DNA of 64,000 nucleotides from Acidimicrobiales bacterium (lineage in GTDB: Bacteria > Actinomycetota > Acidimicrobiia > Acidimicrobiales > SZUA-35): the NCBI GenBank assembly GCA_020630195.1, contig JAHDBV010000007.1, positions 1-64,000 on the forward strand, written 5' to 3'. Position numbers and translations under genes: made by a program. This document shows, in pieces, positions 1-64,000 of this stretch. The notes below the pieces were generated by a model. The model saw only the letters and a program-made list of their open reading frames with translations, did no database searches and was not told where the DNA came from. Each line of letters begins with the position of its first letter. The stretch's first letter is position 1.

Positions 1-1
1 G

Positions 2-1237
2 TACATCAACCCGGAGACGAACACGGCGCACAAGTGCAACATGTGCAACCACCGCATCGAGGTCGGACTCGAGCCGTCGTGCCAGATCGTCTGCCCGACC
101 GAGGCCATCAAGATCGGCGACCTCGACGACCCGACCTCGGAGATCTCGAAGATCATCGCCCGCGACGACGTCGCCGTGCGGGCGCCCGAGCAGAACACCA
201 AGCCGAAGGTCTTCTACCGCGGCGCCGACCAGGCCTCACTCGACCCCACCCGCACCGCCATCGCCAACGACGGCATGGTCTGGGCCGACACGCTGCGGGA
301 CCCGAACGGTGTCCGCCACCCGTCGGTGCCGGTGACGCTCGGCAAGAAGCCGGAATCCGAGGACGGTGTCGTCGCCCGGACCGCCTACACCACCTCGCAC
401 TCGGTGACCTGGGGCGAGAAGGTGTCGGGTTACTTCGTCACGAAGGCGATCGCCGGCGGCGTGATGCTCATGGCCGCCCTCCAGGTGCTGCTCGGCAACG
501 CCGACGAGCAGGCGGCCGTCGGTGTGGTGCCGCCGATCGTGGCCGGGATCTTCCTCGCCGCCACCGGTGCCCTGCTCATCGCGGATCTCAAGCAGCCGGG
601 CCGCTTCTACTACCTGCTCACGAAGGGCAACTGGTCGTCGTGGCTCGTGAAGGGGGCGTATGTGCTGATGGCCTTCGCCGCCGTGTGCGGGCTGTGGTGG
701 ATCGGTGGCCTCGCCGACAGCCCCGGCATGCTCCGGGTGCTCGCCGTGCCCGCCGCACTGCTCGGGCTCGGGACCGCCGGCTACTCGGCGTTCCTCTTCG
801 CCCAGTGTGAGGGCCGTGACCTCTGGCAGACCCCGCTGCTGCTGCCGACCCTGCTCGCCCGGGCCGTCGTCGCCGGTGGGGCGGCCTACGTCGTCATGGA
901 CCTCGTCATGGACGTGCCCGATGCGGCCGCCATGCGGTGGGCCCTCCTCGGTGGTGTCGCCGCGGTGGCGGTGCTCACCTGGATGGAGACGGCGTCGCAC
1001 GGCAGCCGCCACGTCGAACTCGCGGTCCACAACATGGTGAAGGGCGACAACGCGTCGTTCTTCTGGACCGGTGTCGCCATCGGTCTGGCTGCGCCGGCCG
1101 CGTTGTTGATCATCGACCGGGCGGCCGACGTCACCAGCCCGGCCCTCGCCGCCACCGCCGGGGTGTTGGCGTTGATCGGCATGTTCTTCTCCGAGACCGC
1201 CTTCGTCCGGGCCGGCCAGTCCGTCCCGCTCTCTTGA
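2..1237 (+). CDS. Fused 4Fe-4S ferredoxin / NrfD-type membrane subunit of a molybdopterin oxidoreductase complex (5' partial)
   Basis: Frame is open to the window start (YINPETNTAHKCNMCNHRIEVGLEPSCQIVCPTEAI). DmsB/PsrB-type cysteine motif followed by several hydrophobic TM segments typical of NrfD/PsrC. Confidence 0.8.
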   Translation, partial: YINPETNTAHKCNMCNHRIEVGLEPSCQIVCPTEAIKIGDLDDPTSEISKIIARDDVAVRAPEQNTKPKVFYRGADQASLDPTRTAIANDGMVWADTLRDPNGVRHPSVPVTLGKKPESEDGVVARTAYTTSHSVTWGEKVSGYFVTKAIAGGVMLMAALQVLLGNADEQAAVGVVPPIVAGIFLAATGALLIADLKQPGRFYYLLTKGNWSSWLVKGAYVLMAFAAVCGLWWIGGLADSPGMLRVLAVPAALLGLGTAGYSAFLFAQCEGRDLWQTPLLLPTLLARAVVAGGAAYVVMDLVMDVPDAAAMRWALLGGVAAVAVLTWMETASHGSRHVELAVHNMVKGDNASFFWTGVAIGLAAPAALLIIDRAADVTSPALAATAGVLALIGMFFSETAFVRAGQSVPLS

Positions 1238-1263
1238 TCGCCGCCGCCTGAACAGGAACCACC

Positions 1264-4146
1264 ATGGAACTCTCCAAGTACCCCCCGTTCGAGCAGTGGC
1301 ACGACTGGACCGAACTCGACGCCAAGGCCTGGCCCGAGAAGGTCGAGCGCAACTACACCCTCGTGCCCACCACCTGCTTCAACTGTGAGGCCGGCTGTGG
1401 GCTCGTCGCCTACGTCGACAACGAGAACGGCGAGGTCGCCAAGATCGAGGGCAACCCGGAGCACCCGGGTTCCCGTGGCCGCAACTGCGCCAAGGGCCCC
1501 GCGACGCTCAACCAGATGACCGACCCCGAGCGGGTCATGTACCCGATGAAGCGGGTGGGGGAGCGCGGCTCGGGCCAGTGGGAACGCATCTCGTGGGACC
1601 AGGCCCTCGACGAGGTCGGCGGGAAGATCCGCGAGGCCTTCGACGCCGGCCGCAAGAACGGGGTGATGTACCACGTCGGCCGCCCCGGTGAGGACGGCTA
1701 CACCGACCGGGTCCTCAAGGCCTGGGGTGTCGACGGCCACAACTCCCACACCAACATCTGCTCGTCGAACGCCCGCATCGGGTACCAGAGCTGGATGGGC
1801 CACGACCGCCCGTCGTCCGACTTCGCCAACGCGAAGGTGATCTTCCTGATCTCGGCCCACCTCGAGTCGGGCCACTACTTCAACCCCCACGCCCAGCGCA
1901 TCATGGAGGCCCAGGCCAACGGGGCGAAGATCATCGCGTGCGACCCGCGCCTGTCGAACACCGGCGCCAAGGCCGACTACTGGTTGCCCACCTGGCCCGG
2001 CACCGAGCCGTACCTCCTGCTCTCGATCGCCCGCCTGCTGATCGAGTCGGAGACCTGGAACGCCGAGTTCATGCAGCGGTGGACCAACTGGGAGACCTAC
2101 CTCCGGGCCAAGCACCCCGACCGTCCGGTCGAGTGGGAGCAGTTCCGCCCCGCCCTGCTCGAGGAGTACGCCGAGTACACCCCCGAGGCCGCCGAGCAGA
2201 AGACGGGCGTGGCCGCCGAGACGATCCGCGAGATCGCCGAGCTGATCGGGGCCAACCCCACCAAGTTCGCGTCGCACAACTGGCGTGCCGCCGGTGCCGG
2301 TCACCTCGGTGGCTGGCAGGTGGCCCGCTGCCTGTTCTTCCTGAACGTGCTCACCGGCTCGGTCGCCACCGTCGGCGGCACCGCCGGCAACGGCATGAAC
2401 AAGTTCAAGCCGGCCGCACCGATCGGTGCCCCGAACACCCACGAGTGGAACGACCTCGAGTGGCCGGCCGAGTTCCCGCTCGCCTACCACGAGATGTCGA
2501 TCCTGCTGCCGCACTTCCTCAACGAGGGGCGGGGCACGCTCGACGTCTACTTCAGCCGGGTCTACAACCCGATCTGGACCAACCCCGACGGGTTCACCTG
2601 GATGGAGGCGCTCACCGACGAAGAGAAGGTGAAGTGCCACGTGGCGCTCACCCCGACCTGGTCGGAGACGTCGTGGTTCGCCGACTACGTGCTGCCGATG
2701 GGTGTGGCCACCGAGCGTCACGACATCCACTCCTACGAGACCCATGCCGGTCGGTGGATCGGGTTCCGCCAGCCCATCGGGCGGCGCTACGCCGAGCTGC
2801 GTGACCGGGCCGAGGGCGGCTCGGGTGAACTCGGCCCCGACGCCCGCTCGTACGACTACAACGTCGGCGAGGTCTGGGAGGAGAACGAGTTCTGGATCGA
2901 TCTGTCGTGGCGGATCGACCCGGACGGCTCCCTCGGTATCCGCGAGTGGTTCGAATCCGAGACCCACCCCGGCAAGCCGCTCACCATCGACGAGTACTAC
3001 GCCCGGATGTTCGCCGACAGCGTGCCCGGCCTGGCCGACGCCGCGGCCGAGGCCGGTCAGACCCCGCTCGACTTCATGCGTGACCGCTCGGCGTTCGCCG
3101 TGCCGACCGACCCGTACGAGCCCTACGAGCGGGCGGTCGCCGACGATGCACTCGACGGGTGTGAGGTCGACGACCGCGGGGTCTACCGCAAGCCCGGCAC
3201 GGCGGGATCGTGGGACGGCGACCTCGGCGGCCTCGACGATCTGAAGCTCCAGCCGCTCGGCGACGGCTCGCCGGCCGTCTCGATCGACGGTGAGGCGAAG
3301 GAGGGCTTCCCGACGCCGTCGAAGAAGCTCGAGCTCTACTCCGAGACCCTCGCCGACTGGGGTTGGCCCGAGTACGCCACCCCGACGTGGATCCCCTCAC
3401 ACGTGCACTGGGAGGACATGGATCTCGCCGGCAACGAGCGCATCCTGTTGCCGACGTTCCGGATCCCGACCCTGATCCACACCCGGTCGGCGAACTCGAA
3501 GTGGCTCAACGAGATCTCGCACCGCCATCCCCTGTGGCTCCACCCCTCCGACGCCGAGCAGCTCGGCATCGAGGAGAACGGACTCGTGCGGATCACCACC
3601 CGGATCGGGCACTTCGTGATCCAGGCGTGGCGTACCGAGGGCATCCGTCCCGGTGTCGTCGCCGCCTCGCACCACATGGGTCGCTGGCGCCTCGAAGAGG
3701 ACAAGGCCCGCTCGTGGGGTGCCGGGAAGGCCTCGATCCAGAGCTCGAAGAACGCGGAGGGCGGCACCACGTGGTCGCTGAAGCGTGAGCACGGCAACGA
3801 GTCGTACGACTCGTCCGGATCGGCACAGACCGACGCCGACACCGGCCGGATCTGGTGGAACGACACCGGTGTGCACCAGAACGCCACGTTCTGCGTGCAG
3901 CCGGATCCGATCTCGGGCATGCAGTGCTGGCACCAGCGGGTGCGGGTGACACCGGCCGAGGCCGGTGACGAGTACGGCGACGTCGTGGTCGACACGGCGA
4001 AGAGCCGTGAGGCCTATCTCGACTGGATGTCGAAGACCCGGCCCGCCGGCACGGCCACCGCGGCCGGCGCCGCCGGTCTGCGACGTCCGCTCTGGTACGC
4101 CCGACCGCTCAAGCCGAACCCGAGCGCCTACCGCATCCCCGAGTGA
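1264..4146 (+). CDS. Molybdopterin-dependent oxidoreductase catalytic subunit (DMSO reductase superfamily)
   Basis: N-terminal CxxCxxxC-type cluster motif (TTCFNCEAGCGLVAYV...GRNCAKG), HTNICSSNARIGYQ, and C-terminal molydopterin-dinucleotide-binding region. No twin-arginine signal. 26 nt after the FeS-NrfD gene. Confidence 0.88.
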   Translation: MELSKYPPFEQWHDWTELDAKAWPEKVERNYTLVPTTCFNCEAGCGLVAYVDNENGEVAKIEGNPEHPGSRGRNCAKGPATLNQMTDPERVMYPMKRVGERGSGQWERISWDQALDEVGGKIREAFDAGRKNGVMYHVGRPGEDGYTDRVLKAWGVDGHNSHTNICSSNARIGYQSWMGHDRPSSDFANAKVIFLISAHLESGHYFNPHAQRIMEAQANGAKIIACDPRLSNTGAKADYWLPTWPGTEPYLLLSIARLLIESETWNAEFMQRWTNWETYLRAKHPDRPVEWEQFRPALLEEYAEYTPEAAEQKTGVAAETIREIAELIGANPTKFASHNWRAAGAGHLGGWQVARCLFFLNVLTGSVATVGGTAGNGMNKFKPAAPIGAPNTHEWNDLEWPAEFPLAYHEMSILLPHFLNEGRGTLDVYFSRVYNPIWTNPDGFTWMEALTDEEKVKCHVALTPTWSETSWFADYVLPMGVATERHDIHSYETHAGRWIGFRQPIGRRYAELRDRAEGGSGELGPDARSYDYNVGEVWEENEFWIDLSWRIDPDGSLGIREWFESETHPGKPLTIDEYYARMFADSVPGLADAAAEAGQTPLDFMRDRSAFAVPTDPYEPYERAVADDALDGCEVDDRGVYRKPGTAGSWDGDLGGLDDLKLQPLGDGSPAVSIDGEAKEGFPTPSKKLELYSETLADWGWPEYATPTWIPSHVHWEDMDLAGNERILLPTFRIPTLIHTRSANSKWLNEISHRHPLWLHPSDAEQLGIEENGLVRITTRIGHFVIQAWRTEGIRPGVVAASHHMGRWRLEEDKARSWGAGKASIQSSKNAEGGTTWSLKREHGNESYDSSGSAQTDADTGRIWWNDTGVHQNATFCVQPDPISGMQCWHQRVRVTPAEAGDEYGDVVVDTAKSREAYLDWMSKTRPAGTATAAGAAGLRRPLWYARPLKPNPSAYRIPE

Positions 4147-4167
4147 TCGCACTGCGGTCGGGGCCGG

Positions 4168-4635
4168 TCAGCCGGCTTCGACCGCCCGCTTCAGGTTGGC
4201 GAGACCCTTCTCGAAGTCGGAACCGACCATCTTGTCCATGGTCTGGCCGAACACGCCCATGATCTTGACCATGCGGGTCCGGGTGCCGGTCATGCGCCAG
4301 GCCACGCTCGCCCCGTCACCGGCGGGCTCGACGAGCCACTCGACCCCGGCCTCGGACTTGAACGGCTTCAGGAACCGAAGATCGACCGCGATGCGTCCAG
4401 GCGCCTCGACCTCGGTCAGCTCCATCGATCCGGCCCCGACCTTGCGGTTGCCCGTCCAGGCATAGGTCGAGCCGACGGTGCCCGGCGTGCCGCCGTGGGT
4501 GACCGTCAGGTCGGGATCGAGGTCGGCCCACGGGGACCATTCGTCGTAGCGGGTCAGGTCGGCCATCAACTCGAAGACGGCGTCGGGGGTGGCGTCGATG
4601 GTGGTGCGGCGCACCACCTCGTAGGTGTCGGACAT
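4168..4635 (-). CDS. SRPBCC family protein (polyketide cyclase/START-like)
   Basis: MSDTYEVVRRTTIDATPDAVFELMADLTRYDEWSPWADLDPDL, typical SRPBCC N-terminus; internal start chosen over the longer ORF. Confidence 0.8.
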   Translation of the reverse strand: MSDTYEVVRRTTIDATPDAVFELMADLTRYDEWSPWADLDPDLTVTHGGTPGTVGSTYAWTGNRKVGAGSMELTEVEAPGRIAVDLRFLKPFKSEAGVEWLVEPAGDGASVAWRMTGTRTRMVKIMGVFGQTMDKMVGSDFEKGLANLKRAVEAG

Positions 4636-4721
4636 GACGGGACTCCTGGGGCGATGTGGGCCATCCATGGTGGCACGAGTGGGTACGGCCCGCTGGTGAA
4701 CCGGCGCAACCGCCCGGCCGG

Positions 4722-5759
4722 TCAGGCGCCGCGTTGGCGGTCGTCCGGCGCGTCGCCACGGTGGCGTGAACGCCGCAGGGCGGTGACCGGGCGCATCGGG
4801 GCTCGCGCCGCCGAGGCGAGGCCACGACCGACCGGGGCGGCGAGGCGTGGTCGGCCGACCAGACCGATCCGGGCGAACCACAACCACGACACCACACCGA
4901 CGGCGACCATCACCGCGGTCACGACGATCCAACCCCACGGCTCCTCGGAGGCCGGCAGATCGCGGGTGTTCATGCCGTACCACCCGGCGATGAGTGTCAT
5001 CGGCAACACGATGGCGGCGTAGACGGTGAGGAGGTTCGCCGCCCGCCCCTGTCGCTCGGCCACGGCGCCCCGGTAGGTGTCGAGGGTGTCGGTCATCAGC
5101 TGGCGGGCGGTGCCGAGTGAGGACACGACCTTGGCGTGGGCGTCGTAGGCGTCCACCAGCTGCCGCCTCGCCGGCTCGTCCACCAGCTCGACGGTGCGGC
5201 TCACGAGATCGTCGAGCACACGGAGCTGCGGGTTCAGCATCGTGCGGATGGTCGATTCCTCACGCCGCAGCATCTGGATCTCGGCGAGCACGGTCGGTGA
5301 TGCGACGAGTGCGTCGTCGGCGAGCTGGTCGATCCGGCGTTCGAACTCGTCGATGATCGTGAGATAGCGACGCCCGATGAGCTCGGCGAGGTGGCCGAGC
5401 AGCGTGGCCGGTCCGTCGGCGGCCAGGTGGGCGTGGTCGGCGAGGCGGTCCCACAACCAGTCGATGCTCGGCACGGGGCGTGCGTGCATGGTGATGAGGG
5501 TGTCGCCGACGACGAAGCAGTCGAGCTCGATCGTGTCGAGACGATCCTCGTCGTCGGTCGTGAGGGCGTGGAGCACCACGAAGAGCTGGTCGCCGAAGGT
5601 CTCGCGCTTGGGGAGCTGCTCGATGTCGAGCACGTCCTCCACGGCGGCATCGGGCAGGTCGTGAGCCTCGGCGATGTGCTCGACCTCGACCTCGTCGAGA
5701 TCGTGGTCGATCCAGAGCCCGCCACCGGGCAGGACCTGTCGGCGCGAACGTTCCGGCAT
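4722..5759 (-). CDS. CorA-like magnesium/divalent cation transporter
   Basis: C-terminal two TM segments with YGMN motif (IAGWYGMNTRDLP); CorA-type N-terminal domain. Confidence 0.88.
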   Translation of the reverse strand: MPERSRRQVLPGGGLWIDHDLDEVEVEHIAEAHDLPDAAVEDVLDIEQLPKRETFGDQLFVVLHALTTDDEDRLDTIELDCFVVGDTLITMHARPVPSIDWLWDRLADHAHLAADGPATLLGHLAELIGRRYLTIIDEFERRIDQLADDALVASPTVLAEIQMLRREESTIRTMLNPQLRVLDDLVSRTVELVDEPARRQLVDAYDAHAKVVSSLGTARQLMTDTLDTYRGAVAERQGRAANLLTVYAAIVLPMTLIAGWYGMNTRDLPASEEPWGWIVVTAVMVAVGVVSWLWFARIGLVGRPRLAAPVGRGLASAARAPMRPVTALRRSRHRGDAPDDRQRGA

Positions 5760-5842
5760 CGGCCCATCTTGGCGAGCCGGGTCGGACGGGTGGGTGACCG
5801 TCGTCTGGGCCGGGCGGCACCCCGCCACTAGGTTCGCCGCCC

Positions 5843-7234
5843 ATGAGCGCGGAACTGTGGAACCGGCAAGCCGTCGAACTGGCGGCGATGATCGCCGCGG
5901 GTGAGGTCTCGAGCCGGGAGGTCGTCGACGCCCACCTCGATCGGATCGCCGCCGTCAACGGTGAACTCAACGCCGTCACCCACGAGATGGCCGATTCGGC
6001 CCGGGCCGCCGCCGATGCCGCCGATGCGGCGCCGGAGCCGACGGGCCCGCTGCACGGTGTGCCGTTCACGATCAAGGAGAACATCGATCTGGTCGGCGCC
6101 CCGACCACCCACGGCGTCGCCGCGTTCGCCGAGCAGATGCCGACCGAGTCGGCCGTGACGACCCAGCGGATCATCGACGCCGGCGGTGTGCCGATCGGGC
6201 GGACGAACATGCCCGAGTTCGGTCTCCGGGTGTCGACCGACAACACGTTCCGGGGCCTCACCCGCAACCCGTGGCACCACGACCGCACGGCGGGCGGCTC
6301 CTCCGGTGGCGAGGGTTCGGCGATCGCGACGGGCATGAGCCCGCTCGGGCTCGGGAACGACATCGGGGGTTCGATCCGCAACCCGGCGATCTGCAACGGG
6401 GTGGTCGGTCTGAAGCCGGGCTTCGGCCGCATCCCGCGGGTGTCGGCGCTCGACCCGCAGGATCCCGGGATCTCGGCCCAGTTGATGGCGGTGGAGGGCC
6501 CGCTGGCCCGCTCGATCGGCGACCTCCGGGTGGCGTTCGAGGTGCTCGCCGGTCGGCATCCACGGGATCCCCGGGTGCTCGACGCGCCCGTCGACGGCCC
6601 GCCGCTCCCGAAGCGGGCGGCGGTCGTGCGATCGGCCGGTTCGTCCGCGGTGTCGACCTGGGCGCTCGCCGGGGTCGACGCCGCCGCGGCGGCACTCGAG
6701 GAGAAGGGGTGGGAGCTCACCGAGATCGAACTCCCCGAACTCGACCTCGTCGCCGAGGTCTGGGGGCAGCTCCTGTCGTTCGACATCGGCCAGAACCTGC
6801 CCGTGCTGTCGATGGTGATGGGGCAGGTCGAGGTCGGTGTGCTCGAGGCGTTGCTCGCCGAGAACGCCACGATCGAGCGCCCGATCCAGCAGGCCTTCGT
6901 CGAGCGGCTCCGCCTGCAGCGGGTCTGGACCGAGCTGTTCGACCGCTTCGGTGCCGTGCTCGCCCCCGGCTGGTTGCAGCCGCCGTTCGAGCACGGCGCG
7001 GACGTCGCCCAGGGCCAGCAGGTCGGGATCCTGGAGACGTATCTCCCGACGATCGTGCCGGCCAACGTGCTCGGGTATCCGGTCGTGGCGATGACCACGG
7101 CGGAGCACGATGCCCTGCCCACCTCGGTGCAGATCTACGCCGACCACGGACGGGAGGACCATGCCCTCACCGTCGCGGCGGAGATCGAGGCGGTGACGGG
7201 CGTTCGGACGGCGGTGAGTCCGGTCTGGAGCTGA
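5843..7234 (+). CDS. Amidase (amidase signature family)
   Basis: GVPFTIKENID, GGSSGGEGSAIATGMSPLGLGNDIGGSIRNPA: Ser-cisSer-Lys amidase signature. Confidence 0.9.
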   Translation: MSAELWNRQAVELAAMIAAGEVSSREVVDAHLDRIAAVNGELNAVTHEMADSARAAADAADAAPEPTGPLHGVPFTIKENIDLVGAPTTHGVAAFAEQMPTESAVTTQRIIDAGGVPIGRTNMPEFGLRVSTDNTFRGLTRNPWHHDRTAGGSSGGEGSAIATGMSPLGLGNDIGGSIRNPAICNGVVGLKPGFGRIPRVSALDPQDPGISAQLMAVEGPLARSIGDLRVAFEVLAGRHPRDPRVLDAPVDGPPLPKRAAVVRSAGSSAVSTWALAGVDAAAAALEEKGWELTEIELPELDLVAEVWGQLLSFDIGQNLPVLSMVMGQVEVGVLEALLAENATIERPIQQAFVERLRLQRVWTELFDRFGAVLAPGWLQPPFEHGADVAQGQQVGILETYLPTIVPANVLGYPVVAMTTAEHDALPTSVQIYADHGREDHALTVAAEIEAVTGVRTAVSPVWS

Positions 7235-7251
7235 GCGCCCCCGCCCGGCGC

Positions 7252-8025
7252 TCAGGCGAACATCGTCGACCCGCCACAGAGGGTCAGGGCCTGGCCGGTC
7301 ATGTAGCTGCTCGCCTGCGAGGCGAGGTAGACGGCCACGCCACCGAAGTCCTCGGCCTCGCCGAAGCGGGCCAGGGGGATCTGGGCGAGGTTCTGTTCGG
7401 CGAGCTCCGGGGTCTCCCACAGGACGCGGGAGAAGTCGGTCTTGATGACACCCGGGCAGATGGCGTTGACCCGGGTGCCCTGCGGCCCGAGCTCCATCGC
7501 CAGGTTCCGCACCAGGCCGATGAGGGCGAGCTTCGACACGCCGTAGGGGCCGATGATCGTGTTCGGACGCAACGCCCCGACCGACGAGGTGAACATCATC
7601 GAGCCGCTGCCGAGCTCGGCCATGTCGTCCTTGACGAGGCGGGCGAGGTGCAGATTGGCCTGGACGTTGCGTCGCATCGTCTTGTCGAACTGCTCGTCGG
7701 TGAGATCGAACGTCGAACCGAAGTGCACGTTGACACCGGCGTTGCCGACGAGCACACCGATCGGGCCGGCGACCTCACGCGCCCGCGTCACGAGCGCTTC
7801 GAGTGACTCGGGCTTCGAGATGTCGGCGGCGACGGCGTGGGCTCGCGTCTCGCCGACCTCGGCGTTGATCTCGTCGGCGGCGGCCTCGAGCGCCTCGATC
7901 TTGCGGGCCGAGATGACCACGGTGGCGCCGTGGTCGGCGAGGGATCGGGCCATCTCGAAGCCCATGCCCCGGGAGGCCCCGGTGAGCAGGGCGGTGGTGC
8001 CGGTGAGATCGAACAGGGTGCGCAT
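7252..8025 (-). CDS. SDR family oxidoreductase
   Basis: TALLTGASRGMGFEMA, NAGVNV, YGVSKLALIGL. Confidence 0.9.
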   Translation of the reverse strand: MRTLFDLTGTTALLTGASRGMGFEMARSLADHGATVVISARKIEALEAAADEINAEVGETRAHAVAADISKPESLEALVTRAREVAGPIGVLVGNAGVNVHFGSTFDLTDEQFDKTMRRNVQANLHLARLVKDDMAELGSGSMMFTSSVGALRPNTIIGPYGVSKLALIGLVRNLAMELGPQGTRVNAICPGVIKTDFSRVLWETPELAEQNLAQIPLARFGEAEDFGGVAVYLASQASSYMTGQALTLCGGSTMFA

Positions 8026-8085
8026 GATCGGTTCCTCGTGGGTGGGTGGCGACGGGGCGATCTGAGTCGCCCGGCCCGCTCGGGG

Positions 8086-8493
8086 TCAAGACGAGGTGGT
8101 GTCCGCTCGTTCGTCGAAGTCGGCTCGCGCGGCCCGCACGTGGGGGAGATGGTCCTCGGACCAGATCCGGATCGCTTCCAACGGCGCGGAGATGGTCTCG
8201 CCGAGTTCGGTGAGGGAGTACTCGACACTCGGCGGCCGGTGCTCGACGAGGACGTGGCGGTGCACGAGCCCGTCACGTTCGAGGCGTCGGAGGGTCTGGG
8301 TCAGCATCTTCTGGGTGATGCCCGGAACGGCTCGGCGGAGCTCACCGAAGCGGTGGGGGTGCTCCTGGAGGCGGCCGATGACGAGCACGGTCCACTTCGA
8401 CCCGACGAGGTCGAGCGTGTCGCGGCACGGGCAGGTGGCGCAGTAGGCGTCGCCGTGGTCGTGATCGTCGAGCGCTGCGTCGGTGGTTTCCAT
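8086..8493 (-). CDS. HxlR-type winged-helix transcriptional regulator
   Basis: CPCRDTLDLVGSKWTVLVIGRLQEHPHRFGELRRAVPGITQKMLTQTLRRLERDGLV; AGGAGG Shine-Dalgarno about 8 nt upstream of the start. Confidence 0.92.
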   Translation of the reverse strand: METTDAALDDHDHGDAYCATCPCRDTLDLVGSKWTVLVIGRLQEHPHRFGELRRAVPGITQKMLTQTLRRLERDGLVHRHVLVEHRPPSVEYSLTELGETISAPLEAIRIWSEDHLPHVRAARADFDERADTTSS

Positions 8494-8590
8494 CGGGTAC
8501 CTACCTCCTCCTGAGGTGCCTTCTTGCCGAAGGTAACGGCTCGACGGAGGATCGGGGTGCCCCGCCCGCCGACCTCGACCGGAGCCAGCC

Positions 8591-9382
8591 ATGACCAAGA
8601 CGATCGCCATCACCGGCGCCACCGACGGCATCGGCCTCGCCACCGCCGTCCGCCTCGCCGAGCTCGGCCATGAGCTCGTGGTGCACGGACGGTCCGAGGC
8701 GAAGCTCGAGGCCGCCGTCGCGGCCATCCGGGCCGCTGCACCCACCGCCGTGGTCGCGGCGGTGCGGGCCGACCTGTCCGACCTCGCCGAGACGCGTGCG
8801 CTGGCCGACGACCTCGCCGGCCGCTCACTCGACGTGTTGATCAACAACGCCGGGGTGTTCAAGGTCGCCGAGACCCGCATGGCCGACGGTCTCGATGTCC
8901 GCATGCAGGTCAACGTGGTGGCGCCGTTCCTGATCAACCGGCTGGTCGAACCGACGATGCCGCCCGACGGGCGCATCGTGAACCTGTCGTCGGCCGCGCA
9001 GGCCCCGGTCGACCCGGAGGTGCTCCGTGGCACCCGGGCCGCCGATCACATGGAGGCCTACGCCCAGTCGAAGCTCGCCCTCACGATGATCTCGATGGCG
9101 CTCGGCCTCGCGCGGCCGGAGGGCCCGATGGTGGTGGCGGTCAACCCGGGCTCCCTGCTCGCCACCCGCATGGTCAACGAGGGGTTCGGCGTCGCCGGCT
9201 CCGACATCGGCATCGGGGTCGGCATCCTCGTGGCCGCGGCGGTCGGGGACGAGTTCGCCGACGCCCACGGCACGTACTTCGACAACGACGCCCGCCGGTT
9301 CGCCCCGCCCCACCCGGACGCACTCGACCCGGCGATCCGTGCGCTCGTCGTGGCCGAGGTCGCGGCGCTGGCCGATCGTTGA
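8591..9382 (+). CDS. SDR family NAD(P)-dependent oxidoreductase
   Basis: IAITGATDGIGLATAVRLAELGHELVVHGR, NNAGVF, YAQSKLAL; divergent from the HxlR gene. Confidence 0.9.
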   Translation: MTKTIAITGATDGIGLATAVRLAELGHELVVHGRSEAKLEAAVAAIRAAAPTAVVAAVRADLSDLAETRALADDLAGRSLDVLINNAGVFKVAETRMADGLDVRMQVNVVAPFLINRLVEPTMPPDGRIVNLSSAAQAPVDPEVLRGTRAADHMEAYAQSKLALTMISMALGLARPEGPMVVAVNPGSLLATRMVNEGFGVAGSDIGIGVGILVAAAVGDEFADAHGTYFDNDARRFAPPHPDALDPAIRALVVAEVAALADR

Positions 9383-9438
9383 GGGGTGTGCGCCCCGAAC
9401 CCGTGTGAGCCGCCCGATCGGATCGGGTGGGGTCGCCG

Positions 9439-10500
9439 TCAGCCGAGACCGGGGATCACACAGGCCTGGTCGGTCTCGACGGCGACGGTGACGGCCCGGT
9501 TGCGGTGGGGGCCGGTCGACCAGGTCGTGAATGCCGCCGAATAGAGCCCGGCCCCACCGGCGACGAACACGAGCAGATCCTCGGCGTTGCGGAACACCGG
9601 GCGGTCCCGGCCGTTCGCACGGAACGGGCTGGCCGACGCATCGAGGGCGGTGGCCGACACGACGGCCCGCTCGACGACGGCGTCCCGGGCGCCCGACCGG
9701 GAGTAGCCGGCACGGGCCAGCACCGCGGCATGGTCCGGGTTGAGGGCGAGGGCGGCCTGACCACCGCCGAGCGCGGCGTTGTTGTTGGCGATGTTGGAGA
9801 ACGCCGCAGCGAGGCTGAACAGGAGCCGCTCGACCTCGTCGGGGTCGTCGGCGTCACCGGAGGCCATGATCGAACTCGGCGACTCCGAACCGAGCACCGT
9901 CACCGCCGACTGGTCGGCGTCGAAGCCGAGGTCGGTGTGCATCGGCGCCCACGGGCTGTTCGCCTCGTCTTCGGCGAGGCACATCGTGAACTTGCCGCCA
10001 TGCCCGAGCAGCGCCATGTCCGACGAGCCCGAGCGACCACCACCGATGTTGATCATCGCGAGCCGCAGGGCACGACCGATCGCGGCGTTGGCCCGGTGCC
10101 CCGGACCGAGCGCACCGAAGCCGCCGCGCACCCCGCAGTTCCGTGCGGCCGGGCCGTTCACGATCACGAGCGGCGACGTGGCGTGCGTGGTGGCCTGCAT
10201 CTCGGTGAGGTCGAAGCGGGGATCGATCACGGCCTGCGCGGCGGCCACGACGATCGGCATGTGATCGGGCAGGCAGCCGGCCATCACGGCGCAGGTGGCG
10301 AGCCGATCGAGGGTGCAGTCGCCGAGGTTCGGTCCCATGGCTCCGAGCGACAGATCGCCGTCGATCCCGGAGGCGAGAACGAGCCGAGCGACCCGCTCCG
10401 GGGTCGGCACGATCACGGGGAGGCCGTCGGTGCAACCGAGCTCGTGCAGCCGTTCGACCGCCGCGAGCTCATCGGTGGCGTGCAGGACGTCGGTGCTCAT
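9439..10500 (-). CDS. Conserved protein of unknown function, overlapping the UGSC selenoprotein gene (ATGA)
   Basis: Intact 353-aa ORF with clean coding composition. Start ATG (10500-10498) overlaps the TGA stop (10499-10497) of the upstream gene. Cys-containing motifs GCTDGLPV, GCLPDHMP, NCGVRGG. Confidence 0.75.
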   Translation of the reverse strand: MSTDVLHATDELAAVERLHELGCTDGLPVIVPTPERVARLVLASGIDGDLSLGAMGPNLGDCTLDRLATCAVMAGCLPDHMPIVVAAAQAVIDPRFDLTEMQATTHATSPLVIVNGPAARNCGVRGGFGALGPGHRANAAIGRALRLAMINIGGGRSGSSDMALLGHGGKFTMCLAEDEANSPWAPMHTDLGFDADQSAVTVLGSESPSSIMASGDADDPDEVERLLFSLAAAFSNIANNNAALGGGQAALALNPDHAAVLARAGYSRSGARDAVVERAVVSATALDASASPFRANGRDRPVFRNAEDLLVFVAGGAGLYSAAFTTWSTGPHRNRAVTVAVETDQACVIPGLG

Positions 10501-11048
10501 CGGTCGTCGCCGGCGAACGCACCGAGGATCTCGTCGACGATGCCGGCGGCGATCGTGGCCATCGTGTCGTCCCCGGTGCCCGCCACGGGGTGGGGGAGCC
10601 GGATCCGGGGGATGTCGGGCATCCCAGCCGCTCGGGCGACGAAGTCGCCCTGGGCCCAGAAGTCGTCGGTCACGAGCGCCACGGCGGGGAGGCCGAGGCG
10701 GGCGAACACGATGCCGTCACGCACGGTGCCGGTGGTGCAGCTGCCTCAATGCCCGTAGGCGGCGACGACGGCACCGCATCGGTCGCGCAGATCGTCGATC
10801 ATGGCGTCGGAGACGACGGTGGTGGGGTCGCCCTTGTCGGCGAAGACGAACTCGGCGTCGGGCAGCGCCCGAGTCAGTGCCGCCTCGACGTGATGGAGGA
10901 ACTTCGCCGAGTCGGGGAAGCCGTTCGCCAGCAGCCCGATCCGCACACCCGGCGCCGACGGATCGATCGACACGTCGTAGGGGTCGGTGGCCAGGCCCGG
11001 CTCGGCCCGGGGATCGAGGAACGTGATCTGATCGGTGATGGTCGTCAT
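10497..11048 (-). CDS. UGSC family selenoprotein (in-frame TGA at 10746-10748 read as selenocysteine)
   Basis: Two ORF-track fragments (10746..11552 and 10497..10724) are in the same frame, separated only by TGA. Read through: MTTITDQITFLDPRAEPG...DLRDRCGAVVAAYGH-U-GSCTTGTVRDGIVFARLGLPAVALVTDDF... No start/RBS is needed between halves. Confidence 0.85.
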
Positions 11049-11194
11049 CGTTGCCGCGGCCTCCGTGTCGTCGGCTGGCGCGTCGGGTCGGGCGACGAGC
11101 CACAACGGTCGGGTCGTTGCCCGGTCCGATGAGCGACGGTAGGTCGCGGCATCGTCGGTCGTCGACTCGTCGGACACGGCCGGTTCTTCGGTTG

Positions 11195-12514
11195 TCAAGA
11201 AGCGTGGCTGGTGCCGGCCAGGGATCCGGACCGTCGGGAACCAGAGCGTCGCCGGGTTCGGGGGCGTGTCGAGACACGACCGCGGCGGGCCCGATGGTGC
11301 GCTGGTTCGTCGGAACGGATGTGGTCGGCGGCGGGGGCGGTCGGCCCCGAGATTCGTCGATCGGGTGGAACCGGAATGAGTGTCCGGCCGAGCCCGACGT
11401 CGTAGTTCCAGCCACGATCGTGCACGTCGTGATGGTGGGTGGAACACAGCGGGAAGAGGTTGGCGAGTTCGGTGGGGCCACCGTCGCGCCAGTGCACGAG
11501 GTGGTGCATCTGACAGTTGTCGAAGGCGACGTCGCAGCCGGGGTGTGCACATGTCGGGTGCATCGTCCGGAGTGCGGCGCGCTGGAGGTCGGATGCGGTG
11601 CGGGCCGCGATGGCGGCGTGCACCTGCTGGGCCCGGTCGGTCCCGAGGAGGGTCAGCACCGGATCACACAGGAAGCGATCGAGTGTGGTCGGTGGGACGG
11701 GTGTGCCATCGGTGAGTTCGCAGACCGTGGCGTCGTGTGGGCCTTCGAGCAGGGTGGAGGCGTCGACGATCACGCCGACACCGGCTCGCGCCGGCCCGGG
11801 CGGTCGTCGATCGCCGAGCAGCGCCACGGCGGCGTCGATGGATCCGAGTTCGCCGCCGCGGTCGGCGTGGCGGAGTTGGCGCAGCTTCTTCGAGATCGCG
11901 GTGTGGATCGTGGTGTCCCGCACCGGGTCGAGCACGAGCAGCGTGTGACGCATGCCGGTGTCGAGATCGGTCCATCGCCGCATCGACGATGCGGCGATCT
12001 GGGCGGCGAGTTCATCATCGCCGTGGTCGGCACGAGCCGAACGCTCGGCGTCGGCCACCTGCGCTGCGAACACGTCGACCGGTGGCGCGGCATCGCCGGT
12101 GACCAGCGCAGGGACCTGCTCGAGGAACCGTGCTCGCTCGTCGCCACCGAGCCTGCCGGCCGCTCGTTCGAGCGCATCGAGCGATTCGGCAGGGAGCGTC
12201 CCGGAGATCGCGGCATCGGCGAGATGCGGATTGTCGAGCACGAATCGGTGACGTCGTGCTTCCCGGCGGGCCGAGCGGCCCGATGTCGCCGTGCCCCCGT
12301 CGAGCAGGAACGTCGCGGCATCCGTCGCCTGCTCACGCTCGGCTTGTGCGAGCGCGAGGCGTTGCACGAAACCGTCCGCCGCGGCCTGCAGCGACCTGGT
12401 GCGTCGCAACAACGCCACGAGCTCCTCGCGGTGCAGTTCGGCCACGTCTCCGGACCGCAACGCGGCGGCGCACTCATCGAGCACTTCGACGATCGGCGAG
12501 GGGTGGGGCGACAT
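11195..12514 (-). CDS. DUF222-type HNH endonuclease domain protein
   Basis: C-terminal CAHPGCDVAFDNCQMHHLVHWRDGGPTELANLFPLCSTHHHDVH HNH motif with an N-terminal DUF222-like helical region. Confidence 0.85.
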   Translation of the reverse strand: MSPHPSPIVEVLDECAAALRSGDVAELHREELVALLRRTRSLQAAADGFVQRLALAQAEREQATDAATFLLDGGTATSGRSARREARRHRFVLDNPHLADAAISGTLPAESLDALERAAGRLGGDERARFLEQVPALVTGDAAPPVDVFAAQVADAERSARADHGDDELAAQIAASSMRRWTDLDTGMRHTLLVLDPVRDTTIHTAISKKLRQLRHADRGGELGSIDAAVALLGDRRPPGPARAGVGVIVDASTLLEGPHDATVCELTDGTPVPPTTLDRFLCDPVLTLLGTDRAQQVHAAIAARTASDLQRAALRTMHPTCAHPGCDVAFDNCQMHHLVHWRDGGPTELANLFPLCSTHHHDVHDRGWNYDVGLGRTLIPVPPDRRISGPTAPAADHIRSDEPAHHRARRGRVSTRPRTRRRSGSRRSGSLAGTSHAS

Positions 12515-12598
12515 GGACAAACGGTATCGACGGGGTGTGACAGCGAACTCCGGCGTCCGTGCTTCCGGCGGTCGAGCGACGACCGCTACGTTCGGTCC

Positions 12599-13588
12599 AT
12601 GCGGGTCTTCCTGACGCACAACCCCGAGGATCTCGACGCCTACTACGGCCGGGCGCTGCCCGAGCTCCGGGAGATCGCCGAGGTGGTGGTGAACCCCACC
12701 GACCACGACCTGACGACCGACGAGCTGCTCGAGCTCGCCGCCGGTTGTGACGTGATCGCCGCCCACCGGGCGACGCCGGGGGAGCGGGCGTTGTTCGAGC
12801 GCCATGAATCGCTGGTCGCCTTTCTGCGATGCGCGGTCGACATCTCGACGATCGACGTCGATGCCGCATCGAGTGCCGGGGTGCTCGTGGCCCGAGCGGA
12901 CACGAGCTACGTCGCCTCCACCGCCGAGCTCGCCCTCGGGCTCTACCTCGACCTCTCCCGACGCATCAGCGACTCGACGCACGACTACCGCCTCGGCACC
13001 GAGCCGGCCCAACGTCCGGGACGCCAGGTGGCCGGCCAGACCGCCGCCATCATCGGGCTCGGCCTCATCGGGCGTCATCTCGCCTCGACGCTGCGGGCCA
13101 TGGGGCTCCGGGTGCTCGCCGCCGACCCCGCACCCGTCGAGGTGCCCGACGGTGTCGAGCTCGGCGCGGTCGACCAGATCGTGGCCGCCGCCGATGTCGT
13201 GTTCCCGCTCGCTGCGTCGACCCCTGAGACCCATCACCTGATCGACGCCGCTCTCCTCGGCCGGTTCCAGCCGGGCGCACTGCTCGTCAACGTCTCCCGG
13301 GGCGAACTGCTCGACGAGTCGGCGGTCGCCGATGCGCTCGACGACGGGCACCTCGGTGGCCTGGCCATGGACGTCGGCATGGCGCCGGATCAGCGGCCCT
13401 CTGCCGAGCTGGCGTCCCGGCCGGGGGTGGTCGCCACGCCTCACCTCGGCGGACTCACGCCGGAGAACGCCGATGCGCAGGCCCGATCGAGCGTCGAGCA
13501 GGTGGCCGCGATGCTCGCAGGCGACATGCCGCCCCGCTCGGTGAATCCCGAACAGGCCGATCGACTGCGGGCGTGGTGGGCCCGGTGA
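12599..13588 (+). CDS. D-isomer specific 2-hydroxyacid dehydrogenase, NAD-binding
   Basis: GQTAAIIGLGLIGRHLASTLRAMGLRVLAADP, GALLVNVSRGELLDESAVADAL, TPHLGGLTPE. Confidence 0.9.
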   Translation: MRVFLTHNPEDLDAYYGRALPELREIAEVVVNPTDHDLTTDELLELAAGCDVIAAHRATPGERALFERHESLVAFLRCAVDISTIDVDAASSAGVLVARADTSYVASTAELALGLYLDLSRRISDSTHDYRLGTEPAQRPGRQVAGQTAAIIGLGLIGRHLASTLRAMGLRVLAADPAPVEVPDGVELGAVDQIVAAADVVFPLAASTPETHHLIDAALLGRFQPGALLVNVSRGELLDESAVADALDDGHLGGLAMDVGMAPDQRPSAELASRPGVVATPHLGGLTPENADAQARSSVEQVAAMLAGDMPPRSVNPEQADRLRAWWAR

Positions 13589-14379
13589 TCGGGAGCGTCG
13601 ACACCCACATCCACGTCTACGACCAGCGCCACCCGGCCGCACCGGCGGCGAGCCTCCGGCCGCCGGACGCATCACTCGACGACTACGCGGTGGTCCAGCA
13701 GGCGATGGGCACCGACCGGATGGTGATCGTCCAGCCCACCACCTACGGGCTCGACAACTCGCTGCACCTCGAGGCCCTGGCCACGGCCGGTGACGCCGCC
13801 CGTGGGGTGATGGTGGTGCACGGCGGCACCGCCGAGGACGAGATCCGCTCCATGACCGGGCTCGGCGTGTGTGGCGCTCGGATGCACCTGTTGCCCGGTG
13901 GCGCCGTCGAGCTCACCGAGCTCGAGCGGTTGGCCGAGCTGGTCGCTCCGTTCGGCTGGCACGTCCAGCTCCAACTCGACGGGCATCGCCTCGTTGGCCT
14001 GCTCGATCGGCTCCGGCGCCTCCCGTGCCCGCTCGTGATCGACCACGTCGGTCGCTTCATGCCGCCCACCTCGCCCGACTCGACCGCGTTCGCCGCGCTG
14101 CTCGCCCTCGTGGACGACGGGGCCCACGTGAAGCTCTCGGCGCCCTACGAGTCGGCCCCCGACGACTCCCATCGCTACGAGCTCGTGTCCGCCTGTGTCG
14201 AGACGCTCGTCGCCCGGGCGCCGGACCGGATGCTGTGGGCGTCGAACTGGCCCCACCCGGGCCAAGCAGCGCCGCCATCGGTCGAGGATCTGCAGAGGCT
14301 GCGGGCCTCGTGGTTGCCGACCGACGAGCTCCGCCGGCAGGTCCTCGTCGACAACCCGACGGCGCTCTACGGGTTCTGA
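13573..14379 (+). CDS. Amidohydrolase family protein (PDC hydrolase-like, TIM barrel)
   Basis: SVDTHIHVYDQRHP N-terminal metal motif, LVIDHVGRF, RMLWASNWPHPG. A GTG at 13585 overlapping the upstream stop is an alternative start. Confidence 0.85.
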   Translation: MVGPVIGSVDTHIHVYDQRHPAAPAASLRPPDASLDDYAVVQQAMGTDRMVIVQPTTYGLDNSLHLEALATAGDAARGVMVVHGGTAEDEIRSMTGLGVCGARMHLLPGGAVELTELERLAELVAPFGWHVQLQLDGHRLVGLLDRLRRLPCPLVIDHVGRFMPPTSPDSTAFAALLALVDDGAHVKLSAPYESAPDDSHRYELVSACVETLVARAPDRMLWASNWPHPGQAAPPSVEDLQRLRASWLPTDELRRQVLVDNPTALYGF

Positions 14380-14429
14380 GCGAGCCGGTTCCGATGGTCG
14401 GCCGGCACGTGGCGATCTAGCTTCGAGCC

Positions 14430-14624
14430 GTGGCCAAGCAGGACTACCAGACGGCACTGCCCTACACGACGATGGCGAGCGTCGGCGGTGGCATCGCCGC
14501 GATCTCCACGACCTTCGACGGCGGCCTCCCGCTCGTCGTCACCATCGCCGGGTGTGTCGTGTGCCTCGTCGGCATCGTGCTCGCCGTCCGCGAGTTCGCC
14601 CGGATCCGCGCCGAGGCCGACTGA
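14430..14624 (+). CDS. Small hydrophobic membrane protein
   Basis: 64 aa with two hydrophobic segments; coding composition. Confidence 0.5.
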   Translation: MAKQDYQTALPYTTMASVGGGIAAISTTFDGGLPLVVTIAGCVVCLVGIVLAVREFARIRAEAD

Positions 14625-14665
14625 GCCGGACAGGACGCCGACTCCCCGTTGACCACTCTCGCCAC

Positions 14666-15226
14666 CTAGATCGCGTCGCCCGAGGCGCGTAGTTCAGGGA
14701 CTCGAAGCAGGCGGCCGAGAAGCTCGTCGGTGTCCACTGGACGCTCGGTGTTGATGTCGAAGACGACGGCTCCGTCGAGGCCGATCGCTCTTGTGCCCGA
14801 CCAGAGGTGCTCGTCATCGAATCTGTCGGCGTCGCGGTGGACCCAGTGGCGTGTTGGTGCTCGGTCGACGTAACGCTGTCGTGCGACAGCGGGTGGGCAT
14901 GAGCAGTGAAGCTCGACCAGGAGGTGGGGAAGGGCGAGCAGGCGGGGTCGAGCGTCGGACGGACTCCACGAGGCCTCCGCGATCGCGGGAAACCCCTCGG
15001 CGAGCAGGCCGAAGACGACCTCGAACGCGGCGTCGCCGAGATCCCGGCTCTCGGTGATCGATACCGGATCGGTTGCGAGCGCCTCGGCGAGTGATTCCTT
15101 GATCGTGTCCTTCGCCAGGAGTGGCAACCGGAGCTCCACGGCGAGTTGACGAGCCAAGGTCGACTTCCCAGCGCCCGGTTGGCCTGTTACGAGAATCAGC
15201 GGCGGCTTCCCCACGCGCTCCATCAT
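14666..15226 (-). CDS. AAA/P-loop kinase-like ATPase
   Basis: LILVTGQPGAGKSTLARQLAVELRLPLLAKDTIKESL: Walker A GQPGAGKST. Confidence 0.8.
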   Translation of the reverse strand: MMERVGKPPLILVTGQPGAGKSTLARQLAVELRLPLLAKDTIKESLAEALATDPVSITESRDLGDAAFEVVFGLLAEGFPAIAEASWSPSDARPRLLALPHLLVELHCSCPPAVARQRYVDRAPTRHWVHRDADRFDDEHLWSGTRAIGLDGAVVFDINTERPVDTDELLGRLLRVPELRASGDAI

Positions 15227-15306
15227 GGCTCAACCTCGGTGTCGCCGGATGAGAGATCGCGTGGCAGCGATGTCCGGGCGGAGACAGCCAACGGCCCCCG
15301 GCAGCC

Positions 15307-15624
15307 CTACTGATGCTCAGCGTCCACGACGGTGCTATCGGCGATGGTCAGCGAGATGACGTTCGTGAAGGAACCGGTCGGCTCACCTTCTTGCTGGCCG
15401 TCGCGCTGGAGAACATCGGCATGGACTCCGATCGCCTCGGCGAGCTCGAGCGCAGCTGTCTCGCACAGCCCGATGAAGTCGGTCACCGGGTTTGCTGCCG
15501 CCTCCGTCACGCGGTTCCCGCGATCGGGCCGAGGTGGAGGGCCGGTTGCGGGCCACGCTCTTCTGGGATGGTCGCTGGCTGGAGGGTCTCGTGATGGCGA
15601 CTCTGGCTCCCAATTGGCGCGCAC
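15307..15624 (-). CDS. Small hypothetical protein (start uncertain)
   Basis: C-terminal ~60 aa (VTDFIGLCETAALELAEAIGVHADVLQRDG...) looks protein-like; the N-terminal Pro/Arg-rich part probably is not coding. Confidence 0.3.
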   Translation of the reverse strand: MRANWEPESPSRDPPASDHPRRAWPATGPPPRPDRGNRVTEAAANPVTDFIGLCETAALELAEAIGVHADVLQRDGQQEGEPTGSFTNVISLTIADSTVVDAEHQ

Positions 15625-15670
15625 GACAACAACGTTCCTGATCCGGGGTCGTCATCCCGCCTCGTTGAAG

Positions 15671-16117
15671 TCAGTCGAGGTCGAGCGCAAAGGCGGCGAG
15701 CTCGACGAGTGGCAAGTCTCGTGCCTCGGCGAGTGTGAACCATGCGACGTCGGTCGTGGTCGATCCCTCGGCTTCGACACGGAGCTCGCCCTCGGGTCTG
15801 AAACCCTCGAAGATCACGCCGATGACGTGGCCGTCCGTCCCGCTGTACGCCGAATCGGCGTCGTACCAGCGCGAGAACACGCCGCAGATCCCGCCCAGCG
15901 TCGCGGTCAATCCGGACTCCTCGGCGAGCTCGCGATGAGCGGTCTGTTCCGGCGACTCGCCCCACTCCATGCCGCCTCCGGGCAGCGACCATCGGCCGTC
16001 GTCGTCGGTCCCGGGCAGCGTGACCTGGACGAGCAGGATGCGGCCGTCTCGGTCGAGGCATCGAACGTAGGCGGCGGCGCGTCGCCAGAGGTCGGACACA
16101 CGCCGACGATCCCACAC
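15671..16117 (-). CDS. NUDIX hydrolase
   Basis: GGGMEWGESPEQTAHRELAEESGL matches the Nudix box; GTG start proposed. Confidence 0.85.
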   Translation of the reverse strand: MWDRRRVSDLWRRAAAYVRCLDRDGRILLVQVTLPGTDDDGRWSLPGGGMEWGESPEQTAHRELAEESGLTATLGGICGVFSRWYDADSAYSGTDGHVIGVIFEGFRPEGELRVEAEGSTTTDVAWFTLAEARDLPLVELAAFALDLD

Positions 16118-16145
16118 CCGGGTCGGCTGGGCAACGGGCCGTAGC

Positions 16146-17009
16146 GTGATCGTCGTGGGACGAGTCGTGACCGATGACGGAGTCGAGCTCTGGGTCGAGG
16201 TGACGGGCTCGGGCGATGGCGTGCCGCTGGTGTTGTGCCACGGCGGGGCGGGGTTGTGGGACAACCTCGGCGGTCTCGCGTCACTGGTCGATGCGGAGCG
16301 ACGGGTCGTTCGCTGGGACCAGCGGGGGTGTGGTCGGTCGGACGGCGCGGCCGGTCCGTTCACGGTCGATCGATTCGTCGAGGATCTCGAGGCGGTCCGA
16401 CGGGGCCTGGGGATCGAGCGTTGGATCGTCGGTGGACACTCGTGGGGTGCATCACTGGCGCTGCAGGCGGTGCTCCGGCATCCGGATTCGTCGCGGGGCC
16501 TGCTGTACGTGTCCGGCACGGGGGCGGGACGAGCGTGGCACGCGGGCTACAAGGCGGCGCCGGCGGAACGGCTCACGACCGCCCAGCTCGCCCGATGCGC
16601 GGAGCTCGAGGTGATGCCGGCCCGCTCCCGCAGCGAGGAGGTCGAGTGGCGCACGCTGCGGTGGGCGCCCGACTTCGCCGACCGGGAACGAGCGCTCGAG
16701 CTCGCAGCGGTCGATGCCCAGGCGCCGTGGCCGATCAACCGCGAGTGCAACGCCGCGATCAACGCCGAGACCAAGACGTGGGACGAGGCGGCGCTGCTCG
16801 CCGCGAGCGCCCGGATCGCGGTGCCGGCGCTGTTCGTCCACGGCGCCGAGGACCCCCGACATCACACCGCGATCGACGGTCTGGCGGCGGCCATCCCACG
16901 GGCCGAGGTGGCGGTGGTCGATCGCGCCGGTCACGCGCCATGGCTCGAACGCCCGGGTGCGGTCGTCCGGGTCGTGAGGCCCTGGCTCCGTCGGATCGAC
17001 GCGGAGTGA
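16146..17009 (+). CDS. Alpha/beta hydrolase (prolyl iminopeptidase-like)
   Basis: PLVLCHGGAGLWDNL, RWDQRGCGRS, GGHSWGASLAL nucleophile elbow, GHAPWLERP. Confidence 0.9.
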   Translation: MIVVGRVVTDDGVELWVEVTGSGDGVPLVLCHGGAGLWDNLGGLASLVDAERRVVRWDQRGCGRSDGAAGPFTVDRFVEDLEAVRRGLGIERWIVGGHSWGASLALQAVLRHPDSSRGLLYVSGTGAGRAWHAGYKAAPAERLTTAQLARCAELEVMPARSRSEEVEWRTLRWAPDFADRERALELAAVDAQAPWPINRECNAAINAETKTWDEAALLAASARIAVPALFVHGAEDPRHHTAIDGLAAAIPRAEVAVVDRAGHAPWLERPGAVVRVVRPWLRRIDAE

Positions 17010-17035
17010 TCCGGCCACGAGCCGGTCGTCGGGTG

Positions 17036-17404
<369 letters not shown>

Positions 17405-17447
17405 GGCGACAGCGTAGGAGGCTGTCGGCCGGGTTCGCTCGTGCGGC

Positions 17448-18422
17448 ATGCTCCACGGCGTGGATCACGGACACCGCCTCACCCGAGCCCACGCCCGGCT
17501 CCGCGAAGAGCTCGAGGACGACGGCGTCGAACTGCCCGCCGATCCGCACCTCCTCGATCATCTGCTCGAAGAGCTCGACCACGTGCGGCGTCCGCCGCTG
17601 TTCGAACAACGCGCACCGGTCTACGGCTCGTTCCTCATGCCAGCGGGGACGGACCTGGCGATCGGTGGTGACATCGTCGACCTGATCGATCTCGACGGGA
17701 TGACACCCGAGCAGTGCCGCACGTTCGCGGACGGCCGCTCCACCTACCTCGTGCACCGGGTCGACGGGCCGCCACGGATCGTCTGTTTCGACCGCTCCAT
17801 CCAGCACGAGGCCGACCTCGTCGAGGTACAGCAACGCACCGGCGCCTGGATCGTCCAGCGCACGGTGATGGGCACCGTCCGGTTCTTCACGGGCCGCGGC
17901 GTCACGGAGTGGAACGGGCGGAACTGGGCGTTGCGCCTCGCCGCCCGCCACCATCACTTCTCGGTGTGCGAGGCCGTGCCCGAAGCACCGGTCGCCGTGC
18001 TCGAGGGTCTGCTCGAGCTCGCGGTGCACTGGCTGAGCCCCGCCCACATCGGCGCGACCCTCGTGCTCGATGTCGACCCCCATCGCGACGACCTCGGCCA
18101 CCTCGATGTCGACGCCTCACTCGCGGCGCCCGACCTCCACGTCGACCGCCGACATCACTACCCGGCCCTGTTCGCCGTGCTCCGCCAGACCGACCTCGCC
18201 ACCATGATCGGGCCCGACGGTCGCGTCGAGCGCCTCGGCGTCGGCCTGCGGTCGTCGCTCGAGGCCGAGAACGCGGTACCTCAGGACCGGGGGATGCGCC
18301 ACCGGTCGGCGGCTCGGTACACCCACGACCATCACCACACCGTCGCGTTCGTCGTCTCGGAGGACGGCCCGGTCAGTGTGTTCCGCCGAGGTCGGGCGGT
18401 GGTGATCTGCGAGACCTGCTGA
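17448..18422 (+). CDS. DisA_N (diadenylate cyclase)-like domain protein with N-terminal sensor-like region
   Basis: C-terminal LGVGLRSS...QDRGMRHRSAARYTHDHHHTVAFVVSEDGPVSVFRRG resembles the DAC GxRHRAA...VVSEE..G signature. Confidence 0.65.
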   Translation: MLHGVDHGHRLTRAHARLREELEDDGVELPADPHLLDHLLEELDHVRRPPLFEQRAPVYGSFLMPAGTDLAIGGDIVDLIDLDGMTPEQCRTFADGRSTYLVHRVDGPPRIVCFDRSIQHEADLVEVQQRTGAWIVQRTVMGTVRFFTGRGVTEWNGRNWALRLAARHHHFSVCEAVPEAPVAVLEGLLELAVHWLSPAHIGATLVLDVDPHRDDLGHLDVDASLAAPDLHVDRRHHYPALFAVLRQTDLATMIGPDGRVERLGVGLRSSLEAENAVPQDRGMRHRSAARYTHDHHHTVAFVVSEDGPVSVFRRGRAVVICETC

Positions 18423-18426
18423 GGTC

Positions 18427-18807
18427 TCAGCGTCGCATGCCCTTGCGGATCGACCAGTCGGCGAACATCGCACCGAGCACACCGGCGGTCGAGGCGAGCA
18501 GCAGCAGGAACGCGTACTGGATCACGTTGATCGACTCGCCGTTCACGAGCCGGAGCACGAGGCCCACGAGCTGGATGACGACGTAGACGGCCGCGCCGGC
18601 GGCAGCCCCGTGCATGAGCGGTGTGGAGCGTTCCTGACGGCCCCCACCGAATCCGGCGATCACGAAGCCGAGGATCACGAGGCCGAAGTAGAGCAGGCGG
18701 CTGCTCGTGCCCCCACCGTCGCTGATCACCTGGAAGATCACCACGGCCGGGACGACGATCATCAGGCCGGCGAGTGCGGACGAGATCACGATCTTCGGGT
18801 CGAGCAC
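18427..18807 (-). CDS. Four-TM hydrophobic membrane protein of unknown function
   Basis: 126 aa, strongly hydrophobic segments, convergent with the DAC-like gene. Confidence 0.65.
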   Translation of the reverse strand: MLDPKIVISSALAGLMIVVPAVVIFQVISDGGGTSSRLLYFGLVILGFVIAGFGGGRQERSTPLMHGAAAGAAVYVVIQLVGLVLRLVNGESINVIQYAFLLLLASTAGVLGAMFADWSIRKGMRR

Positions 18808-18991
18808 CGCCCCACGCTACCGCTGAGGCCCCGCCCGGGTCGGTACCGGACGAGCCCGCCCACGCCGTGTCTCGTGTGACGCGTTGATGAACGGCGGGTG
18901 ATCATCGCCCATTGGGCTTGCCACCCCGATTCGGGGGAGGCAAGCTTCGTTGCAACGGTGAGTTGCAAACTCACGGCGGTTCCCGAGGTGG

Positions 18992-19252
18992 TTGTTTCCC
19001 GTGAATGTTCCAGACCTGACGTGGCGAGATCTCGGTGCGTGCCAGGGTGCAGATCTGACGCTCTTCTATCCCGAGCCCGACGACCGGCGATCGATTCGTC
19101 TGGCCAAGGCCATCTGCACGACCTGCGATGTCCAGGAGCGCTGTCGCAGCCATGCGATGGATGCCCGTGAACCCGCCGGGGTGTGGGGCGGGACCGATGA
19201 GCGTGAGCGTCGCCGGATCTGGCGGAGCCAGGGGCGCCGACTCCGCTACTGA
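18992..19252 (+). CDS. WhiB family iron-sulfur transcriptional regulator
   Basis: LGACQGAD...AKAICTTCDVQERCRSHAMDAREPAGVWGGTDERERR: four Cys (C..CxxC..C) and GVWGG turn. Confidence 0.93.
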   Translation: MFPVNVPDLTWRDLGACQGADLTLFYPEPDDRRSIRLAKAICTTCDVQERCRSHAMDAREPAGVWGGTDERERRRIWRSQGRRLRY

Positions 19253-19312
19253 CGCCGGGGCACCGGTGGATTCACGCTGTGTGGTGGCTCGACGCTGGCT
19301 AGGTTCGGCGTC

Positions 19313-20386
19313 GTGACGAACGACGCAACCGACGACACCCGACCGCTCGCCGTGGACACCCACGGGGGCTGGGTGGAGGTCCTCCGCAAGCTCGCCGACG
19401 GTGTCGACCTCAGCCGGACCGAGACCTCGGCGGCCGGGCACGACATCCTCTCGGGCCGAGCCACCGACGCCCAGCTCGCGGCGTTCATCGTCGCGTTGCG
19501 GATCAAAGGCGAGACCGTCGACGAGATGCTCGGCCTGCGCGAGGCGATGATGGCCGAGGCCACCCCGCTGCACGTGGCCGCCGATGCGGTCGACCTCGTC
19601 GGCACCGGCGGCTCCGCACACCGCCGGCAGCACGCGCTGAACGTCTCGACCATGGCGACGATCGCCGCCTCGGCCGCCGGGGCCACCATGTGTAAACACG
19701 GCAACGTCAAGGCGTCGTCGACCTCAGGCGCGTTCGACTTCCTCGGCACGCTCGGCATCCGGATCGACATCGCACCCGAGCGACTCGAACGCTGCGTCGC
19801 GGAGCTCGGCTGCGGCTTCGCGTGGGCCAAGACCTTCCACCCGGCGATGCGATTCGCCGGGCCCGTCCGATCCCAGATCGGTGTCCCGACCGTGTTCAAC
19901 CAGCTTGGCCCCATGGCCCACCCCGGTGCCCTCACCCGACAGGTCATCGGCGCCGCCGACGTCGACGTCGCCGCCAAGCTCGCCGAGGTGCTCCGTGGCT
20001 CGGGTTCCGAGCACGCCTGGGTCGTCGCCGGTGCCGACGGCCTCGACGAGCTGTCGACCACCGGAACCAACACCGTGTTCGAGGTCCGACCCGACGGGGT
20101 CACCCCGACCGAGATCGCCCCCGGCGACGTCGACCTCGCCACCGTGACCCTCGACGACCTCGCCGGGGGTGACGCCGAGCGCAACGTCGGCCTGTTCCGC
20201 GGCCTGCTCGACGATCCGACCGGCCCCGTGGGCGACATCGTCTGCCTCAACGCCGGTGCCGCCCTCGTCGTCGCCGGGCGGGTCGATCAGCTCGGAGACG
20301 GCGTCGCCGCGGCCCGAGCCGCCTTCGCCGACGGTGCCGTCGGCGCACTCGTCGAACGCCTCACGGTCTTCACCAACGAGGCCTGA
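19313..20386 (+). CDS. trpD: Anthranilate phosphoribosyltransferase
   Basis: KHGNVKASSTSGAFDFLGTLGIRID, FHPAMRFAGPVRSQIGVPTVFNQLGPMAHP, DGLDELSTTGTN; overall TrpD architecture. Confidence 0.88.
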   Translation: MTNDATDDTRPLAVDTHGGWVEVLRKLADGVDLSRTETSAAGHDILSGRATDAQLAAFIVALRIKGETVDEMLGLREAMMAEATPLHVAADAVDLVGTGGSAHRRQHALNVSTMATIAASAAGATMCKHGNVKASSTSGAFDFLGTLGIRIDIAPERLERCVAELGCGFAWAKTFHPAMRFAGPVRSQIGVPTVFNQLGPMAHPGALTRQVIGAADVDVAAKLAEVLRGSGSEHAWVVAGADGLDELSTTGTNTVFEVRPDGVTPTEIAPGDVDLATVTLDDLAGGDAERNVGLFRGLLDDPTGPVGDIVCLNAGAALVVAGRVDQLGDGVAAARAAFADGAVGALVERLTVFTNEA

Positions 20387-22047
20387 CGCTCCATCCGCTT
20401 CGGCGCGAAGTCGGGCAGGCGGGGGAGTGGGCTCGACAGCACACCCTCGACCACGATCGGCGTCAGACGCTCGGCATGGCGATCGAGCCAGGCCGACACG
20501 ATCAGCCGCTCGTCGAGTGGCGGCTCGGTCTCGTCGTCCGCACGCCGGCCGAGTGAGGGCACCGAACCGGCCGGGCCGATCTCGATCCGGGTCCCGTCGC
20601 GGAGCTCGAACAGTCCGCGGGTGACGGGCAGGCACCGCTCCGCCCGGCGCTGGCGCTGCAACGCCCCGGTCAACGCCTCGGCGCTCGACCGCACCGACGC
20701 CGCCTCCTCGAAGCGGTCCTCGGCGGCGTAGCGCTGCATCCGTTGCTCGAGCGCGTTGGTCAACAACGTCGGTTCCCCGTGCAGGCCGCGACGCAGGGTG
20801 TCGATCACCCGGGTGTAGCCGCCCTCGTCGTCGCCCGAACACGGACACATCGCCACGCCGAGTTGTGCCGCCGCACACGGGCCGTCCCGGACCGTCGTGC
20901 CCCGCCGACCCGTGCGTGTCGTGCAGCGCCGGATCGGGATCGCTCGCCAGATCGCCTCGACCACCTGATCGGCCACACGCTTGGAGGGCAACGGACCGAG
21001 CTGCACGCCATGTGGTGGGGCGTCCACCGGACCGGTGCGCGAGATCGTCAGACGCGGAAAGTGCTCGTCGGTCAAGCGGATCCAGACCGGCGCCTTGCGG
21101 CGTTTGCCACGCCGGTTGAAGCGGGGCTGGTGCTCGGTGATGAGCCGTTGCTCCAGGACCTCCGCCTCGAGCGTGGAACGACACACCCGATGTCGCACGG
21201 CGTGGGTCTCCCGGAGGAGTTGTGCCACCTTCCGCCGCTTCTCCGACGAGAAGTACGAACGGACCCGGGCCCGGAGGTCGGTCGCCTTGCCGACGTACAG
21301 CACCCGACCGTCGGCGTCGCAGAAGAAGTAGACGCCCGGCCGGCGGGGCAGATCCTTCGTGAGGTCGAGCTTCTTGCCCTGCGGGTGGCCGGCGATCGTC
21401 GGCAGGGCGATCAGGTCGTCGAGGCCCGACACGCCCCACGCCGTCGCCCGCTCGATCAGCACGTGCAGCAGATGCATCGTCGCCAGCGCATCGTCGAGCG
21501 CCCGGTGCGTGGGCGTGTGGGGCAGTCGCAGGGCCTTCGCCAGCTGACCGAGTCCGAAGCGCGGCACCTCGTCGACGAGGAGGCGCCGGGCCAGCGCGAG
21601 CGTGTCGAGCCGAGGATTCGAGAACAGCGGATCACCGCGACGCCGGGCCGCGGCATCGAGGAACGACAGATCGAAGCGCAGGTTGTGGCCCACCAACACC
21701 GTGCCGGCGACGAACTCGGCCAACGAGGGCCAGACCTCGTCGATCTTCGGCGCCCGCAGCACCATCGAATCGGAGATGCCCGTGAGCACGGTGATCGTCG
21801 GCGGAATCGCCCGCCCCGGGTCGACGAGTGTCTGGAACGTGCCCACCACCTCGCCGCCACACACCTTCACGGCGCCGATCTCGGTGATCGCCTCGAGCTC
21901 GGCGTTGCCGCCCGTCGTCTCGAGATCGATCACACAGAACGTCACCTCGTGCAGCGGCGTGCCGAGCTCGTCGAACGAGCGCTGGAGTGGTGGGGGCGGG
22001 CCGGTGTGGACGGGCAGGCGGTACGTCGTCTCCATATGGGACGCCAC
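20287..22047 (-). CDS. DEDD exonuclease (DnaQ-like) fused to GIY-YIG/UvrC-like nuclease
   Basis: VIDLETTGGNAELEAITEIGAV (ExoI), VGHNLRFDLSFLD, HRALDDALAT (DEDD); then RRPGVYFFCDADGRVLYVGKATDLRARVRSYFSS (GIY-YIG). Confidence 0.9.
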   Translation of the reverse strand: MASHMETTYRLPVHTGPPPPLQRSFDELGTPLHEVTFCVIDLETTGGNAELEAITEIGAVKVCGGEVVGTFQTLVDPGRAIPPTITVLTGISDSMVLRAPKIDEVWPSLAEFVAGTVLVGHNLRFDLSFLDAAARRRGDPLFSNPRLDTLALARRLLVDEVPRFGLGQLAKALRLPHTPTHRALDDALATMHLLHVLIERATAWGVSGLDDLIALPTIAGHPQGKKLDLTKDLPRRPGVYFFCDADGRVLYVGKATDLRARVRSYFSSEKRRKVAQLLRETHAVRHRVCRSTLEAEVLEQRLITEHQPRFNRRGKRRKAPVWIRLTDEHFPRLTISRTGPVDAPPHGVQLGPLPSKRVADQVVEAIWRAIPIRRCTTRTGRRGTTVRDGPCAAAQLGVAMCPCSGDDEGGYTRVIDTLRRGLHGEPTLLTNALEQRMQRYAAEDRFEEAASVRSSAEALTGALQRQRRAERCLPVTRGLFELRDGTRIEIGPAGSVPSLGRRADDETEPPLDERLIVSAWLDRHAERLTPIVVEGVLSSPLPRLPDFAPKRMERQASLVKTVRRSTSAPTAPSAKAARAAATPSPS

Positions 22048-22093
22048 TCTGCTGAGGGGGTGTGACAGTCGCTCCTCGCCTGGCGGCTCGTCG

Positions 22094-22131
22094 CTTACAC
22101 ACTTCCTCGCTGTCGCTCGGAAGTGCCGTCG
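22094..22131. repeat. Intergenic hairpin repeat, copy A (38 bp)
   Basis: cttacacacttcctcgctgtcgctcggaagtgccgtcg; 36/38 identical to copy B; CACTTCC/GGAAGTG inverted arms. Confidence 0.85.
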
Positions 22132-22197
22132 TCGTTGTGTTCGGTTCGCTCGGAACTGCCGTCGTTGCTGTCGTTCGGTTCGCTGACGCTCACCTCA

Positions 22198-22235
22198 CTT
22201 ACACAGTTCCTCGCTGTCGCTCGGAACTGCCGTCG
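22198..22235. repeat. Intergenic hairpin repeat, copy B (38 bp)
   Basis: cttacacagttcctcgctgtcgctcggaactgccgtcg; CAGTTCC/GGAACTG inverted arms. Confidence 0.85.
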
Positions 22236-22337
22236 CGGTCGGGCGTTCGGTGTCAGGTGTGGTTCAGATGGATCATTTGTGACCCGCGGGTAGGGGGGAG
22301 GTCTCACGAATCGGTGGGGGGCGCCGTCGGGGTCGGC

Positions 22338-25300
22338 ATGAACACGGCGATTCGATTCTTCGCGGGCGTCCTCACCGGCTTCGCGGTCATGGCGACGACG
22401 GCGGCACCCGGCGGCGCAGCACCCGGCATCGCCGCCAGCGGTGTCCCCGTCGGCACGATCGACGTCCCCGTCGTGCACGTGGTCGACACGACCAAGATCA
22501 CGGCGACCACGGGCAACGGCCCGACCCCGGGCACCGGCTACTGGGCGCACGAGATCGTGGGTCTCGGCGACCTCGACGGAGACGGCACCCCCGACATCGC
22601 CGTCGCCGACTACCTCGGCGACACCGGCGGGACCGACCGGGGCGAGTTCCACGTCCTGTTCATGAACCCCGATGGTTCGGTTCGCTCCTCCGTGCTCGTC
22701 GGCGACGGCGTCGGCGGATTGCCGGCCGGCACGCTCCTCGACGGCGACACCGCCGGTTGGGGCCTCGCCAACATCGGCGACCTCGACGGCGACGACGTCA
22801 TCGACCTCGCCTTCGGTGCCCACAACGCCGACCTCGGCGGAACCAACACCGGAGCGCTGCACATCCTGTTCATGAACACCGACGGCACCGTCCGCGCCGT
22901 CCAGACCATCGGAAACGACACGGGAGGCATCCCGTCGGGCACGTTCGCCGACGGTGCCAACTTCGGCCCCGGCGTCCAGACCATCGGCGACCTCGACGGC
23001 GACGACGTCCAGGACCTCGTCGTCGGGGCGACCGGCGTCGGAGGCTTCACCGGTGCGGTCCACGTGCTGTTCATGAACACCGACGGGACCGCCAAGGCAC
23101 ACACGACGATCGCCGACGGTGTCGGCGGTCTCCCGGCCGGCACGCTCGACCCCGTCGACTACTTCGGCTTCCGGATCGCCCCGGCCGACGTCAACGGCGA
23201 CGGGCGGGCCGAGGTCGTCGTCACGGCCGAACTCGACGACGACGGCGGGCCCAACCGCGGCGCGATCTACACGCTCTTCCTCGACACCGACGGCACCCTC
23301 GCCTCCTTCACGAAGATCGCGGACGGCATCGGTGGGCTCCCGGCCGGCACGCTCGACGACGACGACCTTTTCGGCTCCGCCGCCGGAGCCGCCGGCGACC
23401 TCGACGGCGACGGCCGCGACGAGGTGCTCATCGGGGCCCGCCAGGACGACACCGGCGGCACCGATCGCGGGGCGATGTACGTCCTCTCCCTCGCCGCCGA
23501 CGGCAGCGTCGAGCGGATCCAGACCATCGCCGACGGCATCGCCGGGTTCCCCGCCGGCAGCATGGCCGACAGCGACCGGTTCGCCCACGCGGCCGTCGCG
23601 AACATCGGCGACATCGACGGCGACGGTGTGGTCGACCTGGCCGCCGGCACCCGCTTCGACGCCGACCAGGTCGCCGGCTCGGGTGCGATCCACGTGCTGT
23701 TCCTCGACGGCGACAGCGACGGTGACGGACTCCTCGACCACCTCGAGGACCGCGACCCGGACGGTGACGGCGACCCCACCACGAATCCGACCGACACCGA
23801 CAGCGACGGCACCCCCGACCATCTCGATCCCGACGACAACGGCGACGGCGTGCCCACGGCATCGCAGATCGGGGACCGTGACTTCGACGGCCAGTCCGAC
23901 CATCTCGACGGTCCCCAGCCGACGAGCGAGGGTGTCTTCCTCGGCTACACGAAGATCTCCGACATCGACGGGGGGCTCCAGTTCCCGCTGTCGGACAACG
24001 ACTACCTCGGCCGGGACGTCACGGCCATCGGGGACGTCGACGGTGACGGTGTGGTCGACATCGCGATCGGCATGTTCGGCTACAACGCCTTCGAAGGTGG
24101 CGTGGTCATCGCGCTGCTCAACGCCGACGGCACCGTCAAGTCGGAGCAGGTCCTCGTGAACGGCTCAGGCGGCATCCCCGCCGGATTCAACGGTGCAGGC
24201 GACTCGTTCGGCACCAACGTCGCCCACCTCGGCGACACGGACGGAGACGGTCGCCCCGAGATCGCGGTCACCGCCGAGAACCACGGCGGCGCCGGCACGA
24301 ACCGCGGTGCGGTCCACATCCTCAGCCTCGACCCCGACGGTTCGGTCGCCGCCATCTCGACGATCTCGAGCGACTCGAACTGGCCGGCGAGCCCCCTCGT
24401 CGACGGTTCGCAGTTCGGCTACCAGGGCCTCGAGGTGATCGGTGACGTCAACGGCGACGGATTCGACGACCTCCTCGTCGGCGGCCGGACCGGAGGTTCG
24501 GTCACGAACGCCGGACACGCCTACGTCGTGATGCTCGATGCCGGCCACAACGTGATCGGCCACACCGAGATCGGCTCGGGAGGAGCCAGCGGGCTGTCCG
24601 CGACGCTCGACGCCAACGACCTGTTCGGCACCGGCGTCGGCGCGATCGGCGACCTCGACGGTGACGGCGTGCCCGACGCGGTCGTCGGCGCCATGGCCGA
24701 CGACCAGGGCGGCACCGACGCCGGCGCCGTGTACGTGTTGTTCCTGAACGTCGACGGCACCGTGAAGGCCGAGCAGAAGATCGCCGACGGCGTCGGCGGC
24801 CTCCCCGCCGGCACGCTCGATCCCGACGACCGCTTCGGGGTGGCGCCGGCTCCGGCCGGCGACCTCGACGGTGACGGGGTGAACGATCTCATCGTCGGCG
24901 CCTACCGCGATCGCGACGGTGGCGACCGACACGGCGCCACCTACGTGCTGTTCATGAACGACGACGGAACCGTGAAGTCGCATGAGAAGCAGACCTCGAC
25001 GACCGCCCCGCTCGTCGGGGCGCTCAACACCCACACCTACTTCGGCATCGGTGCCTCGACGCTCGGCGACCTGAACGGCGACGGCACCATGGACATGGCC
25101 GTGGCGGCCGACGTCGACGACGCGGGCGGCACCAACCGGGGCGCGGTCTACATCCTGTTCGGCGACGGTGACGCCGACGGCGACGGCATCCCCAACTCCG
25201 AAGAGGACGACAACCTCGACGGCGACTTCAACCCGGCGACCAACCCCAACGACGCCGACGGCGACGGTGTGCCCGACGGTGAGGAGGTCGACGCCGACGG

Positions 25301-25982
25301 CGACGGGACCCTCGACGAGGACGAACTCGACACCGACTCCGACAACGACGGCGAACCGGACCGGACCGACCCGACCGACACCGCCGTCACCGTCACGGCC
25401 TCGACGACCACGGTCGATCCGGTTCCCGGCGACGACGACGAACTCGTCATCGTCGTCACCAACGCCGGCAACGTCACGGCGAACGCGCCGGTCGTCGAGG
25501 TGACGCTGCCGAGCGGTGCCCGGATCGTCGAGGCCGACGTCGTCGCCGCCGGGTGCCGAGTGGTCACCAACGGCGCGTCGGTGACCGTGGCGTGCGATCT
25601 CGCTCCGATGGCGGCGGGCGCCGTCGAGCGGATCGAGCTCCCGTTCGTCCATCCCGATGTCGCCGGTACGAACCCGGCGACCCTGCGGGCCGACGGGCGC
25701 AACGCCGCCGCCGGTGTCGCCAGCCTCCAGGTGGCGACCAACGCCGCCCAGGTGACCACCACCTCGACCACCTCGACCACGTCGACGACCTCGACGACCG
25801 TCGTGACGACGGCGGCGCCGACCACCGCCGCCGGTGGCACCGCCGCCCCCTCGACCGCACCCGGCACGATCGCCTTCACCGGCTCCGAGACCGCGAGGAC
25901 CACCGGGCTCGCCGCGGTGCTGATCGGCATCGGATCCGCGTTGCTCGTCGGGGCGGGCGTGCTCCGTCGCCGCCGACTCTGA
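22338..25982 (+). CDS. Secreted VCBS/FG-GAP repeat (integrin-alpha-like) protein with calcium-binding type-3-like segments and C-terminal anchor
   Basis: Signal peptide MNTAIRFFAGVLTGFAVMATTAAPGGAA; about 12 copies of GDLDGDGxxDxxVGAxxxDxGGTxxGAxYVLFLNxDGTV; Thr-rich linker; IAFTGSE + TM + RRRRL tail. Confidence 0.88.
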   Translation: MNTAIRFFAGVLTGFAVMATTAAPGGAAPGIAASGVPVGTIDVPVVHVVDTTKITATTGNGPTPGTGYWAHEIVGLGDLDGDGTPDIAVADYLGDTGGTDRGEFHVLFMNPDGSVRSSVLVGDGVGGLPAGTLLDGDTAGWGLANIGDLDGDDVIDLAFGAHNADLGGTNTGALHILFMNTDGTVRAVQTIGNDTGGIPSGTFADGANFGPGVQTIGDLDGDDVQDLVVGATGVGGFTGAVHVLFMNTDGTAKAHTTIADGVGGLPAGTLDPVDYFGFRIAPADVNGDGRAEVVVTAELDDDGGPNRGAIYTLFLDTDGTLASFTKIADGIGGLPAGTLDDDDLFGSAAGAAGDLDGDGRDEVLIGARQDDTGGTDRGAMYVLSLAADGSVERIQTIADGIAGFPAGSMADSDRFAHAAVANIGDIDGDGVVDLAAGTRFDADQVAGSGAIHVLFLDGDSDGDGLLDHLEDRDPDGDGDPTTNPTDTDSDGTPDHLDPDDNGDGVPTASQIGDRDFDGQSDHLDGPQPTSEGVFLGYTKISDIDGGLQFPLSDNDYLGRDVTAIGDVDGDGVVDIAIGMFGYNAFEGGVVIALLNADGTVKSEQVLVNGSGGIPAGFNGAGDSFGTNVAHLGDTDGDGRPEIAVTAENHGGAGTNRGAVHILSLDPDGSVAAISTISSDSNWPASPLVDGSQFGYQGLEVIGDVNGDGFDDLLVGGRTGGSVTNAGHAYVVMLDAGHNVIGHTEIGSGGASGLSATLDANDLFGTGVGAIGDLDGDGVPDAVVGAMADDQGGTDAGAVYVLFLNVDGTVKAEQKIADGVGGLPAGTLDPDDRFGVAPAPAGDLDGDGVNDLIVGAYRDRDGGDRHGATYVLFMNDDGTVKSHEKQTSTTAPLVGALNTHTYFGIGASTLGDLNGDGTMDMAVAADVDDAGGTNRGAVYILFGDGDADGDGIPNSEEDDNLDGDFNPATNPNDADGDGVPDGEEVDADGDGTLDEDELDTDSDNDGEPDRTDPTDTAVTVTASTTTVDPVPGDDDELVIVVTNAGNVTANAPVVEVTLPSGARIVEADVVAAGCRVVTNGASVTVACDLAPMAAGAVERIELPFVHPDVAGTNPATLRADGRNAAAGVASLQVATNAAQVTTTSTTSTTSTTSTTVVTTAAPTTAAGGTAAPSTAPGTIAFTGSETARTTGLAAVLIGIGSALLVGAGVLRRRRL

Positions 25983-26023
25983 CCCTCCTCGACGCCCCCG
26001 CAGGGCGCGACCGCTCACCACGG

Positions 26024-26053
26024 CACGGCCGCTCACTACGGTGAGCGGCCGTG
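26024..26053. terminator. Perfect 13-bp hairpin with TACG tetraloop (candidate terminator)
   Basis: CACGGCCGCTCAC-TACG-GTGAGCGGCCGTG, starts 42 nt after the VCBS stop codon. Confidence 0.7.
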
Positions 26054-26269
26054 ACGCGTCTGCGCTGTGCCTCCTGCGGCAATCTGGTCTGGTTCGATCT
26101 CCACCTCGACGGTGCGGTGATCGGGGTCCGGATCGGTGTCGGCGGTCGCGTCCACCCGATGGAAACCGTTGCGTCCGGGGTGGGCCGAACGGCTCACATT
26201 CGACTGGAGGAAGCCGACGGGTATGTCTGTCGGAGGTGCGGAGAGCGCACCGCCGTCCATCTCTTGTGA
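26051..26269 (+). CDS. Small zinc-ribbon-like protein (CxxC...CxxC)
   Basis: MTRLRCASCGNLVWFDL...EEADGYVCRRCGERTAVHLL, 72 aa. Confidence 0.6.
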   Translation: MTRLRCASCGNLVWFDLHLDGAVIGVRIGVGGRVHPMETVASGVGRTAHIRLEEADGYVCRRCGERTAVHLL

Positions 26270-26284
26270 GGAGAACCGGACACC

Positions 26285-28945
26285 ATGGCCATCGAGCCGG
26301 AACTGCAACCCGTCGCCGAACTCGCTTTCGAGGTCGCCCGCACGGGTATCGAATCCACGCCCTCCATCGCCGCCCCGGCGGCGATGCGGAGCTTCCTGTA
26401 CGTCGCCAACCTGCCCAGCCGGGCGCTGAGCGTCGCCCAGCAGGTCATCGACACCGACGACGACTTCCGTGCCCGTGTGGCGGCCGTCGCCACCGAGGAG
26501 CGGGTCGGCCGTGTCGGCTGGCTCTACGTCGCCCGTCCGGCCGGTTGGTCCGATGACATCGACGGTCTCCTGAGCGGACGGACCCCGTCGGCCATCCCCA
26601 CGCCGCCGCGTCCCACCGGTGCCGCCGCCGGCTCGCCGACGGCGCCACCCCCTCCGCCTCCCGCTGCGCCCTCGAGTGCCGCGATCGAGGCTGAGCTCAC
26701 CGAACTGAAGGACCTCGTCGAACGGCTGACGGTCGAGCGGGAGCAGGTGTCCGCTTCCGTGACCGGCATGGAAGCCGAGTACGACGCTCGAGCGGCCCGG
26801 GGAGACGTGGTGTCCGACCGTCTCGCCGACCTCGAAGCCGAACTCGCCTCGGTGCGCACCGAACGGGACCAGGCCGTCAGCCGACTCGTCCGGGCCGAGA
26901 CCGAGGCCGTGGCACTGAAGGCGTCCGAGTCGCCGGCGATGAACGAACGTGACGCGGCCCGCGAGGCGCTCGACGTCGCCAACCAGCGTCTCCACGAGAC
27001 CACGACCGAACGCGATGCTCTCCGTCGCGAACTCGACGTGGTCCGGGACGACCTCACCGGTCTCGAAGCCAAGCTCGAAGCCGCCCGTGAAGAACGTGAC
27101 GAAGCCCGGGCGGCACTCGTCGAGGCCCGATCGGCCCGTGACGACGCCCTCGTGCGGATGTCCGAGGCCGAGCAGGCCCGCGACGACGCCCGCGCCGACC
27201 TCGAACGACTCGGTGCCGAGTGGGAGGGCGTCCAGACCCAGGTCGCCGCCCTGCGTGACGAGCGTGTCGCCATCTCCGCCGAGCTCGACCGTGTCGCCCA
27301 GATCGAAGAGAAGCAGCGGGAACTGGTGGCCGGCCTCGGTCGTCGCCTCGGCGAGGTGACCGACGAGCGCGACCGTCTCGTCCAGAAGCTGCGTGTCGCC
27401 GAGGCCCGCCTCGGTGGCACACGCGAGGCGTTCGCCGAAGCGACCACCCGCCTCGCCGCCGATCTCGGCGCGGCCGAAGCGGCCGTGGTCGAGTCGAACG
27501 ACGAGGCGCAGGCGCTCTCCGACGCGATCGATCGCACGACCCGGGGTCACGACTCGCTCGTGGCCACCTACGCCGAGGTCGACACCGCCGAACCCGACGT
27601 CGCTCCGGCCGTCGCGGCTGCGGTCGCCCCCGTCATGGCGCCGGTCGACGAGCCGGGCACCGCAACCGTCGAGGTCGACCCGTCGGCCTACTTCGCCGAT
27701 GACGCGGCCGACACCGATGACGTGGCCGAACTCGACACGGACGCGGCCGACGACGCCATCCTCGCTGACGCCACGAGCGAGATGGTCGAGGTCGAGCCCG
27801 TCGACGAGAAGGCCGCCCTCACCGAGTTCCTGAGCCCGAACGAGCCGCAGCTCGAGGACCTGCTCGACGAGGAGGAGGAGGCCCCGGTGGCCGACGCCGG
27901 TGCCGACGAGCCGATGGCCGTCGAGGACGTCGCCGATGCGGACATGTCCGACGAGGTCGACCCGTTCGCCGCTGCCCTCGACGAGCAGGATGCCGCCGAC
28001 GCGCTCGCCGAGCAGATCGACGACGACGAGACCGTCGACGTCGGCGGGGCCCTCGCCTCGTTCGAGACCGAGTCTGATCTCGTCGACCCGGCCGAGGCGC
28101 TCTCGTCGGTCGAAGCGGGCGACACCGTCGACATCGCCGAAGCCATCGAGACCCCGCCGTTCGCCGGATTCGGGAGCGGCACCGCCTCGGTCGGCTTCGC
28201 CGGCGCCGACGACGACGTCGATGTCGCCGGAGCCCTCGACGACGCCCTGCCCTCCGGGTTCGGGATCGACAAGGCCCCGTCGTTCGAGGCGCCGTCGTTC
28301 GAGACCCCGTCGATCCTCGGTGACGCCTCGCCGTCGATCCCCGACGCCTTCACCCCGAACGACGCACCCTCGGTGCCGTCGTTCGACGCACCCGGCTTCG
28401 ATGTTCCCGCCGGACTGACCGGCGCGGCCGCTGCCGGTGTCGGTGGTGCCGCGATCGGCGCTGCCGGAGCGATGGACGATGTTCCCGCCCGCGCCGCCCG
28501 TCACCAGGTGGTGCTGCCCGACGACGCCAGCAACGACCCGTTCCGCCGGACGACCTCCCTCGTGTCGGCGGAGAACGCCATCCTGCTCGTCGACGGTGAC
28601 GCCGTCGCCGCACTCGGCTGGCCGACGATGACGGTCGCCGAACGCCGCGACGCCCTCGTGGACTACCTCGGCGACCTCGTCACCGACCACGCCACCGCGA
28701 TCGACGTCGTCTTCGACGGTGCCGTCGGCGACGAGTCGAGCCTGCCGATGGACGACCGGATGCGGATCCGGCTCACCGCCGAGTCCGCCCGCCCGGCCGT
28801 CGCGCTGTCGGAACTCGTCGACGCCTACCCGGCGCAGTGGCCCGTCACGGTCGCCACCGACAACGCGAACCTCGAGGTCGTCGCCAGGGAGAAGGGCGCC
28901 GCGGTCGTCACCAACGGCGACCTGCTCGACCTCTTCGTCGCCTGA
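26285..28945 (+). CDS. Coiled-coil protein with acidic linker and C-terminal NYN (YacP-like) ribonuclease-fold domain
   Basis: Long heptad-rich central region; C-terminus NAILLVDGDAVAALGWPTMTVAERRDALVDYLGDLV...VTVATDNANLEVVAREKGAAVVTNGDLLDLF. Confidence 0.75.
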   Translation: MAIEPELQPVAELAFEVARTGIESTPSIAAPAAMRSFLYVANLPSRALSVAQQVIDTDDDFRARVAAVATEERVGRVGWLYVARPAGWSDDIDGLLSGRTPSAIPTPPRPTGAAAGSPTAPPPPPPAAPSSAAIEAELTELKDLVERLTVEREQVSASVTGMEAEYDARAARGDVVSDRLADLEAELASVRTERDQAVSRLVRAETEAVALKASESPAMNERDAAREALDVANQRLHETTTERDALRRELDVVRDDLTGLEAKLEAAREERDEARAALVEARSARDDALVRMSEAEQARDDARADLERLGAEWEGVQTQVAALRDERVAISAELDRVAQIEEKQRELVAGLGRRLGEVTDERDRLVQKLRVAEARLGGTREAFAEATTRLAADLGAAEAAVVESNDEAQALSDAIDRTTRGHDSLVATYAEVDTAEPDVAPAVAAAVAPVMAPVDEPGTATVEVDPSAYFADDAADTDDVAELDTDAADDAILADATSEMVEVEPVDEKAALTEFLSPNEPQLEDLLDEEEEAPVADAGADEPMAVEDVADADMSDEVDPFAAALDEQDAADALAEQIDDDETVDVGGALASFETESDLVDPAEALSSVEAGDTVDIAEAIETPPFAGFGSGTASVGFAGADDDVDVAGALDDALPSGFGIDKAPSFEAPSFETPSILGDASPSIPDAFTPNDAPSVPSFDAPGFDVPAGLTGAAAAGVGGAAIGAAGAMDDVPARAARHQVVLPDDASNDPFRRTTSLVSAENAILLVDGDAVAALGWPTMTVAERRDALVDYLGDLVTDHATAIDVVFDGAVGDESSLPMDDRMRIRLTAESARPAVALSELVDAYPAQWPVTVATDNANLEVVAREKGAAVVTNGDLLDLFVA

Positions 28946-28991
28946 CCGACCCCACACCACCCCGGCCGATCGCCCGTCGACCGGTCGGTCA
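28943..28991. terminator. Bidirectional convergent terminator candidate
   Basis: Perfect 9-bp arms TGACCGACC (28943-28951) / GGTCGGTCA (28983-28991) that contain the stop codons of both convergent genes. Confidence 0.45.
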
Positions 28992-30392
28992 CTCCCCGTC
29001 GGTCTCCGGTCGGACCCGAACCGGCCGCAACGCCGTGAGTGACCGCCGACGCCACGCGCCCGTCCACACGCCGGTGCCGTAGGCGACGTCGTCGACGAGC
29101 CCCGTCACCGCCATCCGCGGGTCGAGGCCTCGACGAAGTGCACCGAGCAGCACCACCGTGGCGCCGACCGGCCGAGCCGCCGGCACCACCAGGGCGAGGG
29201 CGGTGGCCGGCCACCAGGATCGGACGCCGACCTCGGCGATGTTCCGCACCGCCGCCCACCCCGCGGCGCCGACGAGCCGGACCGCGAGCCGGTCGGCATC
29301 GGGCAGGTCGCCGAGCCGTCGGACGAGTCGACGAACCGACCACGTCGCGGTGCCGGCGGCGGTGACCACCGCGGCCGGCCCGCCGACCACCGGCGCCGCC
29401 AGCAGCGCCGCGACGGGCGCGTGCGCGGCCGGCGACCAGCGCACGGGCGTCACGGCATCGCCGTGGCGCTCACCGAGATCGGCCGCCGCCGTGCCGTAGT
29501 GGTGCCGTTGCCGGACGAACCCCGTCCACGAGTCGCGGGGCGGATGCTCCACCTCGAGGTCGGGCCGGTACCGGACACGCCGCCCAGCCGCCACGAGGCG
29601 CCACACGAGATCGACGTCCTCGCCGGAACGGAGCTCGGCATCGAATCGCGGCATGCCCGCATCGGTTCGCATGACGAGGCACGCCGTGGGCACGTGGCCG
29701 ACCCGCCTGCCCGGGCCCACCAGGCCGGCACGGTCGCCGAGATCGAGCGGGGAGTGGCGCCGTTCGTAGCGGGACCGCCAGCCGGGGCCGGGTGCCGATC
29801 GGATCCGTGGTGCGACGGCGGCGACATCGGGCTCGGCGAGGGCGGCCACGAGTGCCCGGAGCGTGGACCCCGAGACCCGCACCCCGGCGTCGATGGTGAC
29901 GACCCAAGCGGGAGGGTCGGTCCGAGTGCCGAGGTGATCGAGGGCCGCGTTGCGGGCGCCGGCCGGCCCGAGGTTGTGGGCGAGCACGATCCGCTCGACG
30001 TCGTCCGGGATCGGGAGCGGCGCGCCGCTCGCATCGTCGACGACCACGACGGTGAGACCCGCGTCGAGGGCGGGGCGGAGCAGCCCGAGGGTCGACGCCA
30101 GCCCGTCGGCATCGTCCCGGCACGGGATCACGACCGCCCCGCACCGCCAGTCGGCGTCCTCGCCATCGAGTGGCCGCACGGTCACGGCGCCGGCGTCGAC
30201 GAGGCGCCGGGCCAACCGTCCGGCACCACCGTCGTCGAGCGTGGCGGGCCAGCCCGCCAGCCATCGACGCACGAGCGAGGGGCCCGCACCCCGGAGTCGG
30301 AGCAGCCGAGTCGGATCGCCGCCGACCACCACGCGTCCGTCATCGAGGAACCGGAGGCCGCGGTCGGCCACGAGACCGAACCGCGTGGTCAC
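28989..30392 (-). CDS. mftF: Mycofactocin-system glycosyltransferase (MftF-like, GT2)
   Basis: N-terminal GLRFLDDGRVVVGGDPTRLLRLRGAG...ARRLVDAGAVTVRP, then GT2 domain VVIPCRDDADGLASTL...VVVDDASGAP...AHNLGPAGARNAALDHL and C-terminal hydrophobic segments. Confidence 0.75.
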   Translation of the reverse strand: MTTRFGLVADRGLRFLDDGRVVVGGDPTRLLRLRGAGPSLVRRWLAGWPATLDDGGAGRLARRLVDAGAVTVRPLDGEDADWRCGAVVIPCRDDADGLASTLGLLRPALDAGLTVVVVDDASGAPLPIPDDVERIVLAHNLGPAGARNAALDHLGTRTDPPAWVVTIDAGVRVSGSTLRALVAALAEPDVAAVAPRIRSAPGPGWRSRYERRHSPLDLGDRAGLVGPGRRVGHVPTACLVMRTDAGMPRFDAELRSGEDVDLVWRLVAAGRRVRYRPDLEVEHPPRDSWTGFVRQRHHYGTAAADLGERHGDAVTPVRWSPAAHAPVAALLAAPVVGGPAAVVTAAGTATWSVRRLVRRLGDLPDADRLAVRLVGAAGWAAVRNIAEVGVRSWWPATALALVVPAARPVGATVVLLGALRRGLDPRMAVTGLVDDVAYGTGVWTGAWRRRSLTALRPVRVRPETDGE

Positions 30393-31234
30393 GAGATCGT
30401 CGTCCGGAACGCACCCGGGATCGAGGCCGGGCCGTCGATCGTCGTGAAGCGGGCGCCCGACGCCCGGGCGAGCTCACCCGCGTGGTCGGGAGCGTCGGTT
30501 GGGGCCATCACCACGAGCTCATCGCAGCGTCGGGCCCAGGGAACCGGGTCGACCCCGGCGGTGACCTCCGCGTCCGACAACAGCACGGTGATCCGACGCT
30601 TCGCGAGGGTCCGGTCGTGCTGGCGCTGCGCGGCCCGCAGGGCGAGGGCGACGTCGGTGGTGCCTCGGCCGACGAGGCGGAGCACGTCGCTCACCACCTC
30701 GTCGGGGCGTCGGGGTCGGTCCGCGTCGACGACCGAGACCGCCGTCGAGGAGAACGCCACCACCGAGCAGGCTCCGGGGGCTCGCCACAGGCATGCGGCC
30801 GCGGCGAGTGCCGCCGTGGCCAGGCGGAGCCCGTCCATCGACCCGGAGCGATCCACCAGGAGACAGATCGAGGTGTCCGGGCGTTGCCAGCGGCGGGCCC
30901 GGAGCTCGTCCGGGTCAACCACACCGTCGACTCGCTGGCGGACGAGGGCATCGACCGAGGCGTCGACATCGAGGTCGAGGCCGGCCTCGAAACGGCCCGC
31001 CGTCAGACGACCGATCCCGCGCCCACGTGCCGGTCCGGTTCGGGCGAGCTCGAGGACGAGCCGGCCGGCGAGTCGGCGCGCCAACACCGCGAGCTGCTTG
31101 TCGGTCGCCCGGGCGAGCTGGCCGAGCAGTTCGAGCCCGGCATCGAGATCGTCGTCGAGCAGCTCGGTGAGTGCGTCCTCGTCGAGCTCGCCGAGCTCCG
31201 GGGAGACCTCGGCGAAGTGCTCGTTGCGGGCCAA
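30389..31234 (-). CDS. VWA domain protein (BatA/CoxE-like, MoxR-associated)
   Basis: MIDAS motif ICLLVDRSGSMDG; 4-nt overlap with the glycosyltransferase start; N-terminus may extend upstream of the TTG at 31234 (frame stays protein-like). Confidence 0.82.
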   Translation of the reverse strand: MARNEHFAEVSPELGELDEDALTELLDDDLDAGLELLGQLARATDKQLAVLARRLAGRLVLELARTGPARGRGIGRLTAGRFEAGLDLDVDASVDALVRQRVDGVVDPDELRARRWQRPDTSICLLVDRSGSMDGLRLATAALAAAACLWRAPGACSVVAFSSTAVSVVDADRPRRPDEVVSDVLRLVGRGTTDVALALRAAQRQHDRTLAKRRITVLLSDAEVTAGVDPVPWARRCDELVVMAPTDAPDHAGELARASGARFTTIDGPASIPGAFRTTIS

Positions 31235-31296
31235 CTCGTGTCGGCCGACCGTGCGGCGCTGCTCGTCGCGGAGCTGTTCGACCGCGTCGTCGTCGG

Positions 31297-32331
31297 TCAG
31301 GATCCGTTCGGGGTCGGGTTCGCCCCCGGCCTGGGGGCGGGCGCTTTTCCCGCCGACGGATCGTCGGCCCCGGCGCCGCTGCCGTCCTCGTCACCGCCGG
31401 GATCGCCGGACTCGGCCGCGTCGTCCTCTTCCTCGGGGGCCATGGCAGCGGTGGCGTCCCACAGCTCGGTGACGATGTCCTCCGCGGAGCGGCCACCGAG
31501 ATCGTGGAGCTGGATCCGGCCCGACAGGGCGGCGACGGCCGCGTCACGTCCGAGCTGGTCGTCCTCCACGGGGGTGCGCCGCAGTTCGGACAACGCATCG
31601 GCGAGCAGGCACAGATCGATCGCGCCGCGCACCGACGAACCGACCCGGATCTCACCGTGCTCACGGGTCGCACGCACGGTCGCGACGGCTCGTCGCCGCA
31701 GCATCCGGGTACCGGCCGGGCGACCGTCGGGGGCGATCGCACGGCCCTCCACGATCTCGAGCTCCTCGGCGTCGTCCTGGTAGCCCATCGCGATCCGACA
31801 CATCCGGTCGGAGAGGGCCCCGGAGATCCGAGCCGTCCCGACGACGTCGAACGGGTTCATCGCGGCCACGAGCCGGAAGCCGGGGTGCGCCTCGATCCGA
31901 CCGAGCCGCGGCACGGTCAGATCCCCCTCGGACATCACCGTGACGAGCACGTTCAACGTCTCCTCGGGGATCCGGTTGATCTCCTCGACGTAGAGCAGCG
32001 CACCGTCCCGGAGGGCTCGTGCGAGCGGTCCGTCGATCCAGACATCGGGCGAGTACCCGGCGTCGAGGATCCGGGCCGGATCGAAGTGACCGATGAAGCG
32101 GGCCGGGGTCAGCTCGGCATTGCCCTCGACGAACTCGAACGGGGTCTCGGCCGCGTCGGCCACCGCCCGCAACATCGTCGACTTGCCCGTACCGGGCGGC
32201 CCCTCCAACAGGAGGTGCCGCCCGGCCATGAGTGAGGCCACCACCACGTCGATCTCGCCGGGCCGACCCACGACCGCGTCGAGGAGGCGGTCCCGGGTGG
32301 CCGGGCCGTAGGAGCTCGTGGTGGAAGGCAA
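31297..32331 (-). CDS. MoxR-family AAA ATPase (TTG start proposed)
   Basis: LLEGPPGTGKSTMLRAVADA (Walker A), GALLYVEEINRIPEETLNVLVTVMSEGD (Walker B/MoxR). Confidence 0.88.
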   Translation of the reverse strand: MPSTTSSYGPATRDRLLDAVVGRPGEIDVVVASLMAGRHLLLEGPPGTGKSTMLRAVADAAETPFEFVEGNAELTPARFIGHFDPARILDAGYSPDVWIDGPLARALRDGALLYVEEINRIPEETLNVLVTVMSEGDLTVPRLGRIEAHPGFRLVAAMNPFDVVGTARISGALSDRMCRIAMGYQDDAEELEIVEGRAIAPDGRPAGTRMLRRRAVATVRATREHGEIRVGSSVRGAIDLCLLADALSELRRTPVEDDQLGRDAAVAALSGRIQLHDLGGRSAEDIVTELWDATAAMAPEEEDDAAESGDPGGDEDGSGAGADDPSAGKAPAPRPGANPTPNGS

Positions 32332-32366
32332 CGTCGGGTCGCTGTGTGTTCGTTCCGGCGTCGTGC

Positions 32367-33515
32367 TCAGTCGAACTTGATCACGCCACGGATGTTCTTG
32401 CCGTCGCGCATGTCCTGGTAGCCCTGGTTGATGTCGTCGAGCGAGTACTCCTTGGTCACCAGCTCGTCGAGCTTCAGCGCGCCCCGGCGGTATTCGTCGA
32501 GCAGCATCGGGATCGCGGCTCGGGGGCTCTCCGAGCCGAAGATCGTGCCCCGGATCTGCTTGTTGTACATGGCCAGGCCGAACAGGTCGAGCTTGACGTC
32601 GCGAGCGGCCATCGGGGCGAGGCCGGTCACGACGAGCGTGCCGTCCTTGGAGATGATGTTCAGCGCCGGGTCCATCATCTCGCCGGGGGTGACGCCGGGG
32701 GTCAGGATCGCCGAGTCGGCCATCCGGCCGCGGGTCATCTCCATCACGGCCAGCGTCGCGTCCTCGAGCGAGGTGTAGAAGTGGGTGGCGCCGAACTCCT
32801 CGGCGGCCTCCTGCTTGTCGGGGTTGGTGTCGACGGCGACGATGTTGCCGGCCCCGGCCACCTTGGCGCCCTGCACGGCGTTGGCGCCGATCCCGCCGAT
32901 GCCGACCACGACGACGGTGTCGCCGTGCTTGACCTCGGCCCGGTTGCGGGCCGAACCCACACCGGTGGCGACGCCGCACGACACGAGGGCGACGGCCCGC
33001 AGGTCGAGGTCGCCGTCGACCTTCACGAGCGAGCGCTGATCGACGACCATGTGCTCGGAGAAGGTGCCGAGCTGGGCCATCCGGTTGCAGTCCGACCCGT
33101 TGCAACGGTGGCGGTAGGTGCCATCGGAGATCATCGGGCCGAGGAGCGTGGTGGCGCCCAGGTCGCAGAGGTTCTGGCGGCCGGTGGCGCACCAGTGGCA
33201 CTTCCCGCACGACGGCACGAAGCTCACCGAGACGTGGTCGCCCGGGGCGAGGTCGGTCACGCCTTCTCCGACCTCCACGACGACACCCGAGCCCTCGTGT
33301 CCGCCGATGACCGGGAACATCGAGTCGAAGCCGATCATCTGCAGCATCTCGTCCGGCGGCACCAGGTCGCCGGTGACGAGGTGTTCGTCGGAGTGGCACA
33401 TGCCGGCGTACGCGGTCTTCACGAGGACCTCGCCGGGCTTCGGCGGGTCGAGCTCGATCTCCTCGACCTTCCAATCTTCGTTGACGCCCCACAGCACGGC
33501 GGCTCGTGTCTTCAT
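32367..33515 (-). CDS. NDMA-dependent alcohol dehydrogenase (mycofactocin-associated zinc ADH family)
   Basis: MKTRAAVLWGVNEDWKVEEIELDPPKPGEVLVKTAYAGMCHSDEHLVTGDLVPP, PVIGGHEGSGVVVEVG, CGKCHWCATGRQNLCDLGA. Confidence 0.88.
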   Translation of the reverse strand: MKTRAAVLWGVNEDWKVEEIELDPPKPGEVLVKTAYAGMCHSDEHLVTGDLVPPDEMLQMIGFDSMFPVIGGHEGSGVVVEVGEGVTDLAPGDHVSVSFVPSCGKCHWCATGRQNLCDLGATTLLGPMISDGTYRHRCNGSDCNRMAQLGTFSEHMVVDQRSLVKVDGDLDLRAVALVSCGVATGVGSARNRAEVKHGDTVVVVGIGGIGANAVQGAKVAGAGNIVAVDTNPDKQEAAEEFGATHFYTSLEDATLAVMEMTRGRMADSAILTPGVTPGEMMDPALNIISKDGTLVVTGLAPMAARDVKLDLFGLAMYNKQIRGTIFGSESPRAAIPMLLDEYRRGALKLDELVTKEYSLDDINQGYQDMRDGKNIRGVIKFD

Positions 33516-33570
33516 CTGTCCCCCTGGACGGTCGTTGTGCGAACGGCGCGAAACTAGCAGTGGGGTGCGC

Positions 33571-35484
33571 TCAGCTCGAAAGCGCGCCGTAGGGGTGCAG
33601 CCCGATGAACTCCGGTTCGTTGGCGATCATCAGGACGACCTTGGCCCGGCTCATGCCACGGTTCATGCGATCGAGCCACCAGGCGTGCCCGCCGGCGTCC
33701 GGGCCACGTCCGAGGACGTTGCGGTAGACGATCGTGAGGTAGGTGCTGTTGTCCGGTGCGCCGTAGCGCGATCGGAACTCGGGCGACTCGGCGAAGAACG
33801 CGGCCATCGACTCGACCGATCGGCCGGTCTGACGCTGCCCGAGCCAGAACTTCGCGCCCCCGAGGTCGGGCTCCCTGGTGAAGAACGCCTGGTAGAGACG
33901 CAGGACCTGCGCGTCCCCGGCCGTGTAGTCGGGGGCGTCGATGATCTCGGCGAGCGTGGTCGCCTCCGCGATGGTCGGGGGCGCGATCGATTCGAGGACG
34001 ACGTAGACGGTGTTGTTCCGCTTCGACGAGATGTACAGCTCTCCGTTCGGGCCCTGCCCGAATCGCACGTCGGCACGATCGGTCTCGTAGGTGGCGGCGT
34101 CGTCGAAGACGTCGGTGAGCGAGGTCCGCTCGAGCGGGGCGGTCGTGTCGTCGCCGTCGTGGTCGAAGCGCACCGAGGCGAGCCCGATCGGTGCCCGCGT
34201 CAGCTCGGACGGTGCATCGCCGGGATCGAGCGTCGTGACCGTGTCGTCGAGGGTGTCGAGATCGAGGTGGAAGAGCGTTCCCCGGCGGGGGAAGTCGGCG
34301 AAGAAGAAGTTCCCGTCGAGGGCCGAACCGTTCTGGACGGCGAAGCCGCCGACGATGCCGAAGCCACCGAACCGTTCGCCACGGGGGTTGCCGGTGGCGT
34401 ACTGCGCGACCGGGTAGGTGAAGCCGAAGTCGGCATCGTTCGCCGGCAGTGGGTCGATGCCCAACTGCCCGCCGCCGCCGTCGGGGCGGTGGACGAAGGT
34501 GCCTTCCCGGAGCGGCCAACCGAAGTCGCCACCGGGCGTCAGCAGGTTGACCTCCTCGACGTTGTCCCGACCGGGTTCGGTGACCAGCGCCACCCGTGCG
34601 CCGTCGACGGTGGCGAAGGCGATCGAGTGCGGGTTGCGATGACCGAGTGAATAGACCTCGTCGGGCATCGACGGATCGCCGACGAAGGGGTTGTCGGCCG
34701 GCACCGAATAGGGGCTCGTCGCCGTGGCGAGCGGGTCGATCCGCAGGACCTTGCCCAAGGCGTCCGGGTTCTGACCGCCGCCGGCCACCGCCGACTGGAC
34801 ACTCCCGTCGCCGTGGCCGACGAAGAGCAGCCCCCGCTCCGGGTGCCCGGCGGGCAGGGCCCGGTCGAACGCGATCTGCTTGATCGGGTGGTCGTAGACG
34901 GGCATGCCGACCCGGAAGACCTCCCGGAGTGAGGTGGGGTCGGGCAGGCCCGTGCTCTCGTCGATCCGGAACTCGATGAGCACGCTGTCGGCGGCGATGG
35001 GCTCGGCGACGTCGCTCAGGTAGGTGGTCGACGACGGCGCCGACGATCGCTCCGCCATCGCCGAGACGTAGAGGAGTCCGTTGTCGGCGATGTCGGGATG
35101 GAACGCGACGGATCGAAGACCGCCGTGGAACACCGATGACCGATCGAGTTCGGTCCCGGCGGCGGTCATGGCGGCGGCGACGTCGAGGAACACGGTCGCC
35201 GTGCGGGGCCCGTCGACCTCGCCGCTGAGCTCGTAGACCAACCCGTCCCGTTCTTCGACGACGAACAGTCGCTCGCCCATGGTGGCCATGGCGTTCAGAC
35301 GTGGCGCCGTCCCGAACGAGGAGTCGGGAAGCGTCGCAACGGCCCGGAGTGTCACCTCGAGACCGAGGTCGGTCGGGGTGTCGGGCACGGTCGCATCGGC
35401 GCCGGCCGGCGGCGCGACGCCGCCCAGCAACGCGGCCGCGGTCATGACCGCGGCGATGACCCGCCCGAGATTCCGTCCGTCCAC
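33571..35484 (-). CDS. Secreted PQQ-dependent sugar dehydrogenase-like beta-propeller with C-terminal DUF4214-like domain
   Basis: GLRSVAFHPDIADNGLLYVSA, SLGHRNPHSIAF, GGDFGWPLREG; C-terminal QVLRLYQAFFTREPDLGGAKFWLGQRQTGRSVESMAAFFAESPEFRSRYG; GTG start then signal peptide. Confidence 0.85.
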   Translation of the reverse strand: MDGRNLGRVIAAVMTAAALLGGVAPPAGADATVPDTPTDLGLEVTLRAVATLPDSSFGTAPRLNAMATMGERLFVVEERDGLVYELSGEVDGPRTATVFLDVAAAMTAAGTELDRSSVFHGGLRSVAFHPDIADNGLLYVSAMAERSSAPSSTTYLSDVAEPIAADSVLIEFRIDESTGLPDPTSLREVFRVGMPVYDHPIKQIAFDRALPAGHPERGLLFVGHGDGSVQSAVAGGGQNPDALGKVLRIDPLATATSPYSVPADNPFVGDPSMPDEVYSLGHRNPHSIAFATVDGARVALVTEPGRDNVEEVNLLTPGGDFGWPLREGTFVHRPDGGGGQLGIDPLPANDADFGFTYPVAQYATGNPRGERFGGFGIVGGFAVQNGSALDGNFFFADFPRRGTLFHLDLDTLDDTVTTLDPGDAPSELTRAPIGLASVRFDHDGDDTTAPLERTSLTDVFDDAATYETDRADVRFGQGPNGELYISSKRNNTVYVVLESIAPPTIAEATTLAEIIDAPDYTAGDAQVLRLYQAFFTREPDLGGAKFWLGQRQTGRSVESMAAFFAESPEFRSRYGAPDNSTYLTIVYRNVLGRGPDAGGHAWWLDRMNRGMSRAKVVLMIANEPEFIGLHPYGALSS

Positions 35485-35527
35485 GGGCCGGACTGTAGGG
35501 CCCGTACCGGCCAGGAGAGCCCGTCGG

Positions 35528-36223
35528 TCACCCCGACAGGTGGTCGACCGCGATCGCGGTCGCTCGCTCGACCATCTCACCGAGCAGTCGTTCGCCGTGC
35601 TCGGCCGATGCGCCGGTCGGGTCGCCGAGCACGCCGTTCGGAGACACCGCGGCGACGCCGCCCCGCTGCATCTCGACGAGGAGCTCGCCGAGCGGGCGGG
35701 TGTCGCCGGGCTCGGCACGTTCGAGGTGGACGAGGTCGGGACACAGACGGAGCAGCAGCGAGGTCTCGGTGCGGCCCGCGTGGGCGTCGCCGTCGGGGTC
35801 GGTCGGTCCGACCACCGCCACGCGGTGGCCCTCCCGGCGCAGCTGCGTCACGGCGTCGGCCACGGTGGGGTGGTTGCCGCCGTGCCCGTTGACGAAGACG
35901 ACGGCGTCGTGGTGGTGGGCGGCCGAGCGGACGAGCTCGACGAGCACCATCCGGAGGGCGTCGTGTCCGATCGAGAGCGTTCCCGGGAACGTCTGGTGCT
36001 CGCCGGCCGCGCCATACGGAACGGCCGGGGCGACGAGCACCTCACGGTCGAGGGCGTCGGCGAGTCGGGGGCGGATCGCGCCGGCGAGCGCGTCGGCGAT
36101 CAGCGTGTCGGTGGCGAGCGGCAGGTGCGGGCCGTGTTGTTCGGTCGAACCGAGCGGCACGACGAGGATCGGCTGCAGGCCGACCTCGGCGGAGGTTCGT
36201 GTGGCGAGTGGACCGTCGCTCAC
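35528..36223 (-). CDS. mftE: Creatininase family protein, MftE-like
   Basis: LVVPLGSTEQHGPHLPLATDTLIADA, VNGHGGNHPTV, GDAHAGRTETSLLL; GTG start overlaps the LLM gene stop. Confidence 0.78.
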   Translation of the reverse strand: MSDGPLATRTSAEVGLQPILVVPLGSTEQHGPHLPLATDTLIADALAGAIRPRLADALDREVLVAPAVPYGAAGEHQTFPGTLSIGHDALRMVLVELVRSAAHHHDAVVFVNGHGGNHPTVADAVTQLRREGHRVAVVGPTDPDGDAHAGRTETSLLLRLCPDLVHLERAEPGDTRPLGELLVEMQRGGVAAVSPNGVLGDPTGASAEHGERLLGEMVERATAIAVDHLSG

Positions 36224-37296
36224 CGGATCTCGTCGAGGATCGCCCCGAACCGTTCGGCATCCGCCGGGCCGGTGATGGGGATGGAGAACTCGATGCGATC
36301 GACCCGGCCGGCATAGCGCTCCCGGAGCAGGCCACCGATCTGGTCGTGGGTGCCGATCGTGGCGACCGTGTGGAGCATCTCGTCGTGCACGAGTCCCGGG
36401 AGCTCGTCCCATCGCTGCTGGCGGCTCAGCACCGACGCCTGCTCGGCGAGGTCGAGCCAGTCGTGCGCGGCGAACGCCCGCCGGTAGGAGGGCGTGGACA
36501 GGTAGAAGGCGGTCCGGGCGCGCACGGTGTCGACCACCCGGGCCAACTCGGCCTCGGTGGCGGCGGTGCCGATCAGCGGCTTCATGCACCACTCGACCTC
36601 GGCCGCGTCGCGCTCTGAGCGGGCGGCGCCCCGAGCCACGGCCGGCTTCATCTCGGTGTCGATGAAGCGGGGCGTGCACACGGGGTGCAGGCGCACCCCG
36701 TCGGCGACCTCACCGGCGACACCACACATGTTCGGGCCGATCGCGGCCACGTGGATCGGGATGTCGGGGTACTCGATCGGACCGGGATCGAACAGCGGGA
36801 CCATCAGGTTCAGGTCGTAGCGATCGGAGGAGAAGGCGAGGGGCTCGCCCGTCTGCCAGGTCTGCCACACCGCACGGATCGCACCGATCGTGTCGCGCAT
36901 CCAGGGGGCCGGGGTGTGCCAGTCGAGCCCGTAGCGACGGGTCATGTGTGCGCGGACCTGCGAGCCGAGGCCGAGCACGAAGCGGCCTCCGGACAGCTTC
37001 TGGAGCGACCAGGCCGACATGGCGGTCACCGTGGGGGAGCGGGGGAACGCCATCGCGACCGAGGTGCCGAGTCCGATCGAGTCGGTGGTCGTCGCCGCCA
37101 GTGACAGCAGCTGGAAGGGGTCGTCCTTCGTCTCCTCGACCAGCACGGCGTCGAGCCCGACCGACTCGGCGACCGATGCGAGTTCGGCGACGTCGCGGAT
37201 GTCGAGCGGGGTGTCGGGCTCGCGGAGCCCCGGGTCGAGCTTGCCGAGCGGCAGCAGCGACTCGACCTGCAGCGTCGGGCAGTCATCGGCGGCCAT
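36220..37296 (-). CDS. LLM class F420-dependent oxidoreductase
   Basis: SIGLGTSVAMAFPRSPTVTAMSAWSLQKLSGGRFVLGLGSQ luciferase-like signature. Confidence 0.9.
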   Translation of the reverse strand: MAADDCPTLQVESLLPLGKLDPGLREPDTPLDIRDVAELASVAESVGLDAVLVEETKDDPFQLLSLAATTTDSIGLGTSVAMAFPRSPTVTAMSAWSLQKLSGGRFVLGLGSQVRAHMTRRYGLDWHTPAPWMRDTIGAIRAVWQTWQTGEPLAFSSDRYDLNLMVPLFDPGPIEYPDIPIHVAAIGPNMCGVAGEVADGVRLHPVCTPRFIDTEMKPAVARGAARSERDAAEVEWCMKPLIGTAATEAELARVVDTVRARTAFYLSTPSYRRAFAAHDWLDLAEQASVLSRQQRWDELPGLVHDEMLHTVATIGTHDQIGGLLRERYAGRVDRIEFSIPITGPADAERFGAILDEIR

Positions 37297-37372
37297 GACC
37301 GCAGTCTGGTCGGGTCGGGCTCGACTGTCAGGTGGGCAGCCGAATCGTCCCTCGGGACTAAGGTCCCTACCC

Positions 37373-39079
37373 ATGGGAAACAGGGTGATGGTGAAGGTGG
37401 TCGTGCTCGTCGCGGCCGTGCTCACGGTGCTGGCGACGAGCGGTCCGGTTGGTGCGGTACCGGTGAACGCGACATCTGTGCTCTCGCAAGCACAGGAGGT
37501 GCACTGGCAGATCGACGTCTCACCGGACCTGCGGCACGTGGCGATCATCGAGCCAGGCGAGGCAGCATCGAGGCTCCTGCTCCGTTCGGATTCAACCGAG
37601 ACCGTCATCGACTCGAGTTCGCTCTTCTTCGGGCGTGTCCAGGTGTCCGATGATGGGCAGACGCTCGTCTACACCAAGCGCCTCGCTGCGGAGACCGCGG
37701 TGTTCCGGTGGCGAGGTGGCGTTGCCACTCGTCTCTCTGCGGTAGGGAGAGATGTGAACGCCGCCGCCCTCTCGATGTCCGCTGATGGTGAGGTGGTCGG
37801 TTGGACGGATCGCCGCACGACCTCGACGGTGGATTCCCGCGTGAAGGTTCACCGGCAAGGGGTGGTCACCGAGGTCGGCACCGGGGCCGGGGTCTTCGTC
37901 GCTTCGGACGGCTCCTATGTGCAGTGGCAGCCAAGTGCTGAGACCCGACAGCTCGACTTCGCCTCGGGGGTCGAGACCACACGGAGCTTCTTCGATCTCG
38001 GTGTCGACTCGAGGACGATCGCGAGGTACGCCGCCGATGAGGGGTTCGTCGACTTCAGTCGGGTGGAGATCGTGGACCCCGCCGGCTCGGTGGTGGACGA
38101 GCTCGTCTTCGACGAACTCGTGTTCAACATCGGCTTCAAGGCCGGCCCGCGCCTCTCGGCGAACGGCCGGTTCGTGCTATACGCCGACAACACCTCGCTC
38201 AAGGTGTGGGATCGCACGACCGGCAGCGTCGACGCCGTCACCGGAGTCAGCGGCCAGTCGATCGCGATCAGCGACGACGGCCGCCGGATCATCGTGTTCC
38301 GCCAGGGCGAGGTCAACGAGGTGCTCGACGTGCAGCTGGGGCGGCTCGGTACCCCACAGGCGGCGGTGGCCGATCTGGCGGGTGATCCCCTCGACGGGCA
38401 GGTGGTGCGGTTGTTCGAGGCGTACTTCGATCGCCTGCCGGACGACGAGGGTCGTGCCTTCTGGAGGTCGCAGCGTGCCGGTGGGCGGTCGTTGGCGTCG
38501 ATCTCGGACTTCTTCGTGGTGTCGCCGGAGTTCGTGGCGACCTACGGCGAGCTCGACGACGGTGCGTTCGTCGATCTCGTGTACCAGAACGTGCTCGGGC
38601 GTGCCGCGGATCCGGACGGTCGGGTGAACTGGGTGTCACAGCTCGAGAACGGCCGCTCGCGGGGCTCGGTCATGGTCGGGTTCTCCGAGTCGGTCGAGTT
38701 CATCGGCGCGACCGGGACGGCACCGCCGAGCGCGGATGAGGCGAACGAGGTGTGGCGGTTGTTCCTGGCCTACTTCGATCGTGACGCCGACCAGGGTGGG
38801 CTCGACTTCTGGATCGAGCAGCGTTGGAACGGTCGCTCGCTGGCGTCGATCTCGGACTTCTTCGCTGCATCTGCGGAGTTCCAGCAGACCTACGGCGAGC
38901 TCGACAACGGCGAGTTCGTCGATCTGATCTACGGCAACGTGCTGGATCGGCCGGCCGACGACGAGGGCCGATCGTTCTGGGTCGGGCGTCTCGACGACGG
39001 GCAGAGCCGAGGCTCGGTGATGGTCGGATTCTCGGAGTCGGCCGAGTTCGTCGAGGTCAGTGGGACCCTGCCGGACTGA
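37373..39079 (+). CDS. Secreted protein with N-terminal propeller-like region and two DUF4214-like repeats
   Basis: Signal peptide MGNRVMVKVVVLVAAVLTVLATSGPVGA; two homologous ~100-aa units: RLFEAYFDRLPDDEGRAFWRSQRAGGRSLASISDFFVVSPEF... and RLFLAYFDRDADQGGLDFWIEQRWNGRSLASISDFFAASAEF... Confidence 0.85.
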   Translation: MGNRVMVKVVVLVAAVLTVLATSGPVGAVPVNATSVLSQAQEVHWQIDVSPDLRHVAIIEPGEAASRLLLRSDSTETVIDSSSLFFGRVQVSDDGQTLVYTKRLAAETAVFRWRGGVATRLSAVGRDVNAAALSMSADGEVVGWTDRRTTSTVDSRVKVHRQGVVTEVGTGAGVFVASDGSYVQWQPSAETRQLDFASGVETTRSFFDLGVDSRTIARYAADEGFVDFSRVEIVDPAGSVVDELVFDELVFNIGFKAGPRLSANGRFVLYADNTSLKVWDRTTGSVDAVTGVSGQSIAISDDGRRIIVFRQGEVNEVLDVQLGRLGTPQAAVADLAGDPLDGQVVRLFEAYFDRLPDDEGRAFWRSQRAGGRSLASISDFFVVSPEFVATYGELDDGAFVDLVYQNVLGRAADPDGRVNWVSQLENGRSRGSVMVGFSESVEFIGATGTAPPSADEANEVWRLFLAYFDRDADQGGLDFWIEQRWNGRSLASISDFFAASAEFQQTYGELDNGEFVDLIYGNVLDRPADDEGRSFWVGRLDDGQSRGSVMVGFSESAEFVEVSGTLPD

Positions 39080-39102
39080 TCGACGAGTGCGAGACTCGGC
39101 CC

Positions 39103-40014
39103 ATGCGCGTCGGGATCTCGCTGACTTCGTCCATCTCCCAGCCGGGGCCGGTGGCCGCGGCTTGGATGATCGAACGGGCCCGCCTCGCCAACGAGGTCGG
39201 GCTCGATCATCTGAGCCTCGGTGACCGGCACAACGCCGGTCCCGGCGGCCAGTACATCCAGGGCGCCCCGATGCTCGGTCGGCTGCTCGCCGAGTGGGAC
39301 CCGAGCCGACCAGCCGGCCTGTTGTTCCTGTTGCCGCTGTGGTCGCCGGTGCTCGTCGCCGAACAGGTCGGCACGTTGTCGACCCTGCTCGACGCGCCGG
39401 TGATCGTGCAGACCGGCATCGGATCGGGGGCCGCACAGTTCGGCGCCTTCGGCGTCGACCATCGGCGACGCGGCCGTCTCACCGACGAGGCGATCGGCGT
39501 CGTCGACGGACTGCTCCGGGGTGAGACCGTCGACTCCGAGATGCTCGGTGTCACCGAGGCGTCGGTCCGACCCGTGCCGACGCACGGCGTCGAGTGGTGG
39601 GTCGGTGGCGGCCTCGGTGCGGTGCCGATCGAGCGGGCCGCTCGCCGAGGCGATGCCTGGTACGTCAGCCCGGGGGTGCGAGGTGATGATCTCCGCGACG
39701 GCATCGAGCGATACCGGCAGGCGTGTGCGGGCCACGGCCGGCCGCCACGAGTGGCGCTCCGCCGCGACGTGGTGGGCGACACCGACCATGCCGCGGCCCG
39801 CCGCCGGGCCGACGAGATCGCAGCGGCCGGCTATCGGGGCATGCCCGCCGACGCGCTGCTCGCCGGTGACGCCGACTCGCTCGCGGACGAACTGCAGCGA
39901 CTGGCCGAGGTCGGCGTCGACGACGTCGTGATCCGCTGTGCCGATCCCGACCAGGCAGCGGCGCTGCGCACCATCGAGACCTTCGGCGAAGCCCGCCGCT
40001 CGGTGCCGTCGTGA
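39103..40014 (+). CDS. LLM class flavin-dependent oxidoreductase
   Basis: Luciferase-like TIM barrel: EVGLDHLSLGDRHN, VIVQTGIGSGAAQF, WWVGGGLGAVPIERAARRGDAWY. Confidence 0.85.
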   Translation: MRVGISLTSSISQPGPVAAAWMIERARLANEVGLDHLSLGDRHNAGPGGQYIQGAPMLGRLLAEWDPSRPAGLLFLLPLWSPVLVAEQVGTLSTLLDAPVIVQTGIGSGAAQFGAFGVDHRRRGRLTDEAIGVVDGLLRGETVDSEMLGVTEASVRPVPTHGVEWWVGGGLGAVPIERAARRGDAWYVSPGVRGDDLRDGIERYRQACAGHGRPPRVALRRDVVGDTDHAAARRRADEIAAAGYRGMPADALLAGDADSLADELQRLAEVGVDDVVIRCADPDQAAALRTIETFGEARRSVPS

Positions 40015-40733
40015 GCGGGGAACTGGACCACGTCGCAGCACTGCGGGCTGAGGTCGAGGGGCTTCGTTCGCTCGTCGGGCAGGCCGACCTCGAGGCGCCC
40101 GTGCCGGCGCTCGGGCGCTGGCGGGTGCGAGACGTGATCGCCCACCTCGGTGGTGTGCACCGTTGGGCGACCCGGGTGGTCGGCGAGCGCTCGATCGCCG
40201 GACCCGGGTTCAAGAAGTCGAAGCTGGTCGGCGACGAGCTCGTGTCGTGGTTCCGCGAGGGGCTCGACCCGTTGATCGAGGCCCTCGACGTCGACCCGCT
40301 CGAGTCGTGCCCCAACTTCAACCCGGGCTCGCCGTCGACCATGGACTTCTGGCAGCGACGACAACTCCACGAGACGACGGTGCATCGCTGGGACATCGAG
40401 CGAGGGGCCGGCGTCGACGGTCGGCTCGACACCACCGTCGCCTCCGACGCCGTCGACGAGTTCCTCGACGTCTTCGTCCGGACGCGCGGCAAGCAGACCC
40501 TGAGCGGGCCCCTCGCACTCCTGGCGACCGACACCGGCGATCGGTGGCTGTTGGTGCCGGATCCGGAACGACCCGGTCGTGTGCACGTCGAGCCGGGTGG
40601 TGGCGGTCCGACGACGCTGTCCGGACCGGCGGACCGCCTGTTGCTCCACTGCTGGGGCCGCCTCGGTCTCGGTGAAGCCGCCCTCGACGTCTCCGGCGAT
40701 GCGGGTGTGGCCGAGAGTTTCCGGCCGGGCTGA
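40011..40733 (+). CDS. Maleylpyruvate isomerase/DinB-like mycothiol-dependent family protein
   Basis: RWRVRDVIAHLGGVHRWATRVV, HETTVHRWDIE; overlaps the upstream gene by 4 nt. Confidence 0.82.
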   Translation: MSGELDHVAALRAEVEGLRSLVGQADLEAPVPALGRWRVRDVIAHLGGVHRWATRVVGERSIAGPGFKKSKLVGDELVSWFREGLDPLIEALDVDPLESCPNFNPGSPSTMDFWQRRQLHETTVHRWDIERGAGVDGRLDTTVASDAVDEFLDVFVRTRGKQTLSGPLALLATDTGDRWLLVPDPERPGRVHVEPGGGGPTTLSGPADRLLLHCWGRLGLGEAALDVSGDAGVAESFRPG

Positions 40734-40777
40734 GCAGGGGAAGCGGAGGCCCGGCCGACCGTAGGACGAAGTTTCGC

Positions 40778-40816
40778 TTGACTACTGCACAATGATGAAT
40801 ACCATGCAATGCATGG
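40778..40816 (+). promoter_or_regulatory. Candidate padR promoter with palindromic operator
   Basis: TTGACT (40778-40783), 16-nt spacer, TACCAT (40800-40805), overlapped by palindrome CCATGCA-A-TGCATGG (40802-40816). Confidence 0.5.
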
Positions 40817-41169
40817 CATCGAGTGTCGAAGTCCACCACTCCCAGATCCTCAAGGGCGTGCTCGACATGTGCGTGCTCGCGTCGGTGGCCGATGAGCCCG
40901 ACTACGGGTACGCCCTCGTGCAGAAGCTCAATGCCGACGGCCTCGCCGTGCCGAACGAGCGATCCGTCTACCTCGTGCTCAAGCGGCTCGAGGCGAAGGG
41001 CCGGGTCGTGAGCCACCTCGAGAACTCCGAGGCCGGTCCGGCACGCCGGGTCTACGAGGCGACCGACCTCGGTCGTGACGTGCTCCGGGCCTGGATCGCC
41101 GACTGGTCCGGCGTCCGTGACGGCGTCGACGCCGTGCTCGCCCACCATCCCCTGGAGGCCCCGTCATGA
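40813..41169 (+). CDS. PadR family transcriptional regulator
   Basis: ILKGVLDMCVLASVADEPDYGYALVQKLNADGLAVPNERSVYLVLKRLEAKGRV. Start at 40813 preferred; 40792 and 40804 possible. Confidence 0.9.
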   Translation: MASSVEVHHSQILKGVLDMCVLASVADEPDYGYALVQKLNADGLAVPNERSVYLVLKRLEAKGRVVSHLENSEAGPARRVYEATDLGRDVLRAWIADWSGVRDGVDAVLAHHPLEAPS

Positions 41170-41831
41170 TCTGGTTCTACATCGCCTGGGCGATCTTCGG
41201 TCTGGCGTTCGTCGGCCCGATGGTGGCCGGCGGGCTCGGCGGGACCGAGCTCGACACCGGCGCCGACGCCGAGTTGGAGCTCGACGCCGACGTGGATGCC
41301 GAGCTCGGCGCGGAGGTGGACCTCGACGCAGCCGACGCCCCCGGACTCGACCTCGACGGGGGAGGCGGACTGGCCGCCGACGTCCTCGGTGGCCTGCTGT
41401 CGTTCCGCTCCGTCGTGTTCTTCAGTGCGTTCTTCGGGGTCGCCGGCGCCATCTTCACGGCCCTCGACTACGCCACGATCCTCACGGCCCTGACCGCCGT
41501 GCTCGTGGGTGGTGTCGCCGCCGTGTCGAACTCGATGCTGTTCACCCTGCTGCGCCGGTCCCAGGCCGACTCGACCGTGACGACCCGGGACCTCACCGGC
41601 CGGCCCGCCGTGGTCACCATCCCCGTCGGCGCCGAGCAGCGGGGTCGGATCCGGATCGACCTCGCCGGCCAGCCGCAGTTCCTCGTCGCCCGTCACTACG
41701 ACCGGCGCAGCCCCGAGACCTTCGGCATCGGGGCCTCCGTCGTGGTCGTCGAGATCACCGACGGCGTCGCCCACGTCGCCGCACTCGAACTCGATGGCGG
41801 TGCCGACCCGGCCCTGCCCGCCGGCGACTGA
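41166..41831 (+). CDS. NfeD-like / YqiJ-like membrane protein
   Basis: Acidic periplasm-like insert between TM segments; C-terminal small beta (OB-like) domain; directly upstream of flotillin; overlaps the padR stop. Confidence 0.7.
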   Translation: MIWFYIAWAIFGLAFVGPMVAGGLGGTELDTGADAELELDADVDAELGAEVDLDAADAPGLDLDGGGGLAADVLGGLLSFRSVVFFSAFFGVAGAIFTALDYATILTALTAVLVGGVAAVSNSMLFTLLRRSQADSTVTTRDLTGRPAVVTIPVGAEQRGRIRIDLAGQPQFLVARHYDRRSPETFGIGASVVVVEITDGVAHVAALELDGGADPALPAGD

Positions 41832-41887
41832 CGTCGGCCGTTCTCCAACCCCACCAACCAGCAACCCGAACAGAAAGAGAGCCCGAC

Positions 41888-43225
41888 ATGTGGTTCGTCA
41901 TCGTGGCCGTTCTGCTCGTGGTGGCGGTGCTCAGCGCCGCCGCAGCGATCAAGAGCCTGATCATCATCTGCCCGCCCAACAAGGTGGCCGTTGTCTCCGG
42001 ACGGAGTCGTGCCCTGTCCGACGGTCGCAGCGTCGGCTACCGAGTCCTGAAGGGCGGCCGGACCCTGCGCATCCCGTTGCTCGAGAAGGTCGACTACATG
42101 GACCTCAACACGATCCCGATCGAGGTCTCGGTGACGAGCGCCTACTCGAAGGGCGCCATCCCACTCGACGTGCAGGGCGTCGCCAACATCAAGGTGGCGA
42201 GCAACGAGGGTGTGCTCGAGAACTCCGTCGAGCGGTTCCTCGGCCGTGAGCCGGCCTACATCCAGCAGATCGCCAAGGAGAACCTCGAGGCGAACCTGCG
42301 AGGTGTGCTCGCCACGCTCACCCCGGAAGAGGTCAACGAGGACCGGCTGAAGTTCGCCCAGGTGCTCATCGACGAAGCCGACGACGACATCAAGACCCTC
42401 GGTCTCGAGCTCGACGTGCTCAAGATCCAGAACGTCACCGACCAGGTCGGCTACCTCGAGGCCGTCGGTCGCCGCCGGACCGCCAACGTGCTGCGGGAGG
42501 CCCGTGAGACCGAGGCCGCCCAGGCCGCCGAAGCCCAGCAGGCCGAAGCCGGTGCCCGCCAGCGCGCCGAGCTGGCCCGGGTCGATGCCGACCTCGCCAT
42601 CGCCGAGCAGGAGAACAAGCTCCGGGTCCGCAAAGCCCAGCTCGACGCCGAGGCCATGGCCTCGGAGAAGAAGGCCGACGTCGCTGCCGAGCTCGCCCGG
42701 GTCGAGGCCGAGCAGAAGCTCGAGTCCGAGCGCATCGAGCTGCAGAAGCGCCGTCTCGAGGCCGACGTGCTCGAGCCCGCCCGGGCCCGCAAGGAGGCCA
42801 TGGAGCTCGAAGCCAAGGGGCAGGCCGCGGCGATCCTCGAAGACGGTGCCGCCGGCATCGAGGTCTTCCGTCGTCTCGCCGTGCAGTACGCCGAGGCCGG
42901 GCCCGACGCGAAGGACGTGCTCGTCCTCAACATGCTCCCCGGGCTCGTCGAGCAGATCACCGACACCGTCGCCGGGATCGACATCGACCGGGTGACCGTG
43001 ATCGATGCCGGAGGTGACGGCGGCGGCGCCGTCCCGAACATCGCCCGGCAGATGCCGGCCGCCGTGCTCAGCGTCACCGAGCAGATCGAGGCGGCCACCG
43101 GCGTCGACGTGCTGGGTGTGCTCAACCGGACCCCCGTGGTCGAGGTGCCCGCCGTCGACGCGGATGTCGAGATCGTCGACGACGCGACGGAGCTCGACGA
43201 CCCCTCGCCGGACCCCGCCGACTGA
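41888..43225 (+). CDS. SPFH/flotillin domain protein
   Basis: N-terminal TM, SPFH domain, Ala/Glu-rich coiled coil (ETEAAQAAEAQQAEAGARQRAELARVDADLAIAEQENKLRVRKAQLDAEAMASEKKAD), flotillin C-terminus. Confidence 0.92.
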   Translation: MWFVIVAVLLVVAVLSAAAAIKSLIIICPPNKVAVVSGRSRALSDGRSVGYRVLKGGRTLRIPLLEKVDYMDLNTIPIEVSVTSAYSKGAIPLDVQGVANIKVASNEGVLENSVERFLGREPAYIQQIAKENLEANLRGVLATLTPEEVNEDRLKFAQVLIDEADDDIKTLGLELDVLKIQNVTDQVGYLEAVGRRRTANVLREARETEAAQAAEAQQAEAGARQRAELARVDADLAIAEQENKLRVRKAQLDAEAMASEKKADVAAELARVEAEQKLESERIELQKRRLEADVLEPARARKEAMELEAKGQAAAILEDGAAGIEVFRRLAVQYAEAGPDAKDVLVLNMLPGLVEQITDTVAGIDIDRVTVIDAGGDGGGAVPNIARQMPAAVLSVTEQIEAATGVDVLGVLNRTPVVEVPAVDADVEIVDDATELDDPSPDPAD

Positions 43226-43243
43226 GCGGCGTCCGCCCCGATC

Positions 43244-43276
43244 GTGCCCGGCCGGTTCCCCTCACCGGCCGGGCAC
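43244..43276 (+). terminator. Intrinsic-like hairpin after flotillin gene
   Basis: GTGCCCGGCCGG-ttcccctca-CCGGCCGGGCAC perfect 12-bp inverted repeat. Confidence 0.75.
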
Positions 43277-43379
43277 GGCCATGCCCGTGTCCGGCCCACG
43301 TCGCCGGCCGCTCTCACCCATCCGGACCATTCACCCATCGGGTCGGAATCGTGGGGACGCCGGCCTGGTTGTCGAAGGT

Positions 43380-44684
43380 GTGCCCCCGTCACCCGTCCCG
43401 TCCGCGCCCACCCTCGACCGTGAGGCCCTGATCGAACGGTTCCGCACCGTGCGCAACCGCACCGAGTGGCTCGCGGAACCCCTCAGCGAGGCCGATCAGA
43501 CCGTCCAGACCATGGACGACGTCAGCCCGACCAAGTGGCATCGGGCGCACATCACCTGGTTCTTCGAGCAGTTCCTGCTCGAGCCCCACGAGCCCGGATT
43601 CGCCTGGTACCACCCTCGCTACGCCTACCTGTTCAACAGCTACTACGAGGCCGTCGGTGCCCGGCACCCCCGACCACGCCGCGGCATGGTCACGCGGCCC
43701 GGCGCCGCCGAGATCGGCGAGTACCGCCGGGCCGTCGACGAACGGGTGATCCGCCTGCTCGAGACCGACGCCGATCCCGCTCGTTTCGCCGATCTCATCG
43801 CGCTCGGCACCCACCACGAGGAGCAGCATCAGGAACTGATCCTGATGGACGCGAAGAACGTGCTCGACGACCAACTCGTCGACGAGGCCTACCGACGCGA
43901 GCCCCACGCGGACGCCCCCGACCCCGGCCCCCTCGACTGGATCGAGTTCCCCGGCAACATCGTCGACATCGGGGTTCCCGACGGCAGCACCCGGTTCCAC
44001 TTCGACAACGAGGGCCCGTTCCACCAACAGCTGCTCCGACCGTTCCGTCTCGCCGACCGGCTCGTGACGGCGGGGGAGTGGCTCGAGTTCATGGCCGACG
44101 GTGGCTATGACCGTGCCGAGCTGTGGCTGTCCGACGGCTGGTACAAGAGCCGCAGCGAGGGGTGGCAGGCGCCGTTCTACTGGCGAGACGAAGGCGACGA
44201 CGCCTGGAGCGTGCACACCCTGACCGGCCGCCGGGCGGTCGACCCGCACGAGCCCGTCTGCCATGTGTCGTTCTACGAAGCCGACGCCTACGCCACCTGG
44301 GCCGGCCATCGCCTTCCCACCGAGTTCGAGTGGGAGGCGGCCGTGAACACTGCGATCGCCGACGATGCGTCGCTCGCCGCCGGCATCGACAGCGACCTCG
44401 CCTGGCATCCGCCCGCCGCCGGCCCGGGAGACGGTCGCCTCCGTCAGCTGTTCGACACCGCCTGGCAGTGGACCGAATCGTCGTACCGGCCCTACCCGGG
44501 GTACCGGCCGCCGTCGGGCGCCATCGGCGAATACAACGGCAAGTTCATGGCCAACCAGCACGTACTCCGCGGCGGTTCGGCCTTCACGCCCCCCGGCCAC
44601 ACCCGCCTCACGTATCGCAACTTCTTCCACCTGCACACCCGTTGGCATCTGTCGGGCGTCCGTCTCGCCGCCGACGCCGTCTGA
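43380..44684 (+). CDS. egtB: Ergothioneine biosynthesis sulfoxide synthase EgtB
   Basis: DinB domain WHRAHITWFFEQFLL, HHEEQHQELILMD, FGE-sulfatase domain; GTG start. Confidence 0.92.
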   Translation: MPPSPVPSAPTLDREALIERFRTVRNRTEWLAEPLSEADQTVQTMDDVSPTKWHRAHITWFFEQFLLEPHEPGFAWYHPRYAYLFNSYYEAVGARHPRPRRGMVTRPGAAEIGEYRRAVDERVIRLLETDADPARFADLIALGTHHEEQHQELILMDAKNVLDDQLVDEAYRREPHADAPDPGPLDWIEFPGNIVDIGVPDGSTRFHFDNEGPFHQQLLRPFRLADRLVTAGEWLEFMADGGYDRAELWLSDGWYKSRSEGWQAPFYWRDEGDDAWSVHTLTGRRAVDPHEPVCHVSFYEADAYATWAGHRLPTEFEWEAAVNTAIADDASLAAGIDSDLAWHPPAAGPGDGRLRQLFDTAWQWTESSYRPYPGYRPPSGAIGEYNGKFMANQHVLRGGSAFTPPGHTRLTYRNFFHLHTRWHLSGVRLAADAV

Positions 44685-44716
44685 CCCCCGCCCGCTCGCC
44701 TCGCTCAGGAGCCCCC

Positions 44717-45694
44717 GTGCCCGATCTCCCCGTCACCGTCGATGTCCATCTGCCCGCCGACTGGGCCGACGAAGCGATGTCGGTCGACATCCGTCGTGCG
44801 TTCACCCAACAGCCCAAGCAGCTCCCACCGATGTGGCTCTACGACGATCGTGGCTCCGAGCTCTTCGACGCCATCACCCGGCTGCCCGAGTACTACCCGA
44901 CCGAAGCCGAGCGCTCGATCCTCGCTCGACGAGCGCCCGAGATCGCCCGGATCACCGGTGCCGACACCGTCGTCGAACTCGGCTCCGGCACATCGGACAA
45001 GACCCGGACGTTGCTCGACGGGTTCGCCGACGCCGGCCAGCTCACCGACATCGTCGTCCTCGACGTGTCCGAGCAGACCCTGCGCGACGCGGCCGACATG
45101 CTCGCCGCCCGCTACCCGGGCACCGAGATCCGCGCCGTCGTCGGCGACTTCACCCGCCACCTGCGTCATCTCCCCGACACCGGCACCCGCCTCGTCGCCT
45201 TCCTCGGCGGCACCATCGGCAATCTCTACGTCGAGGAACGGCGAGCGTTCCTCGGTGCGCTCGCCGACACCCTCTCGTCGGGGGAGTGGGTGCTGCTCGG
45301 CGTCGACCTCGTGAAGCGGATCGGTCGGATCGTCGACGCCTACCACGACGACACCGGCGTGACCGAGGAGTTCATCCGCAACGTCGTGCGCGTCCTGAAC
45401 CGGGAGATGGACGCCGACTTCGATCCCGACGCGTTCGACTACGTGCCCTTCTGGGACGCCCGCGAGGAACGCATGGATCTCCGGCTCCGGGCGACCATGC
45501 CGATGACCGCTCGGATCGAGCGCCTCGACCTCGACGTGGAACTCGGGGCGAACGAGGAGATCCGCGTGGAGATCTCGACGAAGTTCCGCCCCGAGAAGCT
45601 CTCGGCGGAACTGACCGAGGCCGGCTTCGGTGACCTGCACTGGTTCAGCGACCACGCCGGCGACTTCGGCCTGGTGCTCGCCCGCCGCCGCTGA
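44717..45694 (+). CDS. egtD: L-histidine N(alpha)-methyltransferase EgtD
   Basis: LPPMWLYDDRGSELFDAITRLPEYYPTEAERSIL, VVELGSGTSDKTRTLLD, FLGGTIGNL. Confidence 0.95.
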   Translation: MPDLPVTVDVHLPADWADEAMSVDIRRAFTQQPKQLPPMWLYDDRGSELFDAITRLPEYYPTEAERSILARRAPEIARITGADTVVELGSGTSDKTRTLLDGFADAGQLTDIVVLDVSEQTLRDAADMLAARYPGTEIRAVVGDFTRHLRHLPDTGTRLVAFLGGTIGNLYVEERRAFLGALADTLSSGEWVLLGVDLVKRIGRIVDAYHDDTGVTEEFIRNVVRVLNREMDADFDPDAFDYVPFWDAREERMDLRLRATMPMTARIERLDLDVELGANEEIRVEISTKFRPEKLSAELTEAGFGDLHWFSDHAGDFGLVLARRR

Positions 45695-45709
45695 CGGGCG
45701 ACCGGCGGC

Positions 45710-46927
45710 TCAGCCGATCCGGGGAGGGAAGAACCCCTCGGGGGCGACGATGTCGTCCGGTGAGAGATCGTCGATCGATTCCTTGCCGAGCCCGAACATC
45801 GTGGCGTCGATGCCGCCACGGAGGATGTCGAGCACGTTCTCGACGCCGGCCTGGCCGTTGGCGGCGAGGCCCCACAGGTAGGCCCGGCCGATCAGCACCG
45901 CCCGGGCGCCGAGGGCGAGGGCCTTGACGACGTCGGACCCTCGGCGGATGCCGCCGTCCATCACGACCTCGATCTGATCGCCGACGGCATCGACGACCTC
46001 GGGCAGGATCCGGATCGGCGCCGGTGCACCGTCGAGGTTGTTGCCACCGTGATTCGAGACCGAGATGGCGGTGGCGCCCGCGTCGACGGCCCGGCGGGCC
46101 TCGTCGGCCCGGCTCACGCCCTTGACCATGAACGGTCCGCCCCACTCCTCGCGGAGCCAGGCGACGTCGGACCAGGTCACCGGTGGGGTGCCCATCCACA
46201 CGCCATAGGCCTCGAAGAAGCCGGGCACGCGATCACCCGGGGTGACGAAGTTCGGCACACCGAGGTCGGGCAACGCCCCCGAACGGACCCAGTCGAGCAA
46301 CCACGCCGGCCGGCGGGCGACATCGGGAGCGTGGGTGAGCGCCGTCTTCAGATCGACCGACTGCGGGATCGCCGGCGAACCCCAGTCGCGTCCGTGGGAG
46401 AACGACCAGTCGAGGGTGAGGATCAGGCCCACGGCTCCGGCGGCCCGGGCACGGTCCATCCGGGCGACCATCGAGTCGCGATCGCCCGCCCAGTAGATCT
46501 GGAAGAACGTCGACGGGTTGGCCTCGATCACGTCCTCGAGCGGCATCGACGCGAACGAGGACAATCCCATCGGGATGCCCCGGGCGGCGGCGGCCCGAGC
46601 GACGGCGACCTCACCGTCGGGGTGCACGGCCTGGACGCCGGTGGGCGAGATCATCACGGGCATCGACAGGCTCTGGCCCATGACGGTGGTGGCCATCTCC
46701 CGCTTGGCCGACTGGCCGGCGGTGATGGGACGGATCCCGAGCTGATCGAAGGCCGACAGGTTGTCGTTCATCGACACCCCGGCCTCGGCGCCGGCGATCA
46801 GTGCGCCGTAGACCGACGAGGGCAGACGTCGCTTCGCCCGCTGCTGTGCGACGGCGACCGTCTCGAACCACGGATTCGTGGCCCAGGGGTTGTGCTCGGC
46901 GAGCTGCTTGACGATGTTGCGGGCCAC
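45710..46927 (-). CDS. mftD: FMN-dependent alpha-hydroxy-acid dehydrogenase, MftD-like
   Basis: SPTGVQAVHPDGEVAVARAAAARGIPMGLSSFAS, VSNHGGNNLDGAPAPIRILPEVV, MDGGIRRGSDVVKALALGARAVLIGRAYLWGLAANGQAGV. Confidence 0.8.
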   Translation of the reverse strand: MARNIVKQLAEHNPWATNPWFETVAVAQQRAKRRLPSSVYGALIAGAEAGVSMNDNLSAFDQLGIRPITAGQSAKREMATTVMGQSLSMPVMISPTGVQAVHPDGEVAVARAAAARGIPMGLSSFASMPLEDVIEANPSTFFQIYWAGDRDSMVARMDRARAAGAVGLILTLDWSFSHGRDWGSPAIPQSVDLKTALTHAPDVARRPAWLLDWVRSGALPDLGVPNFVTPGDRVPGFFEAYGVWMGTPPVTWSDVAWLREEWGGPFMVKGVSRADEARRAVDAGATAISVSNHGGNNLDGAPAPIRILPEVVDAVGDQIEVVMDGGIRRGSDVVKALALGARAVLIGRAYLWGLAANGQAGVENVLDILRGGIDATMFGLGKESIDDLSPDDIVAPEGFFPPRIG

Positions 46928-47018
46928 GGGAGACTCCTCGGCGATCGACGGCGATCGGTGGTGAGGGCACACGATACGGCCGCGGCCGCGCCGCCCCGAA
47001 TCCGGGCGGCGGCGAGTG

Positions 47019-47210
47019 TCAGAGCGTGGCCGTCTCCGGCTGGTCGATCCGCTCGTGGGTGCGTGCGGACCGAGCGACCTCGATCGCCCGGCGGCGGGCG
47101 TTCATGCGGATCGTCTCGGTCAGCATGTGGGAGGAGATGTAGGCGAGCGTGGCGACGAATGAGACGGCCATGAGCACGCCGATGGCGAGAAGCATCGTGG
47201 AAAGCGACAC
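47019..47210 (-). CDS. Small single-TM protein
   Basis: 63 aa: MSLSTMLLAIGVLMAVSFVATLAYISSHMLTETIRMNARRRA. Confidence 0.5.
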   Translation of the reverse strand: MSLSTMLLAIGVLMAVSFVATLAYISSHMLTETIRMNARRRAIEVARSARTHERIDQPETATL

Positions 47211-47436
47211 GGGCGGGTTCCTTTGCCTGGCGGGTGGCGGTGGACGTGTTGCGGTTGTGTGACGACATTACCGTTCTGTCACGCCCCGGGCAAATCAGCC
47301 CAGGGACGTTCCGTGAGATTTCGGCGAATCCGCCACGCCGGGTGGTCGCTCGAGCGCACTCCGTCGAGATCGGCGGGATCGGCCGTCGAGATGGCGGCGT
47401 TCGGGCCGACCCCGGCCGGCGTGCGACACTGCCGAC

Positions 47437-48903
47437 ATGGCCGCATCCCGACGCCCGAACCTGCTGTTCATCATGAGCGACGACCACGCCGCCCACGCGA
47501 TCTCCGCCTACGACGACCGGCTGACGACCACCCCGCATCTCGACCGGCTCGCCACCGACGGGATGCGCTTCGACGCCGCCTTCTGCACCAACTCGATCTG
47601 CACTCCGAGCCGGGCGGCGATCCTGACCGGGACCTACAACCACGTGAACGGCGTGACCACGCTCGACACCCCGCTCGACAACACACTGTGGAACGTGCCG
47701 ACGGCCCTGCGCGACGCCGGCTACCGCACCTCCATCGTCGGGAAGTGGCACCTCGGCCACGGACCGCACCACGACCCGACCGGTTTCGACGAGTGGCGGG
47801 TGCTGCCCGGCCAGGGGCACTACCACAACCCCGTGATGCTCGAGGCGGGCGGCCGAGTGGTGGAACGCGGCGGCTACGTGACCGACCTCATCACCGACGA
47901 CACGATCGCGGCGATCGACCGGTGGGCCGATGCCCGCGCCGCGGGGGACCTCGGGACGGATGCCCCCTTCGCCGTGTTCTGTCACCACAAGGCGCCACAC
48001 CGCACCTGGGAACCGGCCCCGGAGTTCTTCGACCTCTACGACGACGTCGAGATCCCGGAACCCGAGACGTTCCACGACACGCTCGAAGGTCGGGCGGAGG
48101 TCGTGCAGGCCGTCAAGATGCGGATGCTCGACCTCGACCCGATCACCGATCTCGGGGCCCCGGTGCCCGACGGACTCGATCTCGAGGCCGAGATCTCGTG
48201 GCGCTACCAGCGCTACATCAAGCGCTACCTCCGCACGATCGCCTCGATCGACAAGGGCGTCGGCCGGTTGCTCGATCACCTCGAGTCGATCGGCGAACTC
48301 GACGACACGGTGATCGTCTACACCTCCGACCAGGGGTTCTTCCTCGGCGACCACGGCTGGTTCGACAAGCGGCTCATGTACGAGGAGTCACTCACGATGC
48401 CCCTGCTCGTGCGCTACGGCCGCGAGGTCCGGCCCGGCTCGGTGAACGACGACCTCGTCGTCAACGTCGACCTCGGCGTGACCCTGCTCGACCTCGCCGG
48501 CATCGCCCCACCCGAACACGTCCAGGGCCGCTCGATCGCGCCGTTGCTCCGTGGCGAGCGCCCCGATGACTGGCGGACCGCGGCGTACCACCGGTACTGG
48601 ATGCACCACGACCGGAACCACGACGTGCCCGCCCACTACGGCGTGCGGACCCGGACCCACAAGTTGATCTGCTACTACAACGATCCGCTCGGCCAGCTCG
48701 GCGCCAACGGACCGGTCGAACCGCCGGAGGTCGAGCTGTTCTGCCTCGAGAGTGACCCGTACGAAGTCGACAACCGGATCGCCGACCCGGAGCTCCGCCC
48801 CGTCCTGGCGGATCTCGTCGCCGAGTTGCGGCGCACCCAGGCCGAGATCGGCGACGAGCCGTATCCCGCGGTCGAGACGCTCCTCGACGAACTGCTCGGC
48901 TGA
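47437..48903 (+). CDS. Type I sulfatase
   Basis: NLLFIMSDDHAAHAISAY, CTPSRAAILTG (C-x-P-S-R formylglycine motif), GKWHLGHG. Confidence 0.93.
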   Translation: MAASRRPNLLFIMSDDHAAHAISAYDDRLTTTPHLDRLATDGMRFDAAFCTNSICTPSRAAILTGTYNHVNGVTTLDTPLDNTLWNVPTALRDAGYRTSIVGKWHLGHGPHHDPTGFDEWRVLPGQGHYHNPVMLEAGGRVVERGGYVTDLITDDTIAAIDRWADARAAGDLGTDAPFAVFCHHKAPHRTWEPAPEFFDLYDDVEIPEPETFHDTLEGRAEVVQAVKMRMLDLDPITDLGAPVPDGLDLEAEISWRYQRYIKRYLRTIASIDKGVGRLLDHLESIGELDDTVIVYTSDQGFFLGDHGWFDKRLMYEESLTMPLLVRYGREVRPGSVNDDLVVNVDLGVTLLDLAGIAPPEHVQGRSIAPLLRGERPDDWRTAAYHRYWMHHDRNHDVPAHYGVRTRTHKLICYYNDPLGQLGANGPVEPPEVELFCLESDPYEVDNRIADPELRPVLADLVAELRRTQAEIGDEPYPAVETLLDELLG

Positions 48904-48919
48904 CCCGGCGAGCGACGCC

Positions 48920-50119
48920 TCAGCCGGTGCCGGCGACGCCGCGGGCCCGGTGGAGCTGGGCCCAGAGGCGCTGTTCCTCGACGGGATCGACCCCTCCCGG
49001 CCGTTCGTGGAGTGCGGCGAGCCGGGCCATGGCGGCGTGCATGTCGTCGAACTGTTGGCGGGCCGCACGGGGGAGTGAGCGGCGGGCGGCGAGCATCGAG
49101 TCCCAGTGGCCGAAGACGGTCCATTCCGCCGGTTGGAGGCCGTAACGCTCGGCCAGGAGGGGAGCGAGCTCGACGAGGCGCCGCTCCTCGCGGCGGCGTT
49201 CCCGGATGACCATCACCGCGGCCGCGACGAAGAGCACGAAGAAGCCCAGCGCGGCCACGCCCACGATCGCCATGGAGCCCGTGGCGTCGGCCAGCGCGAG
49301 CGATCCGTTCCAGGCGGCGTGACTGGCGATGGCGAGCAGCAGCCCCCACCACGCCGACCACGGCGACCGACCACGCTCGAGCGCCCGGCCGATCGCGAGG
49401 CCCGTCCATGCGGTGAACAGTGGGTGGGCGAACGGGGTGAAGATCGCCCGGAGCACGAACGTGCCGACGAGCTGATCGTCGGGTGCGAGCGCGAAGTAGG
49501 TCATGTCCTCGATCACGGCGAAGCCGAGCCCGACCCAGCCGGCGTAGACGATCCCGTCCATGACCGAGTCGACCTCCCGACGCCGCACCATCCAGGCGAT
49601 CCCCGCGGCCTTCCCGATCTCCTCGACGATCGGCGCCGAGACGACCGCCGCGGCCACCGAGCCGGCGGCGAGCTCCACGAGGGAGTTGATGACGACGGCC
49701 ACGAGGCCGGCCACCGACGCGCCCCACAACACCGCGTGGACCCGGGCCGACAGCGGTTCCGGTTCGGCCCGATCGAGCCAGGCCAACGCCGGCCACACGA
49801 TGAGGATCGGGACGAGGCCGAGGAGGAAGGGCACGGTGGCGACCACGGCGAGGTAGCCGAGGGTCGGGATGGTGAACACGAGCGCCAGCACGACCGGGAC
49901 CGACAGCCACGACGGCAGGCGGGGCTGGTGGTTCTCCACGTGGCGCACATGTGCGGTCCACGTGTGCCCGTTCCACCAGCGCCAGGTGAACGAGCCGGTT
50001 TCGGCCCACGGGTCGGGGTACCACGACGCCCCGGCGGTTCCCCCGTCGGGGCCGACCCGGCCGACGTCGGGCACGGGGCCCGACGGTGGTGGCGGCGGCT
50101 GTGGCGCGGTGAGCGACAT
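48920..50119 (-). CDS. PrsW family intramembrane metalloprotease-like protein with N-terminal DUF2510-like WYPDP motif
   Basis: ASWYPDPWAETGSFTWRWWNGHTWT; VSAPIVEEIGKAAGIAW; GFAVIEDMTYF; multiple TMs. Confidence 0.85.
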   Translation of the reverse strand: MSLTAPQPPPPPSGPVPDVGRVGPDGGTAGASWYPDPWAETGSFTWRWWNGHTWTAHVRHVENHQPRLPSWLSVPVVLALVFTIPTLGYLAVVATVPFLLGLVPILIVWPALAWLDRAEPEPLSARVHAVLWGASVAGLVAVVINSLVELAAGSVAAAVVSAPIVEEIGKAAGIAWMVRRREVDSVMDGIVYAGWVGLGFAVIEDMTYFALAPDDQLVGTFVLRAIFTPFAHPLFTAWTGLAIGRALERGRSPWSAWWGLLLAIASHAAWNGSLALADATGSMAIVGVAALGFFVLFVAAAVMVIRERRREERRLVELAPLLAERYGLQPAEWTVFGHWDSMLAARRSLPRAARQQFDDMHAAMARLAALHERPGGVDPVEEQRLWAQLHRARGVAGTG

Positions 50120-50200
50120 AGGTCGGTCAGTCTGGCCGACCGGGCCGTTCGTCGCCTCCCCCGGACATCGGGGGAGGTGCGGTGTGGACGCCCTCGCGGG

Positions 50201-51484
50201 TCAGGGCACGAGGCAGGTCACGTCGAGCCCCGCACCGGACCGGTGGCGGCGGGTGCCGCGATCGATCGTGCAGCTCACGTCGGTGCCGTCGAGCGACCGG
50301 ACCCGCACGGCGGTGGCGTCGGGATGATCGTCGAGCAGGGCGACGTCGACGGGCAGACGGAGACGTTCGACCGTCGTGCCGGCGGGCGTGACGATCGAGA
50401 GCTCGACGGCGTCGGCCCCTTCGACCGCGAGGCTCGTGCGTTCCTGGACCTCGGCGAGCACCGACGGCGTCGCATCCCCGCCGCCCGGATCGGTGACGGC
50501 GAGCCCACCGGCCACGGCGAGCCCGAAGGCGCCGACGGCGAGGGCGCCGGCGGCGACCCGGCGGCGTGACTCGAACGCGGCCACGGAGCCCGTGGTCGGC
50601 TCGGGCTGCGGGCGCAGCTCGATGACGGGGGTGGGCAGGCGGACGGCGTCGTCGTGTTCGACCGGCACGTTCGCGCCACCGCGGGCGGCGCCGAGCTGGT
50701 CGGTGTCCGCGATGATCCCGTCGACCTTGGCCCCACGGAGATCGGCACCGCGCAGGTTCGCCCCGGTGAGGTCGGCCTCACGGAGATCGGCCATGCGAAG
50801 ATCGGCGCCCCGGAGATCGGCGCCCCAGAACTCGGCTTCCCGGAGATCGGCGCCGCGGAGATCGGCGGCGCGCAGCGACGTCTGCACGAGGCACGAACGA
50901 TGGAATCGGGCCCGGCGGAGGTCGGCGCGGTCGAGTGACGCGGCCGACAGATCGGCGCCGTCGAAGCAGCCACCATGGGCCCGCACCCGGAAGAGGCCGG
51001 CGCCGGCGAGGGTGGCCCCGGTGAGGTTCACCCCGGCGAGGTCGGCCTCGGTGAGGCGAGCGTCGGTGAGGTCGGACGCGGCCAGGTCGGCACGACGGAG
51101 GTCGGCGTTCGACAGGCGGGCGGAGCGCAACGAGCGCTGCCGGAGGTAGGCGCCGCGCAGGCGGGCGCCGTGCAGGTCGACGTTGTCCAGTTCGGTCTGG
51201 AGGGCGACCTCGGCCCGGACACGTCGGGCGGCCTGCTCGTCCGTGATGGCGATCGCGAGCGAGCCGACCACGACCACCGCACCGAAGGCGAGGAGTGCGA
51301 TCGGCAGGGGAGCGGTCAGGTCGACACCGGATCGGGTGGCGACGACGGTGACGAGGGCGGCTGCGGCCGTGGCGACGAGCAGACGGTCGACGGAGTGCCG
51401 GGTGACGAGGCGGTCGCGGACACGGACGGCCACGTTGCCGATGCCGGTGTCACGCCAGCGAGGGGTGGAGTTGGTGGGAACCAT
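50201..51484 (-). CDS. Membrane-anchored pentapeptide repeat protein
   Basis: TM pair, then ADLRGADLREAEFWGADLRGADLRMADLREADLTGANLRGADLRGAK pentapeptides, then TM and extracytoplasmic tail. Confidence 0.85.
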   Translation of the reverse strand: MVPTNSTPRWRDTGIGNVAVRVRDRLVTRHSVDRLLVATAAAALVTVVATRSGVDLTAPLPIALLAFGAVVVVGSLAIAITDEQAARRVRAEVALQTELDNVDLHGARLRGAYLRQRSLRSARLSNADLRRADLAASDLTDARLTEADLAGVNLTGATLAGAGLFRVRAHGGCFDGADLSAASLDRADLRRARFHRSCLVQTSLRAADLRGADLREAEFWGADLRGADLRMADLREADLTGANLRGADLRGAKVDGIIADTDQLGAARGGANVPVEHDDAVRLPTPVIELRPQPEPTTGSVAAFESRRRVAAGALAVGAFGLAVAGGLAVTDPGGGDATPSVLAEVQERTSLAVEGADAVELSIVTPAGTTVERLRLPVDVALLDDHPDATAVRVRSLDGTDVSCTIDRGTRRHRSGAGLDVTCLVP

Positions 51485-51542
51485 GGCGTCCCCGTCGGCG
51501 CCGGTGTGCAGATCATGAGGGCGGCGGTGCGAGACTCCGGTC

Positions 51543-51917
51543 ATGGCGACCCATCCCCGACTGAGTGCGATCACCCTCGCGGTCTCCGACATGGCCGCAT
51601 CGCTCGAGTTCTACGAGGTCCTCGGCGGTGTCGTCACCCACGGCGGCCCCGACTCGCCGTTCACCTCCATCCGGATCGGCGGAACCGATCTGCACGACGG
51701 CTCGTTCCTGAACCTGCAACTGCGGGCGGAGCCCGTCGTCGGCGGTTGGGGCCGGTGGATCCTCCACGTCGCCGATCCCGACGCGGTGCACGGCCGGATG
51801 GTCGAGGCCGGGCTCCGACCCGACGCGGCGCCCTCGGACGCGCCCTGGGGTGAGCGCTACTTCCATGTCCGTGATCCGGACGGTCACGAACTCAGTGTGA
51901 GCCGCCCCCTCGTCTGA
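51543..51917 (+). CDS. VOC (glyoxalase/bleomycin resistance) family protein
   Basis: SAITLAVSDMAASLEFYEVLGG, HVRDPDGHELSVS. Confidence 0.88.
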   Translation: MATHPRLSAITLAVSDMAASLEFYEVLGGVVTHGGPDSPFTSIRIGGTDLHDGSFLNLQLRAEPVVGGWGRWILHVADPDAVHGRMVEAGLRPDAAPSDAPWGERYFHVRDPDGHELSVSRPLV

Positions 51918-51944
51918 GGAACTCATGGGTCATCTGCCTCATGA

Positions 51945-54788
51945 GTGGCCCGGTCGAGCCGATGGGGCGGGATCGTGTCGCCCCACCTCACCTCCCTGCG
52001 CGTCCGGCTGATCCTCGCCGCCATCGCGGTCGCGGCGGTCCCGCTGGGGCTGTTCGCGGTCATCGCGGCACAGCGCCAGGCCGATCTCGCGACCGACACC
52101 GCCTTCATCCGGCTCGAGGGCCAGGCCTCGGCTCAGACGGCCCGCCTGACGCAGATCCTCTCCGCCGATCTCGAGGTCGCGACCCTGCTCGCCGAGGATC
52201 CGGGACTCCGCCTCGCCATGGCGCAGGGCCCGGTCGGGGAGACCAACTTCCTGACCGAACGCACCGCCTCGCTCGACATCCGTTCCGTGGTGCGGTTGGA
52301 GAGCGGTCGAGCCATCACCGGGGTGCCCGCCGCCGCCCTCGAGCGCTTCGACAGCGGGATGATCTCGCCGACGTCGCCGATCGTGGCCGTCGACACGGGT
52401 GGCGCGAGCCCGTCGGGCTTCGTGCACGTGGCGATCCCCGGATTCGCCGGGTCCGACGGCACCGGCCGCAGTCTCCTGGTCGAGTTCGATCTCGCCGACG
52501 TCACCGAACTCGGGCGGGACTACTCCGGCCTGTCGGCCACCGGTGAGACGAGCGTCGCCCAGCGCAACGCCGACGGTTCGGCCTCGTTCGTCGCCCCGCT
52601 GCGCTTCCGCGACGACGCCGTGTTGAACATCGAGGTCCCGGCACACCGCACCGACATGCCCGTCATCCGGGCCGTCAATGGCGAGCCGGCCCGCTTCACC
52701 GACACCGTCGACTACCGCAACGAGCCGGTGCTGGCCGTGACCCGCAGCGAGCCCGTGAGTGGCTGGGGCGTGGTCGTCAAGATGGACCGGGCCGAAGCCC
52801 TCGACAGCGTCGGGCAGTACCGCTCCGCACTCGTCGGCGCTCTCGTCGCCGGTGTCGGCCTCGCGGCGCTGTTCGCGATGTTCCTCGGGACCAGGCTCGT
52901 GCGTCCCATCCGCGACGTGGTCGCCATGACCCGCCGGATCGGTGGTGGCGATCTCGACGGACGGATCGACTCCAGACGTGGTGACGAGGTCGGTGACCTC
53001 GCCCGCGCCGTCGACCGGATGGCCGGCCGCCTCCGAGCCGCCGACCACGCGGCGCGTGTGCGCGAGGCGGAGATCGGATCGATGCACACCCGGATGCGCG
53101 CCGTGTTCGACGGTGCCGCCGACGCGATCCTCGACGTCGACGACGGCTTCGTCGTGGTCGAGGCCAACCCGGCCGCGGAGGATCTCTTCGGCGCCGAGGT
53201 GGTCGGCCAGCCGGTGGCCCGACTCTTCCTGCCGGGGATGCGGGCGACCGACCCGCGTGACCCGCTCGTCCGCCTCGTCGAGGTCGCCGATGCCGCCGGA
53301 GAGGACGAACCCGGGACCGACCGCAGCTCCGAGGCCTGCCGCCTGCTCGTCGCCGGTGACCACGGACTCCGACATCTCACGGTGTCGGCGTCGTGGCATC
53401 GCGCCGCGGACGCTCGCGGTCTGACCCTGATCGCACGCGACGAGACCGATCGGATCGCCCACCAGCGGGCGCTGCGGTACCAGGCCTCGCACGACGCCCT
53501 CACCGGGCTCGCCAACCGGACCGAGATCGTCCGCCGTCTCGAGCAGGCGCTCGACGACGACGCCCCGCTCGCCGTCTTCTTCGTCGATCTCGACCGCTTC
53601 AAGATGGTCAACGACACACAGGGCCACGCGGTGGGCGACGAGGTGCTGCGTCAGACGGCGGACCGCCTCCGGAACCTGACCCGGGAGGCTGACGAGATCG
53701 CCCGCTACGGAGGCGATGAGTTCGTCATCCTCTGCCGTAGCTGCGACGCCGATCAGATGGCGCTCGCCACGGCCAACCGCCTCGTGCGGGCCCTGTCCGA
53801 ACCGATCGAGACCGGCATCGGGCCGATCCGGCTGAGCGTCAGCATCGGCGTCGTGCCGCCCTCGGCACTCGAGTGCGACGCATCCGAGGCCCTGATCCGG
53901 GCCGACCTCGCGATGTACCGGGCGAAGGACCGCGGCCGCGATCGCTACGCCATCTACACACCGGACCTCGCCTCGGCCCAGGCCCGACGCAACACCCTCG
54001 AGCTCGCCTTGCGCAAGGCGATCGAAGACGGCGCCGTCGATCTGCACTACCAGCCCGTCGTCGACCTCGCGTCGGGCTCCGTCGCCGGCTTCGAGGCCCT
54101 CGCCCGTTGGGAACTCGACGGCCAGATGGTCTCGCCGGCCGAGTTCATCCCCCTCGCCGAGGAGACCGGGCTGATCGTCCCGCTCGGTCGCCAACTCCTC
54201 CGCCGGGCGATGCACGCGACTCACGGGTGGCAGAGCCGACATCCGGGATGTCGTGTCGCCGTGAACCTCTCGGCTCGTGAACTCGCCGAAGACGACCTCG
54301 TCGACGCGGTGTCCGTGCTGCTCGGCGAGTCGGGGGTCGACCCGGCGCTCGTGACCCTCGAGATCACCGAGACCGCCGTCATGGAGAACCTCGGCGACGC
54401 CGTGCGGACCCTCGACGCACTCCGCGGCATGGGTCTGCGGATCTCCCTCGACGACTTCGGTACGGGATTCTCATCGCTCAGCCACCTGCGCCAGCTCCCC
54501 GTCGACACCGTCAAGATCGACCGGACCTTCATCGCCGAGCTCGACGACATCTCGACCACGGCGAGCGTGGTCGACGTGGTGCTCGGCCTCGGCGCGTCGC
54601 TCGGCCTGTTCGTCGTGGCCGAGGGCATCGAGACCGACGCCCAGGCGGTTGCGTACCGATCAGCGGGCGGTTCGTTCGCCCAGGGCTACCGCTTCTCGAA
54701 GCCGCTGCCGCTGGCGGACGCCCTCGATGCGATCCCGGGCATCCACGCCGACATGCGTGAGATCGCCGCGCTGCCCGACCTCTACTGA
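51945..54788 (+). CDS. HAMP-PAS-GGDEF-EAL cyclic-di-GMP signalling protein
   Basis: N-terminal TM sensor, HAMP, RYGGDEFVILC, FEALARW, DDFGTGFSSL, EGIET; start could be a GTG slightly downstream. Confidence 0.93.
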   Translation: MARSSRWGGIVSPHLTSLRVRLILAAIAVAAVPLGLFAVIAAQRQADLATDTAFIRLEGQASAQTARLTQILSADLEVATLLAEDPGLRLAMAQGPVGETNFLTERTASLDIRSVVRLESGRAITGVPAAALERFDSGMISPTSPIVAVDTGGASPSGFVHVAIPGFAGSDGTGRSLLVEFDLADVTELGRDYSGLSATGETSVAQRNADGSASFVAPLRFRDDAVLNIEVPAHRTDMPVIRAVNGEPARFTDTVDYRNEPVLAVTRSEPVSGWGVVVKMDRAEALDSVGQYRSALVGALVAGVGLAALFAMFLGTRLVRPIRDVVAMTRRIGGGDLDGRIDSRRGDEVGDLARAVDRMAGRLRAADHAARVREAEIGSMHTRMRAVFDGAADAILDVDDGFVVVEANPAAEDLFGAEVVGQPVARLFLPGMRATDPRDPLVRLVEVADAAGEDEPGTDRSSEACRLLVAGDHGLRHLTVSASWHRAADARGLTLIARDETDRIAHQRALRYQASHDALTGLANRTEIVRRLEQALDDDAPLAVFFVDLDRFKMVNDTQGHAVGDEVLRQTADRLRNLTREADEIARYGGDEFVILCRSCDADQMALATANRLVRALSEPIETGIGPIRLSVSIGVVPPSALECDASEALIRADLAMYRAKDRGRDRYAIYTPDLASAQARRNTLELALRKAIEDGAVDLHYQPVVDLASGSVAGFEALARWELDGQMVSPAEFIPLAEETGLIVPLGRQLLRRAMHATHGWQSRHPGCRVAVNLSARELAEDDLVDAVSVLLGESGVDPALVTLEITETAVMENLGDAVRTLDALRGMGLRISLDDFGTGFSSLSHLRQLPVDTVKIDRTFIAELDDISTTASVVDVVLGLGASLGLFVVAEGIETDAQAVAYRSAGGSFAQGYRFSKPLPLADALDAIPGIHADMREIAALPDLY

Positions 54789-55360
54789 GCGTCGGCTGCC
54801 GGTCGCTCGACCGGCGTCGTGTTCGCGACGAACGCCTCCGCCCAGGCCCCGAGACCCTCGACGGCGTCGGGTGCGACGTCGCGGTCGACGAGCGACTCGA
54901 AGGCCTTCGCCACACTGAGCGGTTCGTGGATCGTGCAGCCCATGTGGGTGAAGATCATGCGGAGGATCTCGAGCCCGCCGGCGCCGCCCTTGCTCCCCGG
55001 CGACGCGGAGAGCAGGCCGATGCGGCGGGGACGGAACGCGAACATGTCGGCGCGTGACACCCAGTCGATGGTGTTCTTGAGGACGCCGCTCGGGCCGCCG
55101 TTGTACTCGGGGCTCGCGATCACCACGGCGTCGGCGGCGGCGATGCGCTCATGGAGCCGCAATGCGGCCTCGGGTGCGCCGTCCCGCTCCTCCAGATCGC
55201 CGTCGTAGAGCGGCAGCGGGAAGCGGCCGAGCTCGACGTGGTCGACCTCGGCGCCGGCGGCGGCGAACGCCCGGCCTGCAGCGAGGGCGAGCCGGGTGTT
55301 CAGCGAGTCGGCGCGGGTCGACCCGGACAATGTGACGATGCGGATGGGGGCGTCGGTCAT
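54782..55360 (-). CDS. NADPH-dependent FMN reductase family protein
   Basis: IVTLSGSTRADSLNTRLAL, VIASPEYNGGPSGVLKNTIDWVSR. Confidence 0.92.
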   Translation of the reverse strand: MTDAPIRIVTLSGSTRADSLNTRLALAAGRAFAAAGAEVDHVELGRFPLPLYDGDLEERDGAPEAALRLHERIAAADAVVIASPEYNGGPSGVLKNTIDWVSRADMFAFRPRRIGLLSASPGSKGGAGGLEILRMIFTHMGCTIHEPLSVAKAFESLVDRDVAPDAVEGLGAWAEAFVANTTPVERPAADAQ

Positions 55361-55418
55361 GGCCCGACCCTACGGTCCGGCAGCGCCGGCCCGGGGATCG
55401 CGTCCCGGGCGCCGGGAC

Positions 55419-57686
55419 TCAGCCCTGCGACAGCGCCCGCCACACCCGTTCCGGGGTGGTCGGGATGTCGACGTGGCGGATGCCGAGATGCGACAGCGCA
55501 TCGACCACGGCGTTCTGCACCGCCGGTGTCGCTCCGATCGTGCCCGACTCGCCGATGCCCTTCGCCCCGAGCGGATTGTGGGGTGTCGGTGTCACGTTCG
55601 GAACCCGGTCGAAGGCCGGCAGCTCGCTCGCCGCGGGGATGCCGTAGTCCATGAAGTTCGACGTGAGCGGGTTGCCGTCGGCGTCGTAGACGAACTCCTC
55701 GATGAGCGCCTGGGCGATGCCCTGGGCGAGCCCTCCGTGGACCTGGCCGTCGACGAGCATCGGATTGACGATCGTGCCGGCGTCGTCGACCGCGACGTGG
55801 CGCACGAGGCTCACCTCACCGAGGTCGGGATCGACCTCGACGACGGCGATGTGGGCACCGAAGGGGAACGTGGCGCCACCCGGCTGGAAGTCGTGCTCGG
55901 TTCGCAGGCCCGGCACGTCGTCCTCGGTCTCCTCGATCGCCTTCGCGGCCACCTCGGCCCAGCCGACGTCGACCGTCGGCGTCCCGGCCACGTGGAACCG
56001 ACCCGTGGTGGTGTCGAGCGTGATGTCGTCGGGATTCGCCTCGAGGAGATCGGCCGCGAGCTGGCGACCGCGCTCGACCGCGTCGAGCGATGCCCCCCGT
56101 ACGGCCGAACCGCCGACCTGGAGCGACTTCGACCCGCCGGTGCCGCCACCGCGGGGCACCTCGTCGGTGTCGCCGTGGCGGACCTCGATCCGGTCGAACG
56201 GGATGCCCGTCACGTCGGAGGCGATCATGGCGAAGCTCGTGTGGTGGCCCTGGCCATGGGCCGAGGAGCCGGTCAGGACCGTGGCGGAGCCGTCGGGATG
56301 CACCGTGATCGACCCGAACTCCTCGTTGCTCATCGGGTTCGTGATCTCGACGTACAGCGACATGCCGATCCCGAGCAGGGGTCCGTCACCGTTGGCCCGC
56401 CGCTCGGCCTGCTCGGCCCGGAGCCCGTCGTAGCCGGCCTCGGCGAGCGCCCGGTCGAGCACCGTCGAGTAGGCCCCCGAATCCATGTTGGCGCCCGCGG
56501 AGGTCGTGAGCGGGAAGGCCTCGTCGGGCCAGGCGTTGCGGCGACGGACCTCGGCCGGATCCATGCCGATCTCGGCGGCGTACAGGTCGACCATGCGCTC
56601 GATGGCCGCGGCCGCCTCGGGCCGACCGGCACCGCGGTAGGCCCCCATCGGCACGGTGTTGGTGATCACCGACGTGGCGGAGAACTGCACCGTCGGGATG
56701 TCGTACACCCCGGTCGCCATCTGGCCGGTGATGAACGGCAGTACCGAGCCGATCGCCGGATACCCGCCGCCGTCCTGGGTGATGTGGAGTCGGTAGACCG
56801 AGATGTTCCCCTCGGCGTCGCCGCCCAGGGTGGCTTCGAAGTCCTGGCCGCGTCCGTGGACGAGCCCGAGCATCGATTCGGTCCGGGTCTCGGCCCAGCG
56901 GACCGGTTGCCCGAGCCGCATGGCGAGCATGCCGACCACGATGTCCTCGGGGTAGCCACCGTTCTTGGCGCCGAAGCCGCCGCCGACGTCGGGACAGATG
57001 ATCCGCACGGCCGCCGGGTCGAGTCCGGTGTGTCGGGCGACGGCATCGCGGGTGCCGTGTGCACCCTGCGTCGTCGACCACTGGGTGAGCCGTTCGCCGT
57101 CCCAGCTGGCCGCGGTCGAGCGGGGCTCGAGTGGGCAGGGGGCGAGGCGCTGGTTGCGGAACGACAACGAGACCCGCACGTCGCAGGCGTCCATCGGGTC
57201 GTCGTCGGGCTTCTGGAACGGCAACTGGAACACGACGTTCGTGCCGGCGTCGGGGAAGACGGGGTCGGCGTCGGCCGCGGTCTTGGGATCGATGACCGCG
57301 GGCAGCGGGTCGTAGTCGATGACGACGAGCTCGGCGGCGTCGACCCCGGCCGCTCGGTCGGTGGTGACCACGGCCGCCACCGGCTCGCCGACGAAGCGGA
57401 CCGTGTCGGTGGCGAGGTGGGTGCGCAGCATCGACTGGTTGAGCAGCGGCATGTCGGGTGGGAACGGTTCGAGACCGAGATCGGCGGCGGTGAACACCCC
57501 GACGACACCGTCGGCGCTGGTCGCGTCGCTCGTGTCGACCGTGATACGGGCATGCGCCATGGTGGAGCGGACGAACGTCACGTGCAGGGCGCCCTCGGGA
57601 GCGAGATCGTCGACGTAGGACCCTCCGACCGTGAGGAGCTCGGGATCCTCGTTGCGTTCGACCCGCGTGCCGATCAGTCCGACCAT
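55419..57686 (-). CDS. Xanthine dehydrogenase/CoxL family molybdopterin-binding subunit, form II
   Basis: VGGGFGAKNG, GAYRGAGRPEA (AYRGAGR = form II CoxL-type), C-terminal GAKGIGESGTIGATPAVQNAVVDAL. Confidence 0.92.
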   Translation of the reverse strand: MVGLIGTRVERNEDPELLTVGGSYVDDLAPEGALHVTFVRSTMAHARITVDTSDATSADGVVGVFTAADLGLEPFPPDMPLLNQSMLRTHLATDTVRFVGEPVAAVVTTDRAAGVDAAELVVIDYDPLPAVIDPKTAADADPVFPDAGTNVVFQLPFQKPDDDPMDACDVRVSLSFRNQRLAPCPLEPRSTAASWDGERLTQWSTTQGAHGTRDAVARHTGLDPAAVRIICPDVGGGFGAKNGGYPEDIVVGMLAMRLGQPVRWAETRTESMLGLVHGRGQDFEATLGGDAEGNISVYRLHITQDGGGYPAIGSVLPFITGQMATGVYDIPTVQFSATSVITNTVPMGAYRGAGRPEAAAAIERMVDLYAAEIGMDPAEVRRRNAWPDEAFPLTTSAGANMDSGAYSTVLDRALAEAGYDGLRAEQAERRANGDGPLLGIGMSLYVEITNPMSNEEFGSITVHPDGSATVLTGSSAHGQGHHTSFAMIASDVTGIPFDRIEVRHGDTDEVPRGGGTGGSKSLQVGGSAVRGASLDAVERGRQLAADLLEANPDDITLDTTTGRFHVAGTPTVDVGWAEVAAKAIEETEDDVPGLRTEHDFQPGGATFPFGAHIAVVEVDPDLGEVSLVRHVAVDDAGTIVNPMLVDGQVHGGLAQGIAQALIEEFVYDADGNPLTSNFMDYGIPAASELPAFDRVPNVTPTPHNPLGAKGIGESGTIGATPAVQNAVVDALSHLGIRHVDIPTTPERVWRALSQG

Positions 57687-57842
57687 CGTGGTTGCCTCCC
57701 CGCCCGCCGCGACCCTCGGGCGGAGCGTGTCGGCATCCTGCCACACCGACCCCCTCGGCTCCGCTTTCCGGATCCGACGTGCGGTGACCACGGGCGTCGG
57801 GGGTTCCCGGACGCCGGCCGGAGCCGCCACTAGGGTCGATCC

Positions 57843-58859
57843 ATGGTCACCCGCAGCGTCCCGACCAGGTCCGTCGTGCTCGCCGTCAGTCTCGCGGCGA
57901 CGGCGACGCTCGCCGCCTGTGGCGGTGGGCCCGGCGAGATCACGTTGGCCGATCCGACCACGACCACGGCGCCGCCGGACGACTCGACGACCACGTCGAG
58001 CGCACCCGCGGAGGCCACATCGACCACGACGGCCGCGATCGAGGCGGCGGCGACCTCCACGACCCTGGCCGACAGCGGGGTCGAGCTGCTCGAGATCGAC
58101 CCCGCCTGGGTCGAGCAGCCGGAACGGTTCCGGGTGTTCGGCGTCGACGCCGACGACACGCTCAACGTGCGGTCGGCTCCGAGCCTCGACGGCGAGATCC
58201 TCACGGCGCTCCCGCCGGACGCCACCGGACTCGTCCTCTACGACCAGAACGAGAACGACGGCACCCGCAACTGGTGGCTGGTGCAGCTCGTCACGGCCGA
58301 CGGCACGGTCGGCGCCGGCTGGGTGGCGCAGTCGTTCACCCGTCCCGTCGCCGTGTCCCTCGAACAGCAGGGCACCCCCGACACCGTCGCCGCCCCGTTG
58401 GCCCTCGACATCGTCGAACGGCTCACCGACCGCGACGCGCTCGCCGCCCGGGTCGGCGAGGCCGGCCTGCTGATCTCCCCGGACGGCTTCATCGATCTCG
58501 ACGCCGACGTGGTGCTCACCGCCGAGGAGGTGGCCGGCTCCGACGAGGAATTCCTGTGGGGCTACACCGACGGGGAGGGAGCACCGATCGAGTCGACGGT
58601 CACGGGCATCCTCGAGTCGATGGCCGCCTCGAACGCCGTCGTCGCCACCGAGGTCATCGGCCATGACACGACCGTCGGCGCCGGCAACACGATCAACAAC
58701 GTCGCCGAGGCCTTCCCCGGCGCCCGCCTCGTCGAGTTCCACTTCTCCGGCACCGAGTTCTACGGCGGACTCGACTGGTCGAGTCTGCGGGTGATCATCG
58801 ACACGAGTGGTGCCGAGCCGGTCCTGCTCGCACTCGTGGCCGACGCCTGGACGGTCTGA
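57843..58859 (+). CDS. Putative lipoprotein with SH3b-like domain
   Basis: Lipobox LAACGG after signal peptide, Thr-rich linker, TLNVRSAPSLDGEILTALPPDATGL...WWLVQL...GWVAQSF. Confidence 0.75.
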   Translation: MVTRSVPTRSVVLAVSLAATATLAACGGGPGEITLADPTTTTAPPDDSTTTSSAPAEATSTTTAAIEAAATSTTLADSGVELLEIDPAWVEQPERFRVFGVDADDTLNVRSAPSLDGEILTALPPDATGLVLYDQNENDGTRNWWLVQLVTADGTVGAGWVAQSFTRPVAVSLEQQGTPDTVAAPLALDIVERLTDRDALAARVGEAGLLISPDGFIDLDADVVLTAEEVAGSDEEFLWGYTDGEGAPIESTVTGILESMAASNAVVATEVIGHDTTVGAGNTINNVAEAFPGARLVEFHFSGTEFYGGLDWSSLRVIIDTSGAEPVLLALVADAWTV

Positions 58860-58883
58860 GGCGGCAGCCCGGGCGCGAACGAG

Positions 58884-58911
58884 CCCGACCCCACGAAGGG
58901 ATCGGGCCCAT
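58884..58911. terminator. Convergent terminator candidate
   Basis: agCCCGAcCCCacgaaGGGaTCGGGcc imperfect inverted repeat between convergent genes. Confidence 0.5.
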
Positions 58912-58934
58912 CGACGTTCCAGGGGTGAGGTGGC

Positions 58935-59435
58935 TCAGCCCAGGGCGGTGATGGCTGCGTCGTAGTCGGGCTCGTCGGCGATCTCACCGACGAGCTCGGA
59001 GTGCAGCACGGTGCCGTCGGTGTCGAGCACCACGACGGCCCGGGCGCACAGCCCGGCGAAGACGCCCTCGCCGACCTTCACGCCGTAGTCCTCCTGGAAC
59101 CCGGGGGAGCGGAACGTCGAGGCGGTCGAGGCGTTCTCGATCCCCTCGGCGCCGCAGAAGCGCCCCTGGGCGAACGGCAGGTCGGCCGACACGTTGACGA
59201 TCTTGGTGTTGTCCATCTCGGCGGCGCGGGCGTTGAACGTCCGGACCGAGGTGGCACACGTCGGGGTGTCGACGCTCGGGAAGATGTTGAGCACCACGCG
59301 GCTGCCGGCGAGGGACTCCTTGGTGACGGGACCGAGGTCGCCACCGGTGAGGGTGAAATCGGGTGCGGCGGAGCCGACGGCGGGCACCTCGCCGACGGTG
59401 TCCATCGGGTTGCCGCGGAGTGTGATCGTTGCCAT
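58935..59435 (-). CDS. tpx: Thiol peroxidase (peroxiredoxin)
   Basis: PDFTLTGGDLGPVTKESLAGSRVVLNIFPSVDTPTCATSVRTFN, SADLPFAQGRFCGAEGIENA. Confidence 0.93.
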   Translation of the reverse strand: MATITLRGNPMDTVGEVPAVGSAAPDFTLTGGDLGPVTKESLAGSRVVLNIFPSVDTPTCATSVRTFNARAAEMDNTKIVNVSADLPFAQGRFCGAEGIENASTASTFRSPGFQEDYGVKVGEGVFAGLCARAVVVLDTDGTVLHSELVGEIADEPDYDAAITALG

Positions 59436-59553
59436 GGGGGTCTCTCTCTCGGGACGGCACCGGGTCGCCCGGCACCGGGATCGGGAACGTGGCGGAGACT
59501 AGGGCAGCCGCTCGCGCTTCGTCAGACGACCGGACCCCCGGCGGTGTGCTGGT

Positions 59554-60687
59554 TCAGCGCCGTGTGGGTGACAGCGAGACCGACACGGGCTTGGAGTGGT
59601 CGGAGGTGACGGCCGGGATGGCGCCCGCGGTGGCGAGCGCCGCCTCGCCGTGGCCCGAGACGCACTCGGGGTCGGGGCCGTCGAGGGGCAGACCCGTGAA
59701 GAACTTGGCCGCCATGCAGCCGCCCTGGCAGGCGTCGAACTGGCCACACGACGCACAGGCGCCCGCCGACTGCGGCTCGCGGAGCTCGGTGAACAGCGCC
59801 GACTCCCGCCAGATGCTCGTGAAGCCACCGGGGTCGCGCACGTTGCCGGCGAGGAACTCGTCGTGCTGGACGAACGGGCAGGCGTAGACGTCGCCCACGG
59901 GGTCGATCAGGCACACGACCCGCCCGGCACCGCACAGGTTGAGCCCCGGGAGGTTCTCCGGGCCCAGTGCGTTGAGGTGGAAGAACGAGTCGCCGGTGAG
60001 GGTCTCGGGCCGGTCGAGCAGCCAGTGGTAGAGCTCGGTCTGCTGCTCGTGGCGGAGATGGAGCTCGTCCCAGGAATCGACGCCACGGCCCGACGGGCGG
60101 AGGCGGGTGAGACGGAGCTGGGCGCCGTAGCGGTCGGCGAGCGCCTGGAATCCGTCGAGCTGGCCGACGTTGTGGCGGGTCATCACGACCGAGATCTTGA
60201 ACTCGCCGAAGTCGGCGGCGGCGAGGTGCTCCATCGCGTCGATCGCGGTCTGGAACGATCCGTCGCCACGCACGGCGTCGTTCGTCGCGGCGTCGGCACC
60301 GTCGATCGAGAGCTGGATGTCGATGTAGTCGGTGCCGGCGAGGCGGCGGGCCACATCGGCGTCGATGCGCGACCCGTTGGTCGAGAACTTCACGCCCACG
60401 CCGTGGTCGACCGAATAGTCGAGCAGGTGGAAGAAGTCGGGGCGGATCGTCGGCTCGCCCCCGCCGATGTTCACGTAGAACACCTGCATGCGTTCGAGCT
60501 CGTCGATGACGGCCTCGGCCTCGGCGGTGGTGAGCTCCCGGGGATCCCGGCGTCCGGACGACGACAGACAGTGCACACACGCGAGGTTGCAGGCGTAGGT
60601 GAGCTCCCACGTGAGGCAGATGGGGGCGTCGAGGCCGGCCTTCATCTGATCGGTGAGGCGGCTCGTGGACGGGGGAGCGGAGGTCAT
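59554..60687 (-). CDS. mftC: Mycofactocin radical SAM maturase MftC
   Basis: LTWELTYACNLACVHCLSSSGRRDPRELTTAEAEAVID, CGAGRVVCLIDPVGDVYACPF, SPASM-like Cys-rich C-terminus; adjacent to mftA/B. Confidence 0.95.
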   Translation of the reverse strand: MTSAPPSTSRLTDQMKAGLDAPICLTWELTYACNLACVHCLSSSGRRDPRELTTAEAEAVIDELERMQVFYVNIGGGEPTIRPDFFHLLDYSVDHGVGVKFSTNGSRIDADVARRLAGTDYIDIQLSIDGADAATNDAVRGDGSFQTAIDAMEHLAAADFGEFKISVVMTRHNVGQLDGFQALADRYGAQLRLTRLRPSGRGVDSWDELHLRHEQQTELYHWLLDRPETLTGDSFFHLNALGPENLPGLNLCGAGRVVCLIDPVGDVYACPFVQHDEFLAGNVRDPGGFTSIWRESALFTELREPQSAGACASCGQFDACQGGCMAAKFFTGLPLDGPDPECVSGHGEAALATAGAIPAVTSDHSKPVSVSLSPTRR

Positions 60688-60992
60688 GCGGCGGCCGTTC
60701 TCGGTCGGATGAAGTCGCCGTCGGCGAGCTTCTGCAATGCGGTCAGGAAGGCGGGATGTCGCGTGTCGGCGACGTCCGCTGCGGTGAGGGCGGCGGCCAC
60801 GTCGGGCTGGTCGGCGAGTTGTTCGACGACGGCCACGAGGTCGTGGGCACGCAGGAACGTGAGGCGGCGATTGCCGTAGTGGTAGGCGAGCGCGCCGAAC
60901 GGCTCCGGCCGCAGCGCCACCCGGTCGTCGAGCGCCCAGGCGCCGTCCAGGGTGACCGTGACGGCGGACAGCGTCACGGGGGGTTCGGTCAT
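60684..60992 (-). CDS. mftB: Mycofactocin biosynthesis chaperone MftB (RRE-like)
   Basis: RVALRPEPFGALAYHYGNRRLTFLRAHDLVAVVEQL; 4-nt overlap with mftC. Confidence 0.92.
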   Translation of the reverse strand: MTEPPVTLSAVTVTLDGAWALDDRVALRPEPFGALAYHYGNRRLTFLRAHDLVAVVEQLADQPDVAAALTAADVADTRHPAFLTALQKLADGDFIRPRTAAA

Positions 60993-61005
60993 CCGGGTCG
61001 GCGTC

Positions 61006-61149
61006 TCAGTAGACGCCGCACATCCCGTCGATCGAGATCTCCTCGACGAGGAGTTCGTCGTCGACGAGGTCGGTGACCTCGGGGGCGACGTCGGCGACGG
61101 TCTCGGCGTCGGCCTGCTCGATCGTGGCGGTGTCCGGAGCTGCGGTCAT
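61006..61149 (-). CDS. mftA: Mycofactocin precursor peptide MftA
   Basis: Hand translation: MTAAPDTATIEQADAETVADVAPEVTDLVDDELLVEEISIDGMCGVY*; diagnostic C-terminal IDGMCGVY. Absent from the supplied ORF track because it is only 47 aa. Confidence 0.97.
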   Translation of the reverse strand: MTAAPDTATIEQADAETVADVAPEVTDLVDDELLVEEISIDGMCGVY

Positions 61150-61171
61150 GCCCTGGACTGTAGCGACGGGG

Positions 61172-62335
61172 TCAGCGGAGGTCGAAGCAGACCTTCACCG
61201 CACCGAGCCGTCCGGCGTTGGCGGCGTGGTCGAGCGCATCGGTGTAGCGGGCGAGGGGATAGGTCGCGGTGACGAGCTGACCGAGGTCGACCCGGCCGGC
61301 GAGCTGCATGGCGAGCTCGAACGAATGCGTGGTCGTTCCGTCGGGGAGCTGCTCGGTGCCGTAGGTGTAGGCCCCGATGAGTTCGGTCTCCCGATGCCAC
61401 AGGGCCGTCAGCTCGAGCGAGACCTCGCCGGGCATGCCGAGCAGGACGACGCGTCCGCGCGGGCGGCAGATCGAGATGGCCGTCCGGAGCGAGTCGCTCG
61501 AGCCGACCGCGTCGATCACCACGTCGGCGCCGCCGGAGAGATCGGGGCCGATCATGTAGGAGCCGGTGGCCCGTCGGACGGCGCGGCCGATCTCGGCCCC
61601 GTCGACGACGACGTCGGCGCCGAAGTCGGCGGCGAGGCGGCGCTGATGTGGGTGGCGGGCGCCGGCGATGATCGTGCCGGCCGGTGTGAGGTGCCGGAGG
61701 GCCGCGACGGTGCCGAGCCCCATGGTGCCGGCGCCGATGACGGCCACCGTCTCGCCCTCGGTGATGCGTGCCCGGAGCGCGGCGTGCACGGCGCCGGCCA
61801 CGGGCTCGATCATGACGGCGGACTCGTCGCTGAGCTCGTCGGGAACGTCGTGGAGCTGGGACGGGTGGGCGACGAACTCGGTCGACCAGCCGCCGCCGGT
61901 CGATTCACACGAGCCGGTCTGGATGCCGGGCTCGAGGTGGCCGCCCACGAGGTGGCGGTAGTCGTCGCCGTCGGCCTGGGCCGCGCCCTCGAAGGGCGGC
62001 TCGAAGCCACGACAGGCGTGGCCGAGCACGGGCTCGAGCACCACTCGTCGGCCGTCCTCGGTCGTGCCGACGACCTCGTGGCCCGGCACGAACGGGAACG
62101 TGATCCACGGCTCGAAGTAGCGGGCGGCCTTGCCCTCCACGGTGGCGAGGTCGGATCCGCAGATCCCGGCCAGCCGGGTCCGGACCCGCACCCAGTCGTC
62201 GTGGGGGAGCTCGGGCGCCGAGGTCTCGACGAGGTGGATCGGGCCGACGGTGGCCCCCGACCCCGGGCGCAACCGGGCGGCGACCGCCGAGGCGACGAAC
62301 CGGGCTTCTTCTCGGCGGAACTCGAGTGCCTGCAC
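61172..62335 (-). CDS. Zinc-type alcohol dehydrogenase (MDR family), upstream of mftA
   Basis: AGICGSDLATVEGK, PFVPGHEVVGTTEDG, VAVIGAGTMGLGTVAALRHL; GTG start; stop lies 22 nt from the mftA start. Confidence 0.85.
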   Translation of the reverse strand: MQALEFRREEARFVASAVAARLRPGSGATVGPIHLVETSAPELPHDDWVRVRTRLAGICGSDLATVEGKAARYFEPWITFPFVPGHEVVGTTEDGRRVVLEPVLGHACRGFEPPFEGAAQADGDDYRHLVGGHLEPGIQTGSCESTGGGWSTEFVAHPSQLHDVPDELSDESAVMIEPVAGAVHAALRARITEGETVAVIGAGTMGLGTVAALRHLTPAGTIIAGARHPHQRRLAADFGADVVVDGAEIGRAVRRATGSYMIGPDLSGGADVVIDAVGSSDSLRTAISICRPRGRVVLLGMPGEVSLELTALWHRETELIGAYTYGTEQLPDGTTTHSFELAMQLAGRVDLGQLVTATYPLARYTDALDHAANAGRLGAVKVCFDLR

Positions 62336-62414
62336 GGGGGGAACGCTACCCGAGCGGACCCCCGGCCGTCGGTGGCGACGGCGGCTGTCACACCCCGTCC
62401 GTAGGTTCCGGCTC

Positions 62415-62603
62415 ATGAGCATCACGATCGATTGCGCCGCCTGCGTGCGTCTCGACACCGACACCTGCGACGACTGTGTGGTCACCTTCATCACCGGGCG
62501 GGAGCCCGACTCGGCGGTGATCATCGACGTGGCGGAGTTCGCGGCGCTGCGGCGCCTCGGCGACGCCGGGCTGGTGCCGAGCCTGCGGCACCGTTCCGCC
62601 TGA
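62415..62603 (+). CDS. Small CxxC-CxxC protein
   Basis: MSITIDCAACVRLDTDTCDDCVVTFITGREPDSAVIIDVAEFAALRRLGDAGLVPSLRHRSA. Confidence 0.6.
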   Translation: MSITIDCAACVRLDTDTCDDCVVTFITGREPDSAVIIDVAEFAALRRLGDAGLVPSLRHRSA

Positions 62604-62624
62604 GCCGCCCGCCCCGGCCCTGCC

Positions 62625-63767
62625 ATGATGAGACCGATGGCGGCCGACCCCACGATCGACCCGGCGACACGGGCTTCGACGATCGTCCGGGTCGGGCGGG
62701 AGGCGGGCCTCGCCGCCGTCGGCTGTTGCGACGCCTCGGTGCTCGAGCCCGCCCGCACGGTGCTCCACGGCCGCCGGGAGGCCGGTCTCGCCGGGTCGAT
62801 GCAGTTCACCTACCGCAACCCGGACCGGTCGACCGACCCGGCACGGGTGCTTCCCGGGGCCCGGTCACTCGTCGCCGGTGCCTGGGACTACCGCCGTGAG
62901 GCCCCCGAGCCCGACCACGACGGTCCGGCGGGTCGTGTGGCGGCCTATGCCCGCCGTGACCACTACGACGAGTTACGTCGGCGGTTGGAGCTGGTGGCCG
63001 ACCACCTCCGCTCGGACGGCTTCCGGGCGGTGGTGCTCGCCGACCAGAACCACATCGTCGACCGGGCCGTCGCGTGGCGGGCGGGCCTCGGTTGGTTCGG
63101 CAAGAACGCGAACCTCCTCGTGCCCGGACACGGCAGCTGGGTCGTGCTCGGCGTGGTCGTGACCGACGCCGAACTGGCGCCGGCGACTCCGGAGCCCGAC
63201 GGGTGCGGCCCCTGTCGACGTTGCCTCGACGACTGTCCGACGGGCGCGATCCTCGCGCCCGGTGTGGTCGACGCCCGCCGATGCCTCGCCTGGTCGGTGC
63301 AGGCCGCCGAGCCCATCCCGATCGAACAACGGGCCGCTCTGGGCGACCGGCTGTACGGCTGCGACGAATGCCAGGACGTCTGCCCGCCGAGCCTCGGGGC
63401 CGATCGTCGCCGTCCACCCGCGCCCGAAGCCGACCAGCTGGACCACGTCGATCTGCTCGGTCTGCTCGAGCTCGACGACGAGACGCTGATGGCCACCTAC
63501 GGCCGGTGGTATCTGGCCGGGCGCGACCCCGACGTGTTGCGGCGGACCGCCCTCGTCGTGGTGGGCAACGTGGCGTCGCCGGACGATCCGGCGGTGGTGT
63601 CGAGCCTCCTTCGCCACGCCCGCAGCGACCGCCCGGAACTCCGTCGACACGCTCGATGGGCGTTGCGGCGCCTGGGCCGCGACGATCTCGTCGCCGACCT
63701 CGGGGACGACCCGGATCCGGATGTCGCGGCCGAAGCCCGCCTCGCCGTCGCGCCCCGCACCGATTGA
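62625..63767 (+). CDS. queG: Epoxyqueuosine reductase
   Basis: GLGWFGKNANLLVPGHGSWVVLG, two ferredoxin motifs CGPCRRCLDDCP and CDECQDVCP, C-terminal HEAT-like repeat. Confidence 0.93.
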   Translation: MMRPMAADPTIDPATRASTIVRVGREAGLAAVGCCDASVLEPARTVLHGRREAGLAGSMQFTYRNPDRSTDPARVLPGARSLVAGAWDYRREAPEPDHDGPAGRVAAYARRDHYDELRRRLELVADHLRSDGFRAVVLADQNHIVDRAVAWRAGLGWFGKNANLLVPGHGSWVVLGVVVTDAELAPATPEPDGCGPCRRCLDDCPTGAILAPGVVDARRCLAWSVQAAEPIPIEQRAALGDRLYGCDECQDVCPPSLGADRRRPPAPEADQLDHVDLLGLLELDDETLMATYGRWYLAGRDPDVLRRTALVVVGNVASPDDPAVVSSLLRHARSDRPELRRHARWALRRLGRDDLVADLGDDPDPDVAAEARLAVAPRTD

Positions 63768-63842
63768 GCGGATCGAGATCCCGATCATCGACACCGGCCG
63801 TCGGGTCGCCGGCCCGGCCTCGGGGGAGGGCAGACTCTCGGG

Positions 63843-64000
63843 GTGCGACGCCACCTCCTGGTGACCAACGACTACCCGCCGAAGATCGGCGGGATCCAGA
63901 CCTACCTCTGGGATCTCTGGCGTCGACTCCCAGCCGACGACGTGCGGGTGCTCACCACGCCCCATCGTGACGCCGCGGCCTTCGATGCCGCCGCGCCGCA
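63843..64000 (+). CDS. Glycosyltransferase family 4 N-terminus (3' partial)
   Basis: VRRHLLVTNDYPPKIGGIQTYLWDLWRRLPADDVRVLTTPHRD: typical GT4 PPKIGGIQ motif; runs off the window. Confidence 0.8.
   Translation, partial: MRRHLLVTNDYPPKIGGIQTYLWDLWRRLPADDVRVLTTPHRDAAAFDAAAP

Follow-up and report, generated by a model that had tools for sequence, protein, structure and literature searches.

A UGSC-family selenoprotein gene in an Acidimicrobiales genome, its near-obligate partner gene and a likely remote kinship to the selenocysteine domain of GrdB/PrdB

The minus-strand gene described here, found in a 64,000-nucleotide stretch of Acidimicrobiales DNA (the window), is a new member of the known UGSC selenoprotein family. 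The best explanation of the evidence as a whole is that it encodes a genuine UGSC selenoprotein forming half of a two-component, selenolate-dependent reductive-cleavage enzyme, a reading to which a probability of roughly 0.6 is given. New in this study are an undescribed, near-obligate partner protein, designated NB353, and a likely remote homology of UGSC to the selenocysteine (Sec) domain of GrdB/PrdB. The Sec codon, the decoding machinery, the SECIS element, the partner linkage, a natural fusion and the remote homology were all identified computationally. The features concerned are collected in Table 1.

Table 1. Coordinates of the UGSC gene, its signals, its partner gene and the partial tRNA-Sec gene (window positions unless a contig is named)
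Feature	Position	Strand	Details and evidence
UGSC-family selenoprotein gene, 183 aa, Sec101	10497..11048	minus	ATG 11046-11048, stop TGA 10497-10499; translation, PF24696 E 8.7e-42, orthologs 47-64% identity
TGA codon read as selenocysteine (U101)	10746..10748	minus	TGA in 30/30 orthologs, Cys homologs, sel machinery
Cys104 of U-G-S-C, resolving-type, codon TGC	10737..10739	minus	Invariant in 24/24 aligned UGSC proteins
Predicted SECIS hairpin CYG.CAC-CGUGC-GUG.CRG	10714..10732	minus	14-32 nt after UGA; codon invariance and paired cells
GGAGG, likely ribosome-binding site	11060..11064	minus	11 nt before UGSC ATG; sequence
NB353 gene, 353 aa, undescribed family	9439..10500	minus	ATG overlaps UGSC stop (ATGA, 10497-10500)
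tRNA-Sec gene, 5' part, anticodon TCA (L143)	G000:C64:1-54		Gene cut by contig end

As the preliminary description had proposed, a single minus-strand frame of 183 codons is interrupted by one TGA, and the codons it quoted downstream of that TGA agree with the sequence. With the TGA read as U, the frame translates as MTTITDQITFLDPR...CGAVVAAYGH-U101-GSC-TTGTVRDGIVFARLGLPAVALVTDDF...GDDR and runs on to a true TGA stop. Open stretches of at least 100 codons before and about 80 codons after a TGA were counted 125 times in this GC-rich window, so in-frame abutment is common and homology must carry the selenoprotein argument. The Pfam profile of the UGSC family, PF24696, matches the read-through product end to end, crossing the TGA (residues 11-178 of 183, profile positions 3-170 of 172), and at 143.6 bits the whole-length match lies above the gathering score of 25 bits, in accord with the family identity suggested earlier. 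The NCBIfam UGSC model, NF041046, scores 105.7 bits, under its equivalog cut-off of 125 bits, and the window protein is not an equivalog of that model in the strict sense. The motif [U/C]-G-S-C is present as U101-G-S-C104, in which residues 101, 102 and 104 do not vary across 24 members.

Relatives of the protein were found widely within the order. PF24696 matches occur in 150 of 298 genomes of the same order, nearly all of those listed carrying exactly one in-frame TGA and few having a Cys form. When the window protein itself served as query, 62 of 397 genomes yielded relatives, mostly at 47-64% identity, and each listed relative contains one TGA except for two partial matches. At the Sec site TGA is retained in all 30 orthologs, with no TAA or TAG. 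Cysteine occupies the site in the distant homologs L025, L026, L027 and L041, which come from a Rhodospirillaceae MAG (51% identical), Sphingobium subterraneum, a Cryobacterium MAG and, for L041, the same order. Divergence at the three codon positions after the TGA is 0.23/0.09/0.43, a pattern of coding constraint downstream. The end-to-end PF24696 match, the Cys homologs and the constraint past the TGA at both the protein and the nucleotide level therefore indicate more than chance abutment, and there is hardly any doubt that the TGA encodes selenocysteine. Three other UGSC proteins (L033, L034 and L039) were seen to have about 90 additional C-terminal residues.

The genome behind the window (G000), which is 82% complete, encodes the machinery for selenocysteine incorporation. 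Contig C113 has selA (392 bits) and selB (250 bits) next to each other and C185 has selD (354 bits), all three scoring above curated cut-offs. A first tRNA-Sec scan of this genome returned other tRNAs only, and ARAGORN run around selAB found only a tRNA-Pro. The partial tRNA-Sec gene was detected only with the same-genus locus (G107) as DNA query: the first 54 bases of contig C64 are identical at 54/54 positions to the 5' part of the G107 gene, anticodon included. A tRNA-Sec with anticodon TCA was present in all ten same-family genomes with UGSC, and in G071, the sole same-family genome tested that has no UGSC, no tRNA-Sec match rose above the threshold. In G214 and G191 the tRNA-Sec likewise sits at a contig end, and the gene may adjoin something that is hard to assemble. 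The selD gene (L018, G000:C185:34867-35790) has an in-frame TGA of its own near the N-terminus, in SHGAG-U-ACK at the usual active-site position, and the SelD of this genome is probably itself a selenoprotein.

Evidence for a SECIS element in the window subfamily comes from codon usage. In 60 codon columns the residue is the same in 28 or more of the 30 orthologs. Among these, only codons +6 to +10 after the UGA (GGC ACC GTG CGT GAC; 10716-10730) are each a single codon in 30/30 orthologs, and such one-codon invariance was seen in 0 of 51 conserved columns lying beyond +1 to +11. As judged from these alignments, the constraint at +6 to +10 is on RNA and not on protein. The hairpin predicted over the invariant codons has 100% paired cells across the orthologs, and at one of its pairs nine of 22 distinct sequences have U-A in place of C-G, both sides having changed, which may represent no more than one or two events. 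The paralogs, meaning the other UGSC genes, have a different and longer hairpin of 8 bp at a nearly equal distance from the UGA, in which both sides of four pairs have changed and whose covariation score was reached by 0 of 500 shuffles. Folding tests on the 42 nt that follow the UGA, of single-sequence and synonymous-codon type, gave no excess stability in the window subfamily (mean z -0.06), and the same tests in the paralogs did show it (mean z -1.37); for the window subfamily the informative test is codon invariance and not folding energy. The Rfam model SECIS_1 gave no match in this genome, nor in the control genomes.

Two readings of the TGA other than selenocysteine were weighed. That it is a true stop, leaving a truncated gene, a pseudogene or two ORFs, would agree with the frequency of frame juxtapositions in the window and with the NF041046 score below cut-off. 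It is already contradicted by the retention of TGA in every ortholog to the exclusion of TAA and TAG, by the coding constraint beyond the codon, by the SECIS constraint and by the full sel machinery, and can be given hardly any weight. A general reassignment of TGA, for instance to Trp, or an assembly error, is more improbable still, with nothing seen in its favour: TGA also terminates the UGSC gene, the homologs have Cys and not Trp at the site, and the same TGA recurs in independent genomes. Recurrence in other subfamily members from such genomes also rules out the raw-read error that the preliminary description had named as a possible objection. Its other two objections, missing sel genes and homologs that all end at this position, likewise did not hold, as selA, selB, selD and a contig-end portion of tRNA-Sec were found, and relatives carry either the same TGA or, as in the 51%-identical homolog, Cys. 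The selenoprotein interpretation thus stands.

The gene directly 3' of UGSC, which the preliminary description had passed over, encodes NB353, for which no sequence match was found in Pfam, NCBIfam or the PDB. Of 29 orthologs, all 29 have an NB353 homolog immediately 3' of UGSC and on its strand, and in other UGSC subfamilies NB353 usually precedes UGSC. Over 298 genomes, both genes occurred in 146 and neither in 146, with UGSC alone in four and NB353 alone in two (Fisher P about 1e-77, which is no strict probability since the genomes are related). Two of the four UGSC-positive genomes in which NB353 was not detected are 94-96% complete. No NB353 adjoins L028 (G242:C70), which scores highest of the UGSC matches in the order, nor was one detected elsewhere in its genome, which is about 96% complete. 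In the third UGSC gene of the window's genome (L060, G000:C163:17305-17826 and following), UGSC is fused to an NB353-like domain in one ORF of 576 aa with an in-frame TGA. It is very likely that UGSC and NB353 constitute a two-component module. The second UGSC paralog of this genome (L058/L150, G000:C149:10480-10977) is of the UGSCTSC type and is preceded by an NB353 homolog of its own (C149:9399-10427).

The families enriched in the neighbourhood beyond this pair were all of very common kinds, short-chain dehydrogenases for example. The wider gene neighbourhoods are not conserved and therefore name no substrate. The Cys-containing loci have among their neighbours glutamine-synthetase-like enzymes, an amidohydrolase and an NMT1-like binding protein; these are suggestive, but only suggestive, of small nitrogen compounds. 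A structure model of NB353 was of moderate confidence (pLDDT 73). Foldseek matched it consistently to class I fumarases (E 4e-4), but with a TM of 0.28 and an rmsd of 17 A, and an hhalign comparison with FumA scored 15.3 against 15.7 +/- 3.3 for shuffles; kinship to fumarase was rejected. Elsewhere in the window, on the plus strand at 1264-4146, there is a 960-aa molybdopterin oxidoreductase with Fe4S4 and dinucleotide-binding domains and no in-frame TGA.

An AlphaFold model of UGSC, built with four sequences, is Rossmann/flavodoxin-like at good confidence (pLDDT 84.7) and places U101 directly ahead of a helix; a thioredoxin fold was not what it predicted. The best Foldseek matches to this model are flavodoxin-like at TM values of about 0.4-0.5, which are not close. 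A PDB sequence search with the UGSC protein gave nothing significant, and neither PF07355 nor any thioredoxin-family Pfam profile matched any of 24 UGSC members at E 10. The PF07355 (GRDB) profile ends ahead of the Sec in the GrdB/PrdB members seen, and every PF07355 match that was examined in related genomes breaks off at a TGA. When read through, these matches prove to be GrdB (ILTAT-U-GTGTRC) and PrdB-like (LLVPV-U-PVCHQ) selenoproteins. An hhalign comparison of UGSC with these read-through C-termini gave a probability of 94.9 and an E of 4.3e-8 over about 87 columns, with Sec aligned on Sec. Its score of 56.6 compares with 13.0 +/- 2.2 (maximum 17.9) in 60 column shuffles, and an unrelated control profile gave an E of 0.1. 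Earlier comparisons with shallow profiles had reached probabilities of 22-51, the value of 94.9 being obtained with deeper, domain-trimmed profiles. On this profile evidence UGSC is likely to be a remote homolog of the Sec domain of GrdB/PrdB, although homology over about 87 columns does not by itself prove the same reaction. No earlier report of this link was found in the literature searched, which, in the portions available, handles UGSC as a family of its own.

Among the top 25 Pfam neighbour families listed, none was named GrdA, GrdE or PrdA. The genome behind the window also contains three PrdB-like genes (L081, L148 and L149 on G000:C2, C142 and C24) that match the C-terminal half of PF07355 and continue past a TGA as [LI][LTV]P[VI]-U-P[VL]C. 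Full-length GrdB selenoprotein genes (L071-L077) were seen elsewhere in the order, in genomes with no listed UGSC, and possibly no genome has both UGSC and full-length GrdB.

In GrdB and PrdB the Sec selenolate attacks a small substrate, which is cleaved reductively. By analogy, a working hypothesis held at about even odds is that UGSC-NB353 catalyses reductive cleavage. The UGA is almost certainly decoded by SelB and Sec-tRNA(UCA), aided by the predicted in-frame SECIS hairpin downstream. The UGSC product would form half of a two-component enzyme, a subunit with a predicted flavodoxin-like alpha/beta fold and Sec at the helix start after the central strand. For the translationally coupled NB353, we infer that its most likely task is to bind or activate a small substrate. 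A carbon of that molecule would be attacked by the Sec selenolate, with reductive cleavage of a C-N or similar bond. Cys104 would presumably form a selenenyl sulfide with the oxidised Sec and so resolve it, and a thiol donor would carry out the recycling. A more far-reaching proposal, put forward tentatively and at somewhat less than even odds, is that UGSC and NB353 represent an unrecognised two-component branch of the GrdB/PrdB superfamily, widespread in one order and acting by selenolate-dependent reductive cleavage, in which NB353, as an undescribed subunit that binds the substrate, replaces the pyruvoyl subunit GrdE/PrdA.

Other functions have also to be considered. UGSC-NB353 might be a selenolate-based transferase, isomerase or metal/ligand-handling protein that shares with GrdB/PrdB only a scaffold with Sec at a helix start, as might be argued from the confinement of the homology to about 87 columns and from an NB353 that has no known relatives. 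This is thought unlikely, because the alignment of Sec on Sec, the conservation of a second Cys and the rarity of Cys forms relative to Sec favour chemistry at the Sec. Alternatively, UGSC could be a thioredoxin-like thiol/selenol oxidoreductase, its UxxC acting as a CxxC-type box in the reduction of disulfides or peroxides, with NB353 as a dedicated substrate protein. A 2026 review groups UGSC with the Trx-fold selenoproteins (PMC13188914), and U-G-S-C does have the UxxC spacing. The predicted order of strands and helices is Rossmann/flavodoxin-like, however, with no thioredoxin among the best 50 Foldseek matches, the profile homology is to GrdB/PrdB, and the Pfam search of the 24 members found no thioredoxin family; a thioredoxin-like function accordingly appears rather improbable. 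Of the redox-like UxxC box in the preliminary description, the spacing is retained, but the box is an analogy only, as fold and remote homology favour GrdB/PrdB-type selenolate chemistry over a thioredoxin box.

The reading preferred here, a selenolate-dependent reductive-cleavage enzyme of two components, gives UGSC a concrete and testable hypothesis of function through the partner gene, the natural fusions and the GrdB/PrdB link. That link and the flavodoxin-like model together question the assumption of a thioredoxin fold, which the 2008 survey had proposed for UGSC (PMC2398784). In the environment, UGSC proteins rank with the most common selenoproteins, with a role open since that survey (PMC2398784), and the 2026 review still places them with the largely uncharacterised selenoproteins (PMC13188914), in agreement with the earlier remark that their role is not established. 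In the window's own genome, gene callers that treat TGA as a stop truncate three UGSC genes, the three PrdB-like genes and selD.

Compared with the UGSC family as known (PF24696/NF041046; the 'UGSC-containing protein' of the GOS survey, PMC2398784), the window protein has the same full-length Pfam match, Sec in U-G-S-C, rare Cys homologs and similar size. It differs in belonging to a subfamily, YGH-U-GSC-T[TS]GTVRD, that has its own SECIS and places UGSC before the partner gene, in lacking the third Cys of the many UGSCxxC paralogs, and in falling below the NF041046 equivalog cut-off. That survey also describes a conserved domain, 'Unknown_1', fused to UGSC in GOS metagenomes (PMC2398784, Figure S1), to which the fusion in L060 can be likened by description only. 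UGSC-motif selenoproteins of Geodermatophilaceae, as cited in PMC5330540, share the motif class and an actinobacterial host, but there Sec is encoded by UAG and the tRNA-Sec anticodon is CUA, compared with TGA and TCA here. With the Sec-bearing C-terminal domain of GrdB/PrdB-like proteins (PF07355), UGSC appears to share Sec after a hydrophobic strand and ahead of a helix, an AGIPT-like strand entry, a later P-x-P/P-x-G stretch and, for PrdB-like members, a second Cys; it differs from them in having neither a PF07355 match nor the GrdB N-terminal domain, and in a partner, NB353, that matches no described family.
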